Shown: piece by piece, positions 1 through 64,000 of the stretch | Layout: the number at the start of each line of letters is the position of its first letter | Numbering within the stretch: the stretch's first letter is position 1 | NCBI RefSeq assembly: GCF_003568845.1 | Contig: NZ_CP030126.1 | Coordinates: 310,001-374,000, forward strand | DNA: 64,000 nt | Direction: 5' to 3' | Source: Indioceanicola profundi | GTDB taxonomy: Bacteria > Pseudomonadota > Alphaproteobacteria > Azospirillales > Azospirillaceae | The notes under the pieces: model-generated | Seen by the model: only the letters and a program-made list of their open reading frames with translations | Told to the model about the DNA's origin: nothing | The model's database searches: none | Position numbers and translations under genes: made by a program

Positions 1-835
1 GCAGGCCGTAGCCGGCGCGGATCACCCGGTTCAGGCCGGGCTCGTCCAGCCCCAGGCTCTCCAGATACTCGGCCTTGTCCTCGGGGGGGAGCTGGGACAG
101 CTCCGCCTCGATGGCGGCGGAGATCACGACGCTGGCCGCACCCTGCTTCTTCGCCATTTCGGCCACCCGTGCCGACTGGCTGTTGCCGGTGCCGGCGCTG
201 GCTTCCTCGACATTGCAGACATACAGGACCGGCTTGCCGGTCAGCAGGGCGAACTGGCGGAACATCTCCTGCTCCTCCTTCGCCACCTCGACCGTGCGAG
301 CCGGCTTGCCGTCGCGGAGTGCGGCAAGCACCCGCTCCATCAGGTCGGCCTGGGCCTTGGCCTCCTTGTCGCCGCCCTTGCCCTTCTTCTGCAGGGCCGG
401 CAGCCGGCGCTCCAGCGAGTCCAGGTCGGACAGCATCAGCTCGGTCTCCACCGTCTCCGCATCGCGGATCGGGTCGATGGAGCCCTCGACATGGGTGATG
501 TCGCTGTCCTCGAAGCAGCGCAGGACGTGGACGATGGCGTCCACCTCGCGGATATTGGCCAGGAACTGGTTTCCCAGCCCCTCGCCCTTGCTGGCCCCGC
601 GGACCAAACCGGCGATGTCGACGAATTCGAGCTGCGTCGGGATGGTCTTCTGCGACTTGGCGATAGCGGCCAGCTTGTCCAGCCTAGGGTCCGGTACGCC
701 CACCCGGCCCACATTCGGCTCGATGGTGCAGAAGGGATAGTTGGCGGCCTCCGCCGCGGCGGTGGAGGTCAGCGCGTTGAAAAGCGTCGACTTGCCGACA
801 TTGGGCAGGCCGACGATGCCGCAATTGAATCCCAT
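1..835 (-). CDS. ychF: Ribosome-binding ATPase YchF (3' end cut by window edge)
   Basis: YchF is a cytosolic P-loop NTPase of the Obg/TRAFAC class that prefers ATP and binds the ribosome. The start at 835 gives MGFNCGIVGLPNVGKSTLFN, with the P-loop GLPNVGKST at residues 9-17. The switch region DIAGLVRGASKGEGLGNQFL follows, then a coiled-coil insert, and the N-terminal base-recognition motif VCNVEE lies near residue 205. About 278 of the usual 360-365 residues are visible; the C-terminal TGS-like domain is off the window. It lies downstream of the gloB-gst-cupin group on the same strand, 166 bases from the cupin gene, so it probably has its own promoter. Confidence 0.95.
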   Translation of the reverse strand, partial: MGFNCGIVGLPNVGKSTLFNALTSTAAAEAANYPFCTIEPNVGRVGVPDPRLDKLAAIAKSQKTIPTQLEFVDIAGLVRGASKGEGLGNQFLANIREVDAIVHVLRCFEDSDITHVEGSIDPIRDAETVETELMLSDLDSLERRLPALQKKGKGGDKEAKAQADLMERVLAALRDGKPARTVEVAKEEQEMFRQFALLTGKPVLYVCNVEEASAGTGNSQSARVAEMAKKQGAASVVISAAIEAELSQLPPEDKAEYLESLGLDEPGLNRVIRAGYGL

Positions 836-1001
836 GGGACGTGCTTCGCCTGGACTGTGAGAACCGGTTGCGCAGGGTTATGGGGGATGCAGGTCCGATT
901 GACAATCCCAGGCGGGCGCAGGGGTGGGGTTCGGCAGGATGTAGGGCGGGGACGAAAGGGCAGGTGGAGCACCGCGCCGGCACGGACCACGCCAGCGGAG
1001 A

Positions 1002-1457
1002 CTACGCCCCGCCAGCCTTCCGCGGTGTCGGCCGCCAGTCCGGCGGGGCCAGTTCGAAGCTCTCGAACCGGAAGGCCGGGGCGACGGTGCAGCCCACCAG
1101 GGTCCAGGCGCCCAGGCTCACCGCCGTTTGCCAATGGTTGGCCGGCACCACGAGCTGCGGCCGCTGGCCGGCGGCGAGGTCGGGGCCCAGATGGCGGGCG
1201 CTGGCATCGTGCCCGTTGGGGCTGAGGGTCAGGACCAGCGGCGCGCCCGCATGCCAATGCCAGACCTCGTCCGCATCCACCACCCGGTGCCAGTGGCTGT
1301 ACTCCCCGGCCTGGAGCAGGAAGTAGATGGCGGTGCTCGCCCCCCGGCCGCCATCGGGCGGGGCATGGCGATAGGTCTCCACATAATGCCCGCCCTCCGG
1401 ATGAGGCCGCATGCCCAGCAGGTCGATGATCTGCCGGGGCGTCAGGCTGCCATACAT
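1002..1457 (-). CDS. Cupin domain protein (DUF985/Cupin_5 family)
   Basis: A 151-residue single-domain cupin. The N-terminal LTPRQIIDLLGMRPHPEGGHY stretch and the metal-site-like SHWHRVVDADEVWHWHAG followed by VVPANHWQTA are characteristic of the DUF985 family. The biochemical function of that family is not settled; members are often called predicted sugar epimerase-like cupins. The start lies 6 bases after the glutathione transferase stop, so the gene is probably the last of a gloB-gst-cupin transcription unit. There is no signal peptide, so it should be cytosolic. Confidence 0.85.
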   Translation of the reverse strand: MYGSLTPRQIIDLLGMRPHPEGGHYVETYRHAPPDGGRGASTAIYFLLQAGEYSHWHRVVDADEVWHWHAGAPLVLTLSPNGHDASARHLGPDLAAGQRPQLVVPANHWQTAVSLGAWTLVGCTVAPAFRFESFELAPPDWRPTPRKAGGA

Positions 1458-1463
1458 CGGCGC

Positions 1464-2075
1464 TTACTCCGTCGGGGGAGCTGTCAGCTTGAAGCTCTCC
1501 CGCACCGTCACCCCCTCGAACCAGTGGGCGAGGCGGGAGCGTCCGTGCCGCCAGCCATCCTTGGCATAGCGGAAATCCAGATAGCCCAGCGTGACCGCCA
1601 CGGCGATGCCGCCGATGGTCAGGGCGTCGGGCTTCGGCAGTGCCTCGGCCTCCGCCTCCAGCGTGTCCAGCGTGCGGACCATGGCGCGGCGCTGCCGCTC
1701 GATCCAGTCGGCGCTGCGCAGGGATTCGGGCCGGCGGCCCTCCAGCAGGCGCAGTACGCCGGCGTCGCAGATGCCGTCCGCCATGGCCTGCTGGCGCAGC
1801 GCCACCCAGCGCTCACGCCCGGCGGCGGGGAACAGCTTCCGCCCGTCATGCTGGCTGTCCAGATATTCCGCCACCACCGGGCTGTCGAACAGGACCAGCC
1901 CGTCCTCCGTCACCAGGCAGGGGATCTTGGCCAGCGGGTTGTCGCGCACGATGGGGCTGTCCGGCGCCCAGACGTCGGTGGGCACCAGCTCGATCCGGTC
2001 GGCCAGCCCGGCCTCATGGGCCAGCATCAGAACCTTGCGGACATAGGGGGAGGTCTGGCTGTAGCGCAGCTTCAT
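1464..2075 (-). CDS. Glutathione S-transferase family protein (YibF-like)
   Basis: A 203-residue cytosolic glutathione transferase. The thioredoxin-like N-terminal domain (about 1-80) opens with MKLRYSQTSPYVRKVLML, where SPY is the usual G-site start. It carries the cis-proline segment KIPCL and the glutathione-contacting DSPVVAEYLD near residue 65. The all-helical C-terminal domain follows to the end. It sits 26 bases after gloB, whose product releases glutathione from S-lactoylglutathione, so a shared role in glutathione-dependent detoxification is plausible. The substrate cannot be read from the sequence. Confidence 0.9.
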   Translation of the reverse strand: MKLRYSQTSPYVRKVLMLAHEAGLADRIELVPTDVWAPDSPIVRDNPLAKIPCLVTEDGLVLFDSPVVAEYLDSQHDGRKLFPAAGRERWVALRQQAMADGICDAGVLRLLEGRRPESLRSADWIERQRRAMVRTLDTLEAEAEALPKPDALTIGGIAVAVTLGYLDFRYAKDGWRHGRSRLAHWFEGVTVRESFKLTAPPTE

Positions 2076-2101
2076 TCGCGTCTTCTCTCATCGCTGGGGG
2101 C

Positions 2102-2878
2102 TCAGCCCCGGTAGTTGTCCTTGCCCCGCCGGATGGCCGCGAAGACCGCAACCGGGTTGGCGCCCGCCATGCCCATGGCGGCGGCCATGGCCGGGTCGTC
2201 GGCGCGCAGGAACGGGTTCACCGCCTTCTCCCGCCCCAGCAGGGTGGGCAGCGTCGGTTGCAGCGTGGCCCGAAGCCGGTCCACCTCGGCGGCACGTTCC
2301 GCCAATGCGGCATTGTCCGGGTCGATGCTGCGGGCGTAGCGGGCGTTGGACTGGGTATATTCGTGGCCGCAATAGACGCGGGTGGAATCCGGCAGGGCGC
2401 GCAGCTTCAGCAGGCTGGTCCACATCTGGTCCGGCGTGCCCTCGAACAGGCGGCCGCAGCCGAGGGAGAACAGGGCGTCGCCGCTGAACAGTGCATCCGC
2501 ATCCTCGAACCAGAAGGCGATGTGGCCGCGGGTGTGGCCGGGCACGTCGAAGACCCGCACCGGGCGCACCCCGAAGCTGAAGCCCTCCCCCTCCGCATAG
2601 GCCGTGTCGATCTCCGGGATGCGGTCGCGGTCGGCGGCTGGGCCGATCACCCTGGCGTGCCAGCGGGCCTTCAGGTCGCGGTTGCCGGCCGTGTGGTCGG
2701 CATGGTGGTGGGTGTTCAGGATGGTGGTCAGCCGCCAGCCCAGATCGGCCAGGGCCATTTCCACCGGTTCCGACTCCGCCGGGTCGACGACGCCTACGGC
2801 GCCCGTCTCCACATCGCGGATCAGGTAGATATAATTGTCGGTCAGCGCCGGGATTAGCCGGATATCGAGCTTGTCCAT
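2102..2878 (-). CDS. gloB: Hydroxyacylglutathione hydrolase (glyoxalase II)
   Basis: This enzyme hydrolyses S-D-lactoylglutathione to D-lactate and glutathione, the second step of methylglyoxal detoxification. The chosen start, MDKLDIRLIPALTDNYIYLI, gives 258 residues, the normal length. A longer open frame continues upstream but has no family similarity. Visible metallo-beta-lactamase ligands are THHHADHT (near residue 55), the GHTRGH histidine, FSGDALF with the bridging aspartate, and CGHEYT. The C-terminal glyoxalase II domain contains REKAVNPFLR, which binds glutathione. It is the likely first gene of the gloB-gst-cupin unit and is divergent from the reductase that begins at 3056. Confidence 0.95.
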   Translation of the reverse strand: MDKLDIRLIPALTDNYIYLIRDVETGAVGVVDPAESEPVEMALADLGWRLTTILNTHHHADHTAGNRDLKARWHARVIGPAADRDRIPEIDTAYAEGEGFSFGVRPVRVFDVPGHTRGHIAFWFEDADALFSGDALFSLGCGRLFEGTPDQMWTSLLKLRALPDSTRVYCGHEYTQSNARYARSIDPDNAALAERAAEVDRLRATLQPTLPTLLGREKAVNPFLRADDPAMAAAMGMAGANPVAVFAAIRRGKDNYRG

Positions 2879-3055
2879 GGCGGCGAGCCTACCCCATGCC
2901 TCCCGGCCCGCCAAGCCCCCCGCCTGCAGGGCATTCGGCCGCGCCCGATGGGGCAAATCGAACGACCGTCCGTTTCCGGACTTGAGCGGGCGGCGCGTTT
3001 GCCCGATGCTGGCGCGCCCGGCCCTAGGCCGGCGAAGAAGCAGACGGGAGGAAAA

Positions 3056-4087
3056 ATGCCGAGCGAAGCCGCCGTGAACCGCCAGTGGATACTGAAGGAC
3101 CGCCCCAAGGGCGGCAACTTCGAAGAGGTGCTGGAACTGCGGGAGTCCGCCGCTCCGGATGCGGGCGAGGGGCAGATCCGGGTCCGCACCATCTATCTGT
3201 CGCTGGACCCGACCAACGCTGTCTGGATGCAGTATGACAGCTATCTGCCGGCGGTGCCGCTGGACGGGCCGATGCATGGGCTGGTGCTGGGCGTGGTGGA
3301 CCAGTCGAACAGCCCGAAGTTCCAGGCCGGCGATCTGGTCAGCGGGCTCGGCCGCTGGGCCGATTATTTCGTCACGGATGGGCAGGGCTGGGCCAAGCTT
3401 CCCGACATCCCCGGCCTGCCGCTCACCGCCTATATGGGCCCGCTGGGCATGACCGGCGCCACGGCCTATTTCGGCCTGCTGGATGTCGGCCGCCCGAAGG
3501 AGGGGGAGACGGTGCTGGTCTCCGCCGCCGCGGGAGCCGTCGGCTCCATCGTCGGGCAGATCGCGAAGATCAAGGGCTGCCATGTGGTCGGCATCGCCGG
3601 CGGGGCGGAGAAGTGCGGCTGGCTGACCGGCGAGCTCGGCTTCGACGCGGCGGTGGACTACAAGGCATCCGGCTGGCGCAAGGCCCTGCGCGCCGCCTGC
3701 CCCAAGGGCGTCGACGTTTATTTCGAGAATGTGGGCGGGGAGATCACGGAGGCGGCGCTGGACCTTCTGAACATCCGCGGCCGCATTCCCTTCTGCGGCG
3801 CGATCAGCCAGTACAACGCCACCGAGCCGCCGCCGGGGCCGAAGAACCTGTCCGTGCTGGTGGCCAAGCGCGCCCGGATGGAAGGGTTCCTGGTGCTCGA
3901 TTACGGCCCGCGCATGGGCGAGATGTACCGGGAGATGGGGCCCTGGATCGCCGAGGGTAAGATCAAGTGGAAGGTCGATCTGGACCAGGGCATGGAGAAT
4001 GTCCTGACCAGCTTCCGCAAGCTGTTCACCGGCGGCAACACCGGCAAGCTGGCTGTCCGCATCGGGGAGGAGCCGGCTGGAGGCTGA
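3056..4087 (+). CDS. NADP-dependent MDR-family oxidoreductase (CurA / prostaglandin reductase type)
   Basis: A zinc-independent medium-chain reductase of 343 residues, expected to reduce the C=C bond of alpha,beta-unsaturated ketones or aldehydes with NADPH. The start at 3056 is chosen because GGGAGGAAAA stands just upstream and MPSEAAVNRQWILKDRPKG matches the family N-terminus; an in-frame upstream extension looks non-coding. The GroES-like half has SLDPTNAVWMQY. The Rossmann half has TVLVSAAAGAVGSIVGQIAK near residue 155 and the family motif VYFENVGGEI near residue 222. It is divergent from the glyoxalase operon, which would suit a reactive-carbonyl response, but that is inference. Confidence 0.88.
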   Translation: MPSEAAVNRQWILKDRPKGGNFEEVLELRESAAPDAGEGQIRVRTIYLSLDPTNAVWMQYDSYLPAVPLDGPMHGLVLGVVDQSNSPKFQAGDLVSGLGRWADYFVTDGQGWAKLPDIPGLPLTAYMGPLGMTGATAYFGLLDVGRPKEGETVLVSAAAGAVGSIVGQIAKIKGCHVVGIAGGAEKCGWLTGELGFDAAVDYKASGWRKALRAACPKGVDVYFENVGGEITEAALDLLNIRGRIPFCGAISQYNATEPPPGPKNLSVLVAKRARMEGFLVLDYGPRMGEMYREMGPWIAEGKIKWKVDLDQGMENVLTSFRKLFTGGNTGKLAVRIGEEPAGG

Positions 4088-4173
4088 TCCGCACAAGTGC
4101 GGTTCCGGTTGCGCATCACCTCTTCGGATTCCCTCCGAAGGGGTGTATGCTCCTCACCCGAATGGGGAGGAAC

Positions 4174-4185
4174 ATGGAAGTCTGA
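4174..4185 (+). other. Possible three-codon ORF (MEV) between a strong Shine-Dalgarno and the next gene
   Basis: The good ribosome-binding sequence GGGGAGG (4164-4170) lies at the right distance from ATG GAA GTC TGA at 4174-4185, and not from the ATG at 4192, which is 21 bases further on. A ribosome loading here would make Met-Glu-Val, stop, and could reinitiate at 4192, six bases after the stop. It may simply be chance. Confidence 0.25.
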
Positions 4186-4191
4186 ACATCC

Positions 4192-4818
4192 ATGGTTGAG
4201 CAACTGGTCGAAGCGGTGGTGATCTTCGCCTGCATCGCCGGCCTCGCTTATCTCGTGGGATTGGCGGGGGCGCATATTGCGGAGCAGCGTATCCTGGCTG
4301 GCATGCGGAGCGGCCTGCTGGAGGAGCGTCTACAGCGGATGATGATGCTGGCGGCGAAGGCGCGCGCGCGGCGGGACGAGATGCTGCCGCGCCTCGTGCG
4401 TCTGGACGCGCAGGTGAAATCCGTGCGCCGCCGCCACTACATGGTCCAGAAGCGCCTGTCGGACATGTCGGTATCCCGCTCATCCCTGGTTCGCGTCCTG
4501 GGAGAGGAGGAGGCGTTCCATCGGGCGGAGCGCCCGTCCCGCCGCTTCATCGCACTGGTGATCAATCGCCATGTGCAGCGGGCCCAGCTTGAGCAGAAGG
4601 AGCATCCGTTCCTGGCGCGATCCTGGGCGCGGGCGCAGCAGGTGCATGTCTGGGCGCCGACGATCGGCGACGCCAAGATCGTCGTCGAGCGCGCCTTTCC
4701 GCCCGCCACCGGGTTCTTCGTGCTGGAAGTGGCGGAGCCCGCGGACGATACGGAGACGATGGAGGTCATCGCCCCGTTGCCCGCCGCAACGCCCGCTGCG
4801 CTCCAGGTTTCGGGCTGA
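4192..4818 (+). CDS. Unknown membrane-anchored coiled-coil protein (paralogue 1)
   Basis: I do not recognise this 208-residue protein. Residues 8-29 form one hydrophobic helix, probably a membrane anchor. Residues 30-110 are charged and helical with many Arg, Glu and Leu, likely coiled coil. Residues 118-183 look like a small globular domain (FIALVINRH, SW at 144-145, VWA at 153-155, FP at 169-170, EP at 182-183). The same layout and landmark residues recur in the next gene, so the two are probably a diverged tandem duplication. The gene begins 104 bases after the reductase; its ATG has no well-placed ribosome-binding site of its own (see the possible MEV ORF). Confidence 0.7.
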   Translation: MVEQLVEAVVIFACIAGLAYLVGLAGAHIAEQRILAGMRSGLLEERLQRMMMLAAKARARRDEMLPRLVRLDAQVKSVRRRHYMVQKRLSDMSVSRSSLVRVLGEEEAFHRAERPSRRFIALVINRHVQRAQLEQKEHPFLARSWARAQQVHVWAPTIGDAKIVVERAFPPATGFFVLEVAEPADDTETMEVIAPLPAATPAALQVSG

Positions 4819-4830
4819 GGCGGCGCGGCG

Positions 4831-5364
4831 ATGATGAGTCTGGCCGGATGGATGGGAATACTGGGCGGGCTGGCGGCGGCGGCCCAGGTCTTCGCGTCCG
4901 TTTCCCGCCATGTCCGGCGGGTCAAGGCCGGCCATGCCGCCCGCCTGCGCCAACTTGGCGAGGTCCGGCGCGACATGCGGGAGCGGGCGAGAGCGACGCT
5001 GGACCTGCGCCGTGAGGAGCGGGCGATGCAGCGTGAACTGGTTGAGCTGACCGGCCAGATCGACAGCGGGGAGAAGACCGTCCAACGCAAGAAAAGCGCG
5101 GAAACCCTTCTGTACGTTTTCGACGAGCGGCGGAATCCGGGGGATCAGGCCTTCATCGTTCCCATCGCCCATCCGCGGTTCGCCGACATCGCCCGGCACC
5201 CGCCCGAAGACGTCTCCGCCTCCTGGGTGTCGGGCCGGCGGTTCCTGGTCTGGGCAGCCAGCGACAAGATGGCGTCGGCGAAGGCCAACATGCGCTTTCC
5301 CGCGGACAGGGGATATATGGTCGGCGCGCTGGAGCCCTATGCCGGCAATTCGGAGGAGCTTTAG
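4831..5364 (+). CDS. Unknown membrane-anchored coiled-coil protein (paralogue 2)
   Basis: This 177-residue protein of unknown function has a short hydrophobic N-terminus (residues 3-24), a basic helical stretch rich in Arg, Glu and Gln (25-90) that is likely coiled coil, and a C-terminal domain (100-170). Landmarks in the last part (AFIV at 107-110, SW at 131-132, VWA at 140-142, FP at 156-157, EP at 168-169) line up with those of the preceding gene at nearly constant spacing. It starts with two ATG codons 12 bases after the previous stop and is surely cotranscribed with it. Confidence 0.7.
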   Translation: MMSLAGWMGILGGLAAAAQVFASVSRHVRRVKAGHAARLRQLGEVRRDMRERARATLDLRREERAMQRELVELTGQIDSGEKTVQRKKSAETLLYVFDERRNPGDQAFIVPIAHPRFADIARHPPEDVSASWVSGRRFLVWAASDKMASAKANMRFPADRGYMVGALEPYAGNSEEL

Positions 5365-5502
5365 GCACCTCCGAAACGCCAAGCCCCGGCCAGGAGCCGG
5401 ACAGGCTTCCGCCGCATTCCCATGGTTCTATCGGAAGCATGGATGGACAGGTCCCGATCGGGACGGATCATCCGATCTAACCGTAGGCCAAGCGAGTGCG
5501 TG

Positions 5503-5856
5503 ATGTTGATTGCCATGGCGAAAACCGTCGGGCCGGCTGTAACGGCCCTTGGCGCTGGCACTGCCGCCGGCATCTGGGATCAGGATGCCGCCAGTCTGGC
5601 CTGGACCCTCTCCCTGCTGGGCGGCGCCGCGTTCCTGTTGTCTGCCGTGGCGCCCCGACAGGCGCCCGGCGTCGTGGCCCTTCTCGCGGCCGGCGTTCTG
5701 GCGGCGTATCTGGCGCCTGCCTTGTCGGCCGGGGCCGGATCGGCAGCCCTGCACGAGGGGATGATCGCAGCGGCGGTAGCGGCGGGCGTAGCCGGCGCCG
5801 CCGCCGTACTGGGCGCTTCCTCTTCCCTGACCCTGTCACGGTGGGTACGGCACTGA
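5503..5856 (+). CDS. Small hydrophobic membrane protein of unknown function
   Basis: From the ATG at 5503 the product has 117 residues, with hydrophobic stretches at about 33-49, 54-72 and 85-105, so probably three membrane helices. It is very rich in Ala and Gly and ends in a basic tail (SRWVRH). An in-frame upstream ATG at 5422 would add a charged 27-residue extension that looks less natural. It follows the paralogous pair by about 140 bases on the same strand and faces the LysR gene tail to tail. No family recognised. Confidence 0.5.
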   Translation: MLIAMAKTVGPAVTALGAGTAAGIWDQDAASLAWTLSLLGGAAFLLSAVAPRQAPGVVALLAAGVLAAYLAPALSAGAGSAALHEGMIAAAVAAGVAGAAAVLGASSSLTLSRWVRH

Positions 5857-5872
5857 GGGACCGGCTGGCGGC

Positions 5873-6793
5873 TCACACCGTGGCGCACTGCCCGGCGCAG
5901 GCGGATACCTCCGTCCTTATCCAATCGCGGAAGGAGCGGATCTTCGGGTCCTCCCGCCGCCGCTCGGCATAGACCAGCCAGTAGGCGACACCCGTTTCAA
6001 GGACCAGATCGGGGAAGGGCAGGACCAGTCGGCCTGCGGCGATGTCGCCGGCGAAGAAGATCGGGCAGATCAGGGCCACGCCCTGGCCCATGCAGGCGGC
6101 ATGGCCGGTGATGAGTTGCGTATCGTACTGCGATCCGCTCGGCAACCGGTCCACCGGGGTGCCTGACAGCGCAAACCATTGCCGCCACCAGGTCTGGTCG
6201 ACCGGGTCCTGGCTGTCCAGGAAGGACAGCTTCAGCAGGTCGGCCGGTCTTTCGATGGAGCCCGCCCGTTCCAGAAGGCCGGGCGCCAGGGCGGGGGTCA
6301 GTTCCAGGGCCATCAACCTCTCGGCCACCAGCCCCGGCCAAGCGCCGTGTCCAGCACGGATCGCGACATCGAACTCGCCGCGCTCCAGATCCACCAGCCG
6401 GCTCGACGCATCCAGCCGCACGGCGACGCCGGGATGCAGAATATTGAACTGCCCCATCCGCGGCACCAGCCATTGCGCGGCGAAGGTCGGAAGGGCGCTG
6501 ATGGACAGGATTCCCGAATCCGGCGTGACCTGAAGCCGCTCCACCGCGCCGCGGATGCGGTCCAGCGCGTCGGTCATCGCCGTGGCAAGCTCACGTCCCT
6601 GCGGGGTGAGCTCCAGCCGGCGGGTCATCCTGCGGAACAGGCTGACACCGATATGCTCCTCCAACTGGCGGATCTGGAAACTCACGGCCGCCTGCGTGAC
6701 CGCCAGCTCATCGGCCGCCCTGGTGAAGGAGAGATGGCGGGCCGCAGCCTCGAAGGTGCGCAGGGCGGTCAGCGGGGGAAGGCGGGAAGCCAT
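5873..6793 (-). CDS. LysR-family transcriptional regulator (GcvA-like clade)
   Basis: A 306-residue regulator. The N-terminal winged helix-turn-helix (about 5-65) reads LPPLTALRTFEAAARHLSFT followed by AADELAVTQAAVSFQIRQLE, the wording of the GcvA/AmpR-like clade of LysR. The substrate-binding domain follows from about residue 90 (ISALPTFAAQWLVPRM, VRLDASSRLVDLERGEFDVA). It is transcribed away from a 62-residue ORF that begins 121 bases upstream on the other strand. LysR proteins commonly control the divergent gene, so that ORF, or the gene itself, is the first target to test. The effector is unknown. Confidence 0.9.
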   Translation of the reverse strand: MASRLPPLTALRTFEAAARHLSFTRAADELAVTQAAVSFQIRQLEEHIGVSLFRRMTRRLELTPQGRELATAMTDALDRIRGAVERLQVTPDSGILSISALPTFAAQWLVPRMGQFNILHPGVAVRLDASSRLVDLERGEFDVAIRAGHGAWPGLVAERLMALELTPALAPGLLERAGSIERPADLLKLSFLDSQDPVDQTWWRQWFALSGTPVDRLPSGSQYDTQLITGHAACMGQGVALICPIFFAGDIAAGRLVLPFPDLVLETGVAYWLVYAERRREDPKIRSFRDWIRTEVSACAGQCATV

Positions 6794-6914
6794 GGCGTCT
6801 GTGCATAAGCTGAACTTGTCGGAAGCCTATGGCAAAGCTCGTTTGTCGTCGAGCCGGATTACATCCAGCCTGTCGCCACAGGGCGGGGTCTTTAGAAACC
6901 GACAGGAGGATACG

Positions 6915-7103
6915 ATGCATAAGCTCTGCTTTGGTGGACCTTCTCCGGGGCGGCTGCCCTCGCGGCTGGGCACGGTGCTCGGCGGCCTGGATGATCTGCT
7001 GCCTGCCGCGGAGGCCGGGAGCGGTGCCGCGCGGGAGATGCGGGGCCGGATCGGCATCCTGCCGGACCTTCCGGACCATCTCCGCCGCGATCTCGGGCTC
7101 TAA
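6915..7103 (+). CDS. Small 62-residue ORF divergent from the LysR gene
   Basis: A short ORF with a very good ribosome-binding site (AGGAGG, 6905-6910) five bases before the ATG at 6915. The product starts MHKLCFGGPSP and ends LPDHLRRDLGL. The final segment faintly recalls the C-terminus of DUF1127 (YjiS-like) small proteins, which end in an arginine-rich helix and a DIGL-like motif; this is a weak resemblance. There is no signal peptide or membrane helix. The strong translation signal and the place opposite a LysR gene argue that it is real. Confidence 0.5.
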   Translation: MHKLCFGGPSPGRLPSRLGTVLGGLDDLLPAAEAGSGAAREMRGRIGILPDLPDHLRRDLGL

Positions 7104-7218
7104 GGCGGCAGTTCCTACCCGATTGGGTGCGGCAACGGGTGTTCATTGACGTGAGCTGTAGGGGTGCGTAGCCTCGGTCCCCGAAAATTCCGCACCAACA
7201 GAAGTGGGGTTCGCCACC

Positions 7219-7599
7219 ATGCGTAAGTCCATCGCGTTCTGCCTTCCGGTGATTGCCGCCGGTCTTTTCATGGCCGCGCCCGCCGCCGCTCAGGACGCTG
7301 CCGCCGGCGAGAAGGTCTTCAACCGTTGCAAGGCCTGCCATACGGTGGAAGCCGGCGGTCCGCACAAGGTCGGCCCGAATCTGCACGGTCTGTTCGGCCG
7401 CAAGGCCGGCGGCGCGGAAGGCTTCAAGTATTCCGACGCAATGGCCAGCAGCGATGTGGTCTGGAGCAATGAGACCCTGCACGAGTACCTGAAGGACCCG
7501 AAGGGCTATATCAAGGGCAACCGCATGGCCTTTGCCGGACTGAAGAAGCAGGAAGATCTGGACAACGTCATCGCCTATCTCGAGCAGGCGACGAAGTAA
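7219..7599 (+). CDS. Periplasmic class I c-type cytochrome
   Basis: A 126-residue monohaem cytochrome c. The start at 7219 (MRKSIAFCLP) gives a clean Sec signal peptide ending APAAAQ near residue 25; a GTG 15 bases earlier is less likely. The haem site is CKACH near residue 38, and the sixth-ligand methionine is in NRMAFAGL near residue 103. The fold is that of the mitochondrial-type or cytochrome c2/c552 group, so it should be a soluble periplasmic electron carrier, for instance between the bc1 complex and a terminal oxidase. It is a single-gene unit followed by a terminator. Confidence 0.93.
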   Translation: MRKSIAFCLPVIAAGLFMAAPAAAQDAAAGEKVFNRCKACHTVEAGGPHKVGPNLHGLFGRKAGGAEGFKYSDAMASSDVVWSNETLHEYLKDPKGYIKGNRMAFAGLKKQEDLDNVIAYLEQATK

Positions 7600-7623
7600 G
7601 CAGTCCGCATTGATGCGTGACGG

Positions 7624-7652
7624 GCCGGGCGCGGAAGCGTGCCCGGCCTTTT
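7624..7652 (+). terminator. Rho-independent terminator of the cytochrome c gene
   Basis: A perfect 7-bp stem GCCGGGC (7624-7630) / GCCCGGC (7641-7647) with a 10-base loop is followed by CTTTT. It lies 25 bases after the cytochrome stop codon. Confidence 0.8.
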
Positions 7653-7785
7653 CATTGGGGCCGGACCAGTCCGACCTGTCATTTTTCCTTCATACATTCC
7701 CTTCCCGCCCCATCCGGACTCGGCTAGGCTGAGCGTGAAACACAGGGGTGACGGAACACCCCGCATCGGGAGGGAATCTCAACCT

Positions 7786-9648
7786 ATGATCCGCCAGATT
7801 CTTGGCACCACCGCGCTCGCCACCATGTTGGCCGCCGCCATGCCGGCCATGGGGCAACAGCTCGATTTCTCGTCCACCACGGTTTTCGGCGACAGTCTCA
7901 GCGATACGGGCAATCTCGTTCCGCTCGGCTTGTTTCCCGGCGCGCCCTATGTGGATGGCCGCTTCACCAGCGCAGGCGGCGTCTGGGTCGATTATTTCGA
8001 CGATATCACCGGCATTCCGGCCACCAGCCGCGCCTTCGGCGGGGCCCGCTCCATCCGGACCCTACCCATCGATCTGACCGCGCAGGTCGATGCCTATCTC
8101 GCCGGCGGCCCGACCATTGCCCGCGACCAGCTCTTCGCGCTGTGGATCGGGGGCAACGACTATCTCGCCCTTCTCGAATCGCCCACCGCGCCGTCGACGG
8201 CCCAGGCGACGGCCACGATCACCGGCGTCGCGACCTCCGTGGGCACGCAGGCCGGCCGGTTGCGGGCCGCAGGAGCGCAGAACTTCCTGCTGTTCAACCT
8301 GCCGCCGCTCGGACAGATTCCGGCCACCTCCGGGGCAGGGGCCGACGCCCGCAATAGCGCCAACCAGCTCTCCTCCCTGCATGCCGCCGCCATGAGCGGA
8401 GTGGCGCAGAACCTGCGGGCCAGCGGCGCCACGGTCGTGATCGTGGACATCGAAACCCTGTTCCGGGACCAGCTGGCCCGGCCGGAAGTCTATGGCTTCA
8501 GCAATGTGACGGTTCCCTGCTACGTGCCGAATGCGGCGGATGTTCTGGTCGCGACCGGGGCCTGCGCCACGGAAGCCGGCCTGCAGGGGTCGGTCTTCTT
8601 CGACCCGGTTCACCCGACCAGCGCGGCCCATCGCCTTATCGCGCAGTTCGCGAACGGCTCTATGGTGACCTCTCTGGTCGGCCCGCAGGCTCTGGCCGCG
8701 GCGACGCAGCTCAGCCTCAGCATGTTCGAGCTGGGAACCGACGCCATCGCTGGCCGCATGGCGGGCGCCAGGACGGGCAGCAACAATGTCGGTATCCAGG
8801 CGGTGCAGGCCGGGGCCGATGCCCGTTGGGGCATCTACACCTTCGGTACCTGGGCGACGGCGGACAGCGATGCGTTCGACGGCCAGCTCGGCTATGAGCA
8901 GGATGCCTGGAACGCCGGCCTCGGGCTGGATTACCAGATCGACCAGCATCTTACCGTCGGCCTCGCCGCCAGCTATGGCGATGGCGAGATGGACCTGGAT
9001 GACGGCGCCGGCACCATCGACACGAAGAGCTACGGTCTGACCGCCTACGCCACCATGGCGACCGGCGGGCTCTGGGCCGATGCCTTCATGGGCTACAGCT
9101 TCGACGACCTCGGCGTCTCGCGCTCCACCGGTTTCGCGCCGCTCCCGGTGGGAGAGGGCGATACCAACGCCCACACCTATGGCGTCGGCTTCACCACCGG
9201 CTACAGCTTTGGCGTCGGCAGCTTCGGCTTCGGCCCGCTGGCGGAGCTGCGGTACGCCAGGGTGGAGATGGACGGGTACCAGGAGGATCAGGCCGGCCCG
9301 CTGGCGCTGGAGGTCGGCCGGATGGAGGCCGAGTCCTTCGAAGGCAAATTGGGCGTGCAGGCGTCGGGCCGCTTCGGCAGCGATGCCCTTGCCATCGTTC
9401 CCAGCCTGGAACTCGCCTGGGAGCATGAGTTCTACAATGATGACCGGGAGGTCCGCGCGATCCTGCCGGGCGGCGATGTGGTGCGTAGCGTGGCGGGGGC
9501 GGGCGACCGCGACCGGGCCGTGGTCGGCGCAGGGCTGGCCGTGGAGGCGTCGGACGGCCTGATGGCCGCCGTCGGCTACCGTGGGGCCGTCTCCGGCGGC
9601 AATGGCGACGACCACGCCTTCACTGCCCGCATCCGGGTCACCTACTGA
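7786..9648 (+). CDS. GDSL/SGNH esterase autotransporter
   Basis: A 620-residue secreted esterase of the EstA type. Residues 1-23 are a signal peptide (ALATMLAAAMPAMG). The SGNH hydrolase domain covers about 30-300: block I GDSLSDTGN (35-43, catalytic Ser37), block III GGND (122-125) and block V DPVHPT (273-278) with the Asp and His of the catalytic triad. Residues 345-620 look like an autotransporter beta-barrel and end in VRVTY-type aromatic residues (last residues RIRVTY), so the esterase is probably displayed at the outer membrane. The start at 7786 follows ATCGGGAGGGA. Substrates are likely short acyl esters or phospholipids; the exact one cannot be read. Confidence 0.93.
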   Translation: MIRQILGTTALATMLAAAMPAMGQQLDFSSTTVFGDSLSDTGNLVPLGLFPGAPYVDGRFTSAGGVWVDYFDDITGIPATSRAFGGARSIRTLPIDLTAQVDAYLAGGPTIARDQLFALWIGGNDYLALLESPTAPSTAQATATITGVATSVGTQAGRLRAAGAQNFLLFNLPPLGQIPATSGAGADARNSANQLSSLHAAAMSGVAQNLRASGATVVIVDIETLFRDQLARPEVYGFSNVTVPCYVPNAADVLVATGACATEAGLQGSVFFDPVHPTSAAHRLIAQFANGSMVTSLVGPQALAAATQLSLSMFELGTDAIAGRMAGARTGSNNVGIQAVQAGADARWGIYTFGTWATADSDAFDGQLGYEQDAWNAGLGLDYQIDQHLTVGLAASYGDGEMDLDDGAGTIDTKSYGLTAYATMATGGLWADAFMGYSFDDLGVSRSTGFAPLPVGEGDTNAHTYGVGFTTGYSFGVGSFGFGPLAELRYARVEMDGYQEDQAGPLALEVGRMEAESFEGKLGVQASGRFGSDALAIVPSLELAWEHEFYNDDREVRAILPGGDVVRSVAGAGDRDRAVVGAGLAVEASDGLMAAVGYRGAVSGGNGDDHAFTARIRVTY

Positions 9649-9658
9649 CGGCGCAAGT

Positions 9659-9724
9659 CGCCCGGAAGCAAGCCGGGCGCCTTGCGGAAAAGCAGCGCCC
9701 CGGGCGGTCCTGCCGTCCGGGGCG
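9659..9724 (+). terminator. Tandem hairpins after the autotransporter gene
   Basis: Stem CGCCCGG (9659-9665) / CCGGGCG (9673-9679), then a 12-bp stem with one G-U pair (9696-9707 / 9713-9724). Neither has a strong T run, so termination on the plus strand is only probable. Confidence 0.45.
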
Positions 9725-9741
9725 TTCGCGTCTGTGGGGCT

Positions 9742-9777
9742 GAAAGAAAAAGGGCCGGCCGGTTTCCCGGCCGGCCC
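9742..9777 (-). terminator. Strong terminator of the DUF1302-DUF1329 unit
   Basis: A perfect 11-bp stem GGGCCGGCCGG (9752-9762) / CCGGCCGGCCC (9767-9777) with a four-base loop. Read on the minus strand it is followed by TTTTTCTTTC, so it ends transcripts of the minus-strand gene at 9795-11141. Confidence 0.85.
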
Positions 9778-9794
9778 TTGGCGTTCGGCTGCGG

Positions 9795-11141
9795 TCAGCG
9801 CACGCCGGCGCGGCGGAGCGAGTCCGGCGAGAAGTCGCCGGCGGAGAACTCCATGTCGTAACGGTACGGAGCTTCCTGGTTGTCGAAGCCATTGCAGGTG
9901 TACCGGCCGACCTGGAGGTCGTAGATGCACTCCAGCGTGCCGCCGGTGGTCGGGACGTTGTAGTAGTTGATGTTGTGGTTCTCGGCCACGCGCCACATCT
10001 GGCCGCGGGCGTCGTAGTGGTCGGCCACCAGGATCTGCCAGCTATCCTCGTCGATGTAGAACCGGCGCTTGGCGTAGACGTGGCTGGTGCCCTGCTTCAG
10101 GTTGCCCTCGACCACCCAGACCCGGTGCAGCTCGTACCGGGCGAGATCCTGGTTGATATGCTTCGGCTTGATGATCTCGTTGTAGGTGACGTCCGCGCTG
10201 TGCAGCTTGTAGGAGTTGTACGGCACGTACATCTCCTGCCGGCCCACCAGGGTCCAGTCGTAGCGGTCCGGCGCGCCGTTATACATTCCGAGCTGGTCGG
10301 AGGTGCGGAGGCCGTCCGACGCCGTGCCGGGGTTGTCATAGGCGACGTTGGGCGCGCGGCGGACGCGGCGCTGGCCGGGATTATAGGTCCAGGCCGACCG
10401 TGGTTCCGCAATCTGGTTGATGGTGTCGTGGACCAGCAGGATTTCACCGGCGAGACGGGCCGGCGCGGTCACTTCCTGAAGGAAGTAGATCGCGGTATTG
10501 CCCTCCGGCCCCTGCGGGCGGCCGTAGAGATATTTGATCTTCTCGGTAATGGAAATCATCGTGTACGAGCCGTCGGCCTGGGGATTGGCCTGACCGTACT
10601 GCCGGAACACATTCTCCCCGCCATAGCGCAGCAGATGGTTCCAGACCACCTCGATGCCGCTCTTCGGCACGGGGAAGGGGGTGCCGGTCTTCGCGTTCAG
10701 CACGCCGTTGCCGCCCGGCGCCAGCTGCGCCGACTGCGCATTGGCGATGGTGGCGTCATAGACATGGGCCGGGAACGACGCGCTGCGGCGCGTCGGGTAG
10801 ACGTTCATCTTGTAGGTTTCGGGATAGGTCTTGAACATCGCCTTCAAGCCTTCCGGCAGCTTGTCGGCGTACTGGTCCATGTTCTGGGCGTTGATCGTGA
10901 ACTGGAGCTTGTCGTCCGTGAACGGATCGATGTGCTGCTTCGACGGATCGTAGCCGGCCGGCGGCTGGGTGATGCCGCCGGCCCATTCCGGAATGGTGCC
11001 GTCGGCATTGGCGGCCTTGATCGCGCCCATGGGCGTCAGGGTCTTGCCGAGGTCGGCGGCGGTGTGGTCCTGGGCTGCCGCCGGCAGGACCAGACTCAGC
11101 GCCAGGGCGCCGCCCATCAGGGCGGCCTTCATGCGCATCAT
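9795..11141 (-). CDS. DUF1329 domain protein, exported
   Basis: A 448-residue protein with a signal peptide (AALMGGALALSLVLPAAAQ, residues 6-24) and then the DUF1329 family body, recognisable from LGKTLTPMGAIKAAN, the WAGGI motif after it, and the late YDLQVGRYTCNGFDNQ. Family members are predicted outer-membrane-associated lipoprotein-like proteins. They are nearly always encoded beside DUF1302 proteins and have been linked to handling of hydrophobic compounds; the molecular function is not established. ATGATG at 11141 is preceded by AGGAGG. The gene lies 72 bases after the DUF1302 gene and is followed by a strong terminator. Confidence 0.9.
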   Translation of the reverse strand: MMRMKAALMGGALALSLVLPAAAQDHTAADLGKTLTPMGAIKAANADGTIPEWAGGITQPPAGYDPSKQHIDPFTDDKLQFTINAQNMDQYADKLPEGLKAMFKTYPETYKMNVYPTRRSASFPAHVYDATIANAQSAQLAPGGNGVLNAKTGTPFPVPKSGIEVVWNHLLRYGGENVFRQYGQANPQADGSYTMISITEKIKYLYGRPQGPEGNTAIYFLQEVTAPARLAGEILLVHDTINQIAEPRSAWTYNPGQRRVRRAPNVAYDNPGTASDGLRTSDQLGMYNGAPDRYDWTLVGRQEMYVPYNSYKLHSADVTYNEIIKPKHINQDLARYELHRVWVVEGNLKQGTSHVYAKRRFYIDEDSWQILVADHYDARGQMWRVAENHNINYYNVPTTGGTLECIYDLQVGRYTCNGFDNQEAPYRYDMEFSAGDFSPDSLRRAGVR

Positions 11142-11213
11142 GGGGTTTCCTCCTGTTTCGCGATTATTGTTCTGCTGTACGTCTTTTCAGGCCAAGTGCG
11201 CCCGATCCTGCGA

Positions 11214-13436
11214 TCAGAAGAAGTACTTGAAGCTGACGGAGACGAAGTCGCGATCGCTGATCAGGTTGTTCTCACCCCCGCCGAAGAAGGAGGAGTAGTT
11301 CAGGTCCATGGTGATGGACTCGCGCAGAACCGCGCGCAGGCCGAGACCGAGCGCCATGCGATCCTCGATGAAGTTGCCCAGCGGTGTCGGCGTCGTGCCC
11401 TGGACGTCATGCGCGAAGCTGATCGAGGGGAACAGATTCACGCCGGAGAAGGCGTTCAGGTAGTCGAAGCGCGCCGCTACGCGGTAACCCCAGCTGAATT
11501 CCGTGGCGAAGCCGTCGGTCGCCACTTCGGGCATGCCGCCGCGACCCAGGAAGAACGGATTGCCGCCGACCACTGTGCCCGGCCCCTCCAGCCGCAGCAC
11601 GCTGCCGTCCGGCATGTCGTGGACGTAGGTGAAGCCGGCTTCGCCCACGAGCACCCACTGGTCCGCACCCAGGAACCGGCTGAAGGCCTTGGTGGCGGTC
11701 ATCTGGAACTGGGAAACGTCGAACAGCTCCCACCCCTGGATACGCTGACCGAAGTAGTTCTGGGCGACATAGGCGCTCGCCCCGGCCGCATCGGTCGGGA
11801 TCAGGCCGACACCGCGTTCCCGCGCGATCTTCTGGATGATCTGGTTGGTATTGAACAGCCCCGCGACCTGGGCCGCGGCCGTGTTGCCACCCTGAAGCGC
11901 ACCGGCCGCCCGGCCCTGAGCCTGGATGGCGGCAATGGAGGTGGGGGTCCCCAGGGCGCCGCCCTGGAGAGCGGCATCGATGATCGCGAGCTGCGCTGCC
12001 GGAATCTGGCCGAAGGTTACGCCTGCCGGAATTAGCCCTGCCGCCTGGAGGCCGGCGACAAGCTGGGCCTCTGCCACCGTCTGACCAGCGGCGGAACCGG
12101 CTGCCTGACCCTGGGTGATGCTGCCCACGATGGTCGGGGCGGCCAGCGTGGCCTGCAGCAGCTCCACATCGTCGAGCTGCAGCGGCTGGTCCATGCGGTA
12201 GCTGTATTCGCCCTGCAGGGAGATGCCGCCGGGAATGGTGGTATTGAAGGACAGGCCCAGAAGCTGGATGTCCTCCGGATACTCGATCCGGTAGCCGCTC
12301 GCCTCCGTGAAGGTGCTCGGGCTGGCCTGGAACTCGGTCAGGGTGCCCAGGATGCTGCTCAGCACCGGAAGGCGGGAGTGATAGTTGATGTAGTAGGCGC
12401 CGAACTCGGTATCGCCCAGCTCGGGGGCGAAGTAGCGGGCGGCGAAACCATACTGGCCCTGATCCTTCGGCAGATCGTCCTCAAGCCGCGGCACCACGGT
12501 GCCGAACGGCGTCAGGGACTGCGTGCCGCGGAACGGGTCCAGCGCCGGGTTCGGATAGAGTTCCTCCGGGAAGACGTTGCCGGCCGGCACCGCGCCCTGG
12601 CCGCGGGTGTCGGTGAAGAGATAGTTGCCGAAGCCGATGAACAGGTGGTCTGCACCAGGGCTGCCCGCGTCGGAGGTGCTGAAATAGGTGTTCGCCGCCT
12701 CCGGCTCCGTCTGGTCCCACTTGAACTGATAGAAGGCTTCGACCGAGAAGTTCTCGTTGACGCTGAAGCTGACATCGGCGATCGGCACCGGAACGAAGGC
12801 CTCCTTTAGCTCCGCGCCGGGAAGGCGCAGGGCGGAGACGTCGACCGGGTTGATGGTATTGATGCCGTTGGCGATGAAGGTGCTCTCACCCCAGCTCAGC
12901 ACCTGATTGCCCAGGCGGACATTCAGGAAGCTGGCGTCGCCGATGGCCCAGCCGCCATAGACCATGGCGTCCAGCAGGTCGAAATCTTTGCCGACGCGCT
13001 CGATGGCCTGGTCCGACAGCGGGAACGCGCCAGTCCGACCGAAGCTGTCGCTGTCGCGCTTCACATTGACGAGGTCGAGGAAGTAGGTGCCGCGCACGAA
13101 GGCGCCGACATTGCCGTAATTCAGCGTCAGCTCATGGGTGGCGCGACCGGCCAGGGAAACCAGACCCTTATCGTAGTTCAGGTTTCCGTTGTCGCCGTTG
13201 ATCGAGTGCTGACGCCCGCCATTGGCCACGCCGACCAGATCGGGATCGCGATCCTGCACGCGGAACAAGGCGCCCAGGGTCAGCGTCGTGTCGAAGCTGC
13301 CGGACAGGTCGCCGCGGTTGAACGAGATAGCGTGGGCGGAGCCCGCCGCGAACAGGGGCGCCAGCAACGCCACGGCGCTCGCGCCGGCCAGGATCCGGCG
13401 ATTCAGGCGCACCTGTGGCGTAAGGGATGATGACAT
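11214..13436 (-). CDS. DUF1302 family outer-membrane beta-barrel protein with a low-complexity insert
   Basis: This 740-residue protein starts at 13436 (MSSSLTPQVRLNRRILAGAS, signal peptide ending SAHA near residue 37); the frame is open upstream but shows no family match. The mature part begins ISFNRGDLSGSFDTTLTLGA, typical of DUF1302, and ends in an aromatic residue pair (KYFF), the outer-membrane barrel signature. Many alternating strands and polar turns support a barrel. Residues of about 425-530 are an Ala/Gly/Gln/Ile-rich stretch (TQGQAAGSAAGQTVAEAQ and similar) that is unlike the rest and looks like an expanded loop. It pairs with the downstream DUF1329 gene; transport of hydrophobic molecules is suspected for the pair but not shown. 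Confidence 0.88.
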   Translation of the reverse strand: MSSSLTPQVRLNRRILAGASAVALLAPLFAAGSAHAISFNRGDLSGSFDTTLTLGALFRVQDRDPDLVGVANGGRQHSINGDNGNLNYDKGLVSLAGRATHELTLNYGNVGAFVRGTYFLDLVNVKRDSDSFGRTGAFPLSDQAIERVGKDFDLLDAMVYGGWAIGDASFLNVRLGNQVLSWGESTFIANGINTINPVDVSALRLPGAELKEAFVPVPIADVSFSVNENFSVEAFYQFKWDQTEPEAANTYFSTSDAGSPGADHLFIGFGNYLFTDTRGQGAVPAGNVFPEELYPNPALDPFRGTQSLTPFGTVVPRLEDDLPKDQGQYGFAARYFAPELGDTEFGAYYINYHSRLPVLSSILGTLTEFQASPSTFTEASGYRIEYPEDIQLLGLSFNTTIPGGISLQGEYSYRMDQPLQLDDVELLQATLAAPTIVGSITQGQAAGSAAGQTVAEAQLVAGLQAAGLIPAGVTFGQIPAAQLAIIDAALQGGALGTPTSIAAIQAQGRAAGALQGGNTAAAQVAGLFNTNQIIQKIARERGVGLIPTDAAGASAYVAQNYFGQRIQGWELFDVSQFQMTATKAFSRFLGADQWVLVGEAGFTYVHDMPDGSVLRLEGPGTVVGGNPFFLGRGGMPEVATDGFATEFSWGYRVAARFDYLNAFSGVNLFPSISFAHDVQGTTPTPLGNFIEDRMALGLGLRAVLRESITMDLNYSSFFGGGENNLISDRDFVSVSFKYFF

Positions 13437-13655
13437 GCGTTCCTCCTCGTTCAACGTTTCTTCTTGGGCTCCGCCGCTGCTCCAGCGGCACTTCGGCAGC
13501 CCAGACGTTTCAAGACTCAGCAGTAAGGGGTACCATTCGGTTGCGTCAATGGCCCATTGCACCGGCCGGGGCAACGGGCGCAGCTTCGCCGCTACCGTTG
13601 GCAAAAATGCCACGGGAAATCATAGCCGCTTCCGCGGACTATAACCATACCGAGT

Positions 13656-16610
13656 TTAGGAAATAGCAGCGGCCGGGACGCCGATCCGGCGCATGAACCG
13701 GTCCTCCAGATCGGCCGGCGGCAGCGGCCGGCTGAAATAATAGCCCTGCAGCAGGTCGCACCTGTGATGACGCAGGAATTCCAACTGGTCCGCCGTCTCG
13801 ATCCCCTCCGCCACGACCTGCAGGCCGAGCTGCCGCCCCATGGCGATGATGGTGGCGGCGATAGCGGCCGTGTCGGCGTTCGTCGTCGCTTCCGACACGA
13901 AGGAGCGGTCCACCTTCAGCGTCGTGATCGGCAGTTTCCGCAGGTAGGAAAGGGAGGAATAGCCGGTTCCGAAATCGTCGATGGCGATACGGATGCCGAC
14001 ATCGCGCAGGTCGTTCAGGGCGTCGACGATGTAGGCCAGGTTGGACATCATCGCCGTCTCGGTGATCTCCAGCTCAAGCAGTTCCGGCGAGACGCCGTAT
14101 TCATCCAGCAAGGCCCGGACGCGCTGGCCGAAATCGCTGGAGGTGATCTGGCGCACGCTCACATTCACCGCCACCGGCATCGGCTCGAAGCCGCGTGCCT
14201 GCCATTCCCGGATCTGGGACAGGGCCTGCCGCATGACATAGTCGCCGACCTGGATGATCAGGCCGGTTTCCTCCGCGACGGGGATGAACTTGGCCGGGGA
14301 CACCAGCCCGAGTTCCGGGTGGTTCCAGCGGATCAGCGCCTCCGCGCCTACCGCCTCCATGGTTTCCAGGTCGATCTTGGGTTGGTAGTGCAGGAAGAAC
14401 TGGTCCTGGTCCAGGGCCTCGCGGAGCGAGTGCTCCAGCGACAGGCGGGCCACGGCGGCCTCGTTCATCTCCGGCGTGAAGAAGCGGTAGCCATTGCCGC
14501 CGGAGGCCTTGACGTTGTGCATGGCCGTATCGGCATCGCGCATCAAAGCGTTGATGTCCACCGCATCGCCAGGGAACAGCGCGATGCCGATCGAGGTGCT
14601 GATGAAGAGCTGGTGGCCGTCGATGCTGAAGGGGCGGGACATGCCGACCAGGATGGTCTCGGCGATGCGGGCGGCCATCTGCGGTTCCGACAGATCCTCC
14701 AGCACCATCATGAACTCGTCCGCCCCCAGCCGGCCGATGGTGTCGGACGGGCGGGAGGTGGTGGAAAGGCGCTGCGCCATGGCGCGGAGCAGCTTGTCGC
14801 CGATCTGATGCCCCAGGCTGTCATTGACCAGCTTGAAGCGATCCAGGTCCAGAAGCAGCACAGCCACCCAGGTGCCCTTGCGCCCGGCCGCGGCCACGGC
14901 CTGCTGCAACCGGTCCTGCACCAGCGTGCGGTTGGGAAGGCCGGTCAGCGGGTCGTGGGTGCTGACATACATCAGCTGCTCCTCGAACCGCTTGCGGTCG
15001 GACACGTCGGTCATGGTGCCGGTGAAGCGGACCGGCTTGCCTTGATCGTCCCGGATCGCCTGCCCGCGGGCCTCGATCCACACCCAGCTTCCGTCGCGGT
15101 GGCGCAGACGGTAGAGCGCCAGATAGTCGCCGACATCGCCGGACAGGTACTTCTCCGTGTGGGCCAGCACGGAGTTCCGGTCGTCCGGATGCAGGATCGC
15201 TTCCATCAGCACGTTGGCGTTCATCGCCTCGGCCGCGTCGTATCCCAGCATCTCGATGAATTCGGGGCTCCACCAGTAGGTGCCCTTGACGAAGTTGCTG
15301 TCGAACACGCCCGAGCGGGTCGCCCGCACGGCGAGCTTCAGCCGCTCCTCGCTTTCCCGCAGGGCATGCTCGGCGCGCTTGCGCTGGGTGATGTCCTGCA
15401 CCACGCAGATGGCGGTGCGGCGGTCGCCAAGACGCATCTGGCTGACGCCGAAAGCCATGGCGAAGACATCGCCGGTCTTGCGCTTGCCCTGGATTTCGGC
15501 GCGGGATTCCCGGCGGCGATCCTCCGCCGTGCGGCGCAGGCAGGCCATCAGCGCCATCGCCACCCGGGTCCAGTCCCGCTCCTCGATCAGGGTTACGAAG
15601 GGCTGTCCAACCGCTTCGCCGGGGCCGTAGGCGAACAGCTCCAGCGCAGCGGTATTCATGGTCTCGATGCGGAGGTCCTCATCCAGCGTGATGATGCCGT
15701 CCGCGACATTGTCCATGATGCCGGACAGGCGCGTTTCGCGCTCACGCAGTGCGCCTTCCGCACGCTCCCGGTCGTGCAGCGACCGATCGAACTGCATCAG
15801 CAGGTCGTTGGTGGTCTTGGCCAGAAGCCCCAGCTCGTCATCCGCATGCTGGGACGGCACAGTGACCGGCTTTCCGGCGGGGTTGGCGGGGTCCACCTCC
15901 GCGATGGCGGTCGACATGCGCAGGAACGGCTTGGTGATGGACACGTAGAACATCACCACCAGGATCAGCGCCAGAGACACCGTCCAGGCCGCGCCCGTGC
16001 CCAGCACCACGCCGGCGCGGCGGAAGAAGTCCAGCGCGATCATGTAGCGGTCGACGCTGACCCGCAGTTCCCCGACATTCTGGCTGTGCCGCTCGATGAC
16101 CAGCGGGATGGAGAAGGTCTTCTCCTGCGGCAGCAGAACCTCCGCCAGCCACTTCAGCCCGCCTTCCACCTGCGGGCGCTCCATGATGGCGAGCTGGTTG
16201 CCGAAATCCTCCAGGATCACCGCGCGGAAGACCGGCCGGTATTCGAACAGACCCGTCAGCACGCGCTCCGCCAGCGCTTGGTCGAAGGCGTACGCCGCTT
16301 CCGCCGCCGGTTCGCGCAGGGTCTTCAGCACCTGCTCCACGAGCTGGTCGGTCTGCCGCTCCATGTCCAGCAGGTCGATGGCGATCTGGGCGGAGGACAG
16401 GAAGAAGCCCAGAACCAGGGTCAGCAGCGCCGTGTTACGGGCCTGCTTGAAGCTCAACCGCTTGCGGAGGGGGATCATGGTGGTTGTCGGCGCGCCATGA
16501 TGGGCGACTGTCTCACGCACGCTGCCCTTCCGGGCGACGGCCATGGAGGCGTCCCCGGGCACCAGCAGCTTCGCAGGCGGCTCGACCATGGTCATCACAA
16601 CCCGTTCCAT
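13656..16610 (-). CDS. Membrane PAS-PAS-GGDEF-EAL signalling protein
   Basis: A 984-residue cyclic-di-GMP protein. Order: TM1 about 58-76, periplasmic sensor 77-197, TM2 about 200-222, HAMP 225-278, PAS 290-410, PAS with PAC motif 420-545, GGDEF 550-710, EAL 730-975. The GGDEF signature is RLGADEF (627-633), with Ala for the second Gly. The EAL domain keeps its catalytic set: AEALIRW (756-762), EITETAMM near 848, DDFGTGYSSL near 878, KVDRSF near 899, AEGIET near 934. It should therefore degrade c-di-GMP, while synthesis is uncertain. The first methionine is at 16610; MTMVEPP or MIPLRKRL further in are possible starts. Confidence 0.92.
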   Translation of the reverse strand: MERVVMTMVEPPAKLLVPGDASMAVARKGSVRETVAHHGAPTTTMIPLRKRLSFKQARNTALLTLVLGFFLSSAQIAIDLLDMERQTDQLVEQVLKTLREPAAEAAYAFDQALAERVLTGLFEYRPVFRAVILEDFGNQLAIMERPQVEGGLKWLAEVLLPQEKTFSIPLVIERHSQNVGELRVSVDRYMIALDFFRRAGVVLGTGAAWTVSLALILVVMFYVSITKPFLRMSTAIAEVDPANPAGKPVTVPSQHADDELGLLAKTTNDLLMQFDRSLHDRERAEGALRERETRLSGIMDNVADGIITLDEDLRIETMNTAALELFAYGPGEAVGQPFVTLIEERDWTRVAMALMACLRRTAEDRRRESRAEIQGKRKTGDVFAMAFGVSQMRLGDRRTAICVVQDITQRKRAEHALRESEERLKLAVRATRSGVFDSNFVKGTYWWSPEFIEMLGYDAAEAMNANVLMEAILHPDDRNSVLAHTEKYLSGDVGDYLALYRLRHRDGSWVWIEARGQAIRDDQGKPVRFTGTMTDVSDRKRFEEQLMYVSTHDPLTGLPNRTLVQDRLQQAVAAAGRKGTWVAVLLLDLDRFKLVNDSLGHQIGDKLLRAMAQRLSTTSRPSDTIGRLGADEFMMVLEDLSEPQMAARIAETILVGMSRPFSIDGHQLFISTSIGIALFPGDAVDINALMRDADTAMHNVKASGGNGYRFFTPEMNEAAVARLSLEHSLREALDQDQFFLHYQPKIDLETMEAVGAEALIRWNHPELGLVSPAKFIPVAEETGLIIQVGDYVMRQALSQIREWQARGFEPMPVAVNVSVRQITSSDFGQRVRALLDEYGVSPELLELEITETAMMSNLAYIVDALNDLRDVGIRIAIDDFGTGYSSLSYLRKLPITTLKVDRSFVSEATTNADTAAIAATIIAMGRQLGLQVVAEGIETADQLEFLRHHRCDLLQGYYFSRPLPPADLEDRFMRRIGVPAAAIS

Positions 16611-16844
16611 GCGTGCGCCCGCTCGAAAGCGGTAACGCCCAGGGGAGATCCCTTCATTCCGCGTGCGACCCTTCGCGCCGTGGTCTAATCAATTTACTGT
16701 GCCACTACCGTTTTTGTCATGACAATCCGATTAATGCGTTAGGAATGTTAATCCGTGCCGATGTTGCACAACGGTCCTCACATCCAAGTCCGACTGTTAT
16801 GGCATCGCGGAATTCGGTAGGAGCGTAGAGGGATCGGAGGGGGC

Positions 16845-18275
16845 GTGGCACGCGGCTGGTTCGGTGAGATCGGGGATGCGGGGCTTCGGGCAGCCGACGG
16901 GCTGGCCCAGGTGGCGGCCCGCCTCGCGGGCGGGCAGATCCGGCTGGGCGTCACCGGCCTGCGCCGGTCTGGCAAGACGGTATTCGTCACCTCGCTGCTG
17001 AACAATTTGCTGGCGGCGGGACAGGGCGGGGGCGGAAGGCTGCCTTTCCTGGACGTGGTCTCCCAGGGGCGGTTCATCGCCAGCCGCCTGCGGCCGCAGC
17101 CCGATCCCGCCATTCCGCGCTTCGATTATGAAGGTCGGCTAGCCGAGATGACCAGCAATCCCCCGGCCTGGCCGCGGGAGACCAAGGCGATCAGCGAAAT
17201 CCGCATCGATCTCCGCTTCCGTCCCGGCGGGCTGGTGCGCCGCCGGCTGGGCGGCGTCGCCACCTGCACGCTGGACATCATCGACTATCCCGGCGAATGG
17301 CTGCTGGACCTGCCCATGCTGGAGCAGGAATTCGCCGGCTGGTCGCGGACCATGCTGGATCTGGCGGCCCGGCCCCCGCGCGATTCGCTGTCCCGGCGCT
17401 GGCGGGAGGTGCTGGACGCGGTGGACCCGGATCATACGGCTGACGAGGCCACGGCACGCCGGCTTTCGGCACTCTATACCGACTATCTGAAGGACTGCCG
17501 CGCCAGCGACGTGGGGCTGAGCCTGATCCAACCCGGCCGCTTCGTCGAGCCCGGCGAGATGGAGGGGGCGCCCATCCTGACATTCTGTCCCATGCCTGGG
17601 GCGGAACGTCCCCGCCACGGCTCGCTGGCCGCACTGATGGCGGAGCGGTTCGAGGGGTACAAGGACAGCGTGGTCCGACGCTTCTACCGCGATCATTTCG
17701 CCCGCCTGGACCGGCAGGTCGTGCTGGTGGACGTCCTTTCCGCCCTCAATGCGGGGGCGCCGGGCCTCGACGATCTGGAGCGCTCCCTCTCCGCCACGAT
17801 GGAAAGCTTCCGCCACGGCCGATCAGGCTGGCTGAACTTTCTCGGCGGGGCGCGCATCGACCGGGTTCTGTTCGCGGCCACCAAGGCCGACCATGTGGCA
17901 TCCAGCCAGCACGGAAACCTGAAGAGCCTGTTGGAAAGCTTTCTGGCGACGCCGCTGTCGGCCGCGCGCTTCGCAGGGGCGGATGTGGAAACCATGGCCC
18001 TCGCCAGCGTCAAATCGACCGAAACCGTGCTGACCGACTATCAGGGCCAGAAGCTGGCCTGCGTCCAGGGCACGCCGGTGGGACGCACGACGCCGACCGT
18101 CCTCTTCCCCGGCGAGATTCCGCCCAGCCATCGGGAAATCGGCCCGGTGGGGGAGGGGCGCTTCAACTTCACCCGTTTCGCGCCGCCCGCCGGCCTGGGC
18201 CAGGACGGAAGGGGTCTGGCCAATATCCGCCTGGACCGGGCGTTGCAGTTCCTGATCGGGGACCGACTGGCATGA
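16845..18275 (+). CDS. ycjX: YcjX-like GTPase (DUF463)
   Basis: A 476-residue P-loop protein of the YcjX family. Walker A is GLRRSGKTVF near residue 40, and the DIIDYPGEWLLDLPML segment near residue 145 is a family hallmark. The GTG start at 16845 is preceded by CGGAGGGGG. It overlaps the next gene, ycjF, by four bases (ATGA), so the two are translationally coupled. In enterobacteria ycjX-ycjF lie next to the psp membrane-stress operon; here no psp gene is present in the window. The role is thought to be envelope-stress related but is not defined. Confidence 0.9.
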   Translation: MARGWFGEIGDAGLRAADGLAQVAARLAGGQIRLGVTGLRRSGKTVFVTSLLNNLLAAGQGGGGRLPFLDVVSQGRFIASRLRPQPDPAIPRFDYEGRLAEMTSNPPAWPRETKAISEIRIDLRFRPGGLVRRRLGGVATCTLDIIDYPGEWLLDLPMLEQEFAGWSRTMLDLAARPPRDSLSRRWREVLDAVDPDHTADEATARRLSALYTDYLKDCRASDVGLSLIQPGRFVEPGEMEGAPILTFCPMPGAERPRHGSLAALMAERFEGYKDSVVRRFYRDHFARLDRQVVLVDVLSALNAGAPGLDDLERSLSATMESFRHGRSGWLNFLGGARIDRVLFAATKADHVASSQHGNLKSLLESFLATPLSAARFAGADVETMALASVKSTETVLTDYQGQKLACVQGTPVGRTTPTVLFPGEIPPSHREIGPVGEGRFNFTRFAPPAGLGQDGRGLANIRLDRALQFLIGDRLA

Positions 18276-19297
18276 GCGACCGCCGCACCAAGACCGCTGA
18301 GAACGGCCCCGGTGGAGACAGGCCGCCCGGCTGGATTCCGCCAATGGAGTTCGACCCGGCCCGCGCTGTTCCCGCCCCGGTGGAGCTTGACGATGCCGGG
18401 CCGCTCCAGGGAGAGGTGCTGCCGCCGCCGAAGCGCCGCAAGGGCCGGCTGCGCGCCGCCAAGGTGTTCGCCGGGTCGGTCGCCCTGCTGGTCGCAACGG
18501 CCATCGGCTTCGATACGGTGGACATGGTGTCCCGCGCCTTCGCCTTCTCGCCCGTGCTGGGCGGGGCGCTGTCCGGGCTGGCGGGTATCGCGGTCGCCAG
18601 CCTCGGCGTGCTGGCCGGGCGGGAATGGCGGACCTTCGCCCGTTTGCGCAAGGTGGACGCCCTGCGGCTGGATGCGGCGATGCTCCGCTCCAAGGGCGGG
18701 CATGGCGGGGCGGAGCCTCTGCTCCGCCGGGTGCAGGGGCTCTATTCCGGCCGGCCGGAACTGGCCAAGGCGGATGCGGAGTTGCGCGCCAGCCTGAACG
18801 ACGCCCATGACGACCGGGAGGTGCTGGACCTGGCGGAGCGCACGCTGCTCTCCCCGTTGGACCGGGCGGCCTACCGGCTGGTCATGAATGCCAGCCGCGA
18901 TGTCGGCATCGCAACCGCCCTCAGCCCTGCCGCCCTGCTTGATGCGGCCATCGTGCTCTGGCGCAACATGAGGCTGGTGCGGGAAATCGCCACCCTCTAT
19001 GCGGCCCGTCCCGGTCTGATCGGCTCGGCCCGGCTGGTGCGGCGCATGGCGGAGAATATCGGTGTGGCCGGCGTAGCGGATGCGTCCGACACGCTGGTGG
19101 CGGATGCGCTGGGCGGCACGCTGGCCGCTTCGATTTCCGCAAGGCTGGGGCAGGGTATGATCAACGGCTTGTTGACCGCCCGGATCGGCCTGACGGCGAT
19201 GCATCTTTGCCGTCCGCTGCCCTTCTCCGAACAGCGCCGTCCCAGGCTGGCCGAAATCCGGAAGGAACTGCTGCGGCTGCCGAAGGACGTGCTGTAG
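18272..19297 (+). CDS. ycjF: YcjF family membrane protein (TIGR01620 / DUF697)
   Basis: A 341-residue protein with a disordered, proline-rich N-terminus (1-60) and two membrane helices near 67-85 and 92-112 (KVFAGSVALLVATAIGFDTV; GALSGLAGIAVASLGVLAG). A helical DUF697 domain with SARLGQGMINGLLTARIGLT near residue 288 lies close to the C-terminus. It is coupled to ycjX by a 4-base overlap. The partners are expected to work together at the inner membrane. No sign of damage. Confidence 0.88.
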   Translation: MSDRRTKTAENGPGGDRPPGWIPPMEFDPARAVPAPVELDDAGPLQGEVLPPPKRRKGRLRAAKVFAGSVALLVATAIGFDTVDMVSRAFAFSPVLGGALSGLAGIAVASLGVLAGREWRTFARLRKVDALRLDAAMLRSKGGHGGAEPLLRRVQGLYSGRPELAKADAELRASLNDAHDDREVLDLAERTLLSPLDRAAYRLVMNASRDVGIATALSPAALLDAAIVLWRNMRLVREIATLYAARPGLIGSARLVRRMAENIGVAGVADASDTLVADALGGTLAASISARLGQGMINGLLTARIGLTAMHLCRPLPFSEQRRPRLAEIRKELLRLPKDVL

Positions 19298-19302
19298 TGC
19301 GC

Positions 19303-19325
19303 CGGACGGGCTGACGACCCGTCCG
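19303..19325. terminator. Hairpin between convergent genes
   Basis: An 8-bp perfect stem CGGACGGG (19303-19310) / CCCGTCCG (19318-19325) lies between the stops of ycjF and the second amidohydrolase gene. There is no T run on either side, so it is a structural candidate only. Confidence 0.35.
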
Positions 19326-19342
19326 ACACAGCGACCGACCGG

Positions 19343-20656
19343 CTACCGATAGGCCGGCGGATAGCCGTCGGGGTCGAGATTGCGGTACCGCTCCGCCAGG
19401 GCCCGGCCGCGGGTCTCCAGCGGCGTCTCCACGCCCTTGATGAACACCGCCTCCGGCTGGCTGGAGATTTCCAGCGGATCGCCGGACCAGACTACCAGAT
19501 CGGCCTCCTTGCCCGGTTCGATGCTGCCGACCTGCTTGTCCAGGCCGAAGATGCGCGCCGGGTTGATGGTGATTGCGGCCAGCGCCGCCGCAGGGGGCAT
19601 GCCCTGTGCCACGGCGTTGCCGGCATTGTACCGGGTCTGGCGGGCATAGTGGCCGGCGCGGCTGCCCTGGATGGCGACGGTGACGCCCGCCGCATGCAGC
19701 TTCGCCGCATTCTCCAGCGTGGCGCCCAGGGTCTCGAAGTGGGCAGGAAGGTTGGCCAGCGTGTTCACGACCACCGGGACCTTGGCCGCAGCGATCCGGT
19801 CGGCCACCATCCAGGCCTCCTCAGCCCCTTCCAGGATGATCCGGACCCGCTCCTCCTCGGCCAGCCGGAGCACCTGCAGGATGTCCGCGGCACGATGGAC
19901 CCGGATCAGCAGCGGCTGCTCCCCGCGGATCACGGAACCCAGCGCCTTGAGGTCGGCGCGGGACTGACGGTAGGGGCGGCTCTCCCCCTCCTCATAGGCG
20001 TCCGGGTCCTCATGATAGGCGCGCGCCTCCTCCAGCGCCCCTTTCAGGGCCAGAAGGGCGGTTCCGCGCGTGCCGCCGGACCGCTCCGTCGCATCCTCTC
20101 CCAGGGCGAGAACCATCGCCACCCCCGGCTTCATCAGAAGCTCGTAGCCGGGAGCGAGGTGGATAGCCGCGGCCTGACCGGCGAAGACGATGCCATGCGC
20201 CTCGTCCCCGCCTGGCAGCTCCGGCGTGACGATGGCGCGGGTGACGCCGCCGGTGCGGGCGATGGGGATCAGGGTACTGTTCGGGTTCAACCCGTACTGC
20301 ACGTCGAAGGCGGCGGACAGGTCCGGGTCGGCGGCAGACAGATCCTCCGCCGCGTCATGGGCCGAAACCTCGACCCCGGACAGGGTGCTGTTCGCGGCGA
20401 TGATGCCCGGCGTCACGATCCGTCCGGCGCCGTCGATGATCCGGGCTCCGGACGGAACCTGCACATCGGCGCCCACGGCGGTGATCTTCCCGTCGGTAGC
20501 GACGACAGTGCCGCTGGCGATCTCGCCAGCCGGCCCCATCGTCAGGATGCGGGCGCCTGTGACGGCGATGGTCTCGGCCAGCGCTGAACCGGCCGAGGTC
20601 AGCGCGCTGAACCCCAGCAGGGCGGCGGCGAGGGTGTGGGTGATGCGGGTTGTCAT
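19343..20656 (-). CDS. Amidohydrolase-fold protein lacking metal ligands (exported)
   Basis: A 437-residue protein with a signal peptide (HTLAAALLGFSALTSAGSAL) and the two-part amidohydrolase fold: small beta-sandwich at both ends (AGRIVTPGIIAAN; GSIEPGKEADLVVWSGDPLE) around a barrel. The HxH metal motif expected after TPGII is replaced by ANSTLSG, the later His positions read EGAEEAW, and the HSD position reads IQGSRAG. All usual metal ligands thus seem lost. The gene overlaps the upstream intact amidohydrolase by four bases, which suggests a partner or regulatory subunit in a heteromeric enzyme. Catalysis by this chain alone is unlikely. Confidence 0.82.
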   Translation of the reverse strand: MTTRITHTLAAALLGFSALTSAGSALAETIAVTGARILTMGPAGEIASGTVVATDGKITAVGADVQVPSGARIIDGAGRIVTPGIIAANSTLSGVEVSAHDAAEDLSAADPDLSAAFDVQYGLNPNSTLIPIARTGGVTRAIVTPELPGGDEAHGIVFAGQAAAIHLAPGYELLMKPGVAMVLALGEDATERSGGTRGTALLALKGALEEARAYHEDPDAYEEGESRPYRQSRADLKALGSVIRGEQPLLIRVHRAADILQVLRLAEEERVRIILEGAEEAWMVADRIAAAKVPVVVNTLANLPAHFETLGATLENAAKLHAAGVTVAIQGSRAGHYARQTRYNAGNAVAQGMPPAAALAAITINPARIFGLDKQVGSIEPGKEADLVVWSGDPLEISSQPEAVFIKGVETPLETRGRALAERYRNLDPDGYPPAYR

Positions 20657-22149
20657 CGCCGGGCCTCCTTGCCCGCCTGGCCAAGCTCGAAGTCGGTCTG
20701 CGGCCTGTATTTCGGGTCGAAACGGTCATAGGCGATACCGCCGTCGATATAGACCCGCTCCGCCACGGCGTAGACGCTGAAGGGATCGGTGTTCCAGATC
20801 ACCACGTCCGCCATCTTGCCGGGCTCCAGCGTGCCGGTCCGGTCCAGGACTCCGATGGCCCTGGCCGGGTTCCGGGTGATCCAGGTGATGGCGTCGCCAC
20901 GGTCGATCTCGATACCCATGCGACGACCGGCGGCCATGGCGATGGCGGCCTCCTGGTTCAGGCGCTGGATGATCGTTTCGTCATCGGAATGAATGACCGT
21001 GCAGACGCCTTTGCTGTGCAGCAGGGCCGCATTCTCCTCGATGCCGTCATAGGACTCCATCTTGAAGCCCCACCATTCGGCCCAGGTCGCGACGCAGATA
21101 TCCCGCTTCGCCAGCAGGTCGGCGATCTTGTAGGCCTCCGAGGCATGATGGAACATGGTGATCTTGAAGCCGAACTCGTCGGCGATGTCGGCCATGACCG
21201 CCATCTCGTCGGCGCGGTAGCAGTGGTTCTGCACCGAAATCTCGCCCGCCAGCACGCCGGCCAGCGTCTCATTGTCCAGGTCGCGGGTCGGCGGTTCCGG
21301 CCGGGACGGCTCCGGCCCGCGGTCGGCCTCCGGCTTGCCGCGCCACTCCTCCAGGTCGCGGTCGTACTTGGCGAGATCGGCGCGGTAGCGGTCCCACTTG
21401 GCCCGGTACTCCTGCCCGCCGATCCAGGCCTCGCGATAGCCCTTCACATTGCCCATGCGGGTGGCGGGGGGCTGGCCCTTGCCGCCATAGACCCGCTTCG
21501 GGTTCTCGCCGCAGGCCATTTTCAGGCCATAGGGCGCGCCGGGGAACTTCATGGCCTGCATGGTGCGGGCCGGCAGGTTCTTCAGCACCACCGTGCGGCC
21601 GCCGAACAGGTTCGCCGAGCCCGGCAGCACCATCAGCGAGGTCACGCCGCCCGCCAGCGCCCGGGTGAAGCCGGCATCCTGCGGCCACACCGAATGCTCC
21701 GACCAGACGCCCGGCGTGTTCGGGCTGGTCATCTCATTGCCGTCGGAATGCGGCTGCAGGGAGGGGGAGGGATAGACGCCCAGATGGGAATGGGCGTCGA
21801 TGATGCCCGGCGTCACCCACTTGCCCTTGGCGTCGATCACGGTGGCGTCCGGCGGAACCGCCACATCGGTTCCCACGGCGACGATCCTGCCGTCCTGCAT
21901 CAGCACCGTGGCGCCCTGGATCTCATCCTCGCCGGTGCCGGTCAGCACGGTGGCCCCGGTGATGGCGGTGGTGACCGAGGGAAGGGGCCGGTAGGTGCTG
22001 GGGAAGGGATCGCTGTTCTGGGTCGGGTCCAGACCCGGAAGCAACGCGGCCTGCGCTTGCGGCTGGGCCGCCGCGGGGGCCAGCACGGCCAGCCCCATCA
22101 GGGCCGCCGCGATCGGGCCGGCCCTCAGTTTCTGTCTCTTCATGTCCAC
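20653..22149 (-). CDS. Exported amidohydrolase (imidazolonepropionase-like)
   Basis: A 498-residue metal-dependent hydrolase with signal peptide (GPIAAALMGLAVLAPAAAQ). The amidohydrolase hallmarks are present: VTPGIIDAHSHLG with the HxH pair near residue 116, FHHASEAYKIADLLA with the barrel histidine, VIHSDDETI with the metal-binding Asp, and the closing PGKMADVVIWNTDPF. A charged insert rich in Arg, Glu and Pro lies between about residues 245 and 295. The gene is followed by a paralogue without metal ligands that it overlaps by four bases. Substrates may be cyclic amides or dipeptides; this cannot be told from sequence. Confidence 0.88.
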   Translation of the reverse strand: MDMKRQKLRAGPIAAALMGLAVLAPAAAQPQAQAALLPGLDPTQNSDPFPSTYRPLPSVTTAITGATVLTGTGEDEIQGATVLMQDGRIVAVGTDVAVPPDATVIDAKGKWVTPGIIDAHSHLGVYPSPSLQPHSDGNEMTSPNTPGVWSEHSVWPQDAGFTRALAGGVTSLMVLPGSANLFGGRTVVLKNLPARTMQAMKFPGAPYGLKMACGENPKRVYGGKGQPPATRMGNVKGYREAWIGGQEYRAKWDRYRADLAKYDRDLEEWRGKPEADRGPEPSRPEPPTRDLDNETLAGVLAGEISVQNHCYRADEMAVMADIADEFGFKITMFHHASEAYKIADLLAKRDICVATWAEWWGFKMESYDGIEENAALLHSKGVCTVIHSDDETIIQRLNQEAAIAMAAGRRMGIEIDRGDAITWITRNPARAIGVLDRTGTLEPGKMADVVIWNTDPFSVYAVAERVYIDGGIAYDRFDPKYRPQTDFELGQAGKEARR

Positions 22150-22351
22150 CCTGTTCCGTGTGGAAATTTATTAACCGTTTGAACTGGAAGGACATCATGG
22201 GCTGATCGGGATGGCCGGGGCAAGCCTTGTGGCGGAAGCCGTTTCAATCCCGCCGGACGCCGGACGGGGCTGCGCACGCGTGACATTGCCTGTTCTGGGC
22301 GATGCTGGTAGGGTCCGCGCCGCTCGAGTCCACCTTAGGAAATTACGTGTC

Positions 22352-22918
22352 ATGAAGGTCAATGCGAACACCATGCGCAAGGGGCACATCCTTGAGCATA
22401 ACGGCAAGCTGTGGGTGATCACCGGTACCCAGATCGTGCAGCCCGGCAAGGGCGGCGCCTTCATCCAGTTGGAAATGAAGGATGTGCGGACCGGCACCAA
22501 GAATATCGAGCGCTTCCGCACCCAGGAGACGGTCGAGCGCGCCCGGCTTGACGAGCATGAGATGACCTTCCTGTTCGCCGACGGCGACATGTACACCTTC
22601 ATGGACAAGGAGTCGTACGAGCAGGTGCAGATCCCCGGCGACGTGATCGGCGAGGGCAAGGTGTTCCTGAACGACGGCATGGAAGTGCAGGTGCAGAGCT
22701 TCGAGGGCGCCCCGCTCTCGGTCGAGCTGCCGCAGACCGTGACGCTGATGATCACCGAGGCCGATCCGGTGGTGAAGGGGCAGACCGCCTCCTCCTCCTA
22801 CAAGCCGGCCCTGCTGGAGAATGGCGTCCGCGTCCTGGTTCCGCCGCACATCGAGTCCGGCACCCGCATCGTGGTCAACACCGAGGACGGCTCCTATCTG
22901 GAACGCGCCAAGGACTGA
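22352..22918 (+). CDS. efp: Translation elongation factor P
   Basis: EF-P relieves ribosomes stalled at polyproline. The start at 22352 gives 188 residues, the normal length; the in-frame extension to 22211 is discounted because MKVNANTMRKGHILEHNGKL matches the family start. The modification loop reads QPGKGGAF with Lys33 at the tip, so this is the lysine type (beta-lysylated by EpmA in other bacteria), not the arginine type. The three domains are complete (VERARLDEHEMTFLFADG; C-terminal ESGTRIVVNTEDGSYLERA). It is followed by a strong terminator and then suhB, a common alphaproteobacterial order. Confidence 0.97.
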   Translation: MKVNANTMRKGHILEHNGKLWVITGTQIVQPGKGGAFIQLEMKDVRTGTKNIERFRTQETVERARLDEHEMTFLFADGDMYTFMDKESYEQVQIPGDVIGEGKVFLNDGMEVQVQSFEGAPLSVELPQTVTLMITEADPVVKGQTASSSYKPALLENGVRVLVPPHIESGTRIVVNTEDGSYLERAKD

Positions 22919-22944
22919 TCCGGCCAGGACCCGAGCGGAAGCGC

Positions 22945-22979
22945 GGCGCCCGCCCTATCGGCGGGCGCCCTTCTCTTTT
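22945..22979 (+). terminator. Rho-independent terminator of efp
   Basis: A perfect 10-bp stem GGCGCCCGCC (22945-22954) / GGCGGGCGCC (22960-22969) with a five-base loop is followed by CTTCTCTTTT. It starts 26 bases after the efp stop. Confidence 0.9.
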
Positions 22980-23080
22980 CCGCCGGGTGCCTTTTGTGTT
23001 TTCGACTGTTGTCCGCTGTCCGCGGTGCCTGTCAGGGGACGGGCGCCATTGTTCTTGAAAATCCGTGAAGGAGACCGCCC

Positions 23081-23905
23081 ATGGCTGCCCGTTCGGCCGT
23101 ACTCAATGTCATGGCGAAGGCCGCCGAGAAGGCAGGCCGCGCCCTGGTGCGCGACTTCGGCGAAGTCGAGCAGCTTCAGGTCTCCCGCAAGGGTCCGGCG
23201 GACTTCGTCTCCGCCGCCGACCGCAAGGCCGAGCGCATGGTGCGCGAGGAGCTGCAGAAGGCCCGTCCCGCCTTCGGCTTCCTGATGGAAGAGGGCGGCA
23301 CGATCGAGGGATCGGACAAGTCCCACCGCTGGATCGTCGATCCGCTGGACGGCACCACCAATTTCCTGCACGGCCTGCCGCACTTCGCCATCTCCATCGC
23401 GCTGGAGCGGGACGGGGAGATCATCGCCGGCCTGGTGTACGAGCCGGTGCGCGACGAGCTGTTCTGGGCGGAGAAGGGGGCGGGCGCCTTCCTGAACCAT
23501 CAGCGCCTGCGCGTGTCGGCCCGCCGCACCATGGCCGACGCGCTGATCGCCACGGGCATTCCCTTCAAGGGCCATGGCGACATGGGCACGTTCATGGCCC
23601 AGCTCCAGGCTCTTGCCGGCCAGGTTTCCGGTATCCGCCGCTGGGGCGCCGCGTCCCTCGATCTGGCCTATGTGGCGGCTGGCCGCTTCGACGGGTTCTG
23701 GGAAAAGGACCTGAAGCCCTGGGACATCGCCGCCGGCACCCTGCTGGTGACCGAGGCCGGCGGCTTCGTGTCGGAAATCTCCGGCCATAAGGGCCATCTG
23801 TCCGGGGCCAGCATCCTGGCCGCCAACCCGCTCCTGCACGGCCCCTTGCAGACCATCCTGCACAATGCGGTGAAGCCGAAGGCGACCCCGCAGGCGCAGG
23901 GGTAA
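23081..23905 (+). CDS. suhB: Inositol monophosphatase family protein
   Basis: A 274-residue Mg2+-dependent, Li+-sensitive phosphatase of the SuhB type. Metal-site motifs: EEGG near residue 68, DPLDGTTNFLHG near residue 87, and the C-terminal PWDIAAGTLLVTEAGG near residue 215; WGAASLDLAYVAAGR precedes the last. The substrate may be myo-inositol-1-phosphate or a related sugar phosphate; SuhB also has a role in rRNA transcription in E. coli. It begins with a good GAAGGAG site and has its own position after the efp terminator. Confidence 0.93.
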   Translation: MAARSAVLNVMAKAAEKAGRALVRDFGEVEQLQVSRKGPADFVSAADRKAERMVREELQKARPAFGFLMEEGGTIEGSDKSHRWIVDPLDGTTNFLHGLPHFAISIALERDGEIIAGLVYEPVRDELFWAEKGAGAFLNHQRLRVSARRTMADALIATGIPFKGHGDMGTFMAQLQALAGQVSGIRRWGAASLDLAYVAAGRFDGFWEKDLKPWDIAAGTLLVTEAGGFVSEISGHKGHLSGASILAANPLLHGPLQTILHNAVKPKATPQAQG

Positions 23906-23937
23906 GTCTGGGCGGCCCGTGCTCCTTCGGGTTCACT

Positions 23938-24039
23938 CTTCGACAGGGTCAGGGTGAGGAAAGCGCGGGTGGTTGGTGTCGGGCGACAGCGCCGGCTCCT
24001 CACCCCACCATCTCCACCCTCGTCCTGAGCCTGTCGAAG
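23938..24039. repeat. Imperfect inverted copy of a CTTCGACA-type dispersed repeat
   Basis: CTTCGACAGGGTCAGG starts at 23938 and its near-perfect reverse complement CCTGAGCCTGTCGAAG stands at 24024-24039, with a second matching pair GTGAGGA / TCCTCAC inside. The element fills the space between the convergent suhB and ymdB genes. A single-arm relative is at 32261. Confidence 0.75.
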
Positions 24040-24082
24040 GACGAAGCCCCTGCTCAGAACCCGACGACGCAGCCGGATACCC

Positions 24083-24922
24083 CTATTCCGGCATCGCCTG
24101 CTTCAGCCGGCCGCCGACGCGCACCGGTTCGGCCCGCTTGGCAAGGCCGGTGCGGTCGTCGGTTTCCACAAAGATGCCGCAGACAGTGACGGTGGCGTCG
24201 TTCTCCGCCGGGGTGAAGCGCTCGCCGGGGGTCTTGCGGGTCATCTTGTGGATGGCCGATTCCTTCTTCATCCCGATGACGCTGTCATAGTCGCCGCACA
24301 TGCCGGCGTCGCTCTGATAGGCGGTGCCGCCGGACAGGATCTGAAGGTCGGCGGTGGGGATGTGGCTATGGGTGCCGACGACCAGGCTGACCCGCCCGTC
24401 CAGCACATGGCCCATGATCATCTTTTCCGAGGTGGCTTCCCCGTGGAAGTCCAGGATGGCAGCGTGCACGCCGTTCGGCCCCATCATCGGCCCACCCAGC
24501 CGATGCACCTTCACCACCCGCTCGATAGCGGGGAACGGGTCGTCCAGCGGGTCCATGAACACCCGCGCCATGGCGTTCATGACCAGCACCTTGTAACGGC
24601 CGTTCTTGCTGGGCAGCACGGTATAGCCGCGGCCGGGCGTGCCTTCCGGATAGTTGATCGGCCGGATCAGGTTGGGAATGCGGTCGATCTGGCCCAGCAG
24701 TTCCTTCTGGTCCCAGACATGGTTGCCGGTGGTGATGCAGTCGACGCCGGCGGCGAAGAATTCGTTGGCGATCTTCTCGGTGATGCCGAAGCCGCCCGCC
24801 GCATTTTCCCCATTGATCACGACGAAATCGGGGGAAAGACGCTGCTGCAACTCCGGCAGATGGCGCAGAAGCCCCTCCCGCCCGCTGCGGCCCACAATGT
24901 CACCCAGAAAAAGAAGTCGCAT
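24083..24922 (-). CDS. ymdB: YmdB-type metallophosphoesterase (TIGR00282)
   Basis: A 279-residue binuclear-metal phosphodiesterase. Motifs in order: GDIVGRSGR (7-15), INGENAAGGFGI near 38, TTGNHVWDQKELL near 65, DFHGEATSEK near 149 and GTHSHIPTAD near 178, which are the usual metal ligands. The Bacillus homologue hydrolyses cyclic nucleotides and influences development; the role in alphaproteobacteria is unclear. It is 109 bases downstream of fthC on the same strand, but an inverted-repeat element fills that space. Confidence 0.9.
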   Translation of the reverse strand: MRLLFLGDIVGRSGREGLLRHLPELQQRLSPDFVVINGENAAGGFGITEKIANEFFAAGVDCITTGNHVWDQKELLGQIDRIPNLIRPINYPEGTPGRGYTVLPSKNGRYKVLVMNAMARVFMDPLDDPFPAIERVVKVHRLGGPMMGPNGVHAAILDFHGEATSEKMIMGHVLDGRVSLVVGTHSHIPTADLQILSGGTAYQSDAGMCGDYDSVIGMKKESAIHKMTRKTPGERFTPAENDATVTVCGIFVETDDRTGLAKRAEPVRVGGRLKQAMPE

Positions 24923-24942
24923 TATCAGTCCTTGTACGCATA

Positions 24943-25036
24943 CGTAGGTCGGATCAAGCGTAGCGCCGATCCGACGAGGCTGTGCAGAGCGGTCGCGGAA
25001 TGTCGGATCATTGCCGCACGCTTGATCCGACCTACG
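24943..25036. repeat. 94-bp inverted-repeat element between fthC and ymdB
   Basis: The 19-base terminal arms CGTAGGTCGGATCAAGCGT (24943-24961) and their exact reverse complement (25018-25036) enclose a second internal pair GATCCGAC / GTCGGATC. The arm sequence is of the GTAGGTCGGAT type found as intergenic hairpin repeats in many Proteobacteria. The right arm provides the TAG stop of fthC (25032-25034). No target-site duplication is evident. Confidence 0.85.
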
Positions 25037-25664
25037 GGGCCGGCGAAAACCTCACCACGCCCCGCTCGGTCAGCATCATGTCCAGCGGCTGGTCGTAGGG
25101 ATCGGTGGGGACCCGGTCCATCTGCTGGCCGTCATAGGCCGCTCCCACCGCCAGCACCGGGCCGTCTTCCCGCAGGGCGGCCAGGGTGCGGTCGTAGAAG
25201 CCGGCGCCGTAGCCCAGCCGCATGCCGCGCCTGTCCCAGGCCAGCAGCGGCACCAGCACCAGCTCGGGGCGCACGATCGGCGCTTCCTGCATCGGCTCCA
25301 TCACCTTGAAGGCGCCGGGGACCAGCGGGTGCCCCTCCCGCCACAGCCGGAACAGCAGCGGCCAGCCGCGCCCCGCCACCACGGGCAGGCAGGTGCGCAT
25401 GCCGCGCGCCGCGAGATGGCGCAGCAGGGGGCGGAGGTCCAGCTCATCCGTGCGCGGCCAGTAGCCGGACACCATGGTGCCGGGGGCGAGATCAGGGAAG
25501 GCTTGGTCGAAATGGGCGATCAGGGCCTCGGCGGCGCCCGCCGGATCGATGGCGGCCCGCGCCTGCATGGCCGCGCGCCGGGCAGCCTGCTTCACGGCGG
25601 CGATGTCGTCATCGCCGTCCGGGCCGGCGGGCACGGGGCCTGTATCGTTGGCGGGCTTCATCAT
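25032..25664 (-). CDS. fthC: 5-formyltetrahydrofolate cyclo-ligase
   Basis: This enzyme converts 5-formyl-THF with ATP to 5,10-methenyl-THF, returning the storage folate to one-carbon metabolism. The ATG pair at 25664/25661 gives about 210 residues; an in-frame extension to 25763 would run into the 6S RNA region and is rejected. Motifs: KQAARRAAMQARAAI at the N-terminus, VSGYWPRTDELDLRPLL, and the signature LGYGAGFYDRTLA near residue 160. The stop codon and last bases come from an inverted-repeat element, so the original C-terminus may have been slightly different. The candidate 6S RNA and zapA lie upstream, a typical order. Confidence 0.9.
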   Translation of the reverse strand: MMKPANDTGPVPAGPDGDDDIAAVKQAARRAAMQARAAIDPAGAAEALIAHFDQAFPDLAPGTMVSGYWPRTDELDLRPLLRHLAARGMRTCLPVVAGRGWPLLFRLWREGHPLVPGAFKVMEPMQEAPIVRPELVLVPLLAWDRRGMRLGYGAGFYDRTLAALREDGPVLAVGAAYDGQQMDRVPTDPYDQPLDMMLTERGVVRFSPAP

Positions 25665-25747
25665 TGCGTTCCGCGGCGGCTCTACGGTCCCGGCGGAGCG
25701 TGACGCCCACGTGACGCCCGTGGGGGGCGGCGGCCAGGGAAGAAAAG

Positions 25748-25918
25748 GGTGGAAGGCAGCCACTTGGCCGTTGGTATGTGCTTATCCCTCGCGGCCTGCC
25801 TCAAGCAGGTGGGCGCCATATACCGACACCAGGGTGCCGGCAGGGACAGCTCCCAAAGGGATGGGTTATCGGCCCCGGGGATGATGCGACCTGACGCACC
25901 GCGCAGCCAACCTTCCGA
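25748..25918 (-). ncRNA. ssrS: Candidate 6S RNA
   Basis: 6S RNA binds the sigma-70 RNA polymerase holoenzyme. The about 170-base non-coding interval between zapA and fthC is the usual place of ssrS in Proteobacteria. On the minus strand the ends can pair (GGAAGG near 25911-25916 with CCTTCC near 25751-25756), ATCCCT near the middle can pair with AGGGAT on the other side, and a promoter sits just upstream with the right spacing. A C-rich/T-rich stretch (CCCTTTTCTT) follows the 3' end. The structure was judged by eye, so the exact ends are uncertain. Confidence 0.6.
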
Positions 25919-25923
25919 CCACC

Positions 25924-25952
25924 AATCTAGGCACGCTCGAGGCGTTGGGCAA
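25924..25952 (-). promoter_or_regulatory. Promoter of the candidate 6S RNA, inside the zapA 3' end
   Basis: On the minus strand TTGCCC (25947-25952) and TAGATT (25924-25929) are separated by exactly 17 bases. Transcription would start near 25917, where the proposed RNA begins. The -10 element overlaps the zapA stop codon. Confidence 0.5.
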
Positions 25953-26274
25953 TGTCCTCGATGCGTTTTGCCAAAGTATCCACGGCGGAGGCCGCCCGCT
26001 CCTCCTCCGCGGCCTTCACCGCGGGGTCCGGGACGGCCAGCTCGCGGGTCTTGCGCAGCAGCTCCAGCTCGCGCCGCATCTCGTCGATCTCATCCGCCAT
26101 GACAAGCGTGGTCAGCACCAGAAGCTGCGCCTCGCTGGCCCCGGCGACGCCCGCCGCAATTCCGGTCAGCCGGTCGTTCACCAGGCCGGCCAGCTCATGC
26201 AGCCGCGCCTCCTGCCCGTCCTCGCAGGCCAGCACATAGGCGCGGCCGTTCAGGCTGATATCCACACGGGCCAA
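25927..26274 (-). CDS. zapA: Cell division protein ZapA
   Basis: ZapA binds FtsZ and bundles its filaments at the division ring. The 115-residue product starts ARVDISLNGRAYVLACEDGQ after an initiating TTG at 26274, eight bases after GGAGGA in the end of the preceding gene; the alternative GTG at 26265 would remove the conserved first residues. LHELAGLVNDRLTGIA and the long C-terminal coiled coil (about 50-112) are as expected. It is coupled to the upstream DUF4164 gene, with only three bases between stop and start. Confidence 0.93.
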   Translation of the reverse strand: MARVDISLNGRAYVLACEDGQEARLHELAGLVNDRLTGIAAGVAGASEAQLLVLTTLVMADEIDEMRRELELLRKTRELAVPDPAVKAAEEERAASAVDTLAKRIEDIAQRLERA

Positions 26275-26277
26275 TTC

Positions 26278-26553
26278 TCAATCCTCCAGAACGACGCGAA
26301 GCCTGTCGATGGCCTGATCCAAGCGGACGCCGAGTTCGGCGGCCTGTTCCTTGGCGCGGCGTTCCCCCTCGCGGGCCTCGGCCAGCGCCTGTTCCAGTGC
26401 TTGGCGCGCGGCGCCGTCCGCGTCGGAGGATGCCGCCTCCCGCGCCACCCGCTCATCCACGGCCCGGCCCAGGCGCAGAATCGCCACGTCCAGGCGGTCG
26501 AGCGCGGATTTCAGTCGGTCCCCGTCCATCGGCTCCTGCGAATCAGCCACCAA
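26278..26553 (-). CDS. DUF4164-like coiled-coil protein
   Basis: A 91-residue protein that is almost entirely helical (about 15-90), with heptad-like Leu, Ala and charged residues (LKSALDRLDVAILRLGRAVD). It lies immediately in front of zapA in the same unit, as DUF4164 genes do in alphaproteobacteria. A role in cell division is suggested only by this linkage. Translation may also start at an inner ATG (26529, MDGDRLKS). Confidence 0.75.
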   Translation of the reverse strand: MVADSQEPMDGDRLKSALDRLDVAILRLGRAVDERVAREAASSDADGAARQALEQALAEAREGERRAKEQAAELGVRLDQAIDRLRVVLED

Positions 26554-26655
26554 TCAGCCGCATTGGTGCGGTGCCGAACAGTAGGTTCGGGGCAGGGCCC
26601 GCGTCAACGGCGAGGGTCTGCGCCAAACCACCTCTTCCGGAGCTTCTTTACCACC

Positions 26656-27603
26656 TTATTCATCCCGCAGGTCGCGGCCGGTCAGCTTCAGGAAGACATC
26701 GGCCAGGGTGAAGCGTTCCACGGACAGATTCCCGATCGGGAAACCCGTCTGCTGCTGTCGGGACATCAAGGCGGCCAGCATCGGCTCCAGCCGCGGGCCG
26801 GACAGGCTGACCCGCCGCCCGTCGCCGGCCCGCTCGATCCCGGAGAAGCCGTCGATGGCCTGGAACAGCTCCTCCGGGGAGTCCTGGTCGGTCTCGAACG
26901 TCACGGTCGCGCCGGGACAGTGCTGGTTGACCAGGGCGGAGGGGCTGTCCATCGCCAGCAGCCGTCCCTTGTCCATGATCGCCACGCGGGAGCAGAGCGC
27001 CTGCGCCTCCTCCATGGAATGGGTGGTCAGCAGGGCGGCGCGGCCGGTGCCCAGCGTGCGCTCCCGCACCATGTCCCACAACAGGGCGCGGCCCTGCGGG
27101 TCCAGGTTCGCCGTCGGCTCGTCCAGGAACAGAAGGTCGGGATCGCCGATCAGGGCCAGCACCATGGCCAGCCGTTGCTTCTGGCCGCCGGACAGGCTGC
27201 CGGCCAGGGACTTGCCCTTGTCCGCCAGCCCGACCCGCTCCAGCAACTCGCGGGCAGGAAGGGCGCGCTGGTACATCAGGCCATAAAGCCGGGTCAGTTC
27301 GCCCACCGTGGCGCGCTCCAGGATGCTGCCGGACTGAAGCACCACGCCGATGCGGTCGCGCACCGGCTCCAGCCCGCTCTGGACGTCGCGGCCCAGCACG
27401 CGCGCCGTTCCGCCATCGGGCCGGCGCAGCCCTTCCAGGATCTCCATGGTCGTGGTCTTGCCGGCCCCGTTCGGACCCAGCAGGCCGACGACCTCCCCCG
27501 GCTCGACCCGCAGGTCCATGCCGTTCACGGCCAGGGTTGCGCCATAGCTCTTGCGCAGCCCCTCGACGACGATCATCCCGTCCCGCATCCCTTCCGCCCC
27601 CAT
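26656..27603 (-). CDS. ABC-2 type transporter, ATP-binding protein
   Basis: A 315-residue ATPase. Walker A GPNGAGKTT near residue 43, Q-loop, signature LSGGQKQRL near 141, Walker B LLFLDEPTANLD near 161 and the H-loop THS near 195 are all intact. The C-terminal 90 residues are an extra domain, as in NatA/DrrA-like drug or ion exporters. It is the last gene of a unit with two ABC-2 permeases; its first base is shared with the last base of the middle gene. The exported substrate is unknown. Confidence 0.92.
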   Translation of the reverse strand: MGAEGMRDGMIVVEGLRKSYGATLAVNGMDLRVEPGEVVGLLGPNGAGKTTTMEILEGLRRPDGGTARVLGRDVQSGLEPVRDRIGVVLQSGSILERATVGELTRLYGLMYQRALPARELLERVGLADKGKSLAGSLSGGQKQRLAMVLALIGDPDLLFLDEPTANLDPQGRALLWDMVRERTLGTGRAALLTTHSMEEAQALCSRVAIMDKGRLLAMDSPSALVNQHCPGATVTFETDQDSPEELFQAIDGFSGIERAGDGRRVSLSGPRLEPMLAALMSRQQQTGFPIGNLSVERFTLADVFLKLTGRDLRDE

Positions 27604-28739
27604 CAGCGCCGCGTCCAGTCCGGTTCCAGCGCATAGGCGAAGCGGCCGGCGGCGATGCCGCCCGCCAGCACCGTCCAGCCCCCGACCACCGCATAGGACA
27701 TCCAGGCGGGGTTGAACGCCGCCCCCCCGGTCAGTGCCTGGCGCACGAGATCCATCAGCGCTCCGAACGGGTTCGCCAGCAGCATCCAGGCGACCTCCCC
27801 GTCCGGTTCCGCCAGCATCATGTACTGCATGCCGAACATGCTGAGGATCATCGCCGTTATCATCAGCAGCCCGCCGCCGGAAGCGTTCTCCGCCGGCTTG
27901 AAGGACTGGGCGGCAAAACCCAGCGCCGTCAGCAGGGCGGCCCCCGCCGCCATCGAAGCGGTGAAGGCCGCAAGGTCGATCCGCGGCACCTCGCCATAGA
28001 CAGCCACAACAGCCAGCAGCACGAAGCTCTGGAGCAGGGCCAGCACCGCGACGGCCAGGGCGTTCGCGGAGATCAGGCCGGTCTGCCCCACGGGCGTCAG
28101 CAGGAAGTGCCGCAGCATCCCCTTGCGCTGGTCGGCGACAAAGGCGGCGGCGCCGGTGCTGCCGCAGCTCCCCGCCAGCATCAGAACGAAATAGAAGGGC
28201 AGCAGGGTGATCATTCCGCTGGCGCTGACGATGTCCGCCGGCACGAAACGGACGTCGTAGCGAGCCTCCGACGGCGAGGCCATGCTCGCTTTGGACTCTC
28301 CGCCGCCGTGCAGCAGCAGATCGCGCAGCAGGTCGGCAGTGGCGAGATGGGCGGTGGCGGATGCCACATGCACCCGCCCGTCCCGGACGGCCACGATAAG
28401 ATCCGCCTCCCGGTCGTGCAGCGGCGCATCGCCGGGGTCGGAGGGGAAGATGGTGACGGTGAAGCGGGGATCGCGTCCAATGCGCCGCAACGCCTCCTCG
28501 GTCCCGAACCCCAGCCCGGGATAGGCGCCGCCCGCATCGACCAGCACGGTCTCGTAGCTCGGCCGGGTCAACTCGGGGAGAAGGTCCACATCGCCGAAGA
28601 TGAGCAGCTTGTAGGCGCCGATGCCGAGAAAGGCGAAGACGGGCAGCAGCAGCAGGCTGATGCGGGTCTGGCGCTCACGCAGCCGGTGCAGCAGGAAGGC
28701 GCGCAGCAGGACGGCGAAGAACCGGATGCGGTGGATCAT
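27603..28739 (-). CDS. ABC-2 type transporter permease (second)
   Basis: A 378-residue permease of the NatB/ABC2_membrane_3 layout: one N-terminal helix (about 27-47, ISLLLLPVFAFLGIGAYKLL), an extracytoplasmic domain of about 120 residues, then a block of five helices from about residue 175. It starts seven bases after the first permease and overlaps the ATPase gene by one base. Together with the other permease it should form the membrane part of one heterodimeric exporter. Confidence 0.87.
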   Translation of the reverse strand: MIHRIRFFAVLLRAFLLHRLRERQTRISLLLLPVFAFLGIGAYKLLIFGDVDLLPELTRPSYETVLVDAGGAYPGLGFGTEEALRRIGRDPRFTVTIFPSDPGDAPLHDREADLIVAVRDGRVHVASATAHLATADLLRDLLLHGGGESKASMASPSEARYDVRFVPADIVSASGMITLLPFYFVLMLAGSCGSTGAAAFVADQRKGMLRHFLLTPVGQTGLISANALAVAVLALLQSFVLLAVVAVYGEVPRIDLAAFTASMAAGAALLTALGFAAQSFKPAENASGGGLLMITAMILSMFGMQYMMLAEPDGEVAWMLLANPFGALMDLVRQALTGGAAFNPAWMSYAVVGGWTVLAGGIAAGRFAYALEPDWTRR

Positions 28740-28746
28740 CGCGCCC

Positions 28747-29943
28747 TCAACTCCGCCGGCCGGGCCTGAAGGCGCGGCGTCCGGCCCAGGTCAGGAGCAG
28801 CAGCCCGGCCAGAATCCAGACCGAGGCGAAAGCTCCGGCCGCGGGCGGGGCCAGCAGCATCGGCTCCGCCCCGAAGCCGGCCCGCAGCAGATCGAGCAGC
28901 GGCATCAGGGGGTTCGCCAGCGCCAGGGCCTGTGCCCAGGCTATGTCGCCGGGCGACCAGAACAGCGGCAGGCCCAGCACCAGCAACCAGACCGCCTGGG
29001 GCGCGCTGTCCTTGGCGCCGTGCCAGGACGGCAGGGCCAGCGCATAGGCCGTGCCCAGGATCAGCGCCAGCGCAAAGCCCAGACCCAATGCCAGAAGCAC
29101 GGCCGGCATGCTCATCGCTGCCGGCCAGCCGATGGTCCAGTCGATCACGTACCATTGGTAGATGATGGAGATCAGGGAGATCAGCAGCCGTCCGCCGGCC
29201 AGTCCCGAAAGGGCGAGGGCCGGCGACACGGGAGCGACGCGAAGGAACGGGGTCCAGTTGTCGGTGCGGTCGGTCAGGACCTGCACCGCCACGCCCATCA
29301 TGGTGAAAGCGAGAAGGATCGCGAAGAAACCGGCATAGGGCGCGGGACGAGGGCCGTCGTCGCGCAGCGCCACCGGGGCCAGCAGGATCGGCCGGGGCTC
29401 CGACAAGGACGGGGCCGGCGATTCGAGCCGCGCCTCAAGAACCGGCCAGAGCGGATCGTCCGGGTTCCGGACCTGGATTTCGACAACCGGCGGCGCATTC
29501 GTGCCGGCATCCTGCGGCGCGGGCTGCAGAACACCCATGGCATCCAGCATCCCGTTGTCGAAAGCGTGGCGGGCCTTCTCCTCCGTATGGCGGCGGGAAT
29601 GCAGCCATTCGATTTCCCGGAATGCCGCGCGTAACCTTGTGTCGGCCGCATCGTCGGGTCCTTCGGCGATCCTTGAGATACGCACCTCGGGGGCGTCGCC
29701 CGGCCCGGCGCCGACGGCGAAGGGAAGCAGGAGCAGCAGCATGAACCAGGGAAAGGTCAGGTTCATGAGGATCATCAGCGCGGAGCGGAGATACTCCACC
29801 AGTCCGAGCCAGGCGAAGAGGCCGAACAGACGGATGCGCCGGATGGGTCCGGGGCGGTTGTGCCCGGCACGCGCCGGAACGGGGCGTCGAACCTCCGCCG
29901 TTCCCTCCATCGCGCAATCGGCCATCCCGTCCTCCCGTTCCAT
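28747..29943 (-). CDS. ABC-2 type transporter permease (first)
   Basis: This permease has the same plan as its neighbour: a cytoplasmic N-terminus, a membrane helix (LTFPWFMLLLLLPFAVGAG), a large extracytoplasmic part, and five helices in the C-terminal half (FFAILLAFTMMGVAVQVL; LLALGLGFALALILGTAYAL). I start it at 29943 (MEREDGMADCAMEG); an upstream ATG at 29979 adds 12 residues. It is the first gene of the three-gene exporter unit and is divergent from transketolase. Both permeases look full length, so the system should work as a heterodimer. Confidence 0.85.
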   Translation of the reverse strand: MEREDGMADCAMEGTAEVRRPVPARAGHNRPGPIRRIRLFGLFAWLGLVEYLRSALMILMNLTFPWFMLLLLLPFAVGAGPGDAPEVRISRIAEGPDDAADTRLRAAFREIEWLHSRRHTEEKARHAFDNGMLDAMGVLQPAPQDAGTNAPPVVEIQVRNPDDPLWPVLEARLESPAPSLSEPRPILLAPVALRDDGPRPAPYAGFFAILLAFTMMGVAVQVLTDRTDNWTPFLRVAPVSPALALSGLAGGRLLISLISIIYQWYVIDWTIGWPAAMSMPAVLLALGLGFALALILGTAYALALPSWHGAKDSAPQAVWLLVLGLPLFWSPGDIAWAQALALANPLMPLLDLLRAGFGAEPMLLAPPAAGAFASVWILAGLLLLTWAGRRAFRPGRRS

Positions 29944-30227
29944 CCGGTTTGGGCTATAGCCGGTGAGGCCCTCTGTCAACCGGGGATGGCACGGCCCATG
30001 TTCGGCGCGGCCCCGCCATGCCGGGGCGGTGCTTGACGCGCGCGCTCGCGGATGGGCAAGGTGCGGCCACTTCAGCGGGGGTCATCCGGGAACGGGTTGG
30101 CCGCCCGGCTTTTGTCGTATCCGGGTGCCCGCCTGCGCCGCCGCGTATACGGGACCCGACCGAAAACCCTACCGTCCGGGGCCCCAGGGCCGTCCGGACG
30201 GGGTCAGTCCCGAAAGGCCGTTGCCCC

Positions 30228-32231
30228 ATGTCGTCGCCTGCGCAGTCCGATCTCATCGAAGGCGTCCCCCACAAGCAGATGGCCAATGCCATCCGCGTCC
30301 TGTCCATGGATGCGGTGGAGGCCGCGAAGTCCGGCCACCCCGGCATGCCGATGGGCATGGCGGATGTGGCGACCGTGCTGTTCTCCAAGTTCCTGAAGTT
30401 CGACGCCAAGCGTCCGGACTGGGCTGACCGCGACCGCTTCGTGCTGTCCGCCGGTCACGGCTCCATGCTGCTCTACAGCCTGCTCTATCTGACGGGCTAT
30501 GAGGACATGACGGTGGACGAGCTGCGGCGCTTCCGCCAGATCGGCTCCAGGACCGCGGGTCATCCGGAATACGGCCTCGCCAAGGGCATCGAGACCACCA
30601 CCGGCCCGCTGGGCCAGGGCATCTCCACCGCCGTCGGCATGGCGATGGGGGAGCGCATCCTGAATGCCCGCTTCGGCGACGAGCTGGTGGACCACTTCAC
30701 CTATGTCATCGCGTCCGACGGCGATCTGCAGGAAGGCATCAGCCATGAGGCCGCCAGCCTCGCCGGCCACCTGAACCTGTCCAAGCTGATCGTGCTCTGG
30801 GACGACAACAAGATCAGCATCGACGGCCCGACCAACCTCTCCTTCACCGACGACACGCCGGCGCGCTTCCGCGCCTATGGCTGGGACGTCAGGGAGATCG
30901 ATGGGCACGACCCGGCGCAGATCGCCTCCGCCATCGAATACGCCAAGACCACGGATGCGCCGAGCCTGATCGCCTGCCGCACCATCATCGGCTATGGCGC
31001 GCCGAACAAGTGCAACAACGCCGGCTGCCACGGCTCGCCGCTGGGCATGGCGGAGATCGAGGCCGCGCGCGAGCATCTTGCCTGGACGGACGAGCCCTTC
31101 GTCATTCCGGAGAACATCCTCAACGCTTGGCGCACCATCGGCCACAAGGGCGCCGGCGAGGCGGATGCCTGGGTGAAGCGTCTGGCCCGCTCCGACAAGC
31201 GGCTGGCCTTCAAGGCCGCCCTGGCCGGCGATGTGCCGAAGGCCGCCGACGAGGCGATCCTGGAGCTGAAGAGGAAGGTCAGCGCAGAGAAGCCGAAGCT
31301 GGCCACCCGCCAGTCCTCCGGCAACGCGCTGGACGCGCTGGTTCCGGCCTTCGATGAAATGGTCGGCGGCTCCGCCGATCTCACCGGCTCCAACAACACC
31401 CGCACCAAGGGCGCCCAGTCCATCCAGAAGGACAACTGGTCCGGCCGCTACATTCATTATGGCGTGCGCGAGCACGGCATGGCCGCGGCCATGAACGGCA
31501 TGGCGCTGCATGGCGGCGTGGTGCCCTTCAGCGGCACATTCCTGACCTTCAGCGACTACTGCCGCCCGGCGATCCGCCTGTCGGCGCTGATGAAGCAGCG
31601 GGTCGTCTATGTGATGACCCACGACTCCATCGGCCTCGGCGAGGACGGCCCGACGCACCAGCCGGTGGAGCATATGGCGGCACTGCGCGCCATCCCGAAC
31701 CTGCTGGTCTTCCGCCCCGCCGACGCGGTGGAGGCGGCCGAGGCCTGGCAGGTGGCGCTGCACCAGAAGACCCGGCCCAGCGTCATGGCGCTGACCCGCC
31801 AGGGTCTCGCCACGCTGCGTACCGAGCACACCGACGAGAACCTGACCGCCAAGGGCGCCTATGTCCTGCGGGAGGCATCCGCCGGCCCGCGCAAGGTGAC
31901 CCTGCTGGCCACCGGGTCGGAGGTGGAGATCGCGGTTGCCGCCCGTGACGTGCTGGAAGGCGAGGGGGTCGGCACCGCCGTCATCTCCATGCCGTCCTGG
32001 GAGCTGTTCTCCGAGCAACCGGCCGAGTACCGCAAGGCGGTGCTGGGCGAGGGCACGGTGCGCGTCGGCGTCGAGGCCATGGTGCGCTTCGGCTGGGACC
32101 GCTGGATCGGCGACAACGGGGCCTTCATCGGCATGCCCGGCTTCGGCGAGTCCGGCCCGTACCAGGAGCTCTACAAGCACTTCGGCATCACCGCCGACGC
32201 CGTGGCCCAGGCCGCGCGGGATCGGCTGTAA
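30228..32231 (+). CDS. tkt: Transketolase
   Basis: A 667-residue thiamine-diphosphate enzyme that moves two-carbon units between sugar phosphates (pentose phosphate and Calvin pathways). The start at 30228 gives [20 protein letters not shown]; the 70-residue in-frame extension upstream has no family match. Motifs: SGHPGMPMG near residue 29, TGPLGQGI near 128, the ThDP/Mg2+ motif SDGDLQEG near residue 165 continuing to [11 protein letters not shown], and the pyrimidine-domain stretch [16 protein letters not shown] near 463. It begins a tkt-gap-(DUF3126)-fba series; a repeat and 415 bases separate it from gap. Confidence 0.97.
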
Positions 32232-32646
32232 GCTGGGGCTCCGGTGTGTTCACCCTCGCCCTTCGACAAGCTCAGGGTGAGGATGAAGCCCGGCAGTGTG
32301 CAACGGCATCACAGCGCCAAGGGTGATCCGCTGACCAGCCTCACCCCGAGCCGGTCGTCGCCAACGGCAGACACCCAAGGCGACTCACAGGTACCGCGCT
32401 CACGCCGACCCCCGTTGCGCTGATTAGTCTCACCCCTTGCTGATGGAAGCCGGGGCCGGGGCGCGTCCTGCCATCCGCCTGAACCGCAACAGCTTTCCTC
32501 AGCCGCCTATCCAAAGGGCTATGCGCTGCATACGACCCTTTTAGGCGATTGCACCCCTTGCTCCACCGGGCGCGCCGCGCTAATCCGCCCTGGACAAGAA
32601 TTCTAGCGGCCATCAGGTGGTCGTCACGCAAGGTCGGAGGAAAGCA
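32232..32646. other. 415-base interval between tkt and gap
   Basis: No coding sequence was seen here. It holds one copy of a CTTCGACA-type repeat (32261-32288), a partial inverted partner (CCTCACCCCGAGCC, from 32339), and the leader of gap with its GGAGGAAA ribosome-binding site. No obvious riboswitch or terminator was recognised. Confidence 0.6.
32261..32288 (+). repeat. CTTCGACA-type dispersed repeat, single arm
   Basis: CTTCGACAAGCTCAGGGTGA followed by GGATGAAG at 32261-32288 closely matches the left arm of the inverted element at 23938. CCTCACCCCGAGCC, beginning at 32339, is a rough inverted partner. Confidence 0.7.
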
Positions 32647-33654
32647 ATGGCAGTCAAGGTTGCGATCAACGGGTTCGGCCGCATCGGCCGTCTGGTCCTG
32701 CGCGCCATCTATGAGAGCGGGCGCACCGACGTCGAAGTGGTCGGCATCAACGACCTGGCCGACGTGAAGACCAATGCCCACCTTCTGAAGTATGACAGCG
32801 TCCACGGTCGCTTCCCCGGCACCGTCGAGGTCGAGGGCACGGACCTGGTGGTCAACGGCCACCGCATCAAGTGCGTGCAGCAGCGCGATCCGGCCCAGCT
32901 CCCCTGGGGCGATCTCGGCGTCGATGTGGCGATGGAATGCTCCGGCATCTTCACCAAGCGCGACGATGCCGCCAAGCATCTGACCGCCGGCGCCAAGAAG
33001 GTGCTGATCTCCGCCCCGGCGACGGACGAGGACCTCACGGTCGTCTATGGCGTGAACCATGACAAGCTGACGCCGGAGCACACCATCGTCTCCAACGCGT
33101 CCTGCACCACCAACTGCCTGGCCCCGGTCGCGTTCGTGCTGCACAACGCCATCGGCATCGATCATGGCTTCATGACCACGATCCACAGCTACACCGGCGA
33201 CCAGCGCACCGTGGACACCATGCACAAGGACCTGCACCGCGCCCGCGCTGCGGCCCTGAACATGATCCCGACCTCCACCGGTGCCGCCAAGGCCGTGGGC
33301 AAGGTGCTGCCGGACCTGAAGGGCAAGCTGGACGGAACCGCCATCCGCGTGCCGACCCCGAACGTGTCCGTGGTGGACTTCAAGTTTGTCGCCAAGCGCG
33401 CCACCAGCGCGGAAGAGATCCAGAAGCTGATCAAGGACGCCGCCAACGGCCCGCTGAAGGGCATCCTGGGCGCCTATGATGAGCCGCTGGTCTCCACCGA
33501 CTTCAACCACGACCCGCGCAGCTCCATTTTCGCACTGAATGAGACCAAGGTCATCGACGGCACCTTCGTGCGCATCATGACCTGGTACGACAACGAGTGG
33601 GGCTTCTCCAACCGCATGAGCGACACCGCCGTCGCCATGAGCAAGGTCGGCTGA
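32647..33654 (+). CDS. gap: Glyceraldehyde-3-phosphate dehydrogenase
   Basis: A 335-residue NAD-dependent dehydrogenase of glycolysis and gluconeogenesis. The start at 32647 follows CGGAGGAAA; it opens AVKVAINGFGRIGRLVLRAI. The coenzyme-binding GINDLAD near residue 33 has the Asp that favours NAD. The catalytic cysteine is in SNASCTTNCLAP (near residue 155), and the C-terminal WYDNEWGFSNRM is conserved. It has its own terminator. In many relatives pgk follows directly; here it does not. Confidence 0.97.
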   Translation: MAVKVAINGFGRIGRLVLRAIYESGRTDVEVVGINDLADVKTNAHLLKYDSVHGRFPGTVEVEGTDLVVNGHRIKCVQQRDPAQLPWGDLGVDVAMECSGIFTKRDDAAKHLTAGAKKVLISAPATDEDLTVVYGVNHDKLTPEHTIVSNASCTTNCLAPVAFVLHNAIGIDHGFMTTIHSYTGDQRTVDTMHKDLHRARAAALNMIPTSTGAAKAVGKVLPDLKGKLDGTAIRVPTPNVSVVDFKFVAKRATSAEEIQKLIKDAANGPLKGILGAYDEPLVSTDFNHDPRSSIFALNETKVIDGTFVRIMTWYDNEWGFSNRMSDTAVAMSKVG

Positions 33655-33699
33655 ATACGCGCTTAACTCCCCTTAAGGGATTAGGGTAAAGTATGGACC

Positions 33700-33735
33700 G
33701 GGCGCTGCCTGTCAGGGGCGGCGCCCTTTCCTTTT
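33700..33735 (+). terminator. Rho-independent terminator of gap
   Basis: The stem GGGCGCTGCC (33700-33709) / GGCGGCGCCC (33717-33726) has one T-G pair and a seven-base loop, and is followed by TTTCCTTTT. Confidence 0.85.
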
Positions 33736-33809
33736 CGCGAGGGCTCTGCCATGTCCGGCCAGCACTCCGCGACCCTTCCCATCGCTGTTTCTTGGATTAG
33801 ATTAAGCTC

Positions 33810-34022
33810 ATGACCCCGACCGAGATCACAAAGCTCCAGGCCTATCTGCGCAAGGCGTTCGGTAACGACCGGATCACCGTCGCGGCCCCGAAGAAGAAGG
33901 GCCAGCCGGCGGAGGTCATGGTGGGTTCCGAATTCATCGGCACCCTCTACCGGGATGAGGAGGATGGCGACGTCTCCTATGACTTCAACATGTCGATCCT
34001 GGCGGAAGACCTGCCGAAGTAA
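33810..34022 (+). CDS. DUF3126 family protein
   Basis: This 70-residue acidic/basic protein matches DUF3126, a small alphaproteobacterial family of unknown function: EITKLQAYLRKAFGND, VMVGSEFIGTLYRDEEDGD and the end SILAEDLP. There is no signal or membrane segment. It stands alone after the gap terminator. Genes of this family are usually conserved single-copy housekeeping genes; the role is not known. Confidence 0.85.
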   Translation: MTPTEITKLQAYLRKAFGNDRITVAAPKKKGQPAEVMVGSEFIGTLYRDEEDGDVSYDFNMSILAEDLPK

Positions 34023-34106
34023 GCGCGACGGCCTTCGTGTCCACGGGTGCTGAGGGATGTCCTGGCCGCACGCATCGCAGCCCCGTGCCCGCCAGCTTCC
34101 CCCGTG

Positions 34107-34538
34107 ATGCATCAGCCCTATCTTCCCGTCCGCATCCGAAGCCTTGAGGATGGGCGCGCCGCGCTCGCCATCGGGCGGGAACTGGGCATTCCCGTCCTCC
34201 TGGCCAGCGATCCCGGTGCTGCCGGATTTGCCGGGCCGGGCTGGTGGACAGCCCTGGTCCGGCTTCTGGCGCAGGACGCGCCCGATCAACCCTTCACTGC
34301 CATCCTGGACTGTGGCGGTGCGCCCGGCCTCGTGCTGGCCGCGCTGCGCGCAGGCGTAACGGACGTGGCTTTCGACGGGCCTGCCAAGGTCGCGGCAAAG
34401 TTGACGGACATCGCCGCACAGTCCGGAGCCCGACTGCACCCGCCCGTGCGACAGGCGGCAGACCTTCGAGGCTCACGCGATCGGATAGGGCGACTACGCC
34501 GAATCGCTTCCAGATTTGCTGTTTCCGGTCAGATGTAG
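34107..34538 (+). CDS. Conserved-looking hypothetical protein between DUF3126 and fba
   Basis: From the ATG at 34107 (MHQPYLPVRIRSLEDGRAAL) the product has 143 residues. It seems to be a single alpha/beta domain: GIPVLLASDPGAAGF, then AILDCGGAPGLVLAALRAGV and VAFDGPAKVAAKLTDIAAQS, a beta-alpha alternation. An arginine-rich tail follows. I do not recognise the family. An ATG at 34047 would add 20 poorly coded residues. There is no signal peptide. It precedes the aldolase gene by 117 bases. Confidence 0.6.
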   Translation: MHQPYLPVRIRSLEDGRAALAIGRELGIPVLLASDPGAAGFAGPGWWTALVRLLAQDAPDQPFTAILDCGGAPGLVLAALRAGVTDVAFDGPAKVAAKLTDIAAQSGARLHPPVRQAADLRGSRDRIGRLRRIASRFAVSGQM

Positions 34539-34655
34539 TGCTTTCGTAAGCGCTACTTGCGCTTTCAGACCCCTTTTCGGCGCGTTGCATTGCGGCATCG
34601 CGTGGGCTATCAAGCCGCCATTGCCGATATCCACGAAATCGAGGCAGGAAACGCT

Positions 34656-35585
34656 ATGAAGCTCACCCGGCGCGTGAAGGAAATCCTTTCCTGGTACGAA
34701 AGCGACAATCCAGGCACCAAGGCCAATCTGGCCCGCATGCTGATGGAAGGCCGCCTCGGCGGCACCGGTAAGATGATCATCCTGCCCGTGGACCAGGGCT
34801 TCGAGCACGGGCCTGCGCGCAGCTTCGCCATGAACCCGGCGGCCTATGATCCGCACTACCATTACCAGCTCGCCATCGATGCCGGGCTGAACGCCTATGC
34901 CGCCCCGCTGGGCCCGATGGAGGCCGCGGCCGGTACCTTCGCCGGTTCCCTGCCGCTGATCCTGAAGATGAACAGCGCCAACAGCCTGTCCACCCAGACC
35001 ACGGGTCCGGACCAGGCAGTCACGGCCACCGTCGCGGACGCGCTGCGCCTTGGCGCGTCGGCCATCGGCTTCACGATCTATCCCGGTTCGGAAGCCATGT
35101 ACGACCAGTATGAGGAAATCCGCGAGCTGTCGGCCGAGGCGAAGGCCTGCGGCCTGGCCACGGTGATCTGGTCCTATCCGCGCGGCGGCAACCTCACCAA
35201 GGAAGGTGAGCTGGCCATGGACGTGATCGCCTACGCCGCCCACATGGCGGCGCTGCTGGGCGCGCACATCATCAAGGTCAAGCTGCCGAGCGACCATCTG
35301 GAGCAGGCGGAGGCCAAGAAGGTCTATCAGAAGCACGGCGTGAAGATCGACACGCTGGCCGACCGCGTCCGCCATGTCATGGAGTCCAGCTTCAACGGCC
35401 GCCGCATCGTCGTCTTCTCCGGCGGCGCTGCGAAGGGCGAGGATGCGGTGTTCGAGGATGCCCGCGCCATCCGCGACGGCGGCGGCAACGGCTCCATCAT
35501 CGGCCGCAACGCCTTCCAGCGCTCCCGCGAGGACGCGCTGGCCCTGCTGGACCGTCTGGTCAGGATCTACCAGGGCAAGGAGTAA
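34656..35585 (+). CDS. fbaB: Class I fructose-bisphosphate aldolase (DhnA/FbaB type)
   Basis: A 309-residue Schiff-base aldolase of the archaeal/DhnA type that splits fructose-1,6-bisphosphate. The start at 34656 follows GAGGCAGGAA and gives MKLTRRVKEILSWYESDNPG; the open frame upstream is not used. Motifs: ILPVDQGFEHGPARSF near residue 45, and the Schiff-base lysine in IIKVKLPSDH near residue 207. A phosphate-binding end, VVFSGGAAKGEDAVFEDARA, is present near residue 250. A terminator follows. With tkt and gap it forms a central-carbon cluster. Confidence 0.92.
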   Translation: MKLTRRVKEILSWYESDNPGTKANLARMLMEGRLGGTGKMIILPVDQGFEHGPARSFAMNPAAYDPHYHYQLAIDAGLNAYAAPLGPMEAAAGTFAGSLPLILKMNSANSLSTQTTGPDQAVTATVADALRLGASAIGFTIYPGSEAMYDQYEEIRELSAEAKACGLATVIWSYPRGGNLTKEGELAMDVIAYAAHMAALLGAHIIKVKLPSDHLEQAEAKKVYQKHGVKIDTLADRVRHVMESSFNGRRIVVFSGGAAKGEDAVFEDARAIRDGGGNGSIIGRNAFQRSREDALALLDRLVRIYQGKE

Positions 35586-35647
35586 GCCCGCCGGCGGGGC
35601 GCTTCGCCCCGTCAGCGGCCGAAGTGCAGAGATTGAAGCAGATGAGC

Positions 35648-35676
35648 GGCCCCGCCGGTACCGGCGGGGCCGTTTT
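35648..35676 (+). terminator. Rho-independent terminator after the aldolase gene
   Basis: A 10-bp stem GGCCCCGCCG (35648-35657) / CGGCGGGGCC (35662-35671) with a GTAC loop is followed by GTTTT. A smaller stem GGGGCG / CGCCCC lies about 50 bases earlier. Confidence 0.8.
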
Positions 35677-35749
35677 CATGTCCACCCACCTGCCGCTTTG
35701 CAACTGCTCAATGGCAACATAAGCTGCTTTCGCTAATGCAACCGGCAGG

Positions 35750-36331
35750 ATGGAGGGCGGGGTGGTGCAAGACGCAGCGTCGGCGGTACTGGACAGCGCG
35801 TCCGCCGTGCGGATCGTCCGGCTGGACAGAGAAACGGCGGAAGCGCATCTGGACGGGTTGGTTGAACTGCTCCGCGACTCGGTCGCCGGCGGCGCGTCCG
35901 TCGGCTATGTGGCCGTTCCCGACAAGGTGGAAGCGGAGGCCTTCTGGCATGGCGTGCTCGCCGCCATGCCGTCCGGGGCGGCGGAGCTGTTCGTGGCCTT
36001 GCGTGGCGGACAGGCGGTCGGCACCGTCCAGCTTCAACCCAGCCCCAAGGCGAATCAGCGGCACAGGGGCGACATCGCCAAGCTGCTGGTCCACAGCAGC
36101 GCCCGGCGACTCGGCATCGGCAAGGCGCTGATGAAGGCTACGGAGGCGCGGGCGGCGGAGCGCGGTCTGACGCTGCTCACCCTCGATACATGCGAGGGCG
36201 GCGTGGCGGAACGGCTCTATGCCGAGCGGGGTTGGGTGCGGGTGGGCGCGATACCGGACTTCGCGGTCCATACCGACGGCCAGCTCGGGGCCACGGTCAT
36301 CTATTACAAGTCCCTGGGAACTGGCGAATGA
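35750..36331 (+). CDS. GNAT family N-acetyltransferase
   Basis: A 193-residue acetyl-CoA-dependent acetyltransferase. The acetyl-CoA-binding motif A is IAKLLVHSSARRLGIGKALM near residue 110; the ERGLTLLTLDTCEGGVAERL and YAERGWVRVGAIPDFAV segments complete the fold. Its stop overlaps the start of the next gene (ATGA), so it is coupled to a dehydrogenase. The acetyl acceptor is unknown; the pairing hints at modification of a small metabolite. Confidence 0.88.
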   Translation: MEGGVVQDAASAVLDSASAVRIVRLDRETAEAHLDGLVELLRDSVAGGASVGYVAVPDKVEAEAFWHGVLAAMPSGAAELFVALRGGQAVGTVQLQPSPKANQRHRGDIAKLLVHSSARRLGIGKALMKATEARAAERGLTLLTLDTCEGGVAERLYAERGWVRVGAIPDFAVHTDGQLGATVIYYKSLGTGE

Positions 36332-37287
36332 CCATCCGCGTCGGCATCATCGGTCTCGGCATCATGGGGCGGCGGATGGCGCAGCGCATGGTGGATCATG
36401 GCGGATTCGCCGTGGTCGCCGGCTGGGACCCGGACCCGCTGGCCGTCGCCGCGACCCGTGAACTGGCGCCGGAGATGGACGGGCGGGCCGGTGCCGACCA
36501 GTTGGTCGCCACGGCCGATCTAGATCTGGTCTACGTCGCGTCCCCGCCGGCCACCCACTTGGCCCACGCCGCCCTGGCCTTCGATGCCGGAAAGCCCGTG
36601 CTGTGCGAGAAGCCGCTGGCCGTCGACCTGCGGGAAGCGGAGAGGATGGTGGAGCGGGTGGACCGGGAAAATCTACGCGCCGCCGTGAACTATCCCATCG
36701 CCTCGACCGCGGCCCTGGCCTACATGGCGGAGGCTCTCCGGTCCGAGGCGCTGGGCCGCATCCGGGCCGGGCATGTGGAGGCGGCGTTCCGCACTTGGCC
36801 CCGCCCGTGGCAGCAGGCCGCTGCGTTCTGGCTGGACGGCCGGGCGGAGGGCGGTTTCACGCGGGAAGTGGTTTCGCACTTCCTGTTTGTGCTGCGCCGG
36901 CTGCTGGGTCCGCTGGACGTGCTGGACAGCAAGGTGAGCTATCCGGAGGAAGACAGGTCGGAGCGGGAGCTTACTGCCAAGGTGACCGCTGGCGGGGTTC
37001 TCATCACCCTCTCGGGTCATGTCGGCCGGATCGAGGCTGACGACCGCAACTCGACCATGGTCGAAGGCGAGGACGGCGCACTGCGCCTCGCCAACTGGAC
37101 CACGCTGGAGCGTGGAACGGCGACGGGATGGGTTCCCGTGCCGGAAGCCAAGGACCCGCGGCCGGTCGGCCATCGGCATCTGGACGCCGTGGCCGACTGG
37201 CTGGCCGGCCGTCCGCACCCGCTGGCCAGCTTCGGGGAGGCGCTGGAAGTGCAGCGAACGGTGGAGCGGCTGCTGGCCGGCGTCTGA
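36328..37287 (+). CDS. Gfo/Idh/MocA family oxidoreductase
   Basis: A 319-residue NAD(P)-dependent dehydrogenase of the glucose-fructose oxidoreductase/inositol dehydrogenase family. The Rossmann motif GIIGLGIMGRRMA lies at residues 6-18, and the family EKPLA motif in PVLCEKPLAVDLREAERM near residue 92. The start overlaps the acetyltransferase stop by four bases. Substrate not identifiable; a sugar or cyclitol is expected. It faces the deacylase gene, ending ten bases from that stop. Confidence 0.88.
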   Translation: MTIRVGIIGLGIMGRRMAQRMVDHGGFAVVAGWDPDPLAVAATRELAPEMDGRAGADQLVATADLDLVYVASPPATHLAHAALAFDAGKPVLCEKPLAVDLREAERMVERVDRENLRAAVNYPIASTAALAYMAEALRSEALGRIRAGHVEAAFRTWPRPWQQAAAFWLDGRAEGGFTREVVSHFLFVLRRLLGPLDVLDSKVSYPEEDRSERELTAKVTAGGVLITLSGHVGRIEADDRNSTMVEGEDGALRLANWTTLERGTATGWVPVPEAKDPRPVGHRHLDAVADWLAGRPHPLASFGEALEVQRTVERLLAGV

Positions 37288-37296
37288 GCCGGTTTT

Positions 37297-38415
37297 TCAG
37301 GCTGTGAGCAGGCTGCCCGTGCGGGGCAGCGGCTGTGTCCCCGCGATGCTCATCACCGTGTCTCCGGCGCCGGCGAACCGCTCCTGGCTGCGCGACCAGA
37401 CCGGCCCGGAGACGATGGCGCGGCAGGGATGCCGATCCCCGCTCCAGGGGTCCAGAATTTCAGCGACGAGATCTCCCGCCTGCACGGTCTGGCCGACCGC
37501 GGCCTTGTAGACGATTACCCCGGCCACAGGGGCCTTCACCCGGTCGACCCCGGCCAGCGGCGTCGGGGCGCAGAGCGGGGCAGGGGCGGGTTCCGGCTCC
37601 CCTGCGATTGCGCCCCGCACCATCAGGTGGGAGATGATGGCGTCCGCATCCGCTGCGGCGGCCGGATCGTCCACATCCGACATGCCGCGAAGCTCCACAG
37701 TGGTGGCGGCGCAAGCCATCGGCAGATCGGCGCCGAGCTTCTCGCCCAGCCGCCGCCAGAAACCGGAACAGGTCTCATCGAACGGCTCTCCGCCCGAATC
37801 GGCCTCAAGCAAGGCGGCGCGGCAGCCGAGCCGAGCGGACAGGTCGGCGAATCCGTCCCACAACTCCGGCATGGTGTAGAGGTGCATCGCCGCTTCCGAG
37901 TCGCAGTGCAGGTCCAGCACCACGTCGGCATCCATGGCGTAGGACAGCAGCGTGCGGCGCAGGGCATCCGCCTGACTGGAAATCTGATGCACGGCCAGGG
38001 CTTGGCGCAGGGCGGCGCGGATGGCGGCGACGCCGGCTGCGCCAGGATCGACGCGGTCGCCGACCAGCTCTGCCACCCGGTCCGTCAGGTTGGGGAAGGC
38101 GCGGTTGAAATTGACGCCGCTCGCCAGTTCGAACCGGCCGAGGAGTTGACCCTGAAGCGTCTGGTCGATGCCGATGGGGTTCGCCATCGGAACCAGCACG
38201 ATTTCGCCCCGGATGGTCCCGGCCGCATCCAGTTCCCGCAGCCGGCCCAGCAAGTGGCCGGCGACCAGCAGTCCGGGTATCTCGCCCGCATGGAGGCCAG
38301 CCTGGATATAGACCTTCGGCGCGGCTCCGGCCGTCCCGAACCGGTGGACCCGGAGCGACCGCTGTGTGCCGGGCCGCCCATGGGGAAGGGGAATGTCCTG
38401 GATGTCGTGTGTCAT
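37297..38415 (-). CDS. Succinylglutamate desuccinylase/aspartoacylase family protein (M14-like)
   Basis: A 372-residue zinc hydrolase. Zinc ligands: the His and Glu of AGLHAGEIPG near residue 42 and the His of VLDLHCDSEA near residue 170; ATTVELRGMSDV with the general-base Glu follows near residue 245. The C-terminal part (about 285-372) is a beta-rich domain, with GVIVYKAAVGQTVQAGDLVA resembling a lipoyl-like barrel-sandwich fold. The substrate is an N-acyl amino acid or ectoine-like compound. The gene is followed by nothing on its strand in this region and is convergent with the oxidoreductase. Confidence 0.88.
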   Translation of the reverse strand: MTHDIQDIPLPHGRPGTQRSLRVHRFGTAGAAPKVYIQAGLHAGEIPGLLVAGHLLGRLRELDAAGTIRGEIVLVPMANPIGIDQTLQGQLLGRFELASGVNFNRAFPNLTDRVAELVGDRVDPGAAGVAAIRAALRQALAVHQISSQADALRRTLLSYAMDADVVLDLHCDSEAAMHLYTMPELWDGFADLSARLGCRAALLEADSGGEPFDETCSGFWRRLGEKLGADLPMACAATTVELRGMSDVDDPAAAADADAIISHLMVRGAIAGEPEPAPAPLCAPTPLAGVDRVKAPVAGVIVYKAAVGQTVQAGDLVAEILDPWSGDRHPCRAIVSGPVWSRSQERFAGAGDTVMSIAGTQPLPRTGSLLTA

Positions 38416-38508
38416 GCCGTCTTTCTACCGCTGGGGCGGACAGGTCGTCCAGCCCGGCTGGCGGAATGGCCCGGCGGGTGGCACACTCGCGCAGGTGGAG
38501 GGTGATGG

Positions 38509-39741
38509 ATGGTTCTGCGCGCGTTTCTGCCCGGTCGATCCGTGCCGGTTGCCGCCATGGCCATCGGGGCGGCGTTGGCCGTCTATGGTCTGGCCAGCGC
38601 CCCGGCTCCTCCATCTCCAGGGATCGCGGAAGCGCTGATCGGGCTGTTTCTGATCGCTGGCGCGGGGCTTGCCCGCCCTTTGTGGCTGGGCAGCTTCTAT
38701 CTGTTGCGTAGCCCCGATCTCCGCCCGTCTGAGGCGGGGGCCTGCCTCGCTTTGCTGCTTGCAGTCTGGCCCGGCCTTCTGTCGGGACTCGCACGCGGCT
38801 GGCCCTATGCGGAGATGGCGCGCGACCTGCTGCCCCTGGCCTTTCTCTTCCTGCCAGTCCTGGTGCGCTACCGCGCCGGGGCCGAAACGGAGGCGGCGCT
38901 AGACGCAATCGCCTGGGCGCTTGCCGGGGTCGGGCTGGCCTATGCGCTACGCTGGTGGGTGGACCTGAATGCCTCTCTCCGGACCATCGGCGCTGCCGCA
39001 CTGATTGAGAAGCCGCCATTCCTATTGAAGAGCGCAGCTCTCCCCTTTGCTTCCGTCTGGCTGTTCGCCCGCGGTCTGGAAAAGGTCGGCTCGAACGTCC
39101 GCATCGGTGGGATCGTCGTCGGGTCGGCCCTGATGGTCGCCTCCTTTTCCTGTCTGGGCGCCTTGGCGGGGGCGGTGCACAGGGCCGGCCTGATTCTGTC
39201 CTGCGGCTCCATCCTGATCATACTCGTGCGCTATTTCGACGGGTCGGCAAAGGGACGGCTGGGAGCAACCGTGGTCCTGTCCATGCTCGGCCTTCTGTGG
39301 GGAGAGGCGGTGTCGGTTAGTGCCGATCTCGCAATGGAAAAAACCCGCGCCGTGGGCGTGAACAACCGCCTGGGAGAGCTCATGGCGGTGATCCGGCAGG
39401 CTGCCGCCGACCCGCTTTCCTTCCTCTTCGGCTATGGCTGGGGCGGTATGGTCAGAAGCCCGGCGGCCGGCGACATTGTCATTTCCTATACTCACAACTT
39501 CGCCACCTACATGCTGCTGAAGACGGGGGCGGTCGGGCTGTTGGGCATGGGAGCCTATGTCGCGACGATCCTGGCGCGCCTGCCTCATGCATGGCGCGCC
39601 CGGCCGGACCTGGTCCTGGCGCTGGCGCCGTCTCTCCTCATCGGGCTGCTTCTTCATACCACCTACAAGTATCTGTGCTTCGGTATCGTCCTGACACTGC
39701 TGCTACTAGCATCGGAGCCAGCGCTCCATCGCAAAGGTTGA
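38509..39741 (+). CDS. O-antigen ligase / Wzy polymerase-like membrane protein
   Basis: A 410-residue polytopic protein with about ten to eleven hydrophobic helices. Between the later helices, the extracytoplasmic loop has FLFGYGWGGMVRSP and THNFATYMLLKTGAVGLLGM, the pattern of the O-antigen ligase/Wzy family. It is probably a polysaccharide polymerase or ligase at the inner membrane. It is the first of a plus-strand trio with a Wzz-like protein and a glycosyltransferase. Family members diverge so much that polymerase and ligase cannot be told apart by sequence. Confidence 0.82.
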   Translation: MVLRAFLPGRSVPVAAMAIGAALAVYGLASAPAPPSPGIAEALIGLFLIAGAGLARPLWLGSFYLLRSPDLRPSEAGACLALLLAVWPGLLSGLARGWPYAEMARDLLPLAFLFLPVLVRYRAGAETEAALDAIAWALAGVGLAYALRWWVDLNASLRTIGAAALIEKPPFLLKSAALPFASVWLFARGLEKVGSNVRIGGIVVGSALMVASFSCLGALAGAVHRAGLILSCGSILIILVRYFDGSAKGRLGATVVLSMLGLLWGEAVSVSADLAMEKTRAVGVNNRLGELMAVIRQAAADPLSFLFGYGWGGMVRSPAAGDIVISYTHNFATYMLLKTGAVGLLGMGAYVATILARLPHAWRARPDLVLALAPSLLIGLLLHTTYKYLCFGIVLTLLLLASEPALHRKG

Positions 39742-39813
39742 TATTTCCTTTACTCCTTTCGCGCGAACCATCATGCTCTAGCACTCAGTCGCCGGGCGGA
39801 TACGGGGCGGTGG

Positions 39814-40755
39814 ATGGATGGGCTGACGCAAGCCAGGATCATCGAGGAGGAGCGGCTGTCTGTCGCCGAGCTGGTGCGGCACGCCAGAATGGGCTGGCAT
39901 CTGCTGGTCATTGGCGCGCTCATCGGCACCGCAGCCGCGCTGCTGGCCGTCCGCTTGGCGCAGCCCCAGTTCACGGCCCAGATGGTGGTCGGTCCCATCG
40001 CCCGCATCGGTCCGGCCGCCATGGGGCCGAAGCTTCCCACCCTGTCCGGCGGCGCCGGGCGTTCCATCACGGAGCCGGGACCCGGGGATGAGGCCCTGTC
40101 CGACTTCGCGCGGTTCCTCCGCTTGCTGGGTTCCGTGCCGGTGGCGCAGCGGCTTGCCGGGAATGGCAGCCTGATGCCCGGCATCTTCCATCGGTCCTGG
40201 GATGCCGGAACAGGAAGCTGGAAGCCTCCCGGCGGGTTGGTTCCAGCAGCGCGCCGGCTGCTGCTCTGGCTTGCCGGGCGCACCGGTTGGGTGCCGCCGG
40301 ATGCCCAGGCCTTGTCGGAACATCTGCGCACCAACCTGGTCGTCGAGGCGCTGGGCGGCGGGCCGATGCAGCGGATTTCCTACCGGCACCAGGACCGCGC
40401 ACTGGCAATGGCGGTCGTGGCCGGCGTGCATGCCGCGGCCGACAGGGCGCTACGGGCCGAAGCGGCACGCCGCGTGCTGGCGGAGATCGAATATGTCCGT
40501 GCGCGGCTGACAGAGGTCACGCATACGGAGCACCGAAGAGCACTGGTCGCCCTTCTGGCGGAGCAGGAGCGGCTACGCATGATGATCGACGTCGATCTGC
40601 CATTCGCAGCGGATGCCATCGAAACGGTAACGGCGCCGGTCCTTCCGGACTGGCCCGATCCGCTGGTGCTGGTCCCGTTCGGTGGCCTTGCCGGCTTCAT
40701 GGCGACCCTGTTCTGGGTCTATGGGCGCGCCGCACTTCTTTCCGGGCGCAGGTGA
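39814..40755 (+). CDS. Wzz/chain-length-determinant-like protein
   Basis: This 313-residue protein has a membrane helix at about 28-49 (WHLLVIGALIGTAAALLAV), a long periplasmic part, a coiled-coil stretch near 215-265 (rich in Ala, Arg, Glu), and a second membrane helix near 287-305. That is the Wzz or polysaccharide co-polymerase layout. There is no cytoplasmic tyrosine kinase domain. It lies between the Wzy-like gene and a glycosyltransferase and probably sets polymer length. The proline-rich motif before TM2 (TAPVLPDWPDPL) fits Wzz proteins. Confidence 0.75.
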   Translation: MDGLTQARIIEEERLSVAELVRHARMGWHLLVIGALIGTAAALLAVRLAQPQFTAQMVVGPIARIGPAAMGPKLPTLSGGAGRSITEPGPGDEALSDFARFLRLLGSVPVAQRLAGNGSLMPGIFHRSWDAGTGSWKPPGGLVPAARRLLLWLAGRTGWVPPDAQALSEHLRTNLVVEALGGGPMQRISYRHQDRALAMAVVAGVHAAADRALRAEAARRVLAEIEYVRARLTEVTHTEHRRALVALLAEQERLRMMIDVDLPFAADAIETVTAPVLPDWPDPLVLVPFGGLAGFMATLFWVYGRAALLSGRR

Positions 40756-40760
40756 ACGGC

Positions 40761-41714
40761 ATGGACCGAATCCCCGTGACGGCCATCGTGCTGACCCGCA
40801 ACGAAGCGGAGAACCTGCCGGCTTGCCTGGACAGCTTGGCGCGGTTTGCGGAAGTGGTGGTGGTGGACAGTGACAGCACCGACGGTACCGCCGCCGTTGC
40901 CCGCGACCATGGCGCGCGGGTGGTGAGATTCGTCTGGAACCGGGCTTATCCGAAGAAGAAGCAGTGGAGCCTGGACGAGCTTGATCTGCTCCATGACTGG
41001 GTGATGTTCGTCGATGCCGACGAGCGCGTCACGCCGGCGCTGGCGGATGAGTTGGCGGCCCTGTTTGCTGCAGGGCCGATGTCCCTGGCCTATTTCGTGC
41101 GGGCGAGGCCGGTGGTGATGGGGCGGGTGCTACGCTTCGGCGCAGGCTTCCGCAAGATCGCCCTGCTGAACCGCCGCCGTTGCCGCTATCCGGTCTGCGA
41201 CGATCTTGGCGTCGCCACCATGTGGGAGGTGGAAGGGCACTATCAGCCGACAGTGGACGGCCAGATCGGATCTCTCCGCCAGCCGATGCTGCACGATGAC
41301 CGCAAGCCGCTTTACCAGTGGTTCGAGCGGCACAACCGCTATTCGGACTGGGAGGTGTGGTTGGATGGCCAGGAGCGTCGGCTACCGGTGTACCGGGCCG
41401 AAACACGCGCGCGGCGGCTGGCCAAACGGGTGTTCGCCCGTCTGCCCTGCCGCCCGCTGCTGGTATTTCTGGCTGTCTATATTGCCCGGCTGGGTGTCCT
41501 GGACGGTGGTCCCGGACTGCACTACGCCCTGAGCCGGGCATTCTATTACTGGCAGGTCGACTATAAACGTCGATGGACCGACGCCGAGCGCAAGGCCGGC
41601 CGCGATCCGGACCTGGCTTACTCGTCGTCCGATTCGTCTTCGGTGGCGTCGCCGGCCAGCGCCTTGATCAGCTCGAACGCACGCCGCCGCACATTCTCTT
41701 CCGGAATGCGGTAA
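40761..41714 (+). CDS. Family 2 glycosyltransferase (WaaE-like) with an antisense-encoded tail
   Basis: A 317-residue glycosyltransferase. The N-terminal GT-A domain has VTAIVLTRNEAENLPACLDS, VVVVDSDSTDG and the metal-binding WVMFVDADERVTPAL. The body resembles WaaE/KdtX glucosyltransferases (Tyr-rich SRAFYYWQVDYKRRW near residue 268). A GTG at 40752 overlapping the preceding stop is an alternative start. The last 32 residues (from about 286) are low-complexity Ser/Ala/Arg and are encoded by DNA that on the other strand codes for the end of the XRE regulator. The normal protein probably ends before them. Confidence 0.85.
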   Translation: MDRIPVTAIVLTRNEAENLPACLDSLARFAEVVVVDSDSTDGTAAVARDHGARVVRFVWNRAYPKKKQWSLDELDLLHDWVMFVDADERVTPALADELAALFAAGPMSLAYFVRARPVVMGRVLRFGAGFRKIALLNRRRCRYPVCDDLGVATMWEVEGHYQPTVDGQIGSLRQPMLHDDRKPLYQWFERHNRYSDWEVWLDGQERRLPVYRAETRARRLAKRVFARLPCRPLLVFLAVYIARLGVLDGGPGLHYALSRAFYYWQVDYKRRWTDAERKAGRDPDLAYSSSDSSSVASPASALISSNARRRTFSSGMR

Positions 41715-42121
41715 TACGCCCGCACCAGCTCCAGCGTCTCGCGCCGGGCCATCGACTCGAACTCCTGGGTCTCGCTCGGCTCGCCCAGCCCCTCGTCACC
41801 GGGAGACGGCAGGTCCTCGAAGAAGAAGGTGACCGGCACGCCCAGAACCTGGGACAGGTTGAACAGGCGGCTGGCGCTGATGCGGTTCGCGCCACGCTCA
41901 TACTTCTGGAGCTGCTGGAAGGTGATTCCGACAGCTTCGCCAAGGGTCTCCTGGCTCAATCCCAGAAGCGTGCGGCGCAGGCGCAGGCGCTGACCGACAT
42001 GAATGTCGATGGGGTTGGGGCCTTCACCCCGCTTCGACAGCGAATAGGCCTTGGCCAAAGTGGCCTTTCTCGAGCTCTTGTTAGCGCTCATTTCTATCTC
42101 CAACCTGGAACGGCGCCCCAC
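41618..42121 (-). CDS. XRE-family transcriptional regulator
   Basis: This 167-residue DNA-binding protein has a Cro/C1-type helix-turn-helix at about 42-98 (HVGQRLRLRRTLLGLSQETL, GITFQQLQKYERGANRISAS) and an acidic C-terminal half ending ATEDESDDE. The start may instead be at 42091 (MSANKSS). The gene's 3' end overlaps the convergent glycosyltransferase by 97 bases. Proteins like this are widespread in alphaproteobacteria; the target is unknown, though a link to the surrounding polysaccharide genes is plausible. Confidence 0.87.
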   Translation of the reverse strand: MGRRSRLEIEMSANKSSRKATLAKAYSLSKRGEGPNPIDIHVGQRLRLRRTLLGLSQETLGEAVGITFQQLQKYERGANRISASRLFNLSQVLGVPVTFFFEDLPSPGDEGLGEPSETQEFESMARRETLELVRAYYRIPEENVRRRAFELIKALAGDATEDESDDE

Positions 42122-42280
42122 ACGCGCGGTGCAGAATGCTTAGCAGGCAAAAGGATTAGTCAACTCTGTCCCGAACGTGGAGCACTGATTCTCCACGGCA
42201 CACCGGGCAGTTCGTCGCAGATCCAACCATAACGGTCAAAAGCGCCATGTGGCGCATGACTTTTTGCAGAATACGACAAC

Positions 42281-43051
42281 TTAGGGGCCGAATGTAGAGG
42301 TAAAGCGCAGCCTGCCATAGAACTTCGGCCAAAACCGCCGCAAACTCCCCATGCCGAATTGGATAATACGGATGGATAAGCAAACAGCCAATGGCATGCA
42401 CAGAGTCCAGCGTCTGAGCTGAAATTGTTCTTCCCGGCCCAGCCGCTCCTCTGTCCTGGAGCGTCCGCCCGACGCGAAGCACGCCACCGGGCGGGACACA
42501 TGGACGCAGGTCCGGGCCGACCGCAGAGCTTCGAGCGTGAAACCGTAATCCGCCGCAATCCGCAGGTCGGTCCGGTACCGCAGACCACGGACCTGATCGT
42601 GGCGGTAGAGTATGGCGCAATGATGAGCGAACATCCCGTAGAAGGCCCAGCGCGGCCGGCGGGCGGGCCTGATGGCGGTCAGTCCGGGCGCAACCTCCTC
42701 CACCGCGTCGCCATAGACGAGGTCCGCATGCTCTCTCGCGGCGGCAAGGGCGGAGAGCGCCTTGGAGTCCGCCAGCCGGTCGCCCGCATTCAAGAACAGC
42801 AGCCACTCGCCGCGGGCCTGCTCCATGGCGCGGTTCATGGCGTCGAATGGGCCAGCGTCCGGTTTGCTGTCCCACCAGCCCATCTCACCGGCCCAGCCGG
42901 CCAGCAGCTCGGCCGTTCCATCCGTCGATCCGCCATCCGCCACAAGCCATTCGAAATCACGCCAGTCCTGCGCAATCAGGGAGGCGCGGGTCAGAGCTAG
43001 GCCGGCCGCATCGTTCCGGACCACCGTGATGACAGAGACTGCGGGCGCCAT
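42281..43051 (-). CDS. Family 2 glycosyltransferase
   Basis: A 256-residue GT-A enzyme. Motifs: VSVITVVRNDAAGLALTRAS at the start, WLVADGGSTDGTAELL near residue 35 and LLFLNAGDRL near residue 83. The last 60 residues include a hydrophobic segment (MPLAVCLSIRIIQFGMG), possibly a membrane contact. The gene starts 15 bases after the stop of the long export protein on the same strand, so the two are one unit. The sugar and acceptor are unknown. Confidence 0.88.
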   Translation of the reverse strand: MAPAVSVITVVRNDAAGLALTRASLIAQDWRDFEWLVADGGSTDGTAELLAGWAGEMGWWDSKPDAGPFDAMNRAMEQARGEWLLFLNAGDRLADSKALSALAAAREHADLVYGDAVEEVAPGLTAIRPARRPRWAFYGMFAHHCAILYRHDQVRGLRYRTDLRIAADYGFTLEALRSARTCVHVSRPVACFASGGRSRTEERLGREEQFQLRRWTLCMPLAVCLSIRIIQFGMGSLRRFWPKFYGRLRFTSTFGP

Positions 43052-43065
43052 TGCGTCCCTCCCGG

Positions 43066-46038
43066 CTAGTCGAAGCTGGCGATGGCCGCCGCGGTCAGGG
43101 CAAGCTGGCTCAGGATCGTGGTCACGCTCTGGGCGATGGTCAGGAAGCCGTAGGGTTCCGCGTCCCGGGGCACGATGATCGTGGACCCTGGCGGAATCGC
43201 GTCCACGGCGTGACGGCCGATTTCCGAAAGCGGCTTGGCACTACCATCCGGCAGCAGCACGAAAATCCGCCCCCTGTCCGCATTGCGGGTCAGCCCGCCG
43301 GCCTCCTCCAGGTAGATCCGGCCGCTCTTGCCCGGGGCGAATTGAAGTACTGCAGGTGACAGCACTTCGCCGCTGACCGTCACGGTGAGCGGCCGCTTGG
43401 GAACGTAGAGCCGGTCGCCCGGCTCCAGCACCATGTCGAGATGGGGGCGGACGGCGAGGACCGCCGGGTCCGCCTCCATTGTGACACGGCCGACGGGGCC
43501 GGCGGTTCGCAGTTCCTCGACCAGACCGCGGGCCAGTTCGACATGCCTCGCATCCGGCGGGTCCGGCCGGAGCAGCGCCATGCTCAGCGAGCGCTCCATT
43601 TCCTCCGCTGCGCGCAGCAGGCCCTGGCGTTCAGCCTGCCGGGCGCTGTCGCGGATAAAGATCGCCCCGGCCGGATAGGCAGTGGGCAGCAGCCCGCCGG
43701 CCCTCGCCAGCACGGAGGAGAGCTTCTCACCCGGCAACAGGTCGAAATGACCGGGTTCCCGCACCTCGCCCGCCAGCACGATCCCGCCGCGCTGCGGCGA
43801 CGGAGTGCGCCGGGGCACGCGAACCGCGTCACCGGGTCGTAGCATCAGCGATGCTGCTGCTGGCGAGGACAGGCGCAGCAGGCGTACAGGTTCCGCCGTT
43901 TCGGGATCACCGGCCACCATCTCCACGGAATCGGGGTCGGCCTGGGCCAGCAGGCCGCCGGCCGCGGCGATCAGGGCGGGCACCGTGGCGGAAACAGCGA
44001 CCGGGTAAATGCCGGGTTCGGCCACTGCGCCGCGCAAGGACACGCTCCGATCCTCCAGCAGCCGGAGCAACGCCGCATCCGCCGGGAGAAGGTCCTTCGG
44101 CCCGGTCGCTTCCGGGCCGGTCAGGGCGGGTGGGGCTGTTGGTTCCTCCGGCCCGGCGGGGCTGTCCAGGATGGCACGCAACTGCGGCCTGGACAGGATT
44201 ACGACCTTGTCCCGGTCCGCCAGACGCCGGTCGAATCCGCCCTCCATGACCTCCGCCGGTGCGAAGGGAACCAGGGTCCGGGCTCCTCGTGCGCGGTCCA
44301 CCCGCTCTATGATGGCGAACAGCCCGTAGACATCGTCCGTCAGCGCCTCTCCCTTGCCGAGAAGATCGCGCAACGTACCCGCCCGGCGCAGGGGAATACG
44401 GCCGGGGTTCTTGACGGCTCCGGTCAGCTCCACCCAGGGCTCGGCAGCATCCAGGATGCCCAGCCCGCCCGCCGCGCCCACCATGGCCAGCGGCGCGCCC
44501 GTCGCACCCCCGGCCGCCGACACAAGCTCAGCCGGTGTGGCGCCGGGGCCGGCCGGATAGAAGCCGGGGCGCAGCACGCCCTCGCGCAGCAGGACGGCAT
44601 GATCGAGCGCAAGCGGCAACAGATCCGGCTGTTCTGCGAACAGGACGGGGCAGGGCAGGTCGGGACCGGTCAGGGCGGCAGCCGCGGCGGCCATCGGCCC
44701 CGCCGCGAACGCGCCCTTGCCGTCGGCCGCGACCCGCGCCGCCAGGGCGGACAGGCCCGGACATTCCTTCGGCTGCGCGGGTGGCGACCGAAATGAGGTA
44801 TCGCCCTCATCGCTGGCCATCAGGTCAAGTACGGCCCGGCTCGACAGGAAAGCGATCTCCTCCGGGCCGAACAGGACCAGCGAATCCCCATCCGCCAGGG
44901 CCGGCGCGGTTCCAGGGCGGCCGGCATGAATCGGAACCAGTCGCCGTGCCCCGCTGGTCGGGTCGAGCCCGACAAGCACCGCAAAAGGCAGATAGGCATC
45001 GTCCCGCGCCGCCCTGTTCGACAGCAGCCCCGCCGCCCCTGTTCCGGCAGACAGGGGACGGGGACCGGGTGAATGGACGTGGCCCAGCAAAGACACCGCC
45101 ATTCGGCGGTCCGCCCGCGCCGGCTCGACGATCAGGATGTCGCCATGGGCCAGGCGGGCCGGCTGACCGGACTCCAACTCGATCAGCCGTTCGCTTCCGT
45201 CATGGGCGATGGTGGACAGGCGGAATGCCGATGGTCCGGGCCGCAGCGCGCCGCCGGCCAGGGCCAGCAGTTCCTCCGCATCCATCGCCTCCGCCTTCGC
45301 GGGAAGTTCGAAGATGCCGGGGCGTTGCACCTGCCCGGTGATGGCCAGGGTCGGGCCAAGGGGCGGCACGACGATCCTTGTCCCGTCCGCCAGCCGCTGA
45401 TCCGCCGCACCTTCGCCGGTGTGCATCAGCTCGTACAGATCGACCGGCGTCCCGGCGGCCTCGCCCGGCTGCACCAGCTGGATCGAGCGCAGGCTGCCGG
45501 ACGGCATCACGCCGCCGGCCGCGAACAGCGCGTCCAGCACAGTGGCGAAGGCGGACAGATCATGCCGGCCCGGTCGCCGCACCTCCCCCAGGATCAGGAC
45601 GGAGAGACGGCGCGGGCGGGCCAGGGTGACGAAGGCGCGGGTATCCAGCAGGGTGGATGCGACCTCCGCCTCCACTTCCCGCCGCACCTCGCCAAGGGAC
45701 CGGCCGCCGGCCTGGACGGGCCGCAGGCCATCGACGATCAGAAGCCCATCCGTGCCGACCGTATGGGATTCCTGGCTTGCCGTCTGGCCGCGCAGGGTCA
45801 CGGTCAGGGTGTCGCCCGGCCCCAGCACATGCCCGTCCGCGATGGCGCCCATGGCCGGCTCTGCCCTGGCGCCTGTCTGATCGAACAGGGCATAACCATA
45901 CTGGCGCAACGGCTCCCCGGCCCGGACCCCATAACTTTCCTCCAGCCGGTTCGGCGGGGGACCGTCTGACGCTGCCGGGCCAGCCGCGGAAAGAAGCAGG
46001 CCGGCGATGAGGAGGAGAAGGGCGCGCAAGGGCGGCAT
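43066..46038 (-). CDS. Long polysaccharide export protein with many SLBB-type units
   Basis: A 990-residue exported protein, far longer than typical Wza/GumB proteins (about 350-420). The start at 46038 (MPPLRALLLLIAGLLLSAAG) gives a signal peptide of about 23 residues. The PES-like unit GHVLGPGDTLTVTLRGQ lies near residue 70. After it come about seven SLBB-like units, each with a V-x-G-x-V-x-x-P-G motif, such as ILGEVRRPGRHDL, ITGQVQRPGIFEL, LTGAVKNPGRIPL, LRGAVAEPGIYPV, LAGEVREPGHFDL and VSGEVLSPAVLQF. The end, ITIAQSVTTILSQLALTAAA, is a hydrophobic helix that may cross the outer membrane. It is followed by a glycosyltransferase gene. Confidence 0.85.
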   Translation of the reverse strand: MPPLRALLLLIAGLLLSAAGPAASDGPPPNRLEESYGVRAGEPLRQYGYALFDQTGARAEPAMGAIADGHVLGPGDTLTVTLRGQTASQESHTVGTDGLLIVDGLRPVQAGGRSLGEVRREVEAEVASTLLDTRAFVTLARPRRLSVLILGEVRRPGRHDLSAFATVLDALFAAGGVMPSGSLRSIQLVQPGEAAGTPVDLYELMHTGEGAADQRLADGTRIVVPPLGPTLAITGQVQRPGIFELPAKAEAMDAEELLALAGGALRPGPSAFRLSTIAHDGSERLIELESGQPARLAHGDILIVEPARADRRMAVSLLGHVHSPGPRPLSAGTGAAGLLSNRAARDDAYLPFAVLVGLDPTSGARRLVPIHAGRPGTAPALADGDSLVLFGPEEIAFLSSRAVLDLMASDEGDTSFRSPPAQPKECPGLSALAARVAADGKGAFAAGPMAAAAAALTGPDLPCPVLFAEQPDLLPLALDHAVLLREGVLRPGFYPAGPGATPAELVSAAGGATGAPLAMVGAAGGLGILDAAEPWVELTGAVKNPGRIPLRRAGTLRDLLGKGEALTDDVYGLFAIIERVDRARGARTLVPFAPAEVMEGGFDRRLADRDKVVILSRPQLRAILDSPAGPEEPTAPPALTGPEATGPKDLLPADAALLRLLEDRSVSLRGAVAEPGIYPVAVSATVPALIAAAGGLLAQADPDSVEMVAGDPETAEPVRLLRLSSPAAASLMLRPGDAVRVPRRTPSPQRGGIVLAGEVREPGHFDLLPGEKLSSVLARAGGLLPTAYPAGAIFIRDSARQAERQGLLRAAEEMERSLSMALLRPDPPDARHVELARGLVEELRTAGPVGRVTMEADPAVLAVRPHLDMVLEPGDRLYVPKRPLTVTVSGEVLSPAVLQFAPGKSGRIYLEEAGGLTRNADRGRIFVLLPDGSAKPLSEIGRHAVDAIPPGSTIIVPRDAEPYGFLTIAQSVTTILSQLALTAAAIASFD

Positions 46039-46175
46039 CGGCCTGTATGCAGCTAGAAGGAGCGTGGCCGATACCATACACAAGTATTGCGGGTCGTGTC
46101 AGCAAGGCCGCATGGCAATTGCCGCCTCCGCCTTGCTGCGGATAGGCTGGGTTGTTGACGGAAGCGGAGTTCCCT

Positions 46176-47207
46176 ATGCGCATCTTCTATTCCGAGGATC
46201 ACCGGCTTCAGCACGGCCGGGCCGAGCTGAATGACGGGAAGCTCGTCCCCTGCTTCGAGAAGCCGGAGCGGGCGGAAATCGTGTACCGGCAGGTGGCCGC
46301 CGCCGGGTTGGGGCCCATCCAGACGCCGCAGGATCTGGGGGAGGAGCCGATCCGCCGGGTCCATGACGGCGTCTATGTGGATTTCCTGAAGACCGTATGG
46401 GGCCGCTGGCTGGAGGAGCGGGGCGATTACGACATCCTGCCGCTGAACTGGATCGCGCCGAACATGCGCCGCCGCCGGCCGTCCAGCCTGGACGGGCAGT
46501 TGGGCTATCACAGCTATGATGCCGGAACGCCGATCACGGCGGGAACCTGGCGCGCCGCCTATGCGGGGGCGCAGTCCGCGGCGAACGGCGCGGCGCTGCT
46601 GGCGTCGGGGGCGGAGCGGTCGGCTTTCGCCCTGTGCCGGCCGCCGGGGCACCATGCCGGCACGGATTTCTATGGCGGTTACTGCTTCCTGAACAACGCC
46701 GCCATCGCGGCCCAGCTCCTGCGCGACCGGGGTGCGGCGCGGGTGGCGGTGCTGGATGTGGATTATCACCACGGCAACGGAACGCAGGAAATCTTCTGGA
46801 AGCGGGGCGATGTGCTCACCGTCTCCCTCCACGCCGATCCGGACGACGAATACCCCTATTTCAGCGGCTATGCCGACGAGGTCGGGGAAGGGCCGGGGGA
46901 GGGGGCGAATCTGAACATGCCCCTGCCCATCGGTACCGACTGGGCAAGCTATACGGGGGCGCTGTCCGCGGCTCTGGACCGGATCGCCGCCTTCGGGGCG
47001 GAGGCGCTGGTCGTCTCCCTGGGCGCGGACACCTTCGTCGGCGACCCGATTTCCCGCTTCAAGCTGCAGACGCCGGACTTCCTGCGCCTGGGCGCGCAGA
47101 TCGGCGGGGCCGGCCTGCCCACCCTGTTCGTGCTGGAAGGCGGCTATGCGGTGGATGCGCTGGGGGTGAACGTGGCGAACGTGCTGACCGGCTTCGTCGG
47201 GCGCTGA
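46176..47207 (+). CDS. aphA: Acetylpolyamine amidohydrolase (class II HDAC-like)
   Basis: A 343-residue zinc deacetylase of the histone-deacetylase superfamily that should remove acetyl groups from acetylated putrescine or cadaverine. The start at 46176 gives MRIFYSEDHRLQHGRAELND, the typical acetylpolyamine amidohydrolase opening. Catalytic residues: CRPPGHHAG (His pair near 158), LDVDYHHGNGT (zinc Asp and His near 195), SLGADTFVGDP (zinc Asp near 284) and the Tyr of EGGYAVD near 323. An N-carbamoylputrescine amidase gene lies convergent to it across a shared terminator; both point to polyamine breakdown. Confidence 0.93.
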   Translation: MRIFYSEDHRLQHGRAELNDGKLVPCFEKPERAEIVYRQVAAAGLGPIQTPQDLGEEPIRRVHDGVYVDFLKTVWGRWLEERGDYDILPLNWIAPNMRRRRPSSLDGQLGYHSYDAGTPITAGTWRAAYAGAQSAANGAALLASGAERSAFALCRPPGHHAGTDFYGGYCFLNNAAIAAQLLRDRGAARVAVLDVDYHHGNGTQEIFWKRGDVLTVSLHADPDDEYPYFSGYADEVGEGPGEGANLNMPLPIGTDWASYTGALSAALDRIAAFGAEALVVSLGADTFVGDPISRFKLQTPDFLRLGAQIGGAGLPTLFVLEGGYAVDALGVNVANVLTGFVGR

Positions 47208-47211
47208 ACGC

Positions 47212-47245
47212 AAAAGGGGCCGCCCCCTGACGGGAGCGGCCCCTT
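47212..47245. terminator. Bidirectional terminator between aphA and the amidase gene
   Basis: The stem GGGGCCGC (47216-47223) / GCGGCCCC (47236-47243) has an inner CCC/GGG pairing. TT follows on the plus strand and TTTTG on the minus strand, so it can serve both genes. Confidence 0.75.
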
Positions 47246-47266
47246 GCTGTCTCTGTGCTGCCGGGA

Positions 47267-48142
47267 TCAGCGGCGCGGCTTGCCGTCCAGGGTCAGCAGC
47301 GCGCCGTACAGCTCCGGCCGGCGGTCGCGGAACACGCCCCAGGAGGCGCGGGTGCGGGCCACCTCGTCCAGGTCGAAGGTGGCGGTCAGCACCGCCTCGC
47401 TCTCCCGGTCGGCCTCGGCGATCTTCTCCCCCTTCGGCCCGGCGATGAAGCTGGAGCCGTAGAAGGTGATGCCGCAGCTCTCCGCCTCCTCGCGCCCGAT
47501 GCGGTTGCTGGCGACCAGCGGCATCAGGTTGGCGCCGGCATGGCCCTGCATGACGCGCTGCCAGTGGTCGCGGCTGTCGAGACCGGAATCCTGCGGCTCC
47601 GACCCGATGGCGGTCGGGTAGCAGAGGATTTCCGCCCCTTGCAGCGCCATGGAGCGCGCCGTCTCCGGGAACCACTGGTCCCAGCAGATCGCGGTGCCCA
47701 GCCGGGCATAGCGGGTGTGGTAGACCTGGAAGCCTGTGTCGCCGGGGCTGAAGTAGAACTTCTCCTGATAGCCCGGCCCGTCGGGGATATGGCTCTTGCG
47801 GTAGACGCCCAGGATCGTGCCGTCGGCGTCGATCATGGCGAGCGAGTTGTAGTAGGCGGTATTCGCCTGCTCGAAGAAGCTGACCGGCAGGACCACCCGA
47901 AGCTCCTTCGCCAGCCGGCTCATGCGCGTCAGGACCGGGTGGCCTTCCACCGGGGCGGCCAGCTCGAACAGCTCCGGCTTCTGGTCCTTGCAGAAGTAGG
48001 GCGTCTCGAACAGCTCCTGGAGAAGGATGATCTGCGCGCCCTTCCCATGGGCGCGGCGCACCATCTCCTCCGCCTTGTCCACATTGCCCTGGCGGTCCCA
48101 GCTGCAGGCGAACTGGGTGGCGGCCACGGTGACCTGACGCAT
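47267..48142 (-). CDS. aguB: N-carbamoylputrescine amidase
   Basis: A 291-residue carbon-nitrogen hydrolase that converts N-carbamoylputrescine to putrescine, CO2 and ammonia. The start at 48142 (MRQVTVAATQFACSWDRQGN) is preceded by GGGGGGAGA. The catalytic Glu-Lys-Cys triad: LLQELFETPYF near residue 42, YRKSHIPDGPGY near 117 and TAICWDQWFPE near 154. Wording around ESCGITFYGSSFIAGPKGE is typical of AguB. No agmatine deiminase gene lies next to it in the window. Three tandem hairpins fill its leader (48169-48232). Confidence 0.9.
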   Translation of the reverse strand: MRQVTVAATQFACSWDRQGNVDKAEEMVRRAHGKGAQIILLQELFETPYFCKDQKPELFELAAPVEGHPVLTRMSRLAKELRVVLPVSFFEQANTAYYNSLAMIDADGTILGVYRKSHIPDGPGYQEKFYFSPGDTGFQVYHTRYARLGTAICWDQWFPETARSMALQGAEILCYPTAIGSEPQDSGLDSRDHWQRVMQGHAGANLMPLVASNRIGREEAESCGITFYGSSFIAGPKGEKIAEADRESEAVLTATFDLDEVARTRASWGVFRDRRPELYGALLTLDGKPRR

Positions 48143-48168
48143 CTCTAATCTCTCCCCCCGAATGATCA

Positions 48169-48232
48169 CCGGCGAAGCGCCGGCTCACAGCCGCCCCAGA
48201 TGGGGGCTGTGCCGGATGGGAAAATCCCATCC
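48169..48232. promoter_or_regulatory. Three consecutive hairpins in the aguB-marR intergenic space
   Basis: CCGGCG-AAG-CGCCGG (48169-48183), CACAGC..CCCC-AGAT-GGGG..GCTGTG (48186-48211), and the perfect 8-bp GGATGGGA-AAA-TCCCATCC (48214-48232) stand back to back in 64 bases. The nearest edge is 26 bases from the aguB start codon. On the plus strand the last one is followed by TTTGTGT. They could be leader structure of aguB or an early terminator for the other direction. Confidence 0.55.
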
Positions 48233-48381
48233 TTTGTGTCCTCTGACATTCGTATCACGCATGCCGCTCGGTGGTAGCCCGTCCGCTTGGATTTTCGCAC
48301 TGTCGCCAATGCCGGGAGACAATTTTTGCGCTAGGATTTTGCCAAAGGCCGGAGATGAACCCGGACCTGGGCAGGGCGGTC

Positions 48382-48411
48382 ACCACCAAGAATCCAGCTA
48401 TAATAGGTGGT
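48382..48411 (+). promoter_or_regulatory. Possible MarR promoter with inverted repeat over TATAAT
   Basis: A perfect TATAAT lies at 48399-48404, inside an interval bounded by ACCACC (48382-48387) and its reverse complement GGTGGT (48406-48411). No convincing -35 element is seen. The placement would suit a repressor site in the 383-base gap before the MarR gene. Confidence 0.3.
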
Positions 48412-48525
48412 AATTCTTCTGTAGAGTGCGACCGGCGGCATGGTATGCCAGGGCCGGCGGTGCGGTTCGCCGGCCATGCCGGGCCGGATGGCCGGATTCC
48501 ACCAAGTGCAGCATGGGTTCAATCG

Positions 48526-49074
48526 ATGTCGGACAAGAGCGATCACCGTTCGGGACCTGATCGGATCGGCAATGGTCCGATCGGCAGGCGCAGGGTCGCC
48601 ATCGGAACCTCGCTGGAAGAGGTGGGGTTCAGCCAGGTTCTGCGGGACCTGCACCGCGCCTTCGCGCGCGCTCTCCAGGAACGGATCGTTCCCCATGGCG
48701 TCAGCATGGGCCAGTGGTTCTTCCTCCGCGCCCTGTGGGAGGAGGATGGGCTCACACAGCGGGAGTTGAGCCAGCGGGTCGGCATGATGGAACCCACCAC
48801 CGTGACCGCCTTGAACAGTATGGAGCGGCGCGGGCTGGTGGAGCGGTGCCGCAACACGCAGGACCGCCGCAAGGTCAACATCTATCTCACCCCGAAGGGC
48901 AAGGCGCTCCGTGACGTGTTGCAGCCCATGGCGGCGGAGGTGGAGCGGGTGGCGATCAGCCAGATTCCGTTGGAACTCCTTCCAACGCTCCGTGGCGCAC
49001 TGGTCCAGATGATCGACAGCCTCGACGCCAACAACCCCGGTCACAATCCCTTCGGCGATCTGGACCTGGATTAA
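48526..49074 (+). CDS. MarR-family transcriptional regulator
   Basis: A 182-residue regulator with a winged helix-turn-helix: MGQWFFLRALWEEDGLTQRE, LSQRVGMMEPTTVTALNSME and the wing DRRKVNIYLTPKGKAL. The ATG at 48526 (MSDKSDHRSGPD) is the likely start; upstream in-frame sequence is a long non-conserved stretch. The N-terminal 30 residues are polar. Regulators of this subgroup often sense aromatic compounds, but the ligand is unknown. It is convergent with tonB and 383 bases from the divergent aguB gene. Confidence 0.88.
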   Translation: MSDKSDHRSGPDRIGNGPIGRRRVAIGTSLEEVGFSQVLRDLHRAFARALQERIVPHGVSMGQWFFLRALWEEDGLTQRELSQRVGMMEPTTVTALNSMERRGLVERCRNTQDRRKVNIYLTPKGKALRDVLQPMAAEVERVAISQIPLELLPTLRGALVQMIDSLDANNPGHNPFGDLDLD

Positions 49075-49092
49075 AACCGCCCGCCGGCCGCG

Positions 49093-49851
49093 TCAGCCAT
49101 CGTTGAGGCTGAAAACGATAGGCAGTTCGATGGTGCTGCGGACTTCGGCCCCGCCTTCCTGTCCGGGAAGGAAGCGCCACTGCCGCACGGTTTCGAGCGC
49201 TGCATCGTCCAGCACGGACCAGCCGCTGCTTTCCACCAGGATCAGCTTTTCCGGCGTTCCGTCGGGAGCCACGGTCACCCGCACCACCGCCTCCCCCTGA
49301 AGGCCCAGCCGCTTCGCCGAATCGGGATAGAGCGGCGGGGGATTGTCGGGATGGCTGCGGGCAGCCACCGGCCGGCGTCCGGGCGCGGCATCCGCCTTCT
49401 GCAACGCCGATTCCAGATCGTACCCCTCCATCGCCGGAATGGGCGGCGGAAGGTCGGGCGCGCGCAGTCCCTGGGAACTGCTGGCGCTCAGGCGGGGCGG
49501 GCGGATGCGCACCGGCACGCCCGGCCAGCTATCCGCCAGCTCCGGCAGTCCCGGCCCGGTCATTCCCTGACCCGCCGCGCCCAACGTGGTCGGCAGCTCG
49601 ATTCGCGGCAGCTCCGGCAGGGCCTGCCCCGCGCGCGCCGTTGCCGCCAGCTCTTCCGGCGGAACCAGCTCCACGGGAAGGGGGGCGGGTAGGCGTGCGG
49701 GCGACGGATTCAGGACCAGCGCGAGGGCAGACAGTCCGGCCAGATGCAGCACGGCCGAAACCAGAATGGCGCGGGCATCGCGGCGGGAGGCGTTCCGTCG
49801 GGATGCATCCGCCAGCGTCGCAGGCGCCGGCGCGTGCAGTTCCGCCGTCAC
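49093..49851 (-). CDS. tonB: TonB-like energy transducer
   Basis: A 252-residue protein with an N-terminal membrane helix (ILVSAVLHLAGLSALALVL), a proline-rich periplasmic stretch, and a C-terminal TonB domain (about 170-250: YPDSAKRLGLQGEAVVRVTV, SGWSVLDDAALETVRQWRFL). The GTG at 49851 overlaps the btuD stop (GTGA), so I choose it over the ATG at 49881. It is the last gene of the B12-uptake operon and most likely energises the BtuB receptor, although ExbB and ExbD are not encoded in the window. Confidence 0.85.
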   Translation of the reverse strand: MTAELHAPAPATLADASRRNASRRDARAILVSAVLHLAGLSALALVLNPSPARLPAPLPVELVPPEELAATARAGQALPELPRIELPTTLGAAGQGMTGPGLPELADSWPGVPVRIRPPRLSASSSQGLRAPDLPPPIPAMEGYDLESALQKADAAPGRRPVAARSHPDNPPPLYPDSAKRLGLQGEAVVRVTVAPDGTPEKLILVESSGWSVLDDAALETVRQWRFLPGQEGGAEVRSTIELPIVFSLNDG

Positions 49852-50654
49852 CGCCCCGATCCGCGCGCCAGCGGCTCCCACGGCAGATGCACCGTCTCCC
49901 CGCTGTCCAGCCGGGCGGCGGCCATGCGGACGCCATAGACTTCTTCCAGCAGGCCGGGGCGCAGCACCTCGCCCGGCGGGCCATCGGCGGCCACGCGCCC
50001 CTGATGCAGCAGCGCCACGCGGCTGCAGAACCGCGCCGCCAGTGTGAGGTCGTGCAGAACCATCAAGACTCCGGTGCCCGCGGCAGCGCGGGCGCAGAGA
50101 ACATCCATGACCTGCAATTGGTGATACGGGTCCAGCCCGGCAACCGGTTCATCGGCCAGAAGCAGCGCCGGCTCCGCCGCCAGCGCCCGCGCCAGCAGCA
50201 CCCGCGCCCGCTCGCCGCCCGACAGGGTGGTGGCGGTGCGGGAGCGGAGGCTGGCCACGTCGCACAGCTCCATCGCCCGTTCGATGGCATGCGTGTCCGC
50301 ATCGTCGGGCCGGCTCCACGGGCCGAGATGAGGAAGCCGGCCCAGGGCTACCAGCCGCTCCACCGTCAGCGGCCAATGGACCTCCGCGCCCTGGGCCAGA
50401 TAGGCTAGGCGCTGGGCGCGGCGGTTGGCCGGGACCTTGTCCAAGGGTTGTCCGTCCAGCAGGACCTTGCCGCCGCGGGGCTGCGCCAGCCCGGCCATGC
50501 AGCGCAGCAGGCTGGATTTGCCGGCCCCGTTCGGACCGATCAACCCCACCAGTTCGCCGGGGCCGATGCGCAGCTCCACCCCGGCCAGCACCGTCCGGGA
50601 GCCATAGCCATGGGTTACGCCGATGGCGGCCAGCTCGCCCATCGTGACCATCAC
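49848..50654 (-). CDS. btuD: Cobalamin-type ABC importer, ATP-binding protein
   Basis: A 268-residue FecE/BtuD-type ATPase. Walker A GPNGAGKSSLL near residue 40, signature LSGGERARVLLARAL near 140, Walker B LLLADEPVAGLD near 160 and H-loop VLHDLTLAARF are intact. Its gene overlaps btuC by four bases and tonB by four (GTG start) bases. Assignment to B12 rests on the riboswitch-controlled operon; by sequence alone iron-siderophore uptake is possible. Confidence 0.87.
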   Translation of the reverse strand: MMVTMGELAAIGVTHGYGSRTVLAGVELRIGPGELVGLIGPNGAGKSSLLRCMAGLAQPRGGKVLLDGQPLDKVPANRRAQRLAYLAQGAEVHWPLTVERLVALGRLPHLGPWSRPDDADTHAIERAMELCDVASLRSRTATTLSGGERARVLLARALAAEPALLLADEPVAGLDPYHQLQVMDVLCARAAAGTGVLMVLHDLTLAARFCSRVALLHQGRVAADGPPGEVLRPGLLEEVYGVRMAAARLDSGETVHLPWEPLARGSGR

Positions 50655-51646
50655 GCCATGCTCCGGCGGGTGCGCAGCACCAGCGCCAGGAAGAAGGGCG
50701 CGCCCAGCAGGGCCGTCACCACGCCCAGCTTCAGCTCCGGTCCCGGCCCGCCCAGCCGCACGGCGATATCGGCGGCCAGGATCAGCGCCGCCCCGCCCAG
50801 CGCCGACAGCGGCAGCAGGCGGGAGGGCTGGTGCCCCACCAGGGGGCGCAGGAGGTGCGGCACGATCAGGCCGATGAAGCCGATGGCCCCCGTTACCGCC
50901 ACCGCGGCCCCCACGGCCAGCGCCGTGCCGACGATGACGAGCGCACCCGTCCGCCCCAGCTCGAATCCCATGGAGCGCGCCGTGTCCTCCCCCAGGCTCA
51001 GCGCGTCCAGCGCCCGGCCGGTGGTCAGCAGCATGGCGGCGCCCGCCAGCATGAAGGGCGCGGAGACCAGGACATGCTGCATGCTGCGGTCGGCGAGGGA
51101 GCCCAGCATCCAGAACACGATTTCCGCCAGGGCGAAGGGGTTGGGGGAAAGGGACAGTGCCAGGGAGGTCAGCGCCCCGGCCAGGCTGCTCACGGCGACG
51201 CCGGCCAGGATCAGGGTCAGCACGCCGGCGTCCCGCCCGGCCAGCGCGTAGATCAGCGCCACCGCAACCAGCGCTCCGGCGATGCCGCCGATAGGCAGAG
51301 CCAGCGGCACTACAAGGGACCAGCCGCTGTAGAAGGCGATCACCGCCCCCAGTGCCGCCGTGGCGGACACGCCGATCAGTCCCGGCTCGGCCAGGGGATT
51401 GCGCAGCAGCCCCTGCAAGGCCGCACCTGACAGGCCCAGCACCCCGCCCACCGCCAAGCCCAGCAGGGCGCGCGGCAGGCGGATTTCAGCGAAGATGACA
51501 GCGGCCGTGCTGTCCCCGCCGGCCCACCAGTCGGCCAGGGCGGTGCCCAACGATACGGCGCTCGGACCGATAGCCAGGGAGCCGATGAACAGCAGGCCGA
51601 CCAGAAGCGCCATGGCCGGGAAGATCAGACGTCCGGCCATGCTCAT
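50651..51646 (-). CDS. btuC: Cobalamin-type ABC importer, permease
   Basis: A 331-residue FecCD/BtuC permease with about ten membrane helices and typical landmarks IRLPRALLGLAVGGVLGLSG near residue 56, LLRNPLAEPGLIGVSATAAL near residue 82 and VTGAIGFIGLIVPHLLRPLV near residue 250. It overlaps btuF and btuD by four bases each. With BtuD it forms the inner-membrane importer. Confidence 0.9.
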   Translation of the reverse strand: MSMAGRLIFPAMALLVGLLFIGSLAIGPSAVSLGTALADWWAGGDSTAAVIFAEIRLPRALLGLAVGGVLGLSGAALQGLLRNPLAEPGLIGVSATAALGAVIAFYSGWSLVVPLALPIGGIAGALVAVALIYALAGRDAGVLTLILAGVAVSSLAGALTSLALSLSPNPFALAEIVFWMLGSLADRSMQHVLVSAPFMLAGAAMLLTTGRALDALSLGEDTARSMGFELGRTGALVIVGTALAVGAAVAVTGAIGFIGLIVPHLLRPLVGHQPSRLLPLSALGGAALILAADIAVRLGGPGPELKLGVVTALLGAPFFLALVLRTRRSMA

Positions 51647-52485
51647 GGCGACCGTTCCGGAGCCTGCGCGACCTGAGGCGCTGCCCGTTGCAGCAGCCGT
51701 GCGCGCGCCTCGGCCAGCAGGGTCACGGCATCCGCCGTGAACGGCCCGCCGCAGGTCCAGAGGCTTCCTGGAACCTGCGGCCGCGCCTCCGGTCCCACGC
51801 TGCGGGCCAGCGCCGGGTGGGCCAGCAGCCGGCCGGACAGGGACGGATAGCCGTCCGGGTCCGTATCGGCCACCAGCAGGTCGGGCGGGCTGGCGGCCAC
51901 CGTCTCCACCGGCAGATAGCCGTAGCCGATCAGGCCCTGACCAGCGGCGTAGTTCTCCAGTCCCGCCGCCTGCATGACCGCATCCGACAGCGTGCCGGAC
52001 CCAGCAGTGAAGCCGCCGGGCGCGAAGGTCAGGGCGCTGGGCCGGGCGGCATCCGAAGGTGCGGCGGCGGCCAGCTTCGCCTCCATCTCCTTCAGCAGCT
52101 CCTCGCCGCGCTCCGGGACGCCGAGGGCGGCGGCAATTTCACGGGTCTGGGTGCGGATGTCGTCGAAGTTGGAGATCAGGCCCAGCTCCAGCACCGGCAC
52201 GCCGCGCGCCTTCAGCAACGCGACCGTGGGCCGGGTGGTGAAGCTGCCGGCCAGGACCAGATCGGGGGCCAGCTCCAGCACTTCCTCCGCCATGCCCTGG
52301 ACGACGGGCAGGTCCCGAGCCAGACCGGCCACATGGGACAGCCCCTCGTCACGGGACAGGAAGGACAGGGCGGCGATCCGCTCCGGCGGGAGCAGCAGCG
52401 CCGCCAACTGGTCGGTACAGAGATTGAGGGAGACGACGCGCCGCGGCGTCTCCCCCGTCACTTGTGGGCGGTCGGACGCCATGCC
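51643..52485 (-). CDS. btuF: Cobalamin-binding ABC substrate protein, signal peptide lost by frameshift
   Basis: The open frame from ATG at 52485 gives 280 residues (MASDRPQVTGETPRRVVSLN), with the type III binding-protein landmarks RVVSLNLCTDQLAALLL, ERIAALSFLSRD and APDLVLAGSFTTRP. It has no signal peptide. Just upstream, in another frame, ATGATG at 52529 encodes MMAAALLLGG; adding one G to the G6 run (C6 on the plus strand, 52501-52506) joins it to LSASAGMASDRPQ and makes a clean signal peptide. So the gene as written is either frameshifted or has a sequencing error. It overlaps btuC by four bases. Confidence 0.8.
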   Translation of the reverse strand, partial: GMASDRPQVTGETPRRVVSLNLCTDQLAALLLPPERIAALSFLSRDEGLSHVAGLARDLPVVQGMAEEVLELAPDLVLAGSFTTRPTVALLKARGVPVLELGLISNFDDIRTQTREIAAALGVPERGEELLKEMEAKLAAAAPSDAARPSALTFAPGGFTAGSGTLSDAVMQAAGLENYAAGQGLIGYGYLPVETVAASPPDLLVADTDPDGYPSLSGRLLAHPALARSVGPEARPQVPGSLWTCGGPFTADAVTLLAEARARLLQRAAPQVAQAPERSP

Positions 52486-52546
52486 GGCGGACGCCGAAAG
52501 CCCCCCAGGAGCAGCGCTGCCGCCATCATGCCCGCCGCCCGCCGCA

Positions 52547-54505
52547 TCAGAACCGCGCCCTGACGCCGGCCAGCACGCCGCGGTCGGGCTGGGCGAAGCC
52601 GTTCGGGTTCTCGATGGCGCGGTCTGCCAGGTTCGTGGCCCTGGCATAAAGCTCCACATCGTCCAGCACGGCATAGGTCACGGCCAGATTGACCAGCCAG
52701 TAGCCGCCAACGCCCTGATTGCCCAGGAAGCTGCCGTCATCGCCATAGACGACATCCTGCCGCTGGCCCACGAACTGCGCCTCCGGCGACAGGGACAGGC
52801 CCTCCACCGGGGTGAAGCGGCCGAGCAGGCTGATGGCGTTCTCCGGCCGGCGGGCCAGACGGGCGCCGGTGCGCCCATCACGGGCGTCGGTCCAGGTCCA
52901 GGAGGCGCGCAGCTCCGCCCAGTCGGTAGGGCGCAGCTCCAGGCTGGCTTCCACGCCCTCCACCTCCGCCTCGTCGATGTTGATGGAGCTGTTGCTGACG
53001 AAGTCGTACTGGATCAGATCGTCGACATCATTGGCGAACCAGGTGATGCCCAGCGTGGCGAAATCCGCCCGGCCGGCGGCGGCCAGATCGGTCTCGACCC
53101 CGGCTTCCCAGCCAAAGCTCTCCTCGGCTTCCAGGTCGGGATTGCCCTGATAGCCGAAATTATTCACGCCGTAGCGGTCATACAGGCCGGGGGCCTTGTA
53201 GGCGGTGCCGACGGCGGCGGTCAGCCGGCTGTTCAACTCCGGCACCTCCACCACGCCGCCCAGCCGCCAAGTGGTGCGGCTGCCGTAATCGTCCGGTCGG
53301 TCGTGGCGCAGCCCGGCGGTCAGGTTCAGGCGGCCGGCGACACGGGCCTGCGCATGGGCGAACAGGGCGACGCCGTCGGCCTCCGCATCCACCTGCTGGG
53401 TGAAGGGGCCGAACTCCGACTCCTGCCGCGTGTCCAGCTCCACTGTCTCATGCACATAGCTGGCGCCGGCCACCAGGACGGCATCGCGCAGCACCGGCAG
53501 GCCGGGCAGAGCGTAGCTGTTCTGCCAGTCCACGCTGGTGCGGGCGCCTTCGAACCGGTCATTGCTGCTGCCGCCGTCCACGGCATCGGGGGCGTTGGTG
53601 AAGCGGCGGTCATAGATGCTCTGCCCCACCGCGAGGCGGGAGGTCAGCGCGCCGGCCAGCAGGTCCAGCTCACCGGCCGTCTGCCAGCTCAACTGCTCCG
53701 CCCTTGCTTGGGAGTTCGGGTCGTCCAGCGGAACATTGTCGATGTCCGCATCCGACTCGCGCCAGCGGACCAGCCCCTCCAACCGGGCGGCGTCCAGCCG
53801 GTACACGGCCTTGGCGATGGCGGTGAGGTTGTCGAACCCGTTCTCCTCCCCATCGCCGCCGGTCAGCCGGTCCGGCGTGGCGTTGTCGCCATCGGTGGTG
53901 AAGCCCTGCAGGCTGAGGCCGTAATCCAGCCGGCCCATGGTGCCGAACAGGCCGGCCGTGCCGCGCTTGGTCCCGTCGGTGCCCAGTCCGAGGTCGATCT
54001 CCGCCACCGCCGGCCGGTCGGCCCCGGCGCGGGTGATCAGGTTGATGACGCCGCCGATGGCGTTGGAACCGTAGAGCGTGCTGGCCGGGCCGCGCACCAC
54101 CTCGATCCGTTGCAGGCCGCCCAGCACGTCGTCACCGAAATTGTAGGCGCCGGCAGCCAGGGACGGATCGTTGACCGGAAGCCCGTCCAGCAGGACCAGC
54201 ACATGGTCGCTGTTGGTGCCGCGCAGGAAGACGGAGGTGTTGGCACCGGGACCGCCGCTGCTCACCACGCTGGCGCCGGGCAAAAGGCGCAGGGCGTCGG
54301 GCAGGGTCTGCCAGCCGCTGGCCTCGATCTCGGCGCGGGTGACGAGGCTGATGCCCGCCGGCAGGCGGCTGACCGGCGTGCGGACGCGGGTGGCGGTGAT
54401 CACCATCTCCTCCACCTCGCTCGAGGACTGCGCGACAGCCGGCAGGGGAAGGATTGGAAGGGCGAGGGCGAGGCCCAGGGGGAACAGTTTTGCTTTGGTC
54501 ATCAT
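52547..54505 (-). CDS. btuB: TonB-dependent vitamin B12 receptor
   Basis: A 652-residue outer-membrane receptor. The start at 54505 gives MMTKAKLFPLGLALALPILP, a signal peptide ending PAVAQ. A TonB box (EEMVITATR) follows near residue 32, then the plug (PGASVVSSGGPGANTSVFLR, GSNAIGGVINLITR) and a 22-strand barrel that ends ANPNGF..GVLAGVRARF. B12 specificity is supported by the cobalamin riboswitch about 240 bases upstream on the same strand and by btuF, btuC and btuD behind it. The upstream in-frame extension to 54667 is rejected. Confidence 0.92.
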   Translation of the reverse strand: MMTKAKLFPLGLALALPILPLPAVAQSSSEVEEMVITATRVRTPVSRLPAGISLVTRAEIEASGWQTLPDALRLLPGASVVSSGGPGANTSVFLRGTNSDHVLVLLDGLPVNDPSLAAGAYNFGDDVLGGLQRIEVVRGPASTLYGSNAIGGVINLITRAGADRPAVAEIDLGLGTDGTKRGTAGLFGTMGRLDYGLSLQGFTTDGDNATPDRLTGGDGEENGFDNLTAIAKAVYRLDAARLEGLVRWRESDADIDNVPLDDPNSQARAEQLSWQTAGELDLLAGALTSRLAVGQSIYDRRFTNAPDAVDGGSSNDRFEGARTSVDWQNSYALPGLPVLRDAVLVAGASYVHETVELDTRQESEFGPFTQQVDAEADGVALFAHAQARVAGRLNLTAGLRHDRPDDYGSRTTWRLGGVVEVPELNSRLTAAVGTAYKAPGLYDRYGVNNFGYQGNPDLEAEESFGWEAGVETDLAAAGRADFATLGITWFANDVDDLIQYDFVSNSSINIDEAEVEGVEASLELRPTDWAELRASWTWTDARDGRTGARLARRPENAISLLGRFTPVEGLSLSPEAQFVGQRQDVVYGDDGSFLGNQGVGGYWLVNLAVTYAVLDDVELYARATNLADRAIENPNGFAQPDRGVLAGVRARF

Positions 54506-54512
54506 GTCAGGA

Positions 54513-54587
54513 CAGGCGGCCGGACGGCGCCTGGACAGGGCCGGCCGGCGGTTTGCGGACGGGCCGCCGCGGACACGCGGCCGTCCG
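54513..54587 (-). promoter_or_regulatory. Hairpins in the btuB leader, next to the start codon
   Basis: CAGGCG (54513-54518) pairs with CGCCTG (54528-54533) seven bases before the btuB ATG, where the ribosome-binding site should be. A longer stem, CGGACGG-CCGC / GCGG-CCGTCCG (54556-54587), lies just above. They may be the expression platform of the B12 riboswitch. Confidence 0.45.
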
Positions 54588-54747
54588 GAGCGCGGGGCCG
54601 GCCTTGGCCGGACCCGGTGCCTCACCGGACTGATCGTCAGAGGATGCGTCATGCGCCCTCCGTCCACGGCAACCCTACGGGCACGTCACCGCAAACGGAA
54701 AACCGTTCCACCGGTGCAACCCCGCCCGATGGCCGCGTGACGCATGA

Positions 54748-54962
54748 CGCCGGCAGGTCTCCTGGCTCTCGGGTCTTTGTCGGCCGCCCGGCCTTCCCAG
54801 TCCGCCGCCCCTTTCGCCGACATGGCGCGGAGGCGGGTTTCCAGTGGCATCCGCGGGGATGGACCCCGGGGGGCGGCCGGCTCACCGATCACAGTTGCGG
54901 GGGCAGCCGCGGCGTAGGCCCGGTTGGAACCGGGCCGCACACGCGTTCCCTTTTCACCCTGT
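54748..54962 (-). promoter_or_regulatory. Cobalamin riboswitch (aptamer) upstream of btuB
   Basis: On the minus strand the B12-box GAGCCAGGAGACCTGCCGG occupies 54750-54768. Upstream stands the conserved core GGCTGCCCCCGCAACTGTGA (54890-54909) and, at the 5' end, AAAGGGAACGCG. Together these are the hallmarks of the adenosylcobalamin/cobalamin riboswitch class. It is placed to repress btuB and the following uptake genes when B12 is plentiful. The expression platform is the 242-base stretch up to 54506. Confidence 0.92.
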
Positions 54963-55110
54963 CGTGGGGACCGACGCTAGGGCCACTCTATTCCTGGCGG
55001 AACCGCCGCCGCAAGCGCCGCCGACCGCTGCGGGCGCACAGGGCAGCCGTGCAATCTGATACTTGGGTACCATGGCGGCGGCGCCGGAAGGCAGGTAGCC
55101 TGAAGCCGTC

Positions 55111-55683
55111 ATGATGGGATCGACGGACAGACCAAGGCTCGGAATCACGGGAAGTGCCGGTACTGGCAAGACCACGCTCGCCGGGAGATTGGCGCAAACG
55201 CTGGAACTGCCGCTGCTGCCAGAGGCGATGCGCGCCATGCTGGAGGCGGGATTCGATCTCCACAGCCTGACACGGGCGGAGCACCGGTCGTTGCTGCGCG
55301 GCCATGCCGATGCGCTGGCGCGCGATCTCGCCCGTACCGATGGCGGTCTGGTCAGCGACCGCACCCCCCTGGATTTCGTGGCGTTCTGGCTGTCCAACGG
55401 ATACGGGGTGGAGGACCCCGATGGGACGGAGGCGCTGTTGGTCCGTGCTGTCGCCGCCATGGCGGAATATTCGCTGGTGATCGTCCTGCCCTGGGGGCGC
55501 CCCATCCCCGCCGACGGGGTGCGCAGCGCCAATCCCTGGCACCAGCTTCATTTCCAGGCGATCATGGAAGGGCTGTGCCGCCGCTGGATTCCGGCGGACC
55601 GGCTGCTGATCCTGCCGGACGGCGATGCCGCCGGGCCGGAGGAGCGCTGCGGCATGCTGCTTGAGCGGGTCGGGAGAGGCTGA
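55111..55683 (+). CDS. AAA/NadR-like P-loop NTPase (AAA_28)
   Basis: A 190-residue single-domain P-loop protein of the AAA_28 or NadR-kinase-like group. The P-loop GSAGTGKT is at residues 14-21 and the kinase-like SDRTPLDFVAFW near residue 87. It could phosphorylate a small molecule such as a nucleoside, but this is unproven. It is divergent from the riboswitch/btuB operon and convergent with the pentapeptide-repeat gene, which ends ten bases from its stop. Confidence 0.75.
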   Translation: MMGSTDRPRLGITGSAGTGKTTLAGRLAQTLELPLLPEAMRAMLEAGFDLHSLTRAEHRSLLRGHADALARDLARTDGGLVSDRTPLDFVAFWLSNGYGVEDPDGTEALLVRAVAAMAEYSLVIVLPWGRPIPADGVRSANPWHQLHFQAIMEGLCRRWIPADRLLILPDGDAAGPEERCGMLLERVGRG

Positions 55684-55693
55684 CGCCCAGCCG

Positions 55694-56995
55694 TCAGTCC
55701 TCGTCTGGGTCGTCGGGGGCGGGAAGCGAAGCGCCCATGGTCACGGCCCCGTCCAGATCGGCCCCGGTCAGATTGGCATCGACCAGAACCGCATCGGTCA
55801 GGTCCGCCCCGCGCAGGTCGGCCCCGGACAGGTTGGCGTCGCGCATCACGGCCCCCTTGAGGCTGGCCTGCTGCAGGACCACGCCGCTCAGATTCGCCGG
55901 CCATCTGCGGCCGGTGGGCTTGCCGTCAGGTCCCTTGATGTCCACCGACCCGACCCGCGCCTGATCCAGGCAGGCGCCCGCCATGTCGCAGCCGCGGAGG
56001 TTCGTGCCGTCCAGCGTGGCCCTGCTGAGGTCCGCATGCTTCAGCACCGCATTGGCGAAGTCGGCCATGACCAGCAGCGCCTCCGACAGCTTGGCCCCGG
56101 TCAGGTTGGCCCCCTTCAGACTGGCCCCGCCCAGATTGACCCGCGTCAGGTCGATATGGGCCAGATCCTGACCATCCAGATTGGCGCGTTCGCCCTTGGC
56201 CCCATTGGACTCGATCCAGACCTTGTGCTGGGCCAGCATATCCTGCACCGATTCGGAGAAGCTGTCGGCGGACCGGGTGAAATTGGCCCCCGCAATGTCA
56301 ACTCCGCCGAGGTCCACGCCTTCCAGATTGGCGCCGTGAAGGTCCGCGCCCCGTAGCACCGCGCCGCTCAGCACGGCGCCGGCCAGATTGGCGTTGCGTA
56401 GGCTGGCCCCGGTCAGATTGGCCTGGACCAGACTGACTCCCCGCATGTCGGAGCCGGCCAGATTGGCGTTCTTCATGTTGGCGCGGGCGAAGTTGCAGCC
56501 GGTGAGCTGTGCCCCGGCGCAGTCGGCGCCCACCAGAGTGCTGTCCGTCAGGTCGGCGCCGGCCAGGTTGGCATTGGAAAGCTGGGCCTCATCCATATCC
56601 ACGCCGGCCATGTCCGACGGCTGCACCCGCATCTGGGTGGGCGTCCGGCGGTCCAACAGCGCGCCGCCGCGAAGATCGGCCCCGCGCAGGATCGCCCCCT
56701 TCAGCCGCGCGCCGCGGAGATGCGCCCCGCGGAGGTCGGCGCCGGTGAGGTCGCATTTCACCAGGACGGCCCGGTTCAGACGTGCGGCGAACAGGTCGGC
56801 GAGACTGAGATTGGCGCCGGTGAAATCGCAATCCGAAAGATTCGCCCCGGATAGTTTCGCGGATTGAAGATTTGCACCTGCAAAGCTGTGGCCTTGCAGG
56901 TCTGCCAGCGCCATCATGGCGCGCGCGCCGCCCGTCAGTCGCTTTAGCCAGCGCTCATGCTTCTGAATGATGTTGATCAAGTCATGAGGCGTCAT
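55694..56995 (-). CDS. Pentapeptide-repeat protein with two cap motifs
   Basis: A 433-residue protein built mostly of A(N/D)LxG pentapeptides in blocks at about 30-111, 130-240, 270-350 and 367-420. These should fold as right-handed quadrilateral beta-helices. The start MTPHDLINIIQKHERWLKRL is a helical cap; a second copy of that pattern (HxxWxxxxGxxGxRANL) occurs near 246-275, after a Ser-rich linker. No signal peptide or membrane helix is seen. Some relatives mimic DNA and shield gyrase, others are structural; the role here is unknown. Confidence 0.87.
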   Translation of the reverse strand: MTPHDLINIIQKHERWLKRLTGGARAMMALADLQGHSFAGANLQSAKLSGANLSDCDFTGANLSLADLFAARLNRAVLVKCDLTGADLRGAHLRGARLKGAILRGADLRGGALLDRRTPTQMRVQPSDMAGVDMDEAQLSNANLAGADLTDSTLVGADCAGAQLTGCNFARANMKNANLAGSDMRGVSLVQANLTGASLRNANLAGAVLSGAVLRGADLHGANLEGVDLGGVDIAGANFTRSADSFSESVQDMLAQHKVWIESNGAKGERANLDGQDLAHIDLTRVNLGGASLKGANLTGAKLSEALLVMADFANAVLKHADLSRATLDGTNLRGCDMAGACLDQARVGSVDIKGPDGKPTGRRWPANLSGVVLQQASLKGAVMRDANLSGADLRGADLTDAVLVDANLTGADLDGAVTMGASLPAPDDPDED

Positions 56996-57117
56996 GAAAA
57001 ACCGCTAGACTGGAGGGCGGGCGGAACCATGCCGCCAGAATAGTTATGACCCGATTACACGTTTGGGGAAAGCGCTTCTATCCGTTCGGGTAGGGCAATC
57101 ATGCGAGGGAGCAGACC

Positions 57118-57870
57118 GTGGAAGAAAACCGCACGGAAACGAAGCACATCGTCAATGCCTACGACACCGAGCTGCGGACATTGCATGCGTTGATCTCCCG
57201 CATGGGCGCAACGACGGCGGAGCAGCTGGCAGACGCCATCACGGCAATTGTAGACCGCGACGCCGATGTTGCCGCCCGGGTGATGCAGCGGGATGAGCTG
57301 GTCGATCAACTCGAACGGGAGGTGGAGGCCCACACGCTGCGGCTGTTGGCCCTTCGCCAGCCTATGGCCCGCGACCTGCGCGAAGTGATCGCGGCGTTGC
57401 GCATCTCCAACAATCTGGAGCGGGTCGGGGATTTCGCGGCCAATGTGGCGAAGCGGGCCCTGGCGCTGAATTCCCTGCCGGAAGTCACGCTGGCCCGCTC
57501 GCTGAGGCCGATCGGGCGGATCGCCTGCGAGATGATCCATGACATCATGCGGGCCTACGATGCCGATGACATCAAACTGGCCATGGCGGTGCGTGATCGC
57601 GACCAGGAGCTGGACCGCGCCTACACTTCCCTGTTCCGCGAGCTGCTGACCTACATGATGGAGACGCCGCAGCGGATCACCTCCTGCACCCATCTCCTGT
57701 TCGCGGCCAAGAATCTGGAGCGGATCGGCGACCACGCCACCAACATCGCCGAAACCCTCTGCTTCCGGATCAGCGGACGCCTGCCGGATGAGGAAAGGGA
57801 GAAGGGGGATCTCTCCGCCTTCGAGGTGGTGAAGCCGGGCGAACTGCCGGCCAACGGCGCCGGGGCGTAA
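57118..57870 (+). CDS. phoU: Phosphate signalling protein PhoU
   Basis: PhoU represses the PhoR-PhoB response and controls Pst uptake. The GTG start at 57118 follows GAGGGAG and gives 250 residues. Both PhoU repeats are present: AARVMQRDELVDQLEREVEA and LREVIAALRISNNLERVGDF in the first, TSCTHLLFAAKNLERIGDHA in the second, with the metal-binding ERxGD/ERxxDH motifs. It is not next to pstSCAB or phoB in this window, so it is an orphan copy or a separated pho gene. Confidence 0.94.
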   Translation: MEENRTETKHIVNAYDTELRTLHALISRMGATTAEQLADAITAIVDRDADVAARVMQRDELVDQLEREVEAHTLRLLALRQPMARDLREVIAALRISNNLERVGDFAANVAKRALALNSLPEVTLARSLRPIGRIACEMIHDIMRAYDADDIKLAMAVRDRDQELDRAYTSLFRELLTYMMETPQRITSCTHLLFAAKNLERIGDHATNIAETLCFRISGRLPDEEREKGDLSAFEVVKPGELPANGAGA

Positions 57871-57895
57871 GCGCGGCCCGGAACCCGTCAGCACC

Positions 57896-57938
57896 GCGCG
57901 CCGTTCCCTACCCGGTCGAGGCAGGAGGAACGGCGCGC
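57896..57938 (+). promoter_or_regulatory. Perfect 12-bp inverted repeat touching the hemerythrin start codon
   Basis: GCGCGCCGTTCC (57896-57907) and its exact reverse complement GGAACGGCGCGC (57927-57938) are 19 bases apart; the second arm ends right before the ATG at 57939. The AGGAGG ribosome-binding site (57923-57928) overlaps the right arm. In RNA this would hide the initiation region; in DNA it could be an operator. Confidence 0.7.
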
Positions 57939-58373
57939 ATGATGATCACAGACCTTATCCGCGAGGACCATCTGGCGGCGCGCGACCTGCTGGGGGTGAT
58001 CGGCAACAGTCCCCAACAGGCGCATGAGGAACGGGCCGACGGGTTCGCGCGTCTGGCTGCCCTCTGGGCGATACATGGAAACATGATGACCGCCGCTGTG
58101 CATCCGGTGCTGGGGGCCACCCAGGCATGGCCCGATCCGGTCGCGGCCACGACGGAGCTGCAGCAGGAGGTGGAAACCCTCGCCGGCGATCTGGCCCGCC
58201 GGGAGGATCGGCACGACGCCTCCTGGCGCGGAGAGTACGAGCATCTCCGCGACACGTTCGAGCGTCAGGTGCAGGTGGAGCAGACGGACCTGATCCCGCT
58301 TCTTCTGGAACTGCCGCCCGAGCAGATCGCCAAGGCAACGGAAACGGCACGAAGCAGCCGGGCTGGCGGCTGA
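57939..58373 (+). CDS. Hemerythrin-like protein with degenerate second half
   Basis: A 144-residue four-helix protein of the hemerythrin HHE family. The first half keeps the pattern IREDHLAARDLLG (His near 10), then WAIHGNMMTAAVHPVL (two His near 45 and 53). In the second half the usual His-x-x-x-Glu-Glu iron motif reads RQVQVEQTDLIPLLLE, with Gln where a His is expected. So the di-iron site may be incomplete. It is on the plus strand behind phoU by 68 bases, after an inverted repeat. Confidence 0.75.
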   Translation: MMITDLIREDHLAARDLLGVIGNSPQQAHEERADGFARLAALWAIHGNMMTAAVHPVLGATQAWPDPVAATTELQQEVETLAGDLARREDRHDASWRGEYEHLRDTFERQVQVEQTDLIPLLLELPPEQIAKATETARSSRAGG

Positions 58374-58376
58374 GGA

Positions 58377-58742
58377 TCAGCCCGCCGTGAAGATGAGGGT
58401 GCCGAGCGCCCAGAGGAACAATCCGACCACGATCGCGATGGCGGCGAGCGCACCCCAGTGCAACGCCTCGTCCGCCTCCCTGTGGGCGTGGTCGCCATGG
58501 GTCAGGTCCGGAGGCATGCCGTGCAGGGCGTCGTCCGGCGTCGGCCGGATCGGCTCCGCCCCTGTGGTGATGGGCGGAGCGGCGGCAGTGCCGGTCTGCT
58601 CCGGCGGGCGGCGCAGCTCCGCCCCTTCCGCGCGCTCGATGGGGGTGGCGGCGGCGTGATCCAGCGGAGCGTCGCGCTGGTCCGGCGGAGCCTGTCGCTG
58701 GTCCATGGATGGGATGATCGGTTGCTGCGGGGTGGTGGCCAT
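58377..58742 (-). CDS. Small tail-anchored membrane protein of unknown function
   Basis: A 121-residue protein (start 58742, MATTPQQPIIPSMDQRQAPP; AGAGAGG lies about nine bases upstream) that is Pro/Ala/Asp/Glu-rich and probably disordered over about 1-95. It ends in a single C-terminal membrane helix (ALAAIAIVVGLFLWALGTLI). A longer open frame extends upstream without recognisable content. It is tail to tail with the hemerythrin gene, three bases apart. No family recognised. Confidence 0.55.
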   Translation of the reverse strand: MATTPQQPIIPSMDQRQAPPDQRDAPLDHAAATPIERAEGAELRRPPEQTGTAAAPPITTGAEPIRPTPDDALHGMPPDLTHGDHAHREADEALHWGALAAIAIVVGLFLWALGTLIFTAG

Positions 58743-58930
58743 TCGCGCCATCCTCTCTTTTTCTGGGTTCGGGTGGCCGTCCGGGACGTCCGCTCCGTCT
58801 AAACCTTCCCAGCCCCCGCCCGGTTCCAGACGTCGCCATCGAGAAGCCGGGTGGAACCTGCCGTCCCTCCGCCTGTGCATCCCGCCGTCCTCTCCAGGCG
58901 GCGGGCGGCGGCAGCCAGCCTGCCAGCCGA

Positions 58931-60313
58931 TTATGCCTGGCGAAGGGCGGCCGACCGGGTCACGCCCTCCGACCGGTTCTCCAGGTCGCTGGGCCCCATC
59001 TCGCAGATTTTGTGCCGCGCCGCGGCCAGCGCCAGCCTGACATCCGCCCGGTCATGCTCCTCCTCGGCCGCCCGCAGGCAGGCTGCGGCTGTCATCTCCG
59101 CGTGCTTCATCAGGCTGTCCCGCTGCTCCGCCGTGCGGATATGCTCGGCCAGCCGGGCGATGGAGCCCAGCAGGTGGATCGCCATGGCGGGCTTTGCCGC
59201 GCCCGCCTGCCGGATCTGGTTGAAGGCCGCATCGAAGATGCCGTCGAAGCCGGTCCGCTTCGCCACGATCCGGATTGTGCCTTGCTCGTCCTTATAGGTG
59301 ATGCCGGGCAGTTGCCGGCCCATGAGCCGGGACAGCGCACCGCGCAGCCGGTCGACCACCGCCATGGCCGTATTGGGGTCGTTGATGCCGGGCGATAAAG
59401 CGCGCAGGGCGATGTCCACCATATGGCGGATCGGAAACTCCAGATCCTGCGTGGGCGTCCTCTGGTCGCCGATCAGGACGTGCTTCTGGATGAGCGTCTC
59501 AAGCTCCGGGGTCAGCCGGTCCGGCGGGGAAACCTGCGCCAGCCAGCCATGCCGGCACATGAAGGCGCCGGCCCGGTAGTCCAGCCGGATCACCACGTCG
59601 GCCTCGCAGGCGGACTTGGCCAGATCGCCATACTCCACGGCCTGAACGTAGCCCTCCTCGGTGGAGCGGACGATGGCGAAATCCCGGAACAGCTCATCGG
59701 GGACCTTGTCCTCTCCCTGGCCCACGGTTGACGGGGCGCCGTTGGCGATGGGGAGGCCCTTGATGCCGCTCTCCAGCTCCGCAGAGACCCGCTCGATGAC
59801 ATTGTCCGCCACGACCAGCCGGGCCACGACGCTGAGGAACAGCAGCATGACCACGAGGCAGATCAGGGCAAGCAGCAGCGCCACCGCAACCGTGATCTGC
59901 GGCACCTCCGCCGCCGGCATGTCTTTCTGCACCGTGCGGAGCGCCAGCAGACCGTAGACGACGGTCATGGTGAAGACGCCGAGTGAGAGCTGGGTGCGGG
60001 GGTCGCTGGTGTAGGTTCGAACAAGGCGGGAGCCGAACTGGTTGGCGGCCAGCGACAGGACCACCATGGTGATGGAGAACATCACGCCGGCCAGTGTGAT
60101 GAGCGAGCTCACCAGCGCCGTCAGCAGGTTGCGGGCATCGTCCCCGCTGCCGGCGGTCAGCAGCACATGGCGGGGCAGGTCCTCAGGAACAAGGATCGAG
60201 TCCAGGCTGTAGGCGCCCCACCAGAGCAGCGCGGCAACGATGCTCAGCCCGACCGGCGCCGGCCATAGGCTGGTGCGCAGGCTTTCTCTCAACGCGGACA
60301 GCTTGCTCAGCAT
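58931..60313 (-). CDS. DUF2254 membrane protein
   Basis: A 460-residue protein of the DUF2254 family: four membrane helices in the first 190 residues (GLSIVAALLWWGAYSLDSIL, ALVSSLITLAGVMFSITMVV, and two near 135 and 165), and a soluble C-terminal part that includes DIALRALSPGINDPNTAMAV, the best conserved piece. It starts at 60313 (MLSKLSALRES); the frame is open to 60430 but without a match. The function of the family is unknown. Confidence 0.87.
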   Translation of the reverse strand: MLSKLSALRESLRTSLWPAPVGLSIVAALLWWGAYSLDSILVPEDLPRHVLLTAGSGDDARNLLTALVSSLITLAGVMFSITMVVLSLAANQFGSRLVRTYTSDPRTQLSLGVFTMTVVYGLLALRTVQKDMPAAEVPQITVAVALLLALICLVVMLLFLSVVARLVVADNVIERVSAELESGIKGLPIANGAPSTVGQGEDKVPDELFRDFAIVRSTEEGYVQAVEYGDLAKSACEADVVIRLDYRAGAFMCRHGWLAQVSPPDRLTPELETLIQKHVLIGDQRTPTQDLEFPIRHMVDIALRALSPGINDPNTAMAVVDRLRGALSRLMGRQLPGITYKDEQGTIRIVAKRTGFDGIFDAAFNQIRQAGAAKPAMAIHLLGSIARLAEHIRTAEQRDSLMKHAEMTAAACLRAAEEEHDRADVRLALAAARHKICEMGPSDLENRSEGVTRSAALRQA

Positions 60314-60428
60314 GATTCTGGACGACCCTTCGAATGGCCCGACTGGGAACAGCGGCCGGGCTGGGCCATTCCGTGACGGCCCGCGCACCGCGCCTGTTGG
60401 AACAGGATCAACAGCGCAAAGGCTGATC

Positions 60429-60650
60429 ATGGATCTGCTGAATTATCGGACGCTCGACGGGAACGACTGCTTCATCAATCCGCGCCGGGTGACCCTGGTG
60501 GTCGCACAGGGAACGGGGTGCCGCATCCATCTCGGCGCAGCCGATCATTTCGTCGAGGTGGATGTTCCAGCCGACCGCGTCGCCGCCGAGGTCGGTGACG
60601 GCGCGGAACCGCCGGCTCCCGCGGACCCGACGCTGAATCTGCTGTCGTGA
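60429..60650 (+). CDS. Small hypothetical protein (73 residues)
   Basis: A short ORF from ATG at 60429 with product MDLLNYRTLDGNDCFINPRR and a run of alternating hydrophobic residues (VTLVVAQGTGCRIHLG) that suggests a small beta-sheet domain. The outline (LDG..-F-INP-..V..V..G..I.L) resembles FlbD-like small proteins in general shape but I cannot place it in a family. It is divergent from the DUF2254 gene and is followed by another small gene. Confidence 0.5.
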   Translation: MDLLNYRTLDGNDCFINPRRVTLVVAQGTGCRIHLGAADHFVEVDVPADRVAAEVGDGAEPPAPADPTLNLLS

Positions 60651-60735
60651 CAGCCGGCAGAAGTGCGGCTGCCGGAATGGGACGAACATAGCGGTCCGTT
60701 GTTGGACCGAATCCTGGCGATGATCGGACCAAGCC

Positions 60736-60972
60736 ATGCCGGAACAGCGCACAGCGGACCTCGTGCTCGAGGCCCGCACCCCCTACGGCCAGCATTGGAG
60801 CTGCAATGAACTGCCGGGACGGGTACGGGAGTTGTACGATCCCGACTGGCTGCTCAGCCCCGGGGACGTGATCACCGTGCATGAGGCCAGAACCGGTCGG
60901 AAGCTGTACCTGCTCCGCGTGTCGGAGCGGGAGGGGTCCTACGCCCACTTGACGAGACTGAGCCGCCGATGA
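60736..60972 (+). CDS. Small hypothetical protein coupled to ndh
   Basis: This 78-residue ORF (MPEQRTADLVLEARTPYGQH) includes Trp, Cys and a basic end (THLTRLSRR-like: YAHLTRLSRR). Its stop overlaps the start of the NADH dehydrogenase gene by four bases (ATGA), a strong sign that it is translated and coexpressed. No signal or membrane segment is visible and no family was recognised. Confidence 0.6.
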   Translation: MPEQRTADLVLEARTPYGQHWSCNELPGRVRELYDPDWLLSPGDVITVHEARTGRKLYLLRVSEREGSYAHLTRLSRR

Positions 60973-62360
60973 CCGTAAATCCTTCCCTGACAACCGGTTC
61001 CTCCGAGGGGCAGGATGTAACTGCCGGAACGGGCGCGAGAGCGGACGTGACGCCGGCGCCGGTGGACGACCGGCCGCATGTGGTGATCATTGGCGGCGGC
61101 TTCGGCGGCATTGCCGCGGCCGCGGCGCTGGGCGGAACCCGGGCCCGGGTCACGGTGGTGGACCGCCGCAACCATCATCTGTTCGTGCCGCTGCTCTATC
61201 AGGTCGCCAGCGCCGCCCTGTCCCCGGCGGATATCGCCGAGCCGATCCGGAAGATCCTGTCGCGCCACCGCAACATCGACGTTGTGCTGGGGGAGGTGAC
61301 TGGGATCGATGCCGCCGCCAGGGAGGTGAAGCTGGCCGGCGGCGGGGCCGCGTTGCGCTATGATCGGCTGATCATCGCCACCGGCTCCACCTACAGCTAT
61401 TTCGGCCATGACGACTGGGCCACCCATGCCCCCGGCCTGAAGACGGTGGAGGATGCGCGTACCCTGCGCGCCAGGCTGCTGCTGTCCTTCGAGCAGGCGG
61501 AAACCTGCGACGATCCGGTGGAGCAGCAGCGGCTGCTCACCGTCGTCATCGTCGGCGGCGGCCCAACCGGCGTGGAAATGGCCGGGGCGGTGGCGGAGCT
61601 GGCGCGCTATACCCTGGCGCGCGACTTCCGCCGGATCGACCCGGCCAAGACCCGCATCCTGCTGGTGGAGGCGGGACCCCGCATCCTCGCCTCCTTCCCC
61701 GAAGACCTGTCGGCCTATTCCCACGACGCGCTGAAGAAGAAGGGCGTCGAAATCCTTCTGAACAAGGCGGTGCAGGAGGTGCGGGCGGACGGGGTCGTGG
61801 TCGCCGGGGAGTTCATCCCGGCCTCCACCATCGTCTGGGGGGCGGGCGTTGCGGCCAGCCCGGCCGGACGCTGGCTGGGGGTCGAGATCGACCGCGCCGG
61901 ACGCATCAAGGTCAACCCCGACCTGTCCGTTCCCGGGCTGGATGGTGTCTATGCCCTGGGCGACACCACGCTGACGCTGGGGGAGGACGGGAAGCCGCTC
62001 CCCGGCCTGGCCCAGGTCGCCAAACAGCAGGGCGATCATCTGGGCAAGGCGCTGGCCCGCAACCTGACGGATGGGGCGCCGCTTCCGCCCTTCAGGTTCC
62101 ACAACCGCGGCAACACCGCCATCGTGGGGCGCAACGCCGCCGTCTTCGACTTCGGCAAGCGCAAGCTGACCGGATGGATGGCCTGGGTCCTCTGGGCCAT
62201 CATCCATGTCTATCTGCTGGTGGGGTTCGAAAAGCGGCTGCTGGTCACCATCCAGTGGCTCTGGCGCTATGCCACCTACCAGCGTGGAGCGCGCCTCATC
62301 ACGGATGTGGAGATCATCCGCCGGCCGAGGCGCAACCCTGCTCCCGTGCGGGATAGCTGA
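60969..62360 (+). CDS. ndh: Type II NADH dehydrogenase-like FAD protein
   Basis: A 463-residue flavoprotein of the NDH-2 type, which passes electrons from NADH to quinone without pumping protons. FAD fold: HVVIIGGGFGGIAAAAALGG near residue 37. NADH fold: VIVGGGPTGVEMAGAVAEL near 194. YALGDTT near 328 closes the FAD site. The end has a hydrophobic segment, WMAWVLWAIIHVYLLVGF, that should hold it on the inner membrane. The extended 35-residue polar N-terminus is unusual. It is coupled to the small upstream gene by four bases. Confidence 0.9.
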   Translation: MTVNPSLTTGSSEGQDVTAGTGARADVTPAPVDDRPHVVIIGGGFGGIAAAAALGGTRARVTVVDRRNHHLFVPLLYQVASAALSPADIAEPIRKILSRHRNIDVVLGEVTGIDAAAREVKLAGGGAALRYDRLIIATGSTYSYFGHDDWATHAPGLKTVEDARTLRARLLLSFEQAETCDDPVEQQRLLTVVIVGGGPTGVEMAGAVAELARYTLARDFRRIDPAKTRILLVEAGPRILASFPEDLSAYSHDALKKKGVEILLNKAVQEVRADGVVVAGEFIPASTIVWGAGVAASPAGRWLGVEIDRAGRIKVNPDLSVPGLDGVYALGDTTLTLGEDGKPLPGLAQVAKQQGDHLGKALARNLTDGAPLPPFRFHNRGNTAIVGRNAAVFDFGKRKLTGWMAWVLWAIIHVYLLVGFEKRLLVTIQWLWRYATYQRGARLITDVEIIRRPRRNPAPVRDS

Positions 62361-62476
62361 TCCGGACGGTGCAAGCCGACAGGCACGGTGGTAAAGGAAG
62401 CCTGCGGTCCCTGGTGCGGGGCCGCACGGCCGGGCGGCGGAGCGCGTCAGTCCGGGCGGCCCCGTGACCGGAATCT

Positions 62477-63364
62477 GTGACCGATCCCATGTCGACACCG
62501 CCGCGCGCCGCCTTGGCCCTGTTCGCGCCGGGGCTCTTCGTGCTGTTGTGGAGCACGGGCTTCATCGGCGGCAAGCTCGGCCTGCCCTATGCCGAACCGC
62601 TCACCTTCCTGCTGATCCGGATGGTGCTGACGGCGCTGCTGCTCGGGGCCGTGGCGCTTGTCCTGCGTGCGCCCTGGCCGCGGACAGCGGGGGAGGCGGG
62701 GCGGATCGCGCTGGCCGGCCTGCTGGTCCATGGCACCTATCTCGGCGGAGTATTCAGCGCCATCTCGCAGGGGCTCCCCGCCGGAACCGTGGCCCTGATC
62801 GTCGGGCTGCAGCCGCTTCTGACCGCCATCGCGGCCGGCCCGCTGTTGGGGGAGCGGCTGACCGGGCGGCAGTGGACGGGGTTCGCGCTCGGCCTCGTCG
62901 GCGTGGCGCTGGTGGTCTGGGAAAAGCTGGCCCTGCGCTCCGGCCTGGGCTGGGCGCTGGCCCTGGCCGTGGTGGCCCTGCTCGGAATCACGGCAGGCAC
63001 GCTCTATCAGAAGCGCCATTGCGCCGGCATGGACCTGCGCAGCGGCACCGCCATCCAGTACGCCGCGTCCGCCCTGTTGTTCGCCATCCTGGCACCGCTG
63101 ACGGAGACCATGCAGGTGCGGTGGACGGGAGAGTTCGTCTTCGCTCTCGGCTGGCTCTGCCTCGTCCTTTCCGTCGGCGCGGTCTTCCTGCTCTATTTTC
63201 TGATCCGGCAGGGCGCGGCGTCGCGGGTCGCCAGCCTGTTCTATCTCACCCCGCCCACCACGGCCCTGATGGCCTGGGCCCTGTTCGGGGAGACGCTGGG
63301 CTGGCTGGCGCTTGCCGGGATGGGGGTGACTGCGGCCGGGGTGGCGCTGGTGCTTAAACGCTGA
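62477..63364 (+). CDS. EamA/DMT-family transporter
   Basis: A 295-residue drug/metabolite transporter with ten predicted helices in two EamA repeats (about 12-145 and 155-290). Landmarks are LWSTGFIGGKLGLPYAEPLT near residue 25, ISQGLPAGTVALIVGLQPLL in repeat one, and ASLFYLTPPTTALMAWALFG near residue 255. It probably exports amino acids or related metabolites. The start at 62477 (MTDPMSTPP) may instead be the second ATG at 62489. Confidence 0.9.
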   Translation: MTDPMSTPPRAALALFAPGLFVLLWSTGFIGGKLGLPYAEPLTFLLIRMVLTALLLGAVALVLRAPWPRTAGEAGRIALAGLLVHGTYLGGVFSAISQGLPAGTVALIVGLQPLLTAIAAGPLLGERLTGRQWTGFALGLVGVALVVWEKLALRSGLGWALALAVVALLGITAGTLYQKRHCAGMDLRSGTAIQYAASALLFAILAPLTETMQVRWTGEFVFALGWLCLVLSVGAVFLLYFLIRQGAASRVASLFYLTPPTTALMAWALFGETLGWLALAGMGVTAAGVALVLKR

Positions 63365-63470
63365 ATCGGGAAGCAGGGCTGCTGCTGGTCAGGAACCCAT
63401 ATGCGCAGTAGGGTGTTCTCGGCAGACCCACCCCGCGCGCACGGCGTGTCACCTCGACAGGAGCCCTTCC

Positions 63471-64000
63471 TTGAGCACCGGACTTATCGCTCTGCTGGAC
63501 GACGTGGTCGGTCTGGCGAAGGTCGCCGCGGCATCCCTGGACGATGCGGCCGGGCAGGCGGCAAGGGCGGGGGTCAAGGCGGCCGGCGTGGTGGTCGACG
63601 ATGCCGCGGTGACGCCGCGCTATGTGGTGGGCTTCGCGGCCAGCCGCGAACTGCCGATCATCGCCCGGATCGCGATGGGCTCGCTCAAGAACAAGCTCAT
63701 CTTCCTTCTTCCCGCGGCCTTGCTGCTCAGCCTTTTCGCCCCCTGGGCGATCACGCCGCTGCTCATGCTGGGCGGCGCCTTCCTTTGTTATGAGGGCGCG
63801 GAGAAGGTTTATGAGGCCTTCTGGCCGCATGCGGAGGTGCACGGCGCCGGCGGCAAAGTGGCGGAATCGCCTGCCGACGCACAGGCGCTGGAGGAAGAGA
63901 AGATCAGCAGCGCCATCAAGACCGACTTCATCCTGTCGGCCGAGATCATGGCCATCACCCTGTCCACCGTGGCGGAGGAGTCATCCTCCTTCTGGAATCA
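63471..64000 (+). CDS. DUF808 family membrane protein (3' end cut by window edge)
   Basis: Starting with TTG at 63471, seven bases after AGGAG, the product reads STGLIALLDDVVGLAKVAAA and VDDAAVTPRYVVGFAASREL, which is the DUF808 (YedI) family wording. A membrane helix pair follows (FLLPAALLLSLFAPWAITPL). The first 176 residues are visible; the family usually has about 300. Function unknown. The open start was chosen because no ATG lies nearby in frame. Confidence 0.87.
   Translation, partial: MSTGLIALLDDVVGLAKVAAASLDDAAGQAARAGVKAAGVVVDDAAVTPRYVVGFAASRELPIIARIAMGSLKNKLIFLLPAALLLSLFAPWAITPLLMLGGAFLCYEGAEKVYEAFWPHAEVHGAGGKVAESPADAQALEEEKISSAIKTDFILSAEIMAITLSTVAEESSSFWN

Follow-up and report, generated by a model that had tools for sequence, protein, structure and literature searches.

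A one-base frame break at the signal peptide of a btuF-type gene in a B12 uptake operon of Indioceanicola profundi

The closest described counterpart of the gene considered here is BtuF of the BtuCD-F importer, with which it shares the Peripla_BP_2 domain, the flanking btuB and btuC genes and, in its relatives, a signal peptide that is read in frame. It is distant from the E. coli protein itself, with 23 bits against 1n2z and a score far under the NCBIfam BtuF cut-off.

Frames separated by a single base are also known. For the singleton frameshifts of the GeneTack survey that are supported by BLASTp, the authors expect sequencing error, rather than a genuine indel, to be the cause (PMC3711429), and a passage in PMC8812927 describes homopolymer-length errors as the commonest residual errors of long-read-only assemblies. 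Other systems that bear comparison are programmed −1 ribosomal frameshifting and transcriptional slippage (PMC5009743), and phase-variable homopolymer tracts. The btuF gene of I. profundi resembles the GeneTack singletons in that one gene of one genome is affected, the body of the gene is supported by homology and relatives do not conserve the break. It is unlike them in that the break falls at the boundary of the signal peptide, so that the reading frame of the body is preserved and the defect is easily overlooked. The gene lies in a window of 64,000 nucleotides (contig NZ_CP030126.1, positions 310,001 to 374,000), to which coordinates refer unless a contig is named.

A B12 uptake operon with a break in btuF

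The features of the operon are as follows, in the order in which they are read.

54735..54990, minus strand: cobalamin riboswitch upstream of btuB (Rfam RF00174, 68 bits against a gathering score of 31.5)
52547..54502, minus strand: btuB, TonB-dependent B12 receptor (Pfam TonB_dep_Rec_b-barrel and Plug; best NCBIfam match TIGR01779 TonB-B12, 3.8e-98, below cut-off)
52545..52549, minus strand: TGATG overlap of the btuB stop and the predicted original btuF start (sequence; same junction in genomes G002, G009, G027 and G014)
52507..52547, minus strand: displaced signal-peptide segment MRRAAGMMAAALLL, in a frame different from that of the btuF body (translation; position homologous to the in-frame signal peptides of relatives)
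52501..52506, minus strand: run of six Gs, the site of the frame break, one G short of an open frame (sequence)
52458..52500, minus strand: out-of-frame tail FRRPPAWRPTAHK and stop TGA, 3' of the G run (translation)
51643..52482, minus strand: btuF body, 279 aa when read from the in-frame fallback ATG, lacking the signal peptide but otherwise intact (Pfam Peripla_BP_2, PF01497, 4.2e-15, above cut-off; 73-74% identity to G002)
50651..51646, minus strand: btuC permease (Pfam FecCD, 3.9e-82; best NCBIfam matches are BtuC models, below cut-off)
49848..50654, minus strand: btuD ATPase (Pfam ABC_tran)
49093..49881, minus strand: tonB-family protein, end of the operon (NCBIfam TIGR01352, above cut-off)

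The minus-strand order of riboswitch, btuB, btuF, btuC, btuD and tonB-family gene places btuF in a B12 transport context, and the GC content of its body at the three codon positions (0.77/0.54/0.86) resembles that of the neighboring genes. From its fold and surroundings, btuF is predicted to encode a BtuF-type, putatively B12-binding periplasmic protein that is ordinary apart from the frame break.

The stop codon of btuB (TGA, 52549-52547) overlaps an ATG at 52547-52545. From this ATG, the minus-strand frame translates as MRRAAGMMAAALLLGG ahead of the G run; in its entirety it reads MRRAAGMMAAALLLGGFRRPPAWRPTAHK and terminates at TGA 52460-52458. The body of btuF occupies a different frame, in which LSASAG precedes the last in-frame ATG at 52482 (MASDRPQ...). 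A crude scorer applied to the window copy found no signal-peptide-like start in this frame, and an N-terminal signal is present only in the displaced frame and in the relatives. Adding one G to the run unites both frames and yields a conventional signal peptide, MRRAAGMMAAALLLGGLSASAG, joined to MASDRPQ. These results agree with a preliminary description of this DNA, according to which the btuF frame lacks an export signal of its own, the signal peptide is separated from it by one G missing from a run of six, and an ATGATG at 52529 lies in another frame. That ATGATG shares the displaced frame, six codons past ATG 52547; it had been placed 18 bases after btuB, and the distance measured from the stop codon at 52549-52547 is 17 bases.

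Relatives, chance and slippage

The comparison set for the family comprised 82 genomes, none of them a second genome of this genus, and orthologues of btuF were found in many. In G002, G009, G027 and G014, the TGATG junction is identical and the signal peptide continues in frame without a break; that of G002 reads MRRALAALVTLLAAWQAHAADGPQRVVSLN. DNA alignment of G002, G009 and G027 revealed no comparable G run at the homologous place in any of the three. Across the 27 distinct orthologues, an in-frame signal scored at least 2.1 on the crude scorer in 18; low scores in the remainder are not evidence of absence, because their N termini are longer or placed differently and lie beyond the resolution of the scorer. 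The frame is intact in the orthologues, as is expected where a break is confined to a single genome. The preliminary description had raised the question of whether relatives start at the downstream ATG. They do not, beginning instead at the homologous TGATG, so the reading as a frame break stands.

How often such an arrangement would arise by chance was gauged with the same crude score on 1,389 genes from 2.0 Mb of contig 1. An equally good in-frame signal was present in 198, leaving 1,191 without one. Among these, 13 would gain an equally good signal if an indel, wherever placed, joined them to an out-of-frame ATG upstream, and one (1/1,191), btuF alone, would gain it from an indel within a G or C run of at least six. 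In relatives the gene starts at the homologous TGATG junction and continues in one frame through an uninterrupted signal peptide, and btuF is the single case among these 1,191 genes; its true start is therefore ATG 52547, and not 52529 as had been proposed. The annotation of btuF should accordingly run from 52547 and be flagged as a frameshift.

These figures also bear on the suggestion that there is no break at all, such that btuF starts at ATG 52482, its product is cytoplasmic and the signal-like frame upstream is a coincidence. The frame from 52482 is indeed open from start to stop. Against this stand the conserved junction, the in-frame signal peptides of the relatives and the chance estimate of 1/1,191, together with membership of a periplasmic binding protein family and the adjoining receptor, permease and ATPase genes. 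We consider the suggestion to have virtually no prospect of being correct.

A further possibility is that some of the products or cells regain the signal by slippage within the run of Gs, whether through −1 ribosomal frameshifting on G_GGG_GGC (52506-52500), during transcription or through a phase-variable tract. As in programmed −1 frameshifting and transcriptional slippage (PMC5009743), a heptamer of the slippery type is found at the junction, and the register of G GGG GGC followed by CTT is such that a −1 shift would lead into the btuF frame; unlike those systems, the site is not conserved in the orthologues examined and no downstream stimulatory structure was detected, the RNA fold there being ordinary (z-score −0.85). 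In 2.0 Mb of coding sequence, 59 heptamers of the same type and register were counted. The likeness to phase-variable tracts consists of a homopolymer near the 5' end of a gene for an envelope protein, but the run is of six Gs only, short of the 7-nt minimum used for tract calling in the GeneTack survey (PMC3711429), and it is absent from relatives, which have no frame break. Slippage is remote because such heptamers are common, the fold is ordinary and no examined relative has the break; we judge it very improbable. It is equally hard to credit its corollary, in which export of BtuF would be gated at the G run, a fraction of the protein would be periplasmic and a second B12 locus would provide constant uptake. 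Of the three causes that had been offered, phase switching by slippage thus finds no support, and an assembly error and a broken gene are both retained. The btuF case is an ordinary single-base deletion, probably a sequencing error left in the assembly or else a recent mutation, rather than a novel gene switch.

Residual consensus error or recent deletion

In the sequence of events that we infer, ancestral btuF would have started at ATG 52547, overlapping the btuB stop, with a standard Sec-type signal peptide; the absence of one G from the run at 52506-52501 would then have put signal and body in separate frames, and the absence of that G may be a residual error of the assembly consensus, in which one base was dropped. 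This last is the likeliest cause, and we lean slightly toward accepting it. Any loss of btuF is recent, because the body is intact, is 73-74% identical to that of G002 and has normal codon-position GC.

Bearing on the cause is a frame HMM scan of 2.454 Mb of the 5.37-Mb genome (2.0 Mb of it coding). A final stricter rule left seven candidates, which were mostly ordinary gene overlaps or atypical gene ends, with one transposase-like ORF and two convincing one-base losses besides that of btuF. These two are as follows.

Contig 2, minus strand, about 873996-876421: type II secretin gene gspD, divided within a Gly-rich linker by the loss of one base at about 875121, best-placed site a run of six Gs
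Contig 1, minus strand, about 1936072: xdhC-like gene in which one missing base separates the frame of the N-terminal segment from that of the rest, best-placed site a run of four Gs

In gspD, the N0 and Secretin_N domains are in one frame and Secretin is in another, and one added base joins them; the frames of its paralogues at 990322 of contig 2 and 243048 of contig 3, and of the copy in genome G007, are open. For gspD and xdhC, the precise base that was lost is assigned by fit, because several nearby sites would equally open the frame. The three breaks, each best placed in a G run, fit residual homopolymer errors, and three one-base losses that are all of G slightly favor residual consensus error over real mutation.

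Few candidate frame switches were flagged in 2.45 Mb, of which 2.0 Mb is coding; this speaks against consensus error, and therefore the assembly is not an error-ridden draft. The spectrum of homopolymer lengths does not break off sharply between G6 and G7, and therefore nothing in it points to a general undercall. Despite the gspD and xdhC losses, the assembly is for the most part clean.

The low overall frameshift rate favors a real deletion of one base that arose recently in the sequenced strain, in which case BtuF, if made, would start at ATG 52482 and be cytoplasmic, lacking its signal. Consistent with such a loss is a second complete locus for B12 uptake and salvage:

Contig 2, about 849278-857848: cobalamin riboswitch, btuB, btuF, btuC, btuD, cobU, cobO, cobQ and cobD

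The signal peptide of the btuF in this locus is intact (MIARALLMLLFIALSVGGAQAAPTRVV), and the genome also encodes cobQ and metH. The second locus could make a real loss of btuF tolerable, as the intact paralogues could for gspD, and this redundancy too counts against consensus error. On the other side, btuF and its neighbors show no further decay, and the two other one-G losses hint at a systematic cause. A genuine deletion is a serious contender, to which we give somewhat less than even weight; were it real, this importer would be non-functional and B12 uptake would depend on the second locus.

Breaks close to gene starts

One-base indels spiked into interior runs of at least five were flagged by the scan in 199 of 240 cases, and the final stricter rule detected 86 of 127 deletions in interior G or C runs of at least six. 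Under the same rule, none of 22 spikes placed no more than 60 bases from a gene start was detected, and the btuF break sits in such a zone. The significance of the case is slight beyond annotation. The case illustrates how the loss of one base at the boundary of a signal peptide keeps the body open and evades a frameshift scan based on codon statistics; with the body frame open and the scan blind near gene starts, a protein that is exported can be classified as cytoplasmic.

The HMM was trained on ORFs with GC3>GC1>GC2, and training on long antisense ORFs produced false switches. An ORF of this type is found on the plus strand at 51974-55114, where a frame of 1,046 codons is open antisense to btuB and btuF. 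A transposase-like ORF pair lies in two frames at about 140889 of contig 2, minus strand; it could be a decayed or a naturally frameshifted insertion-sequence gene.
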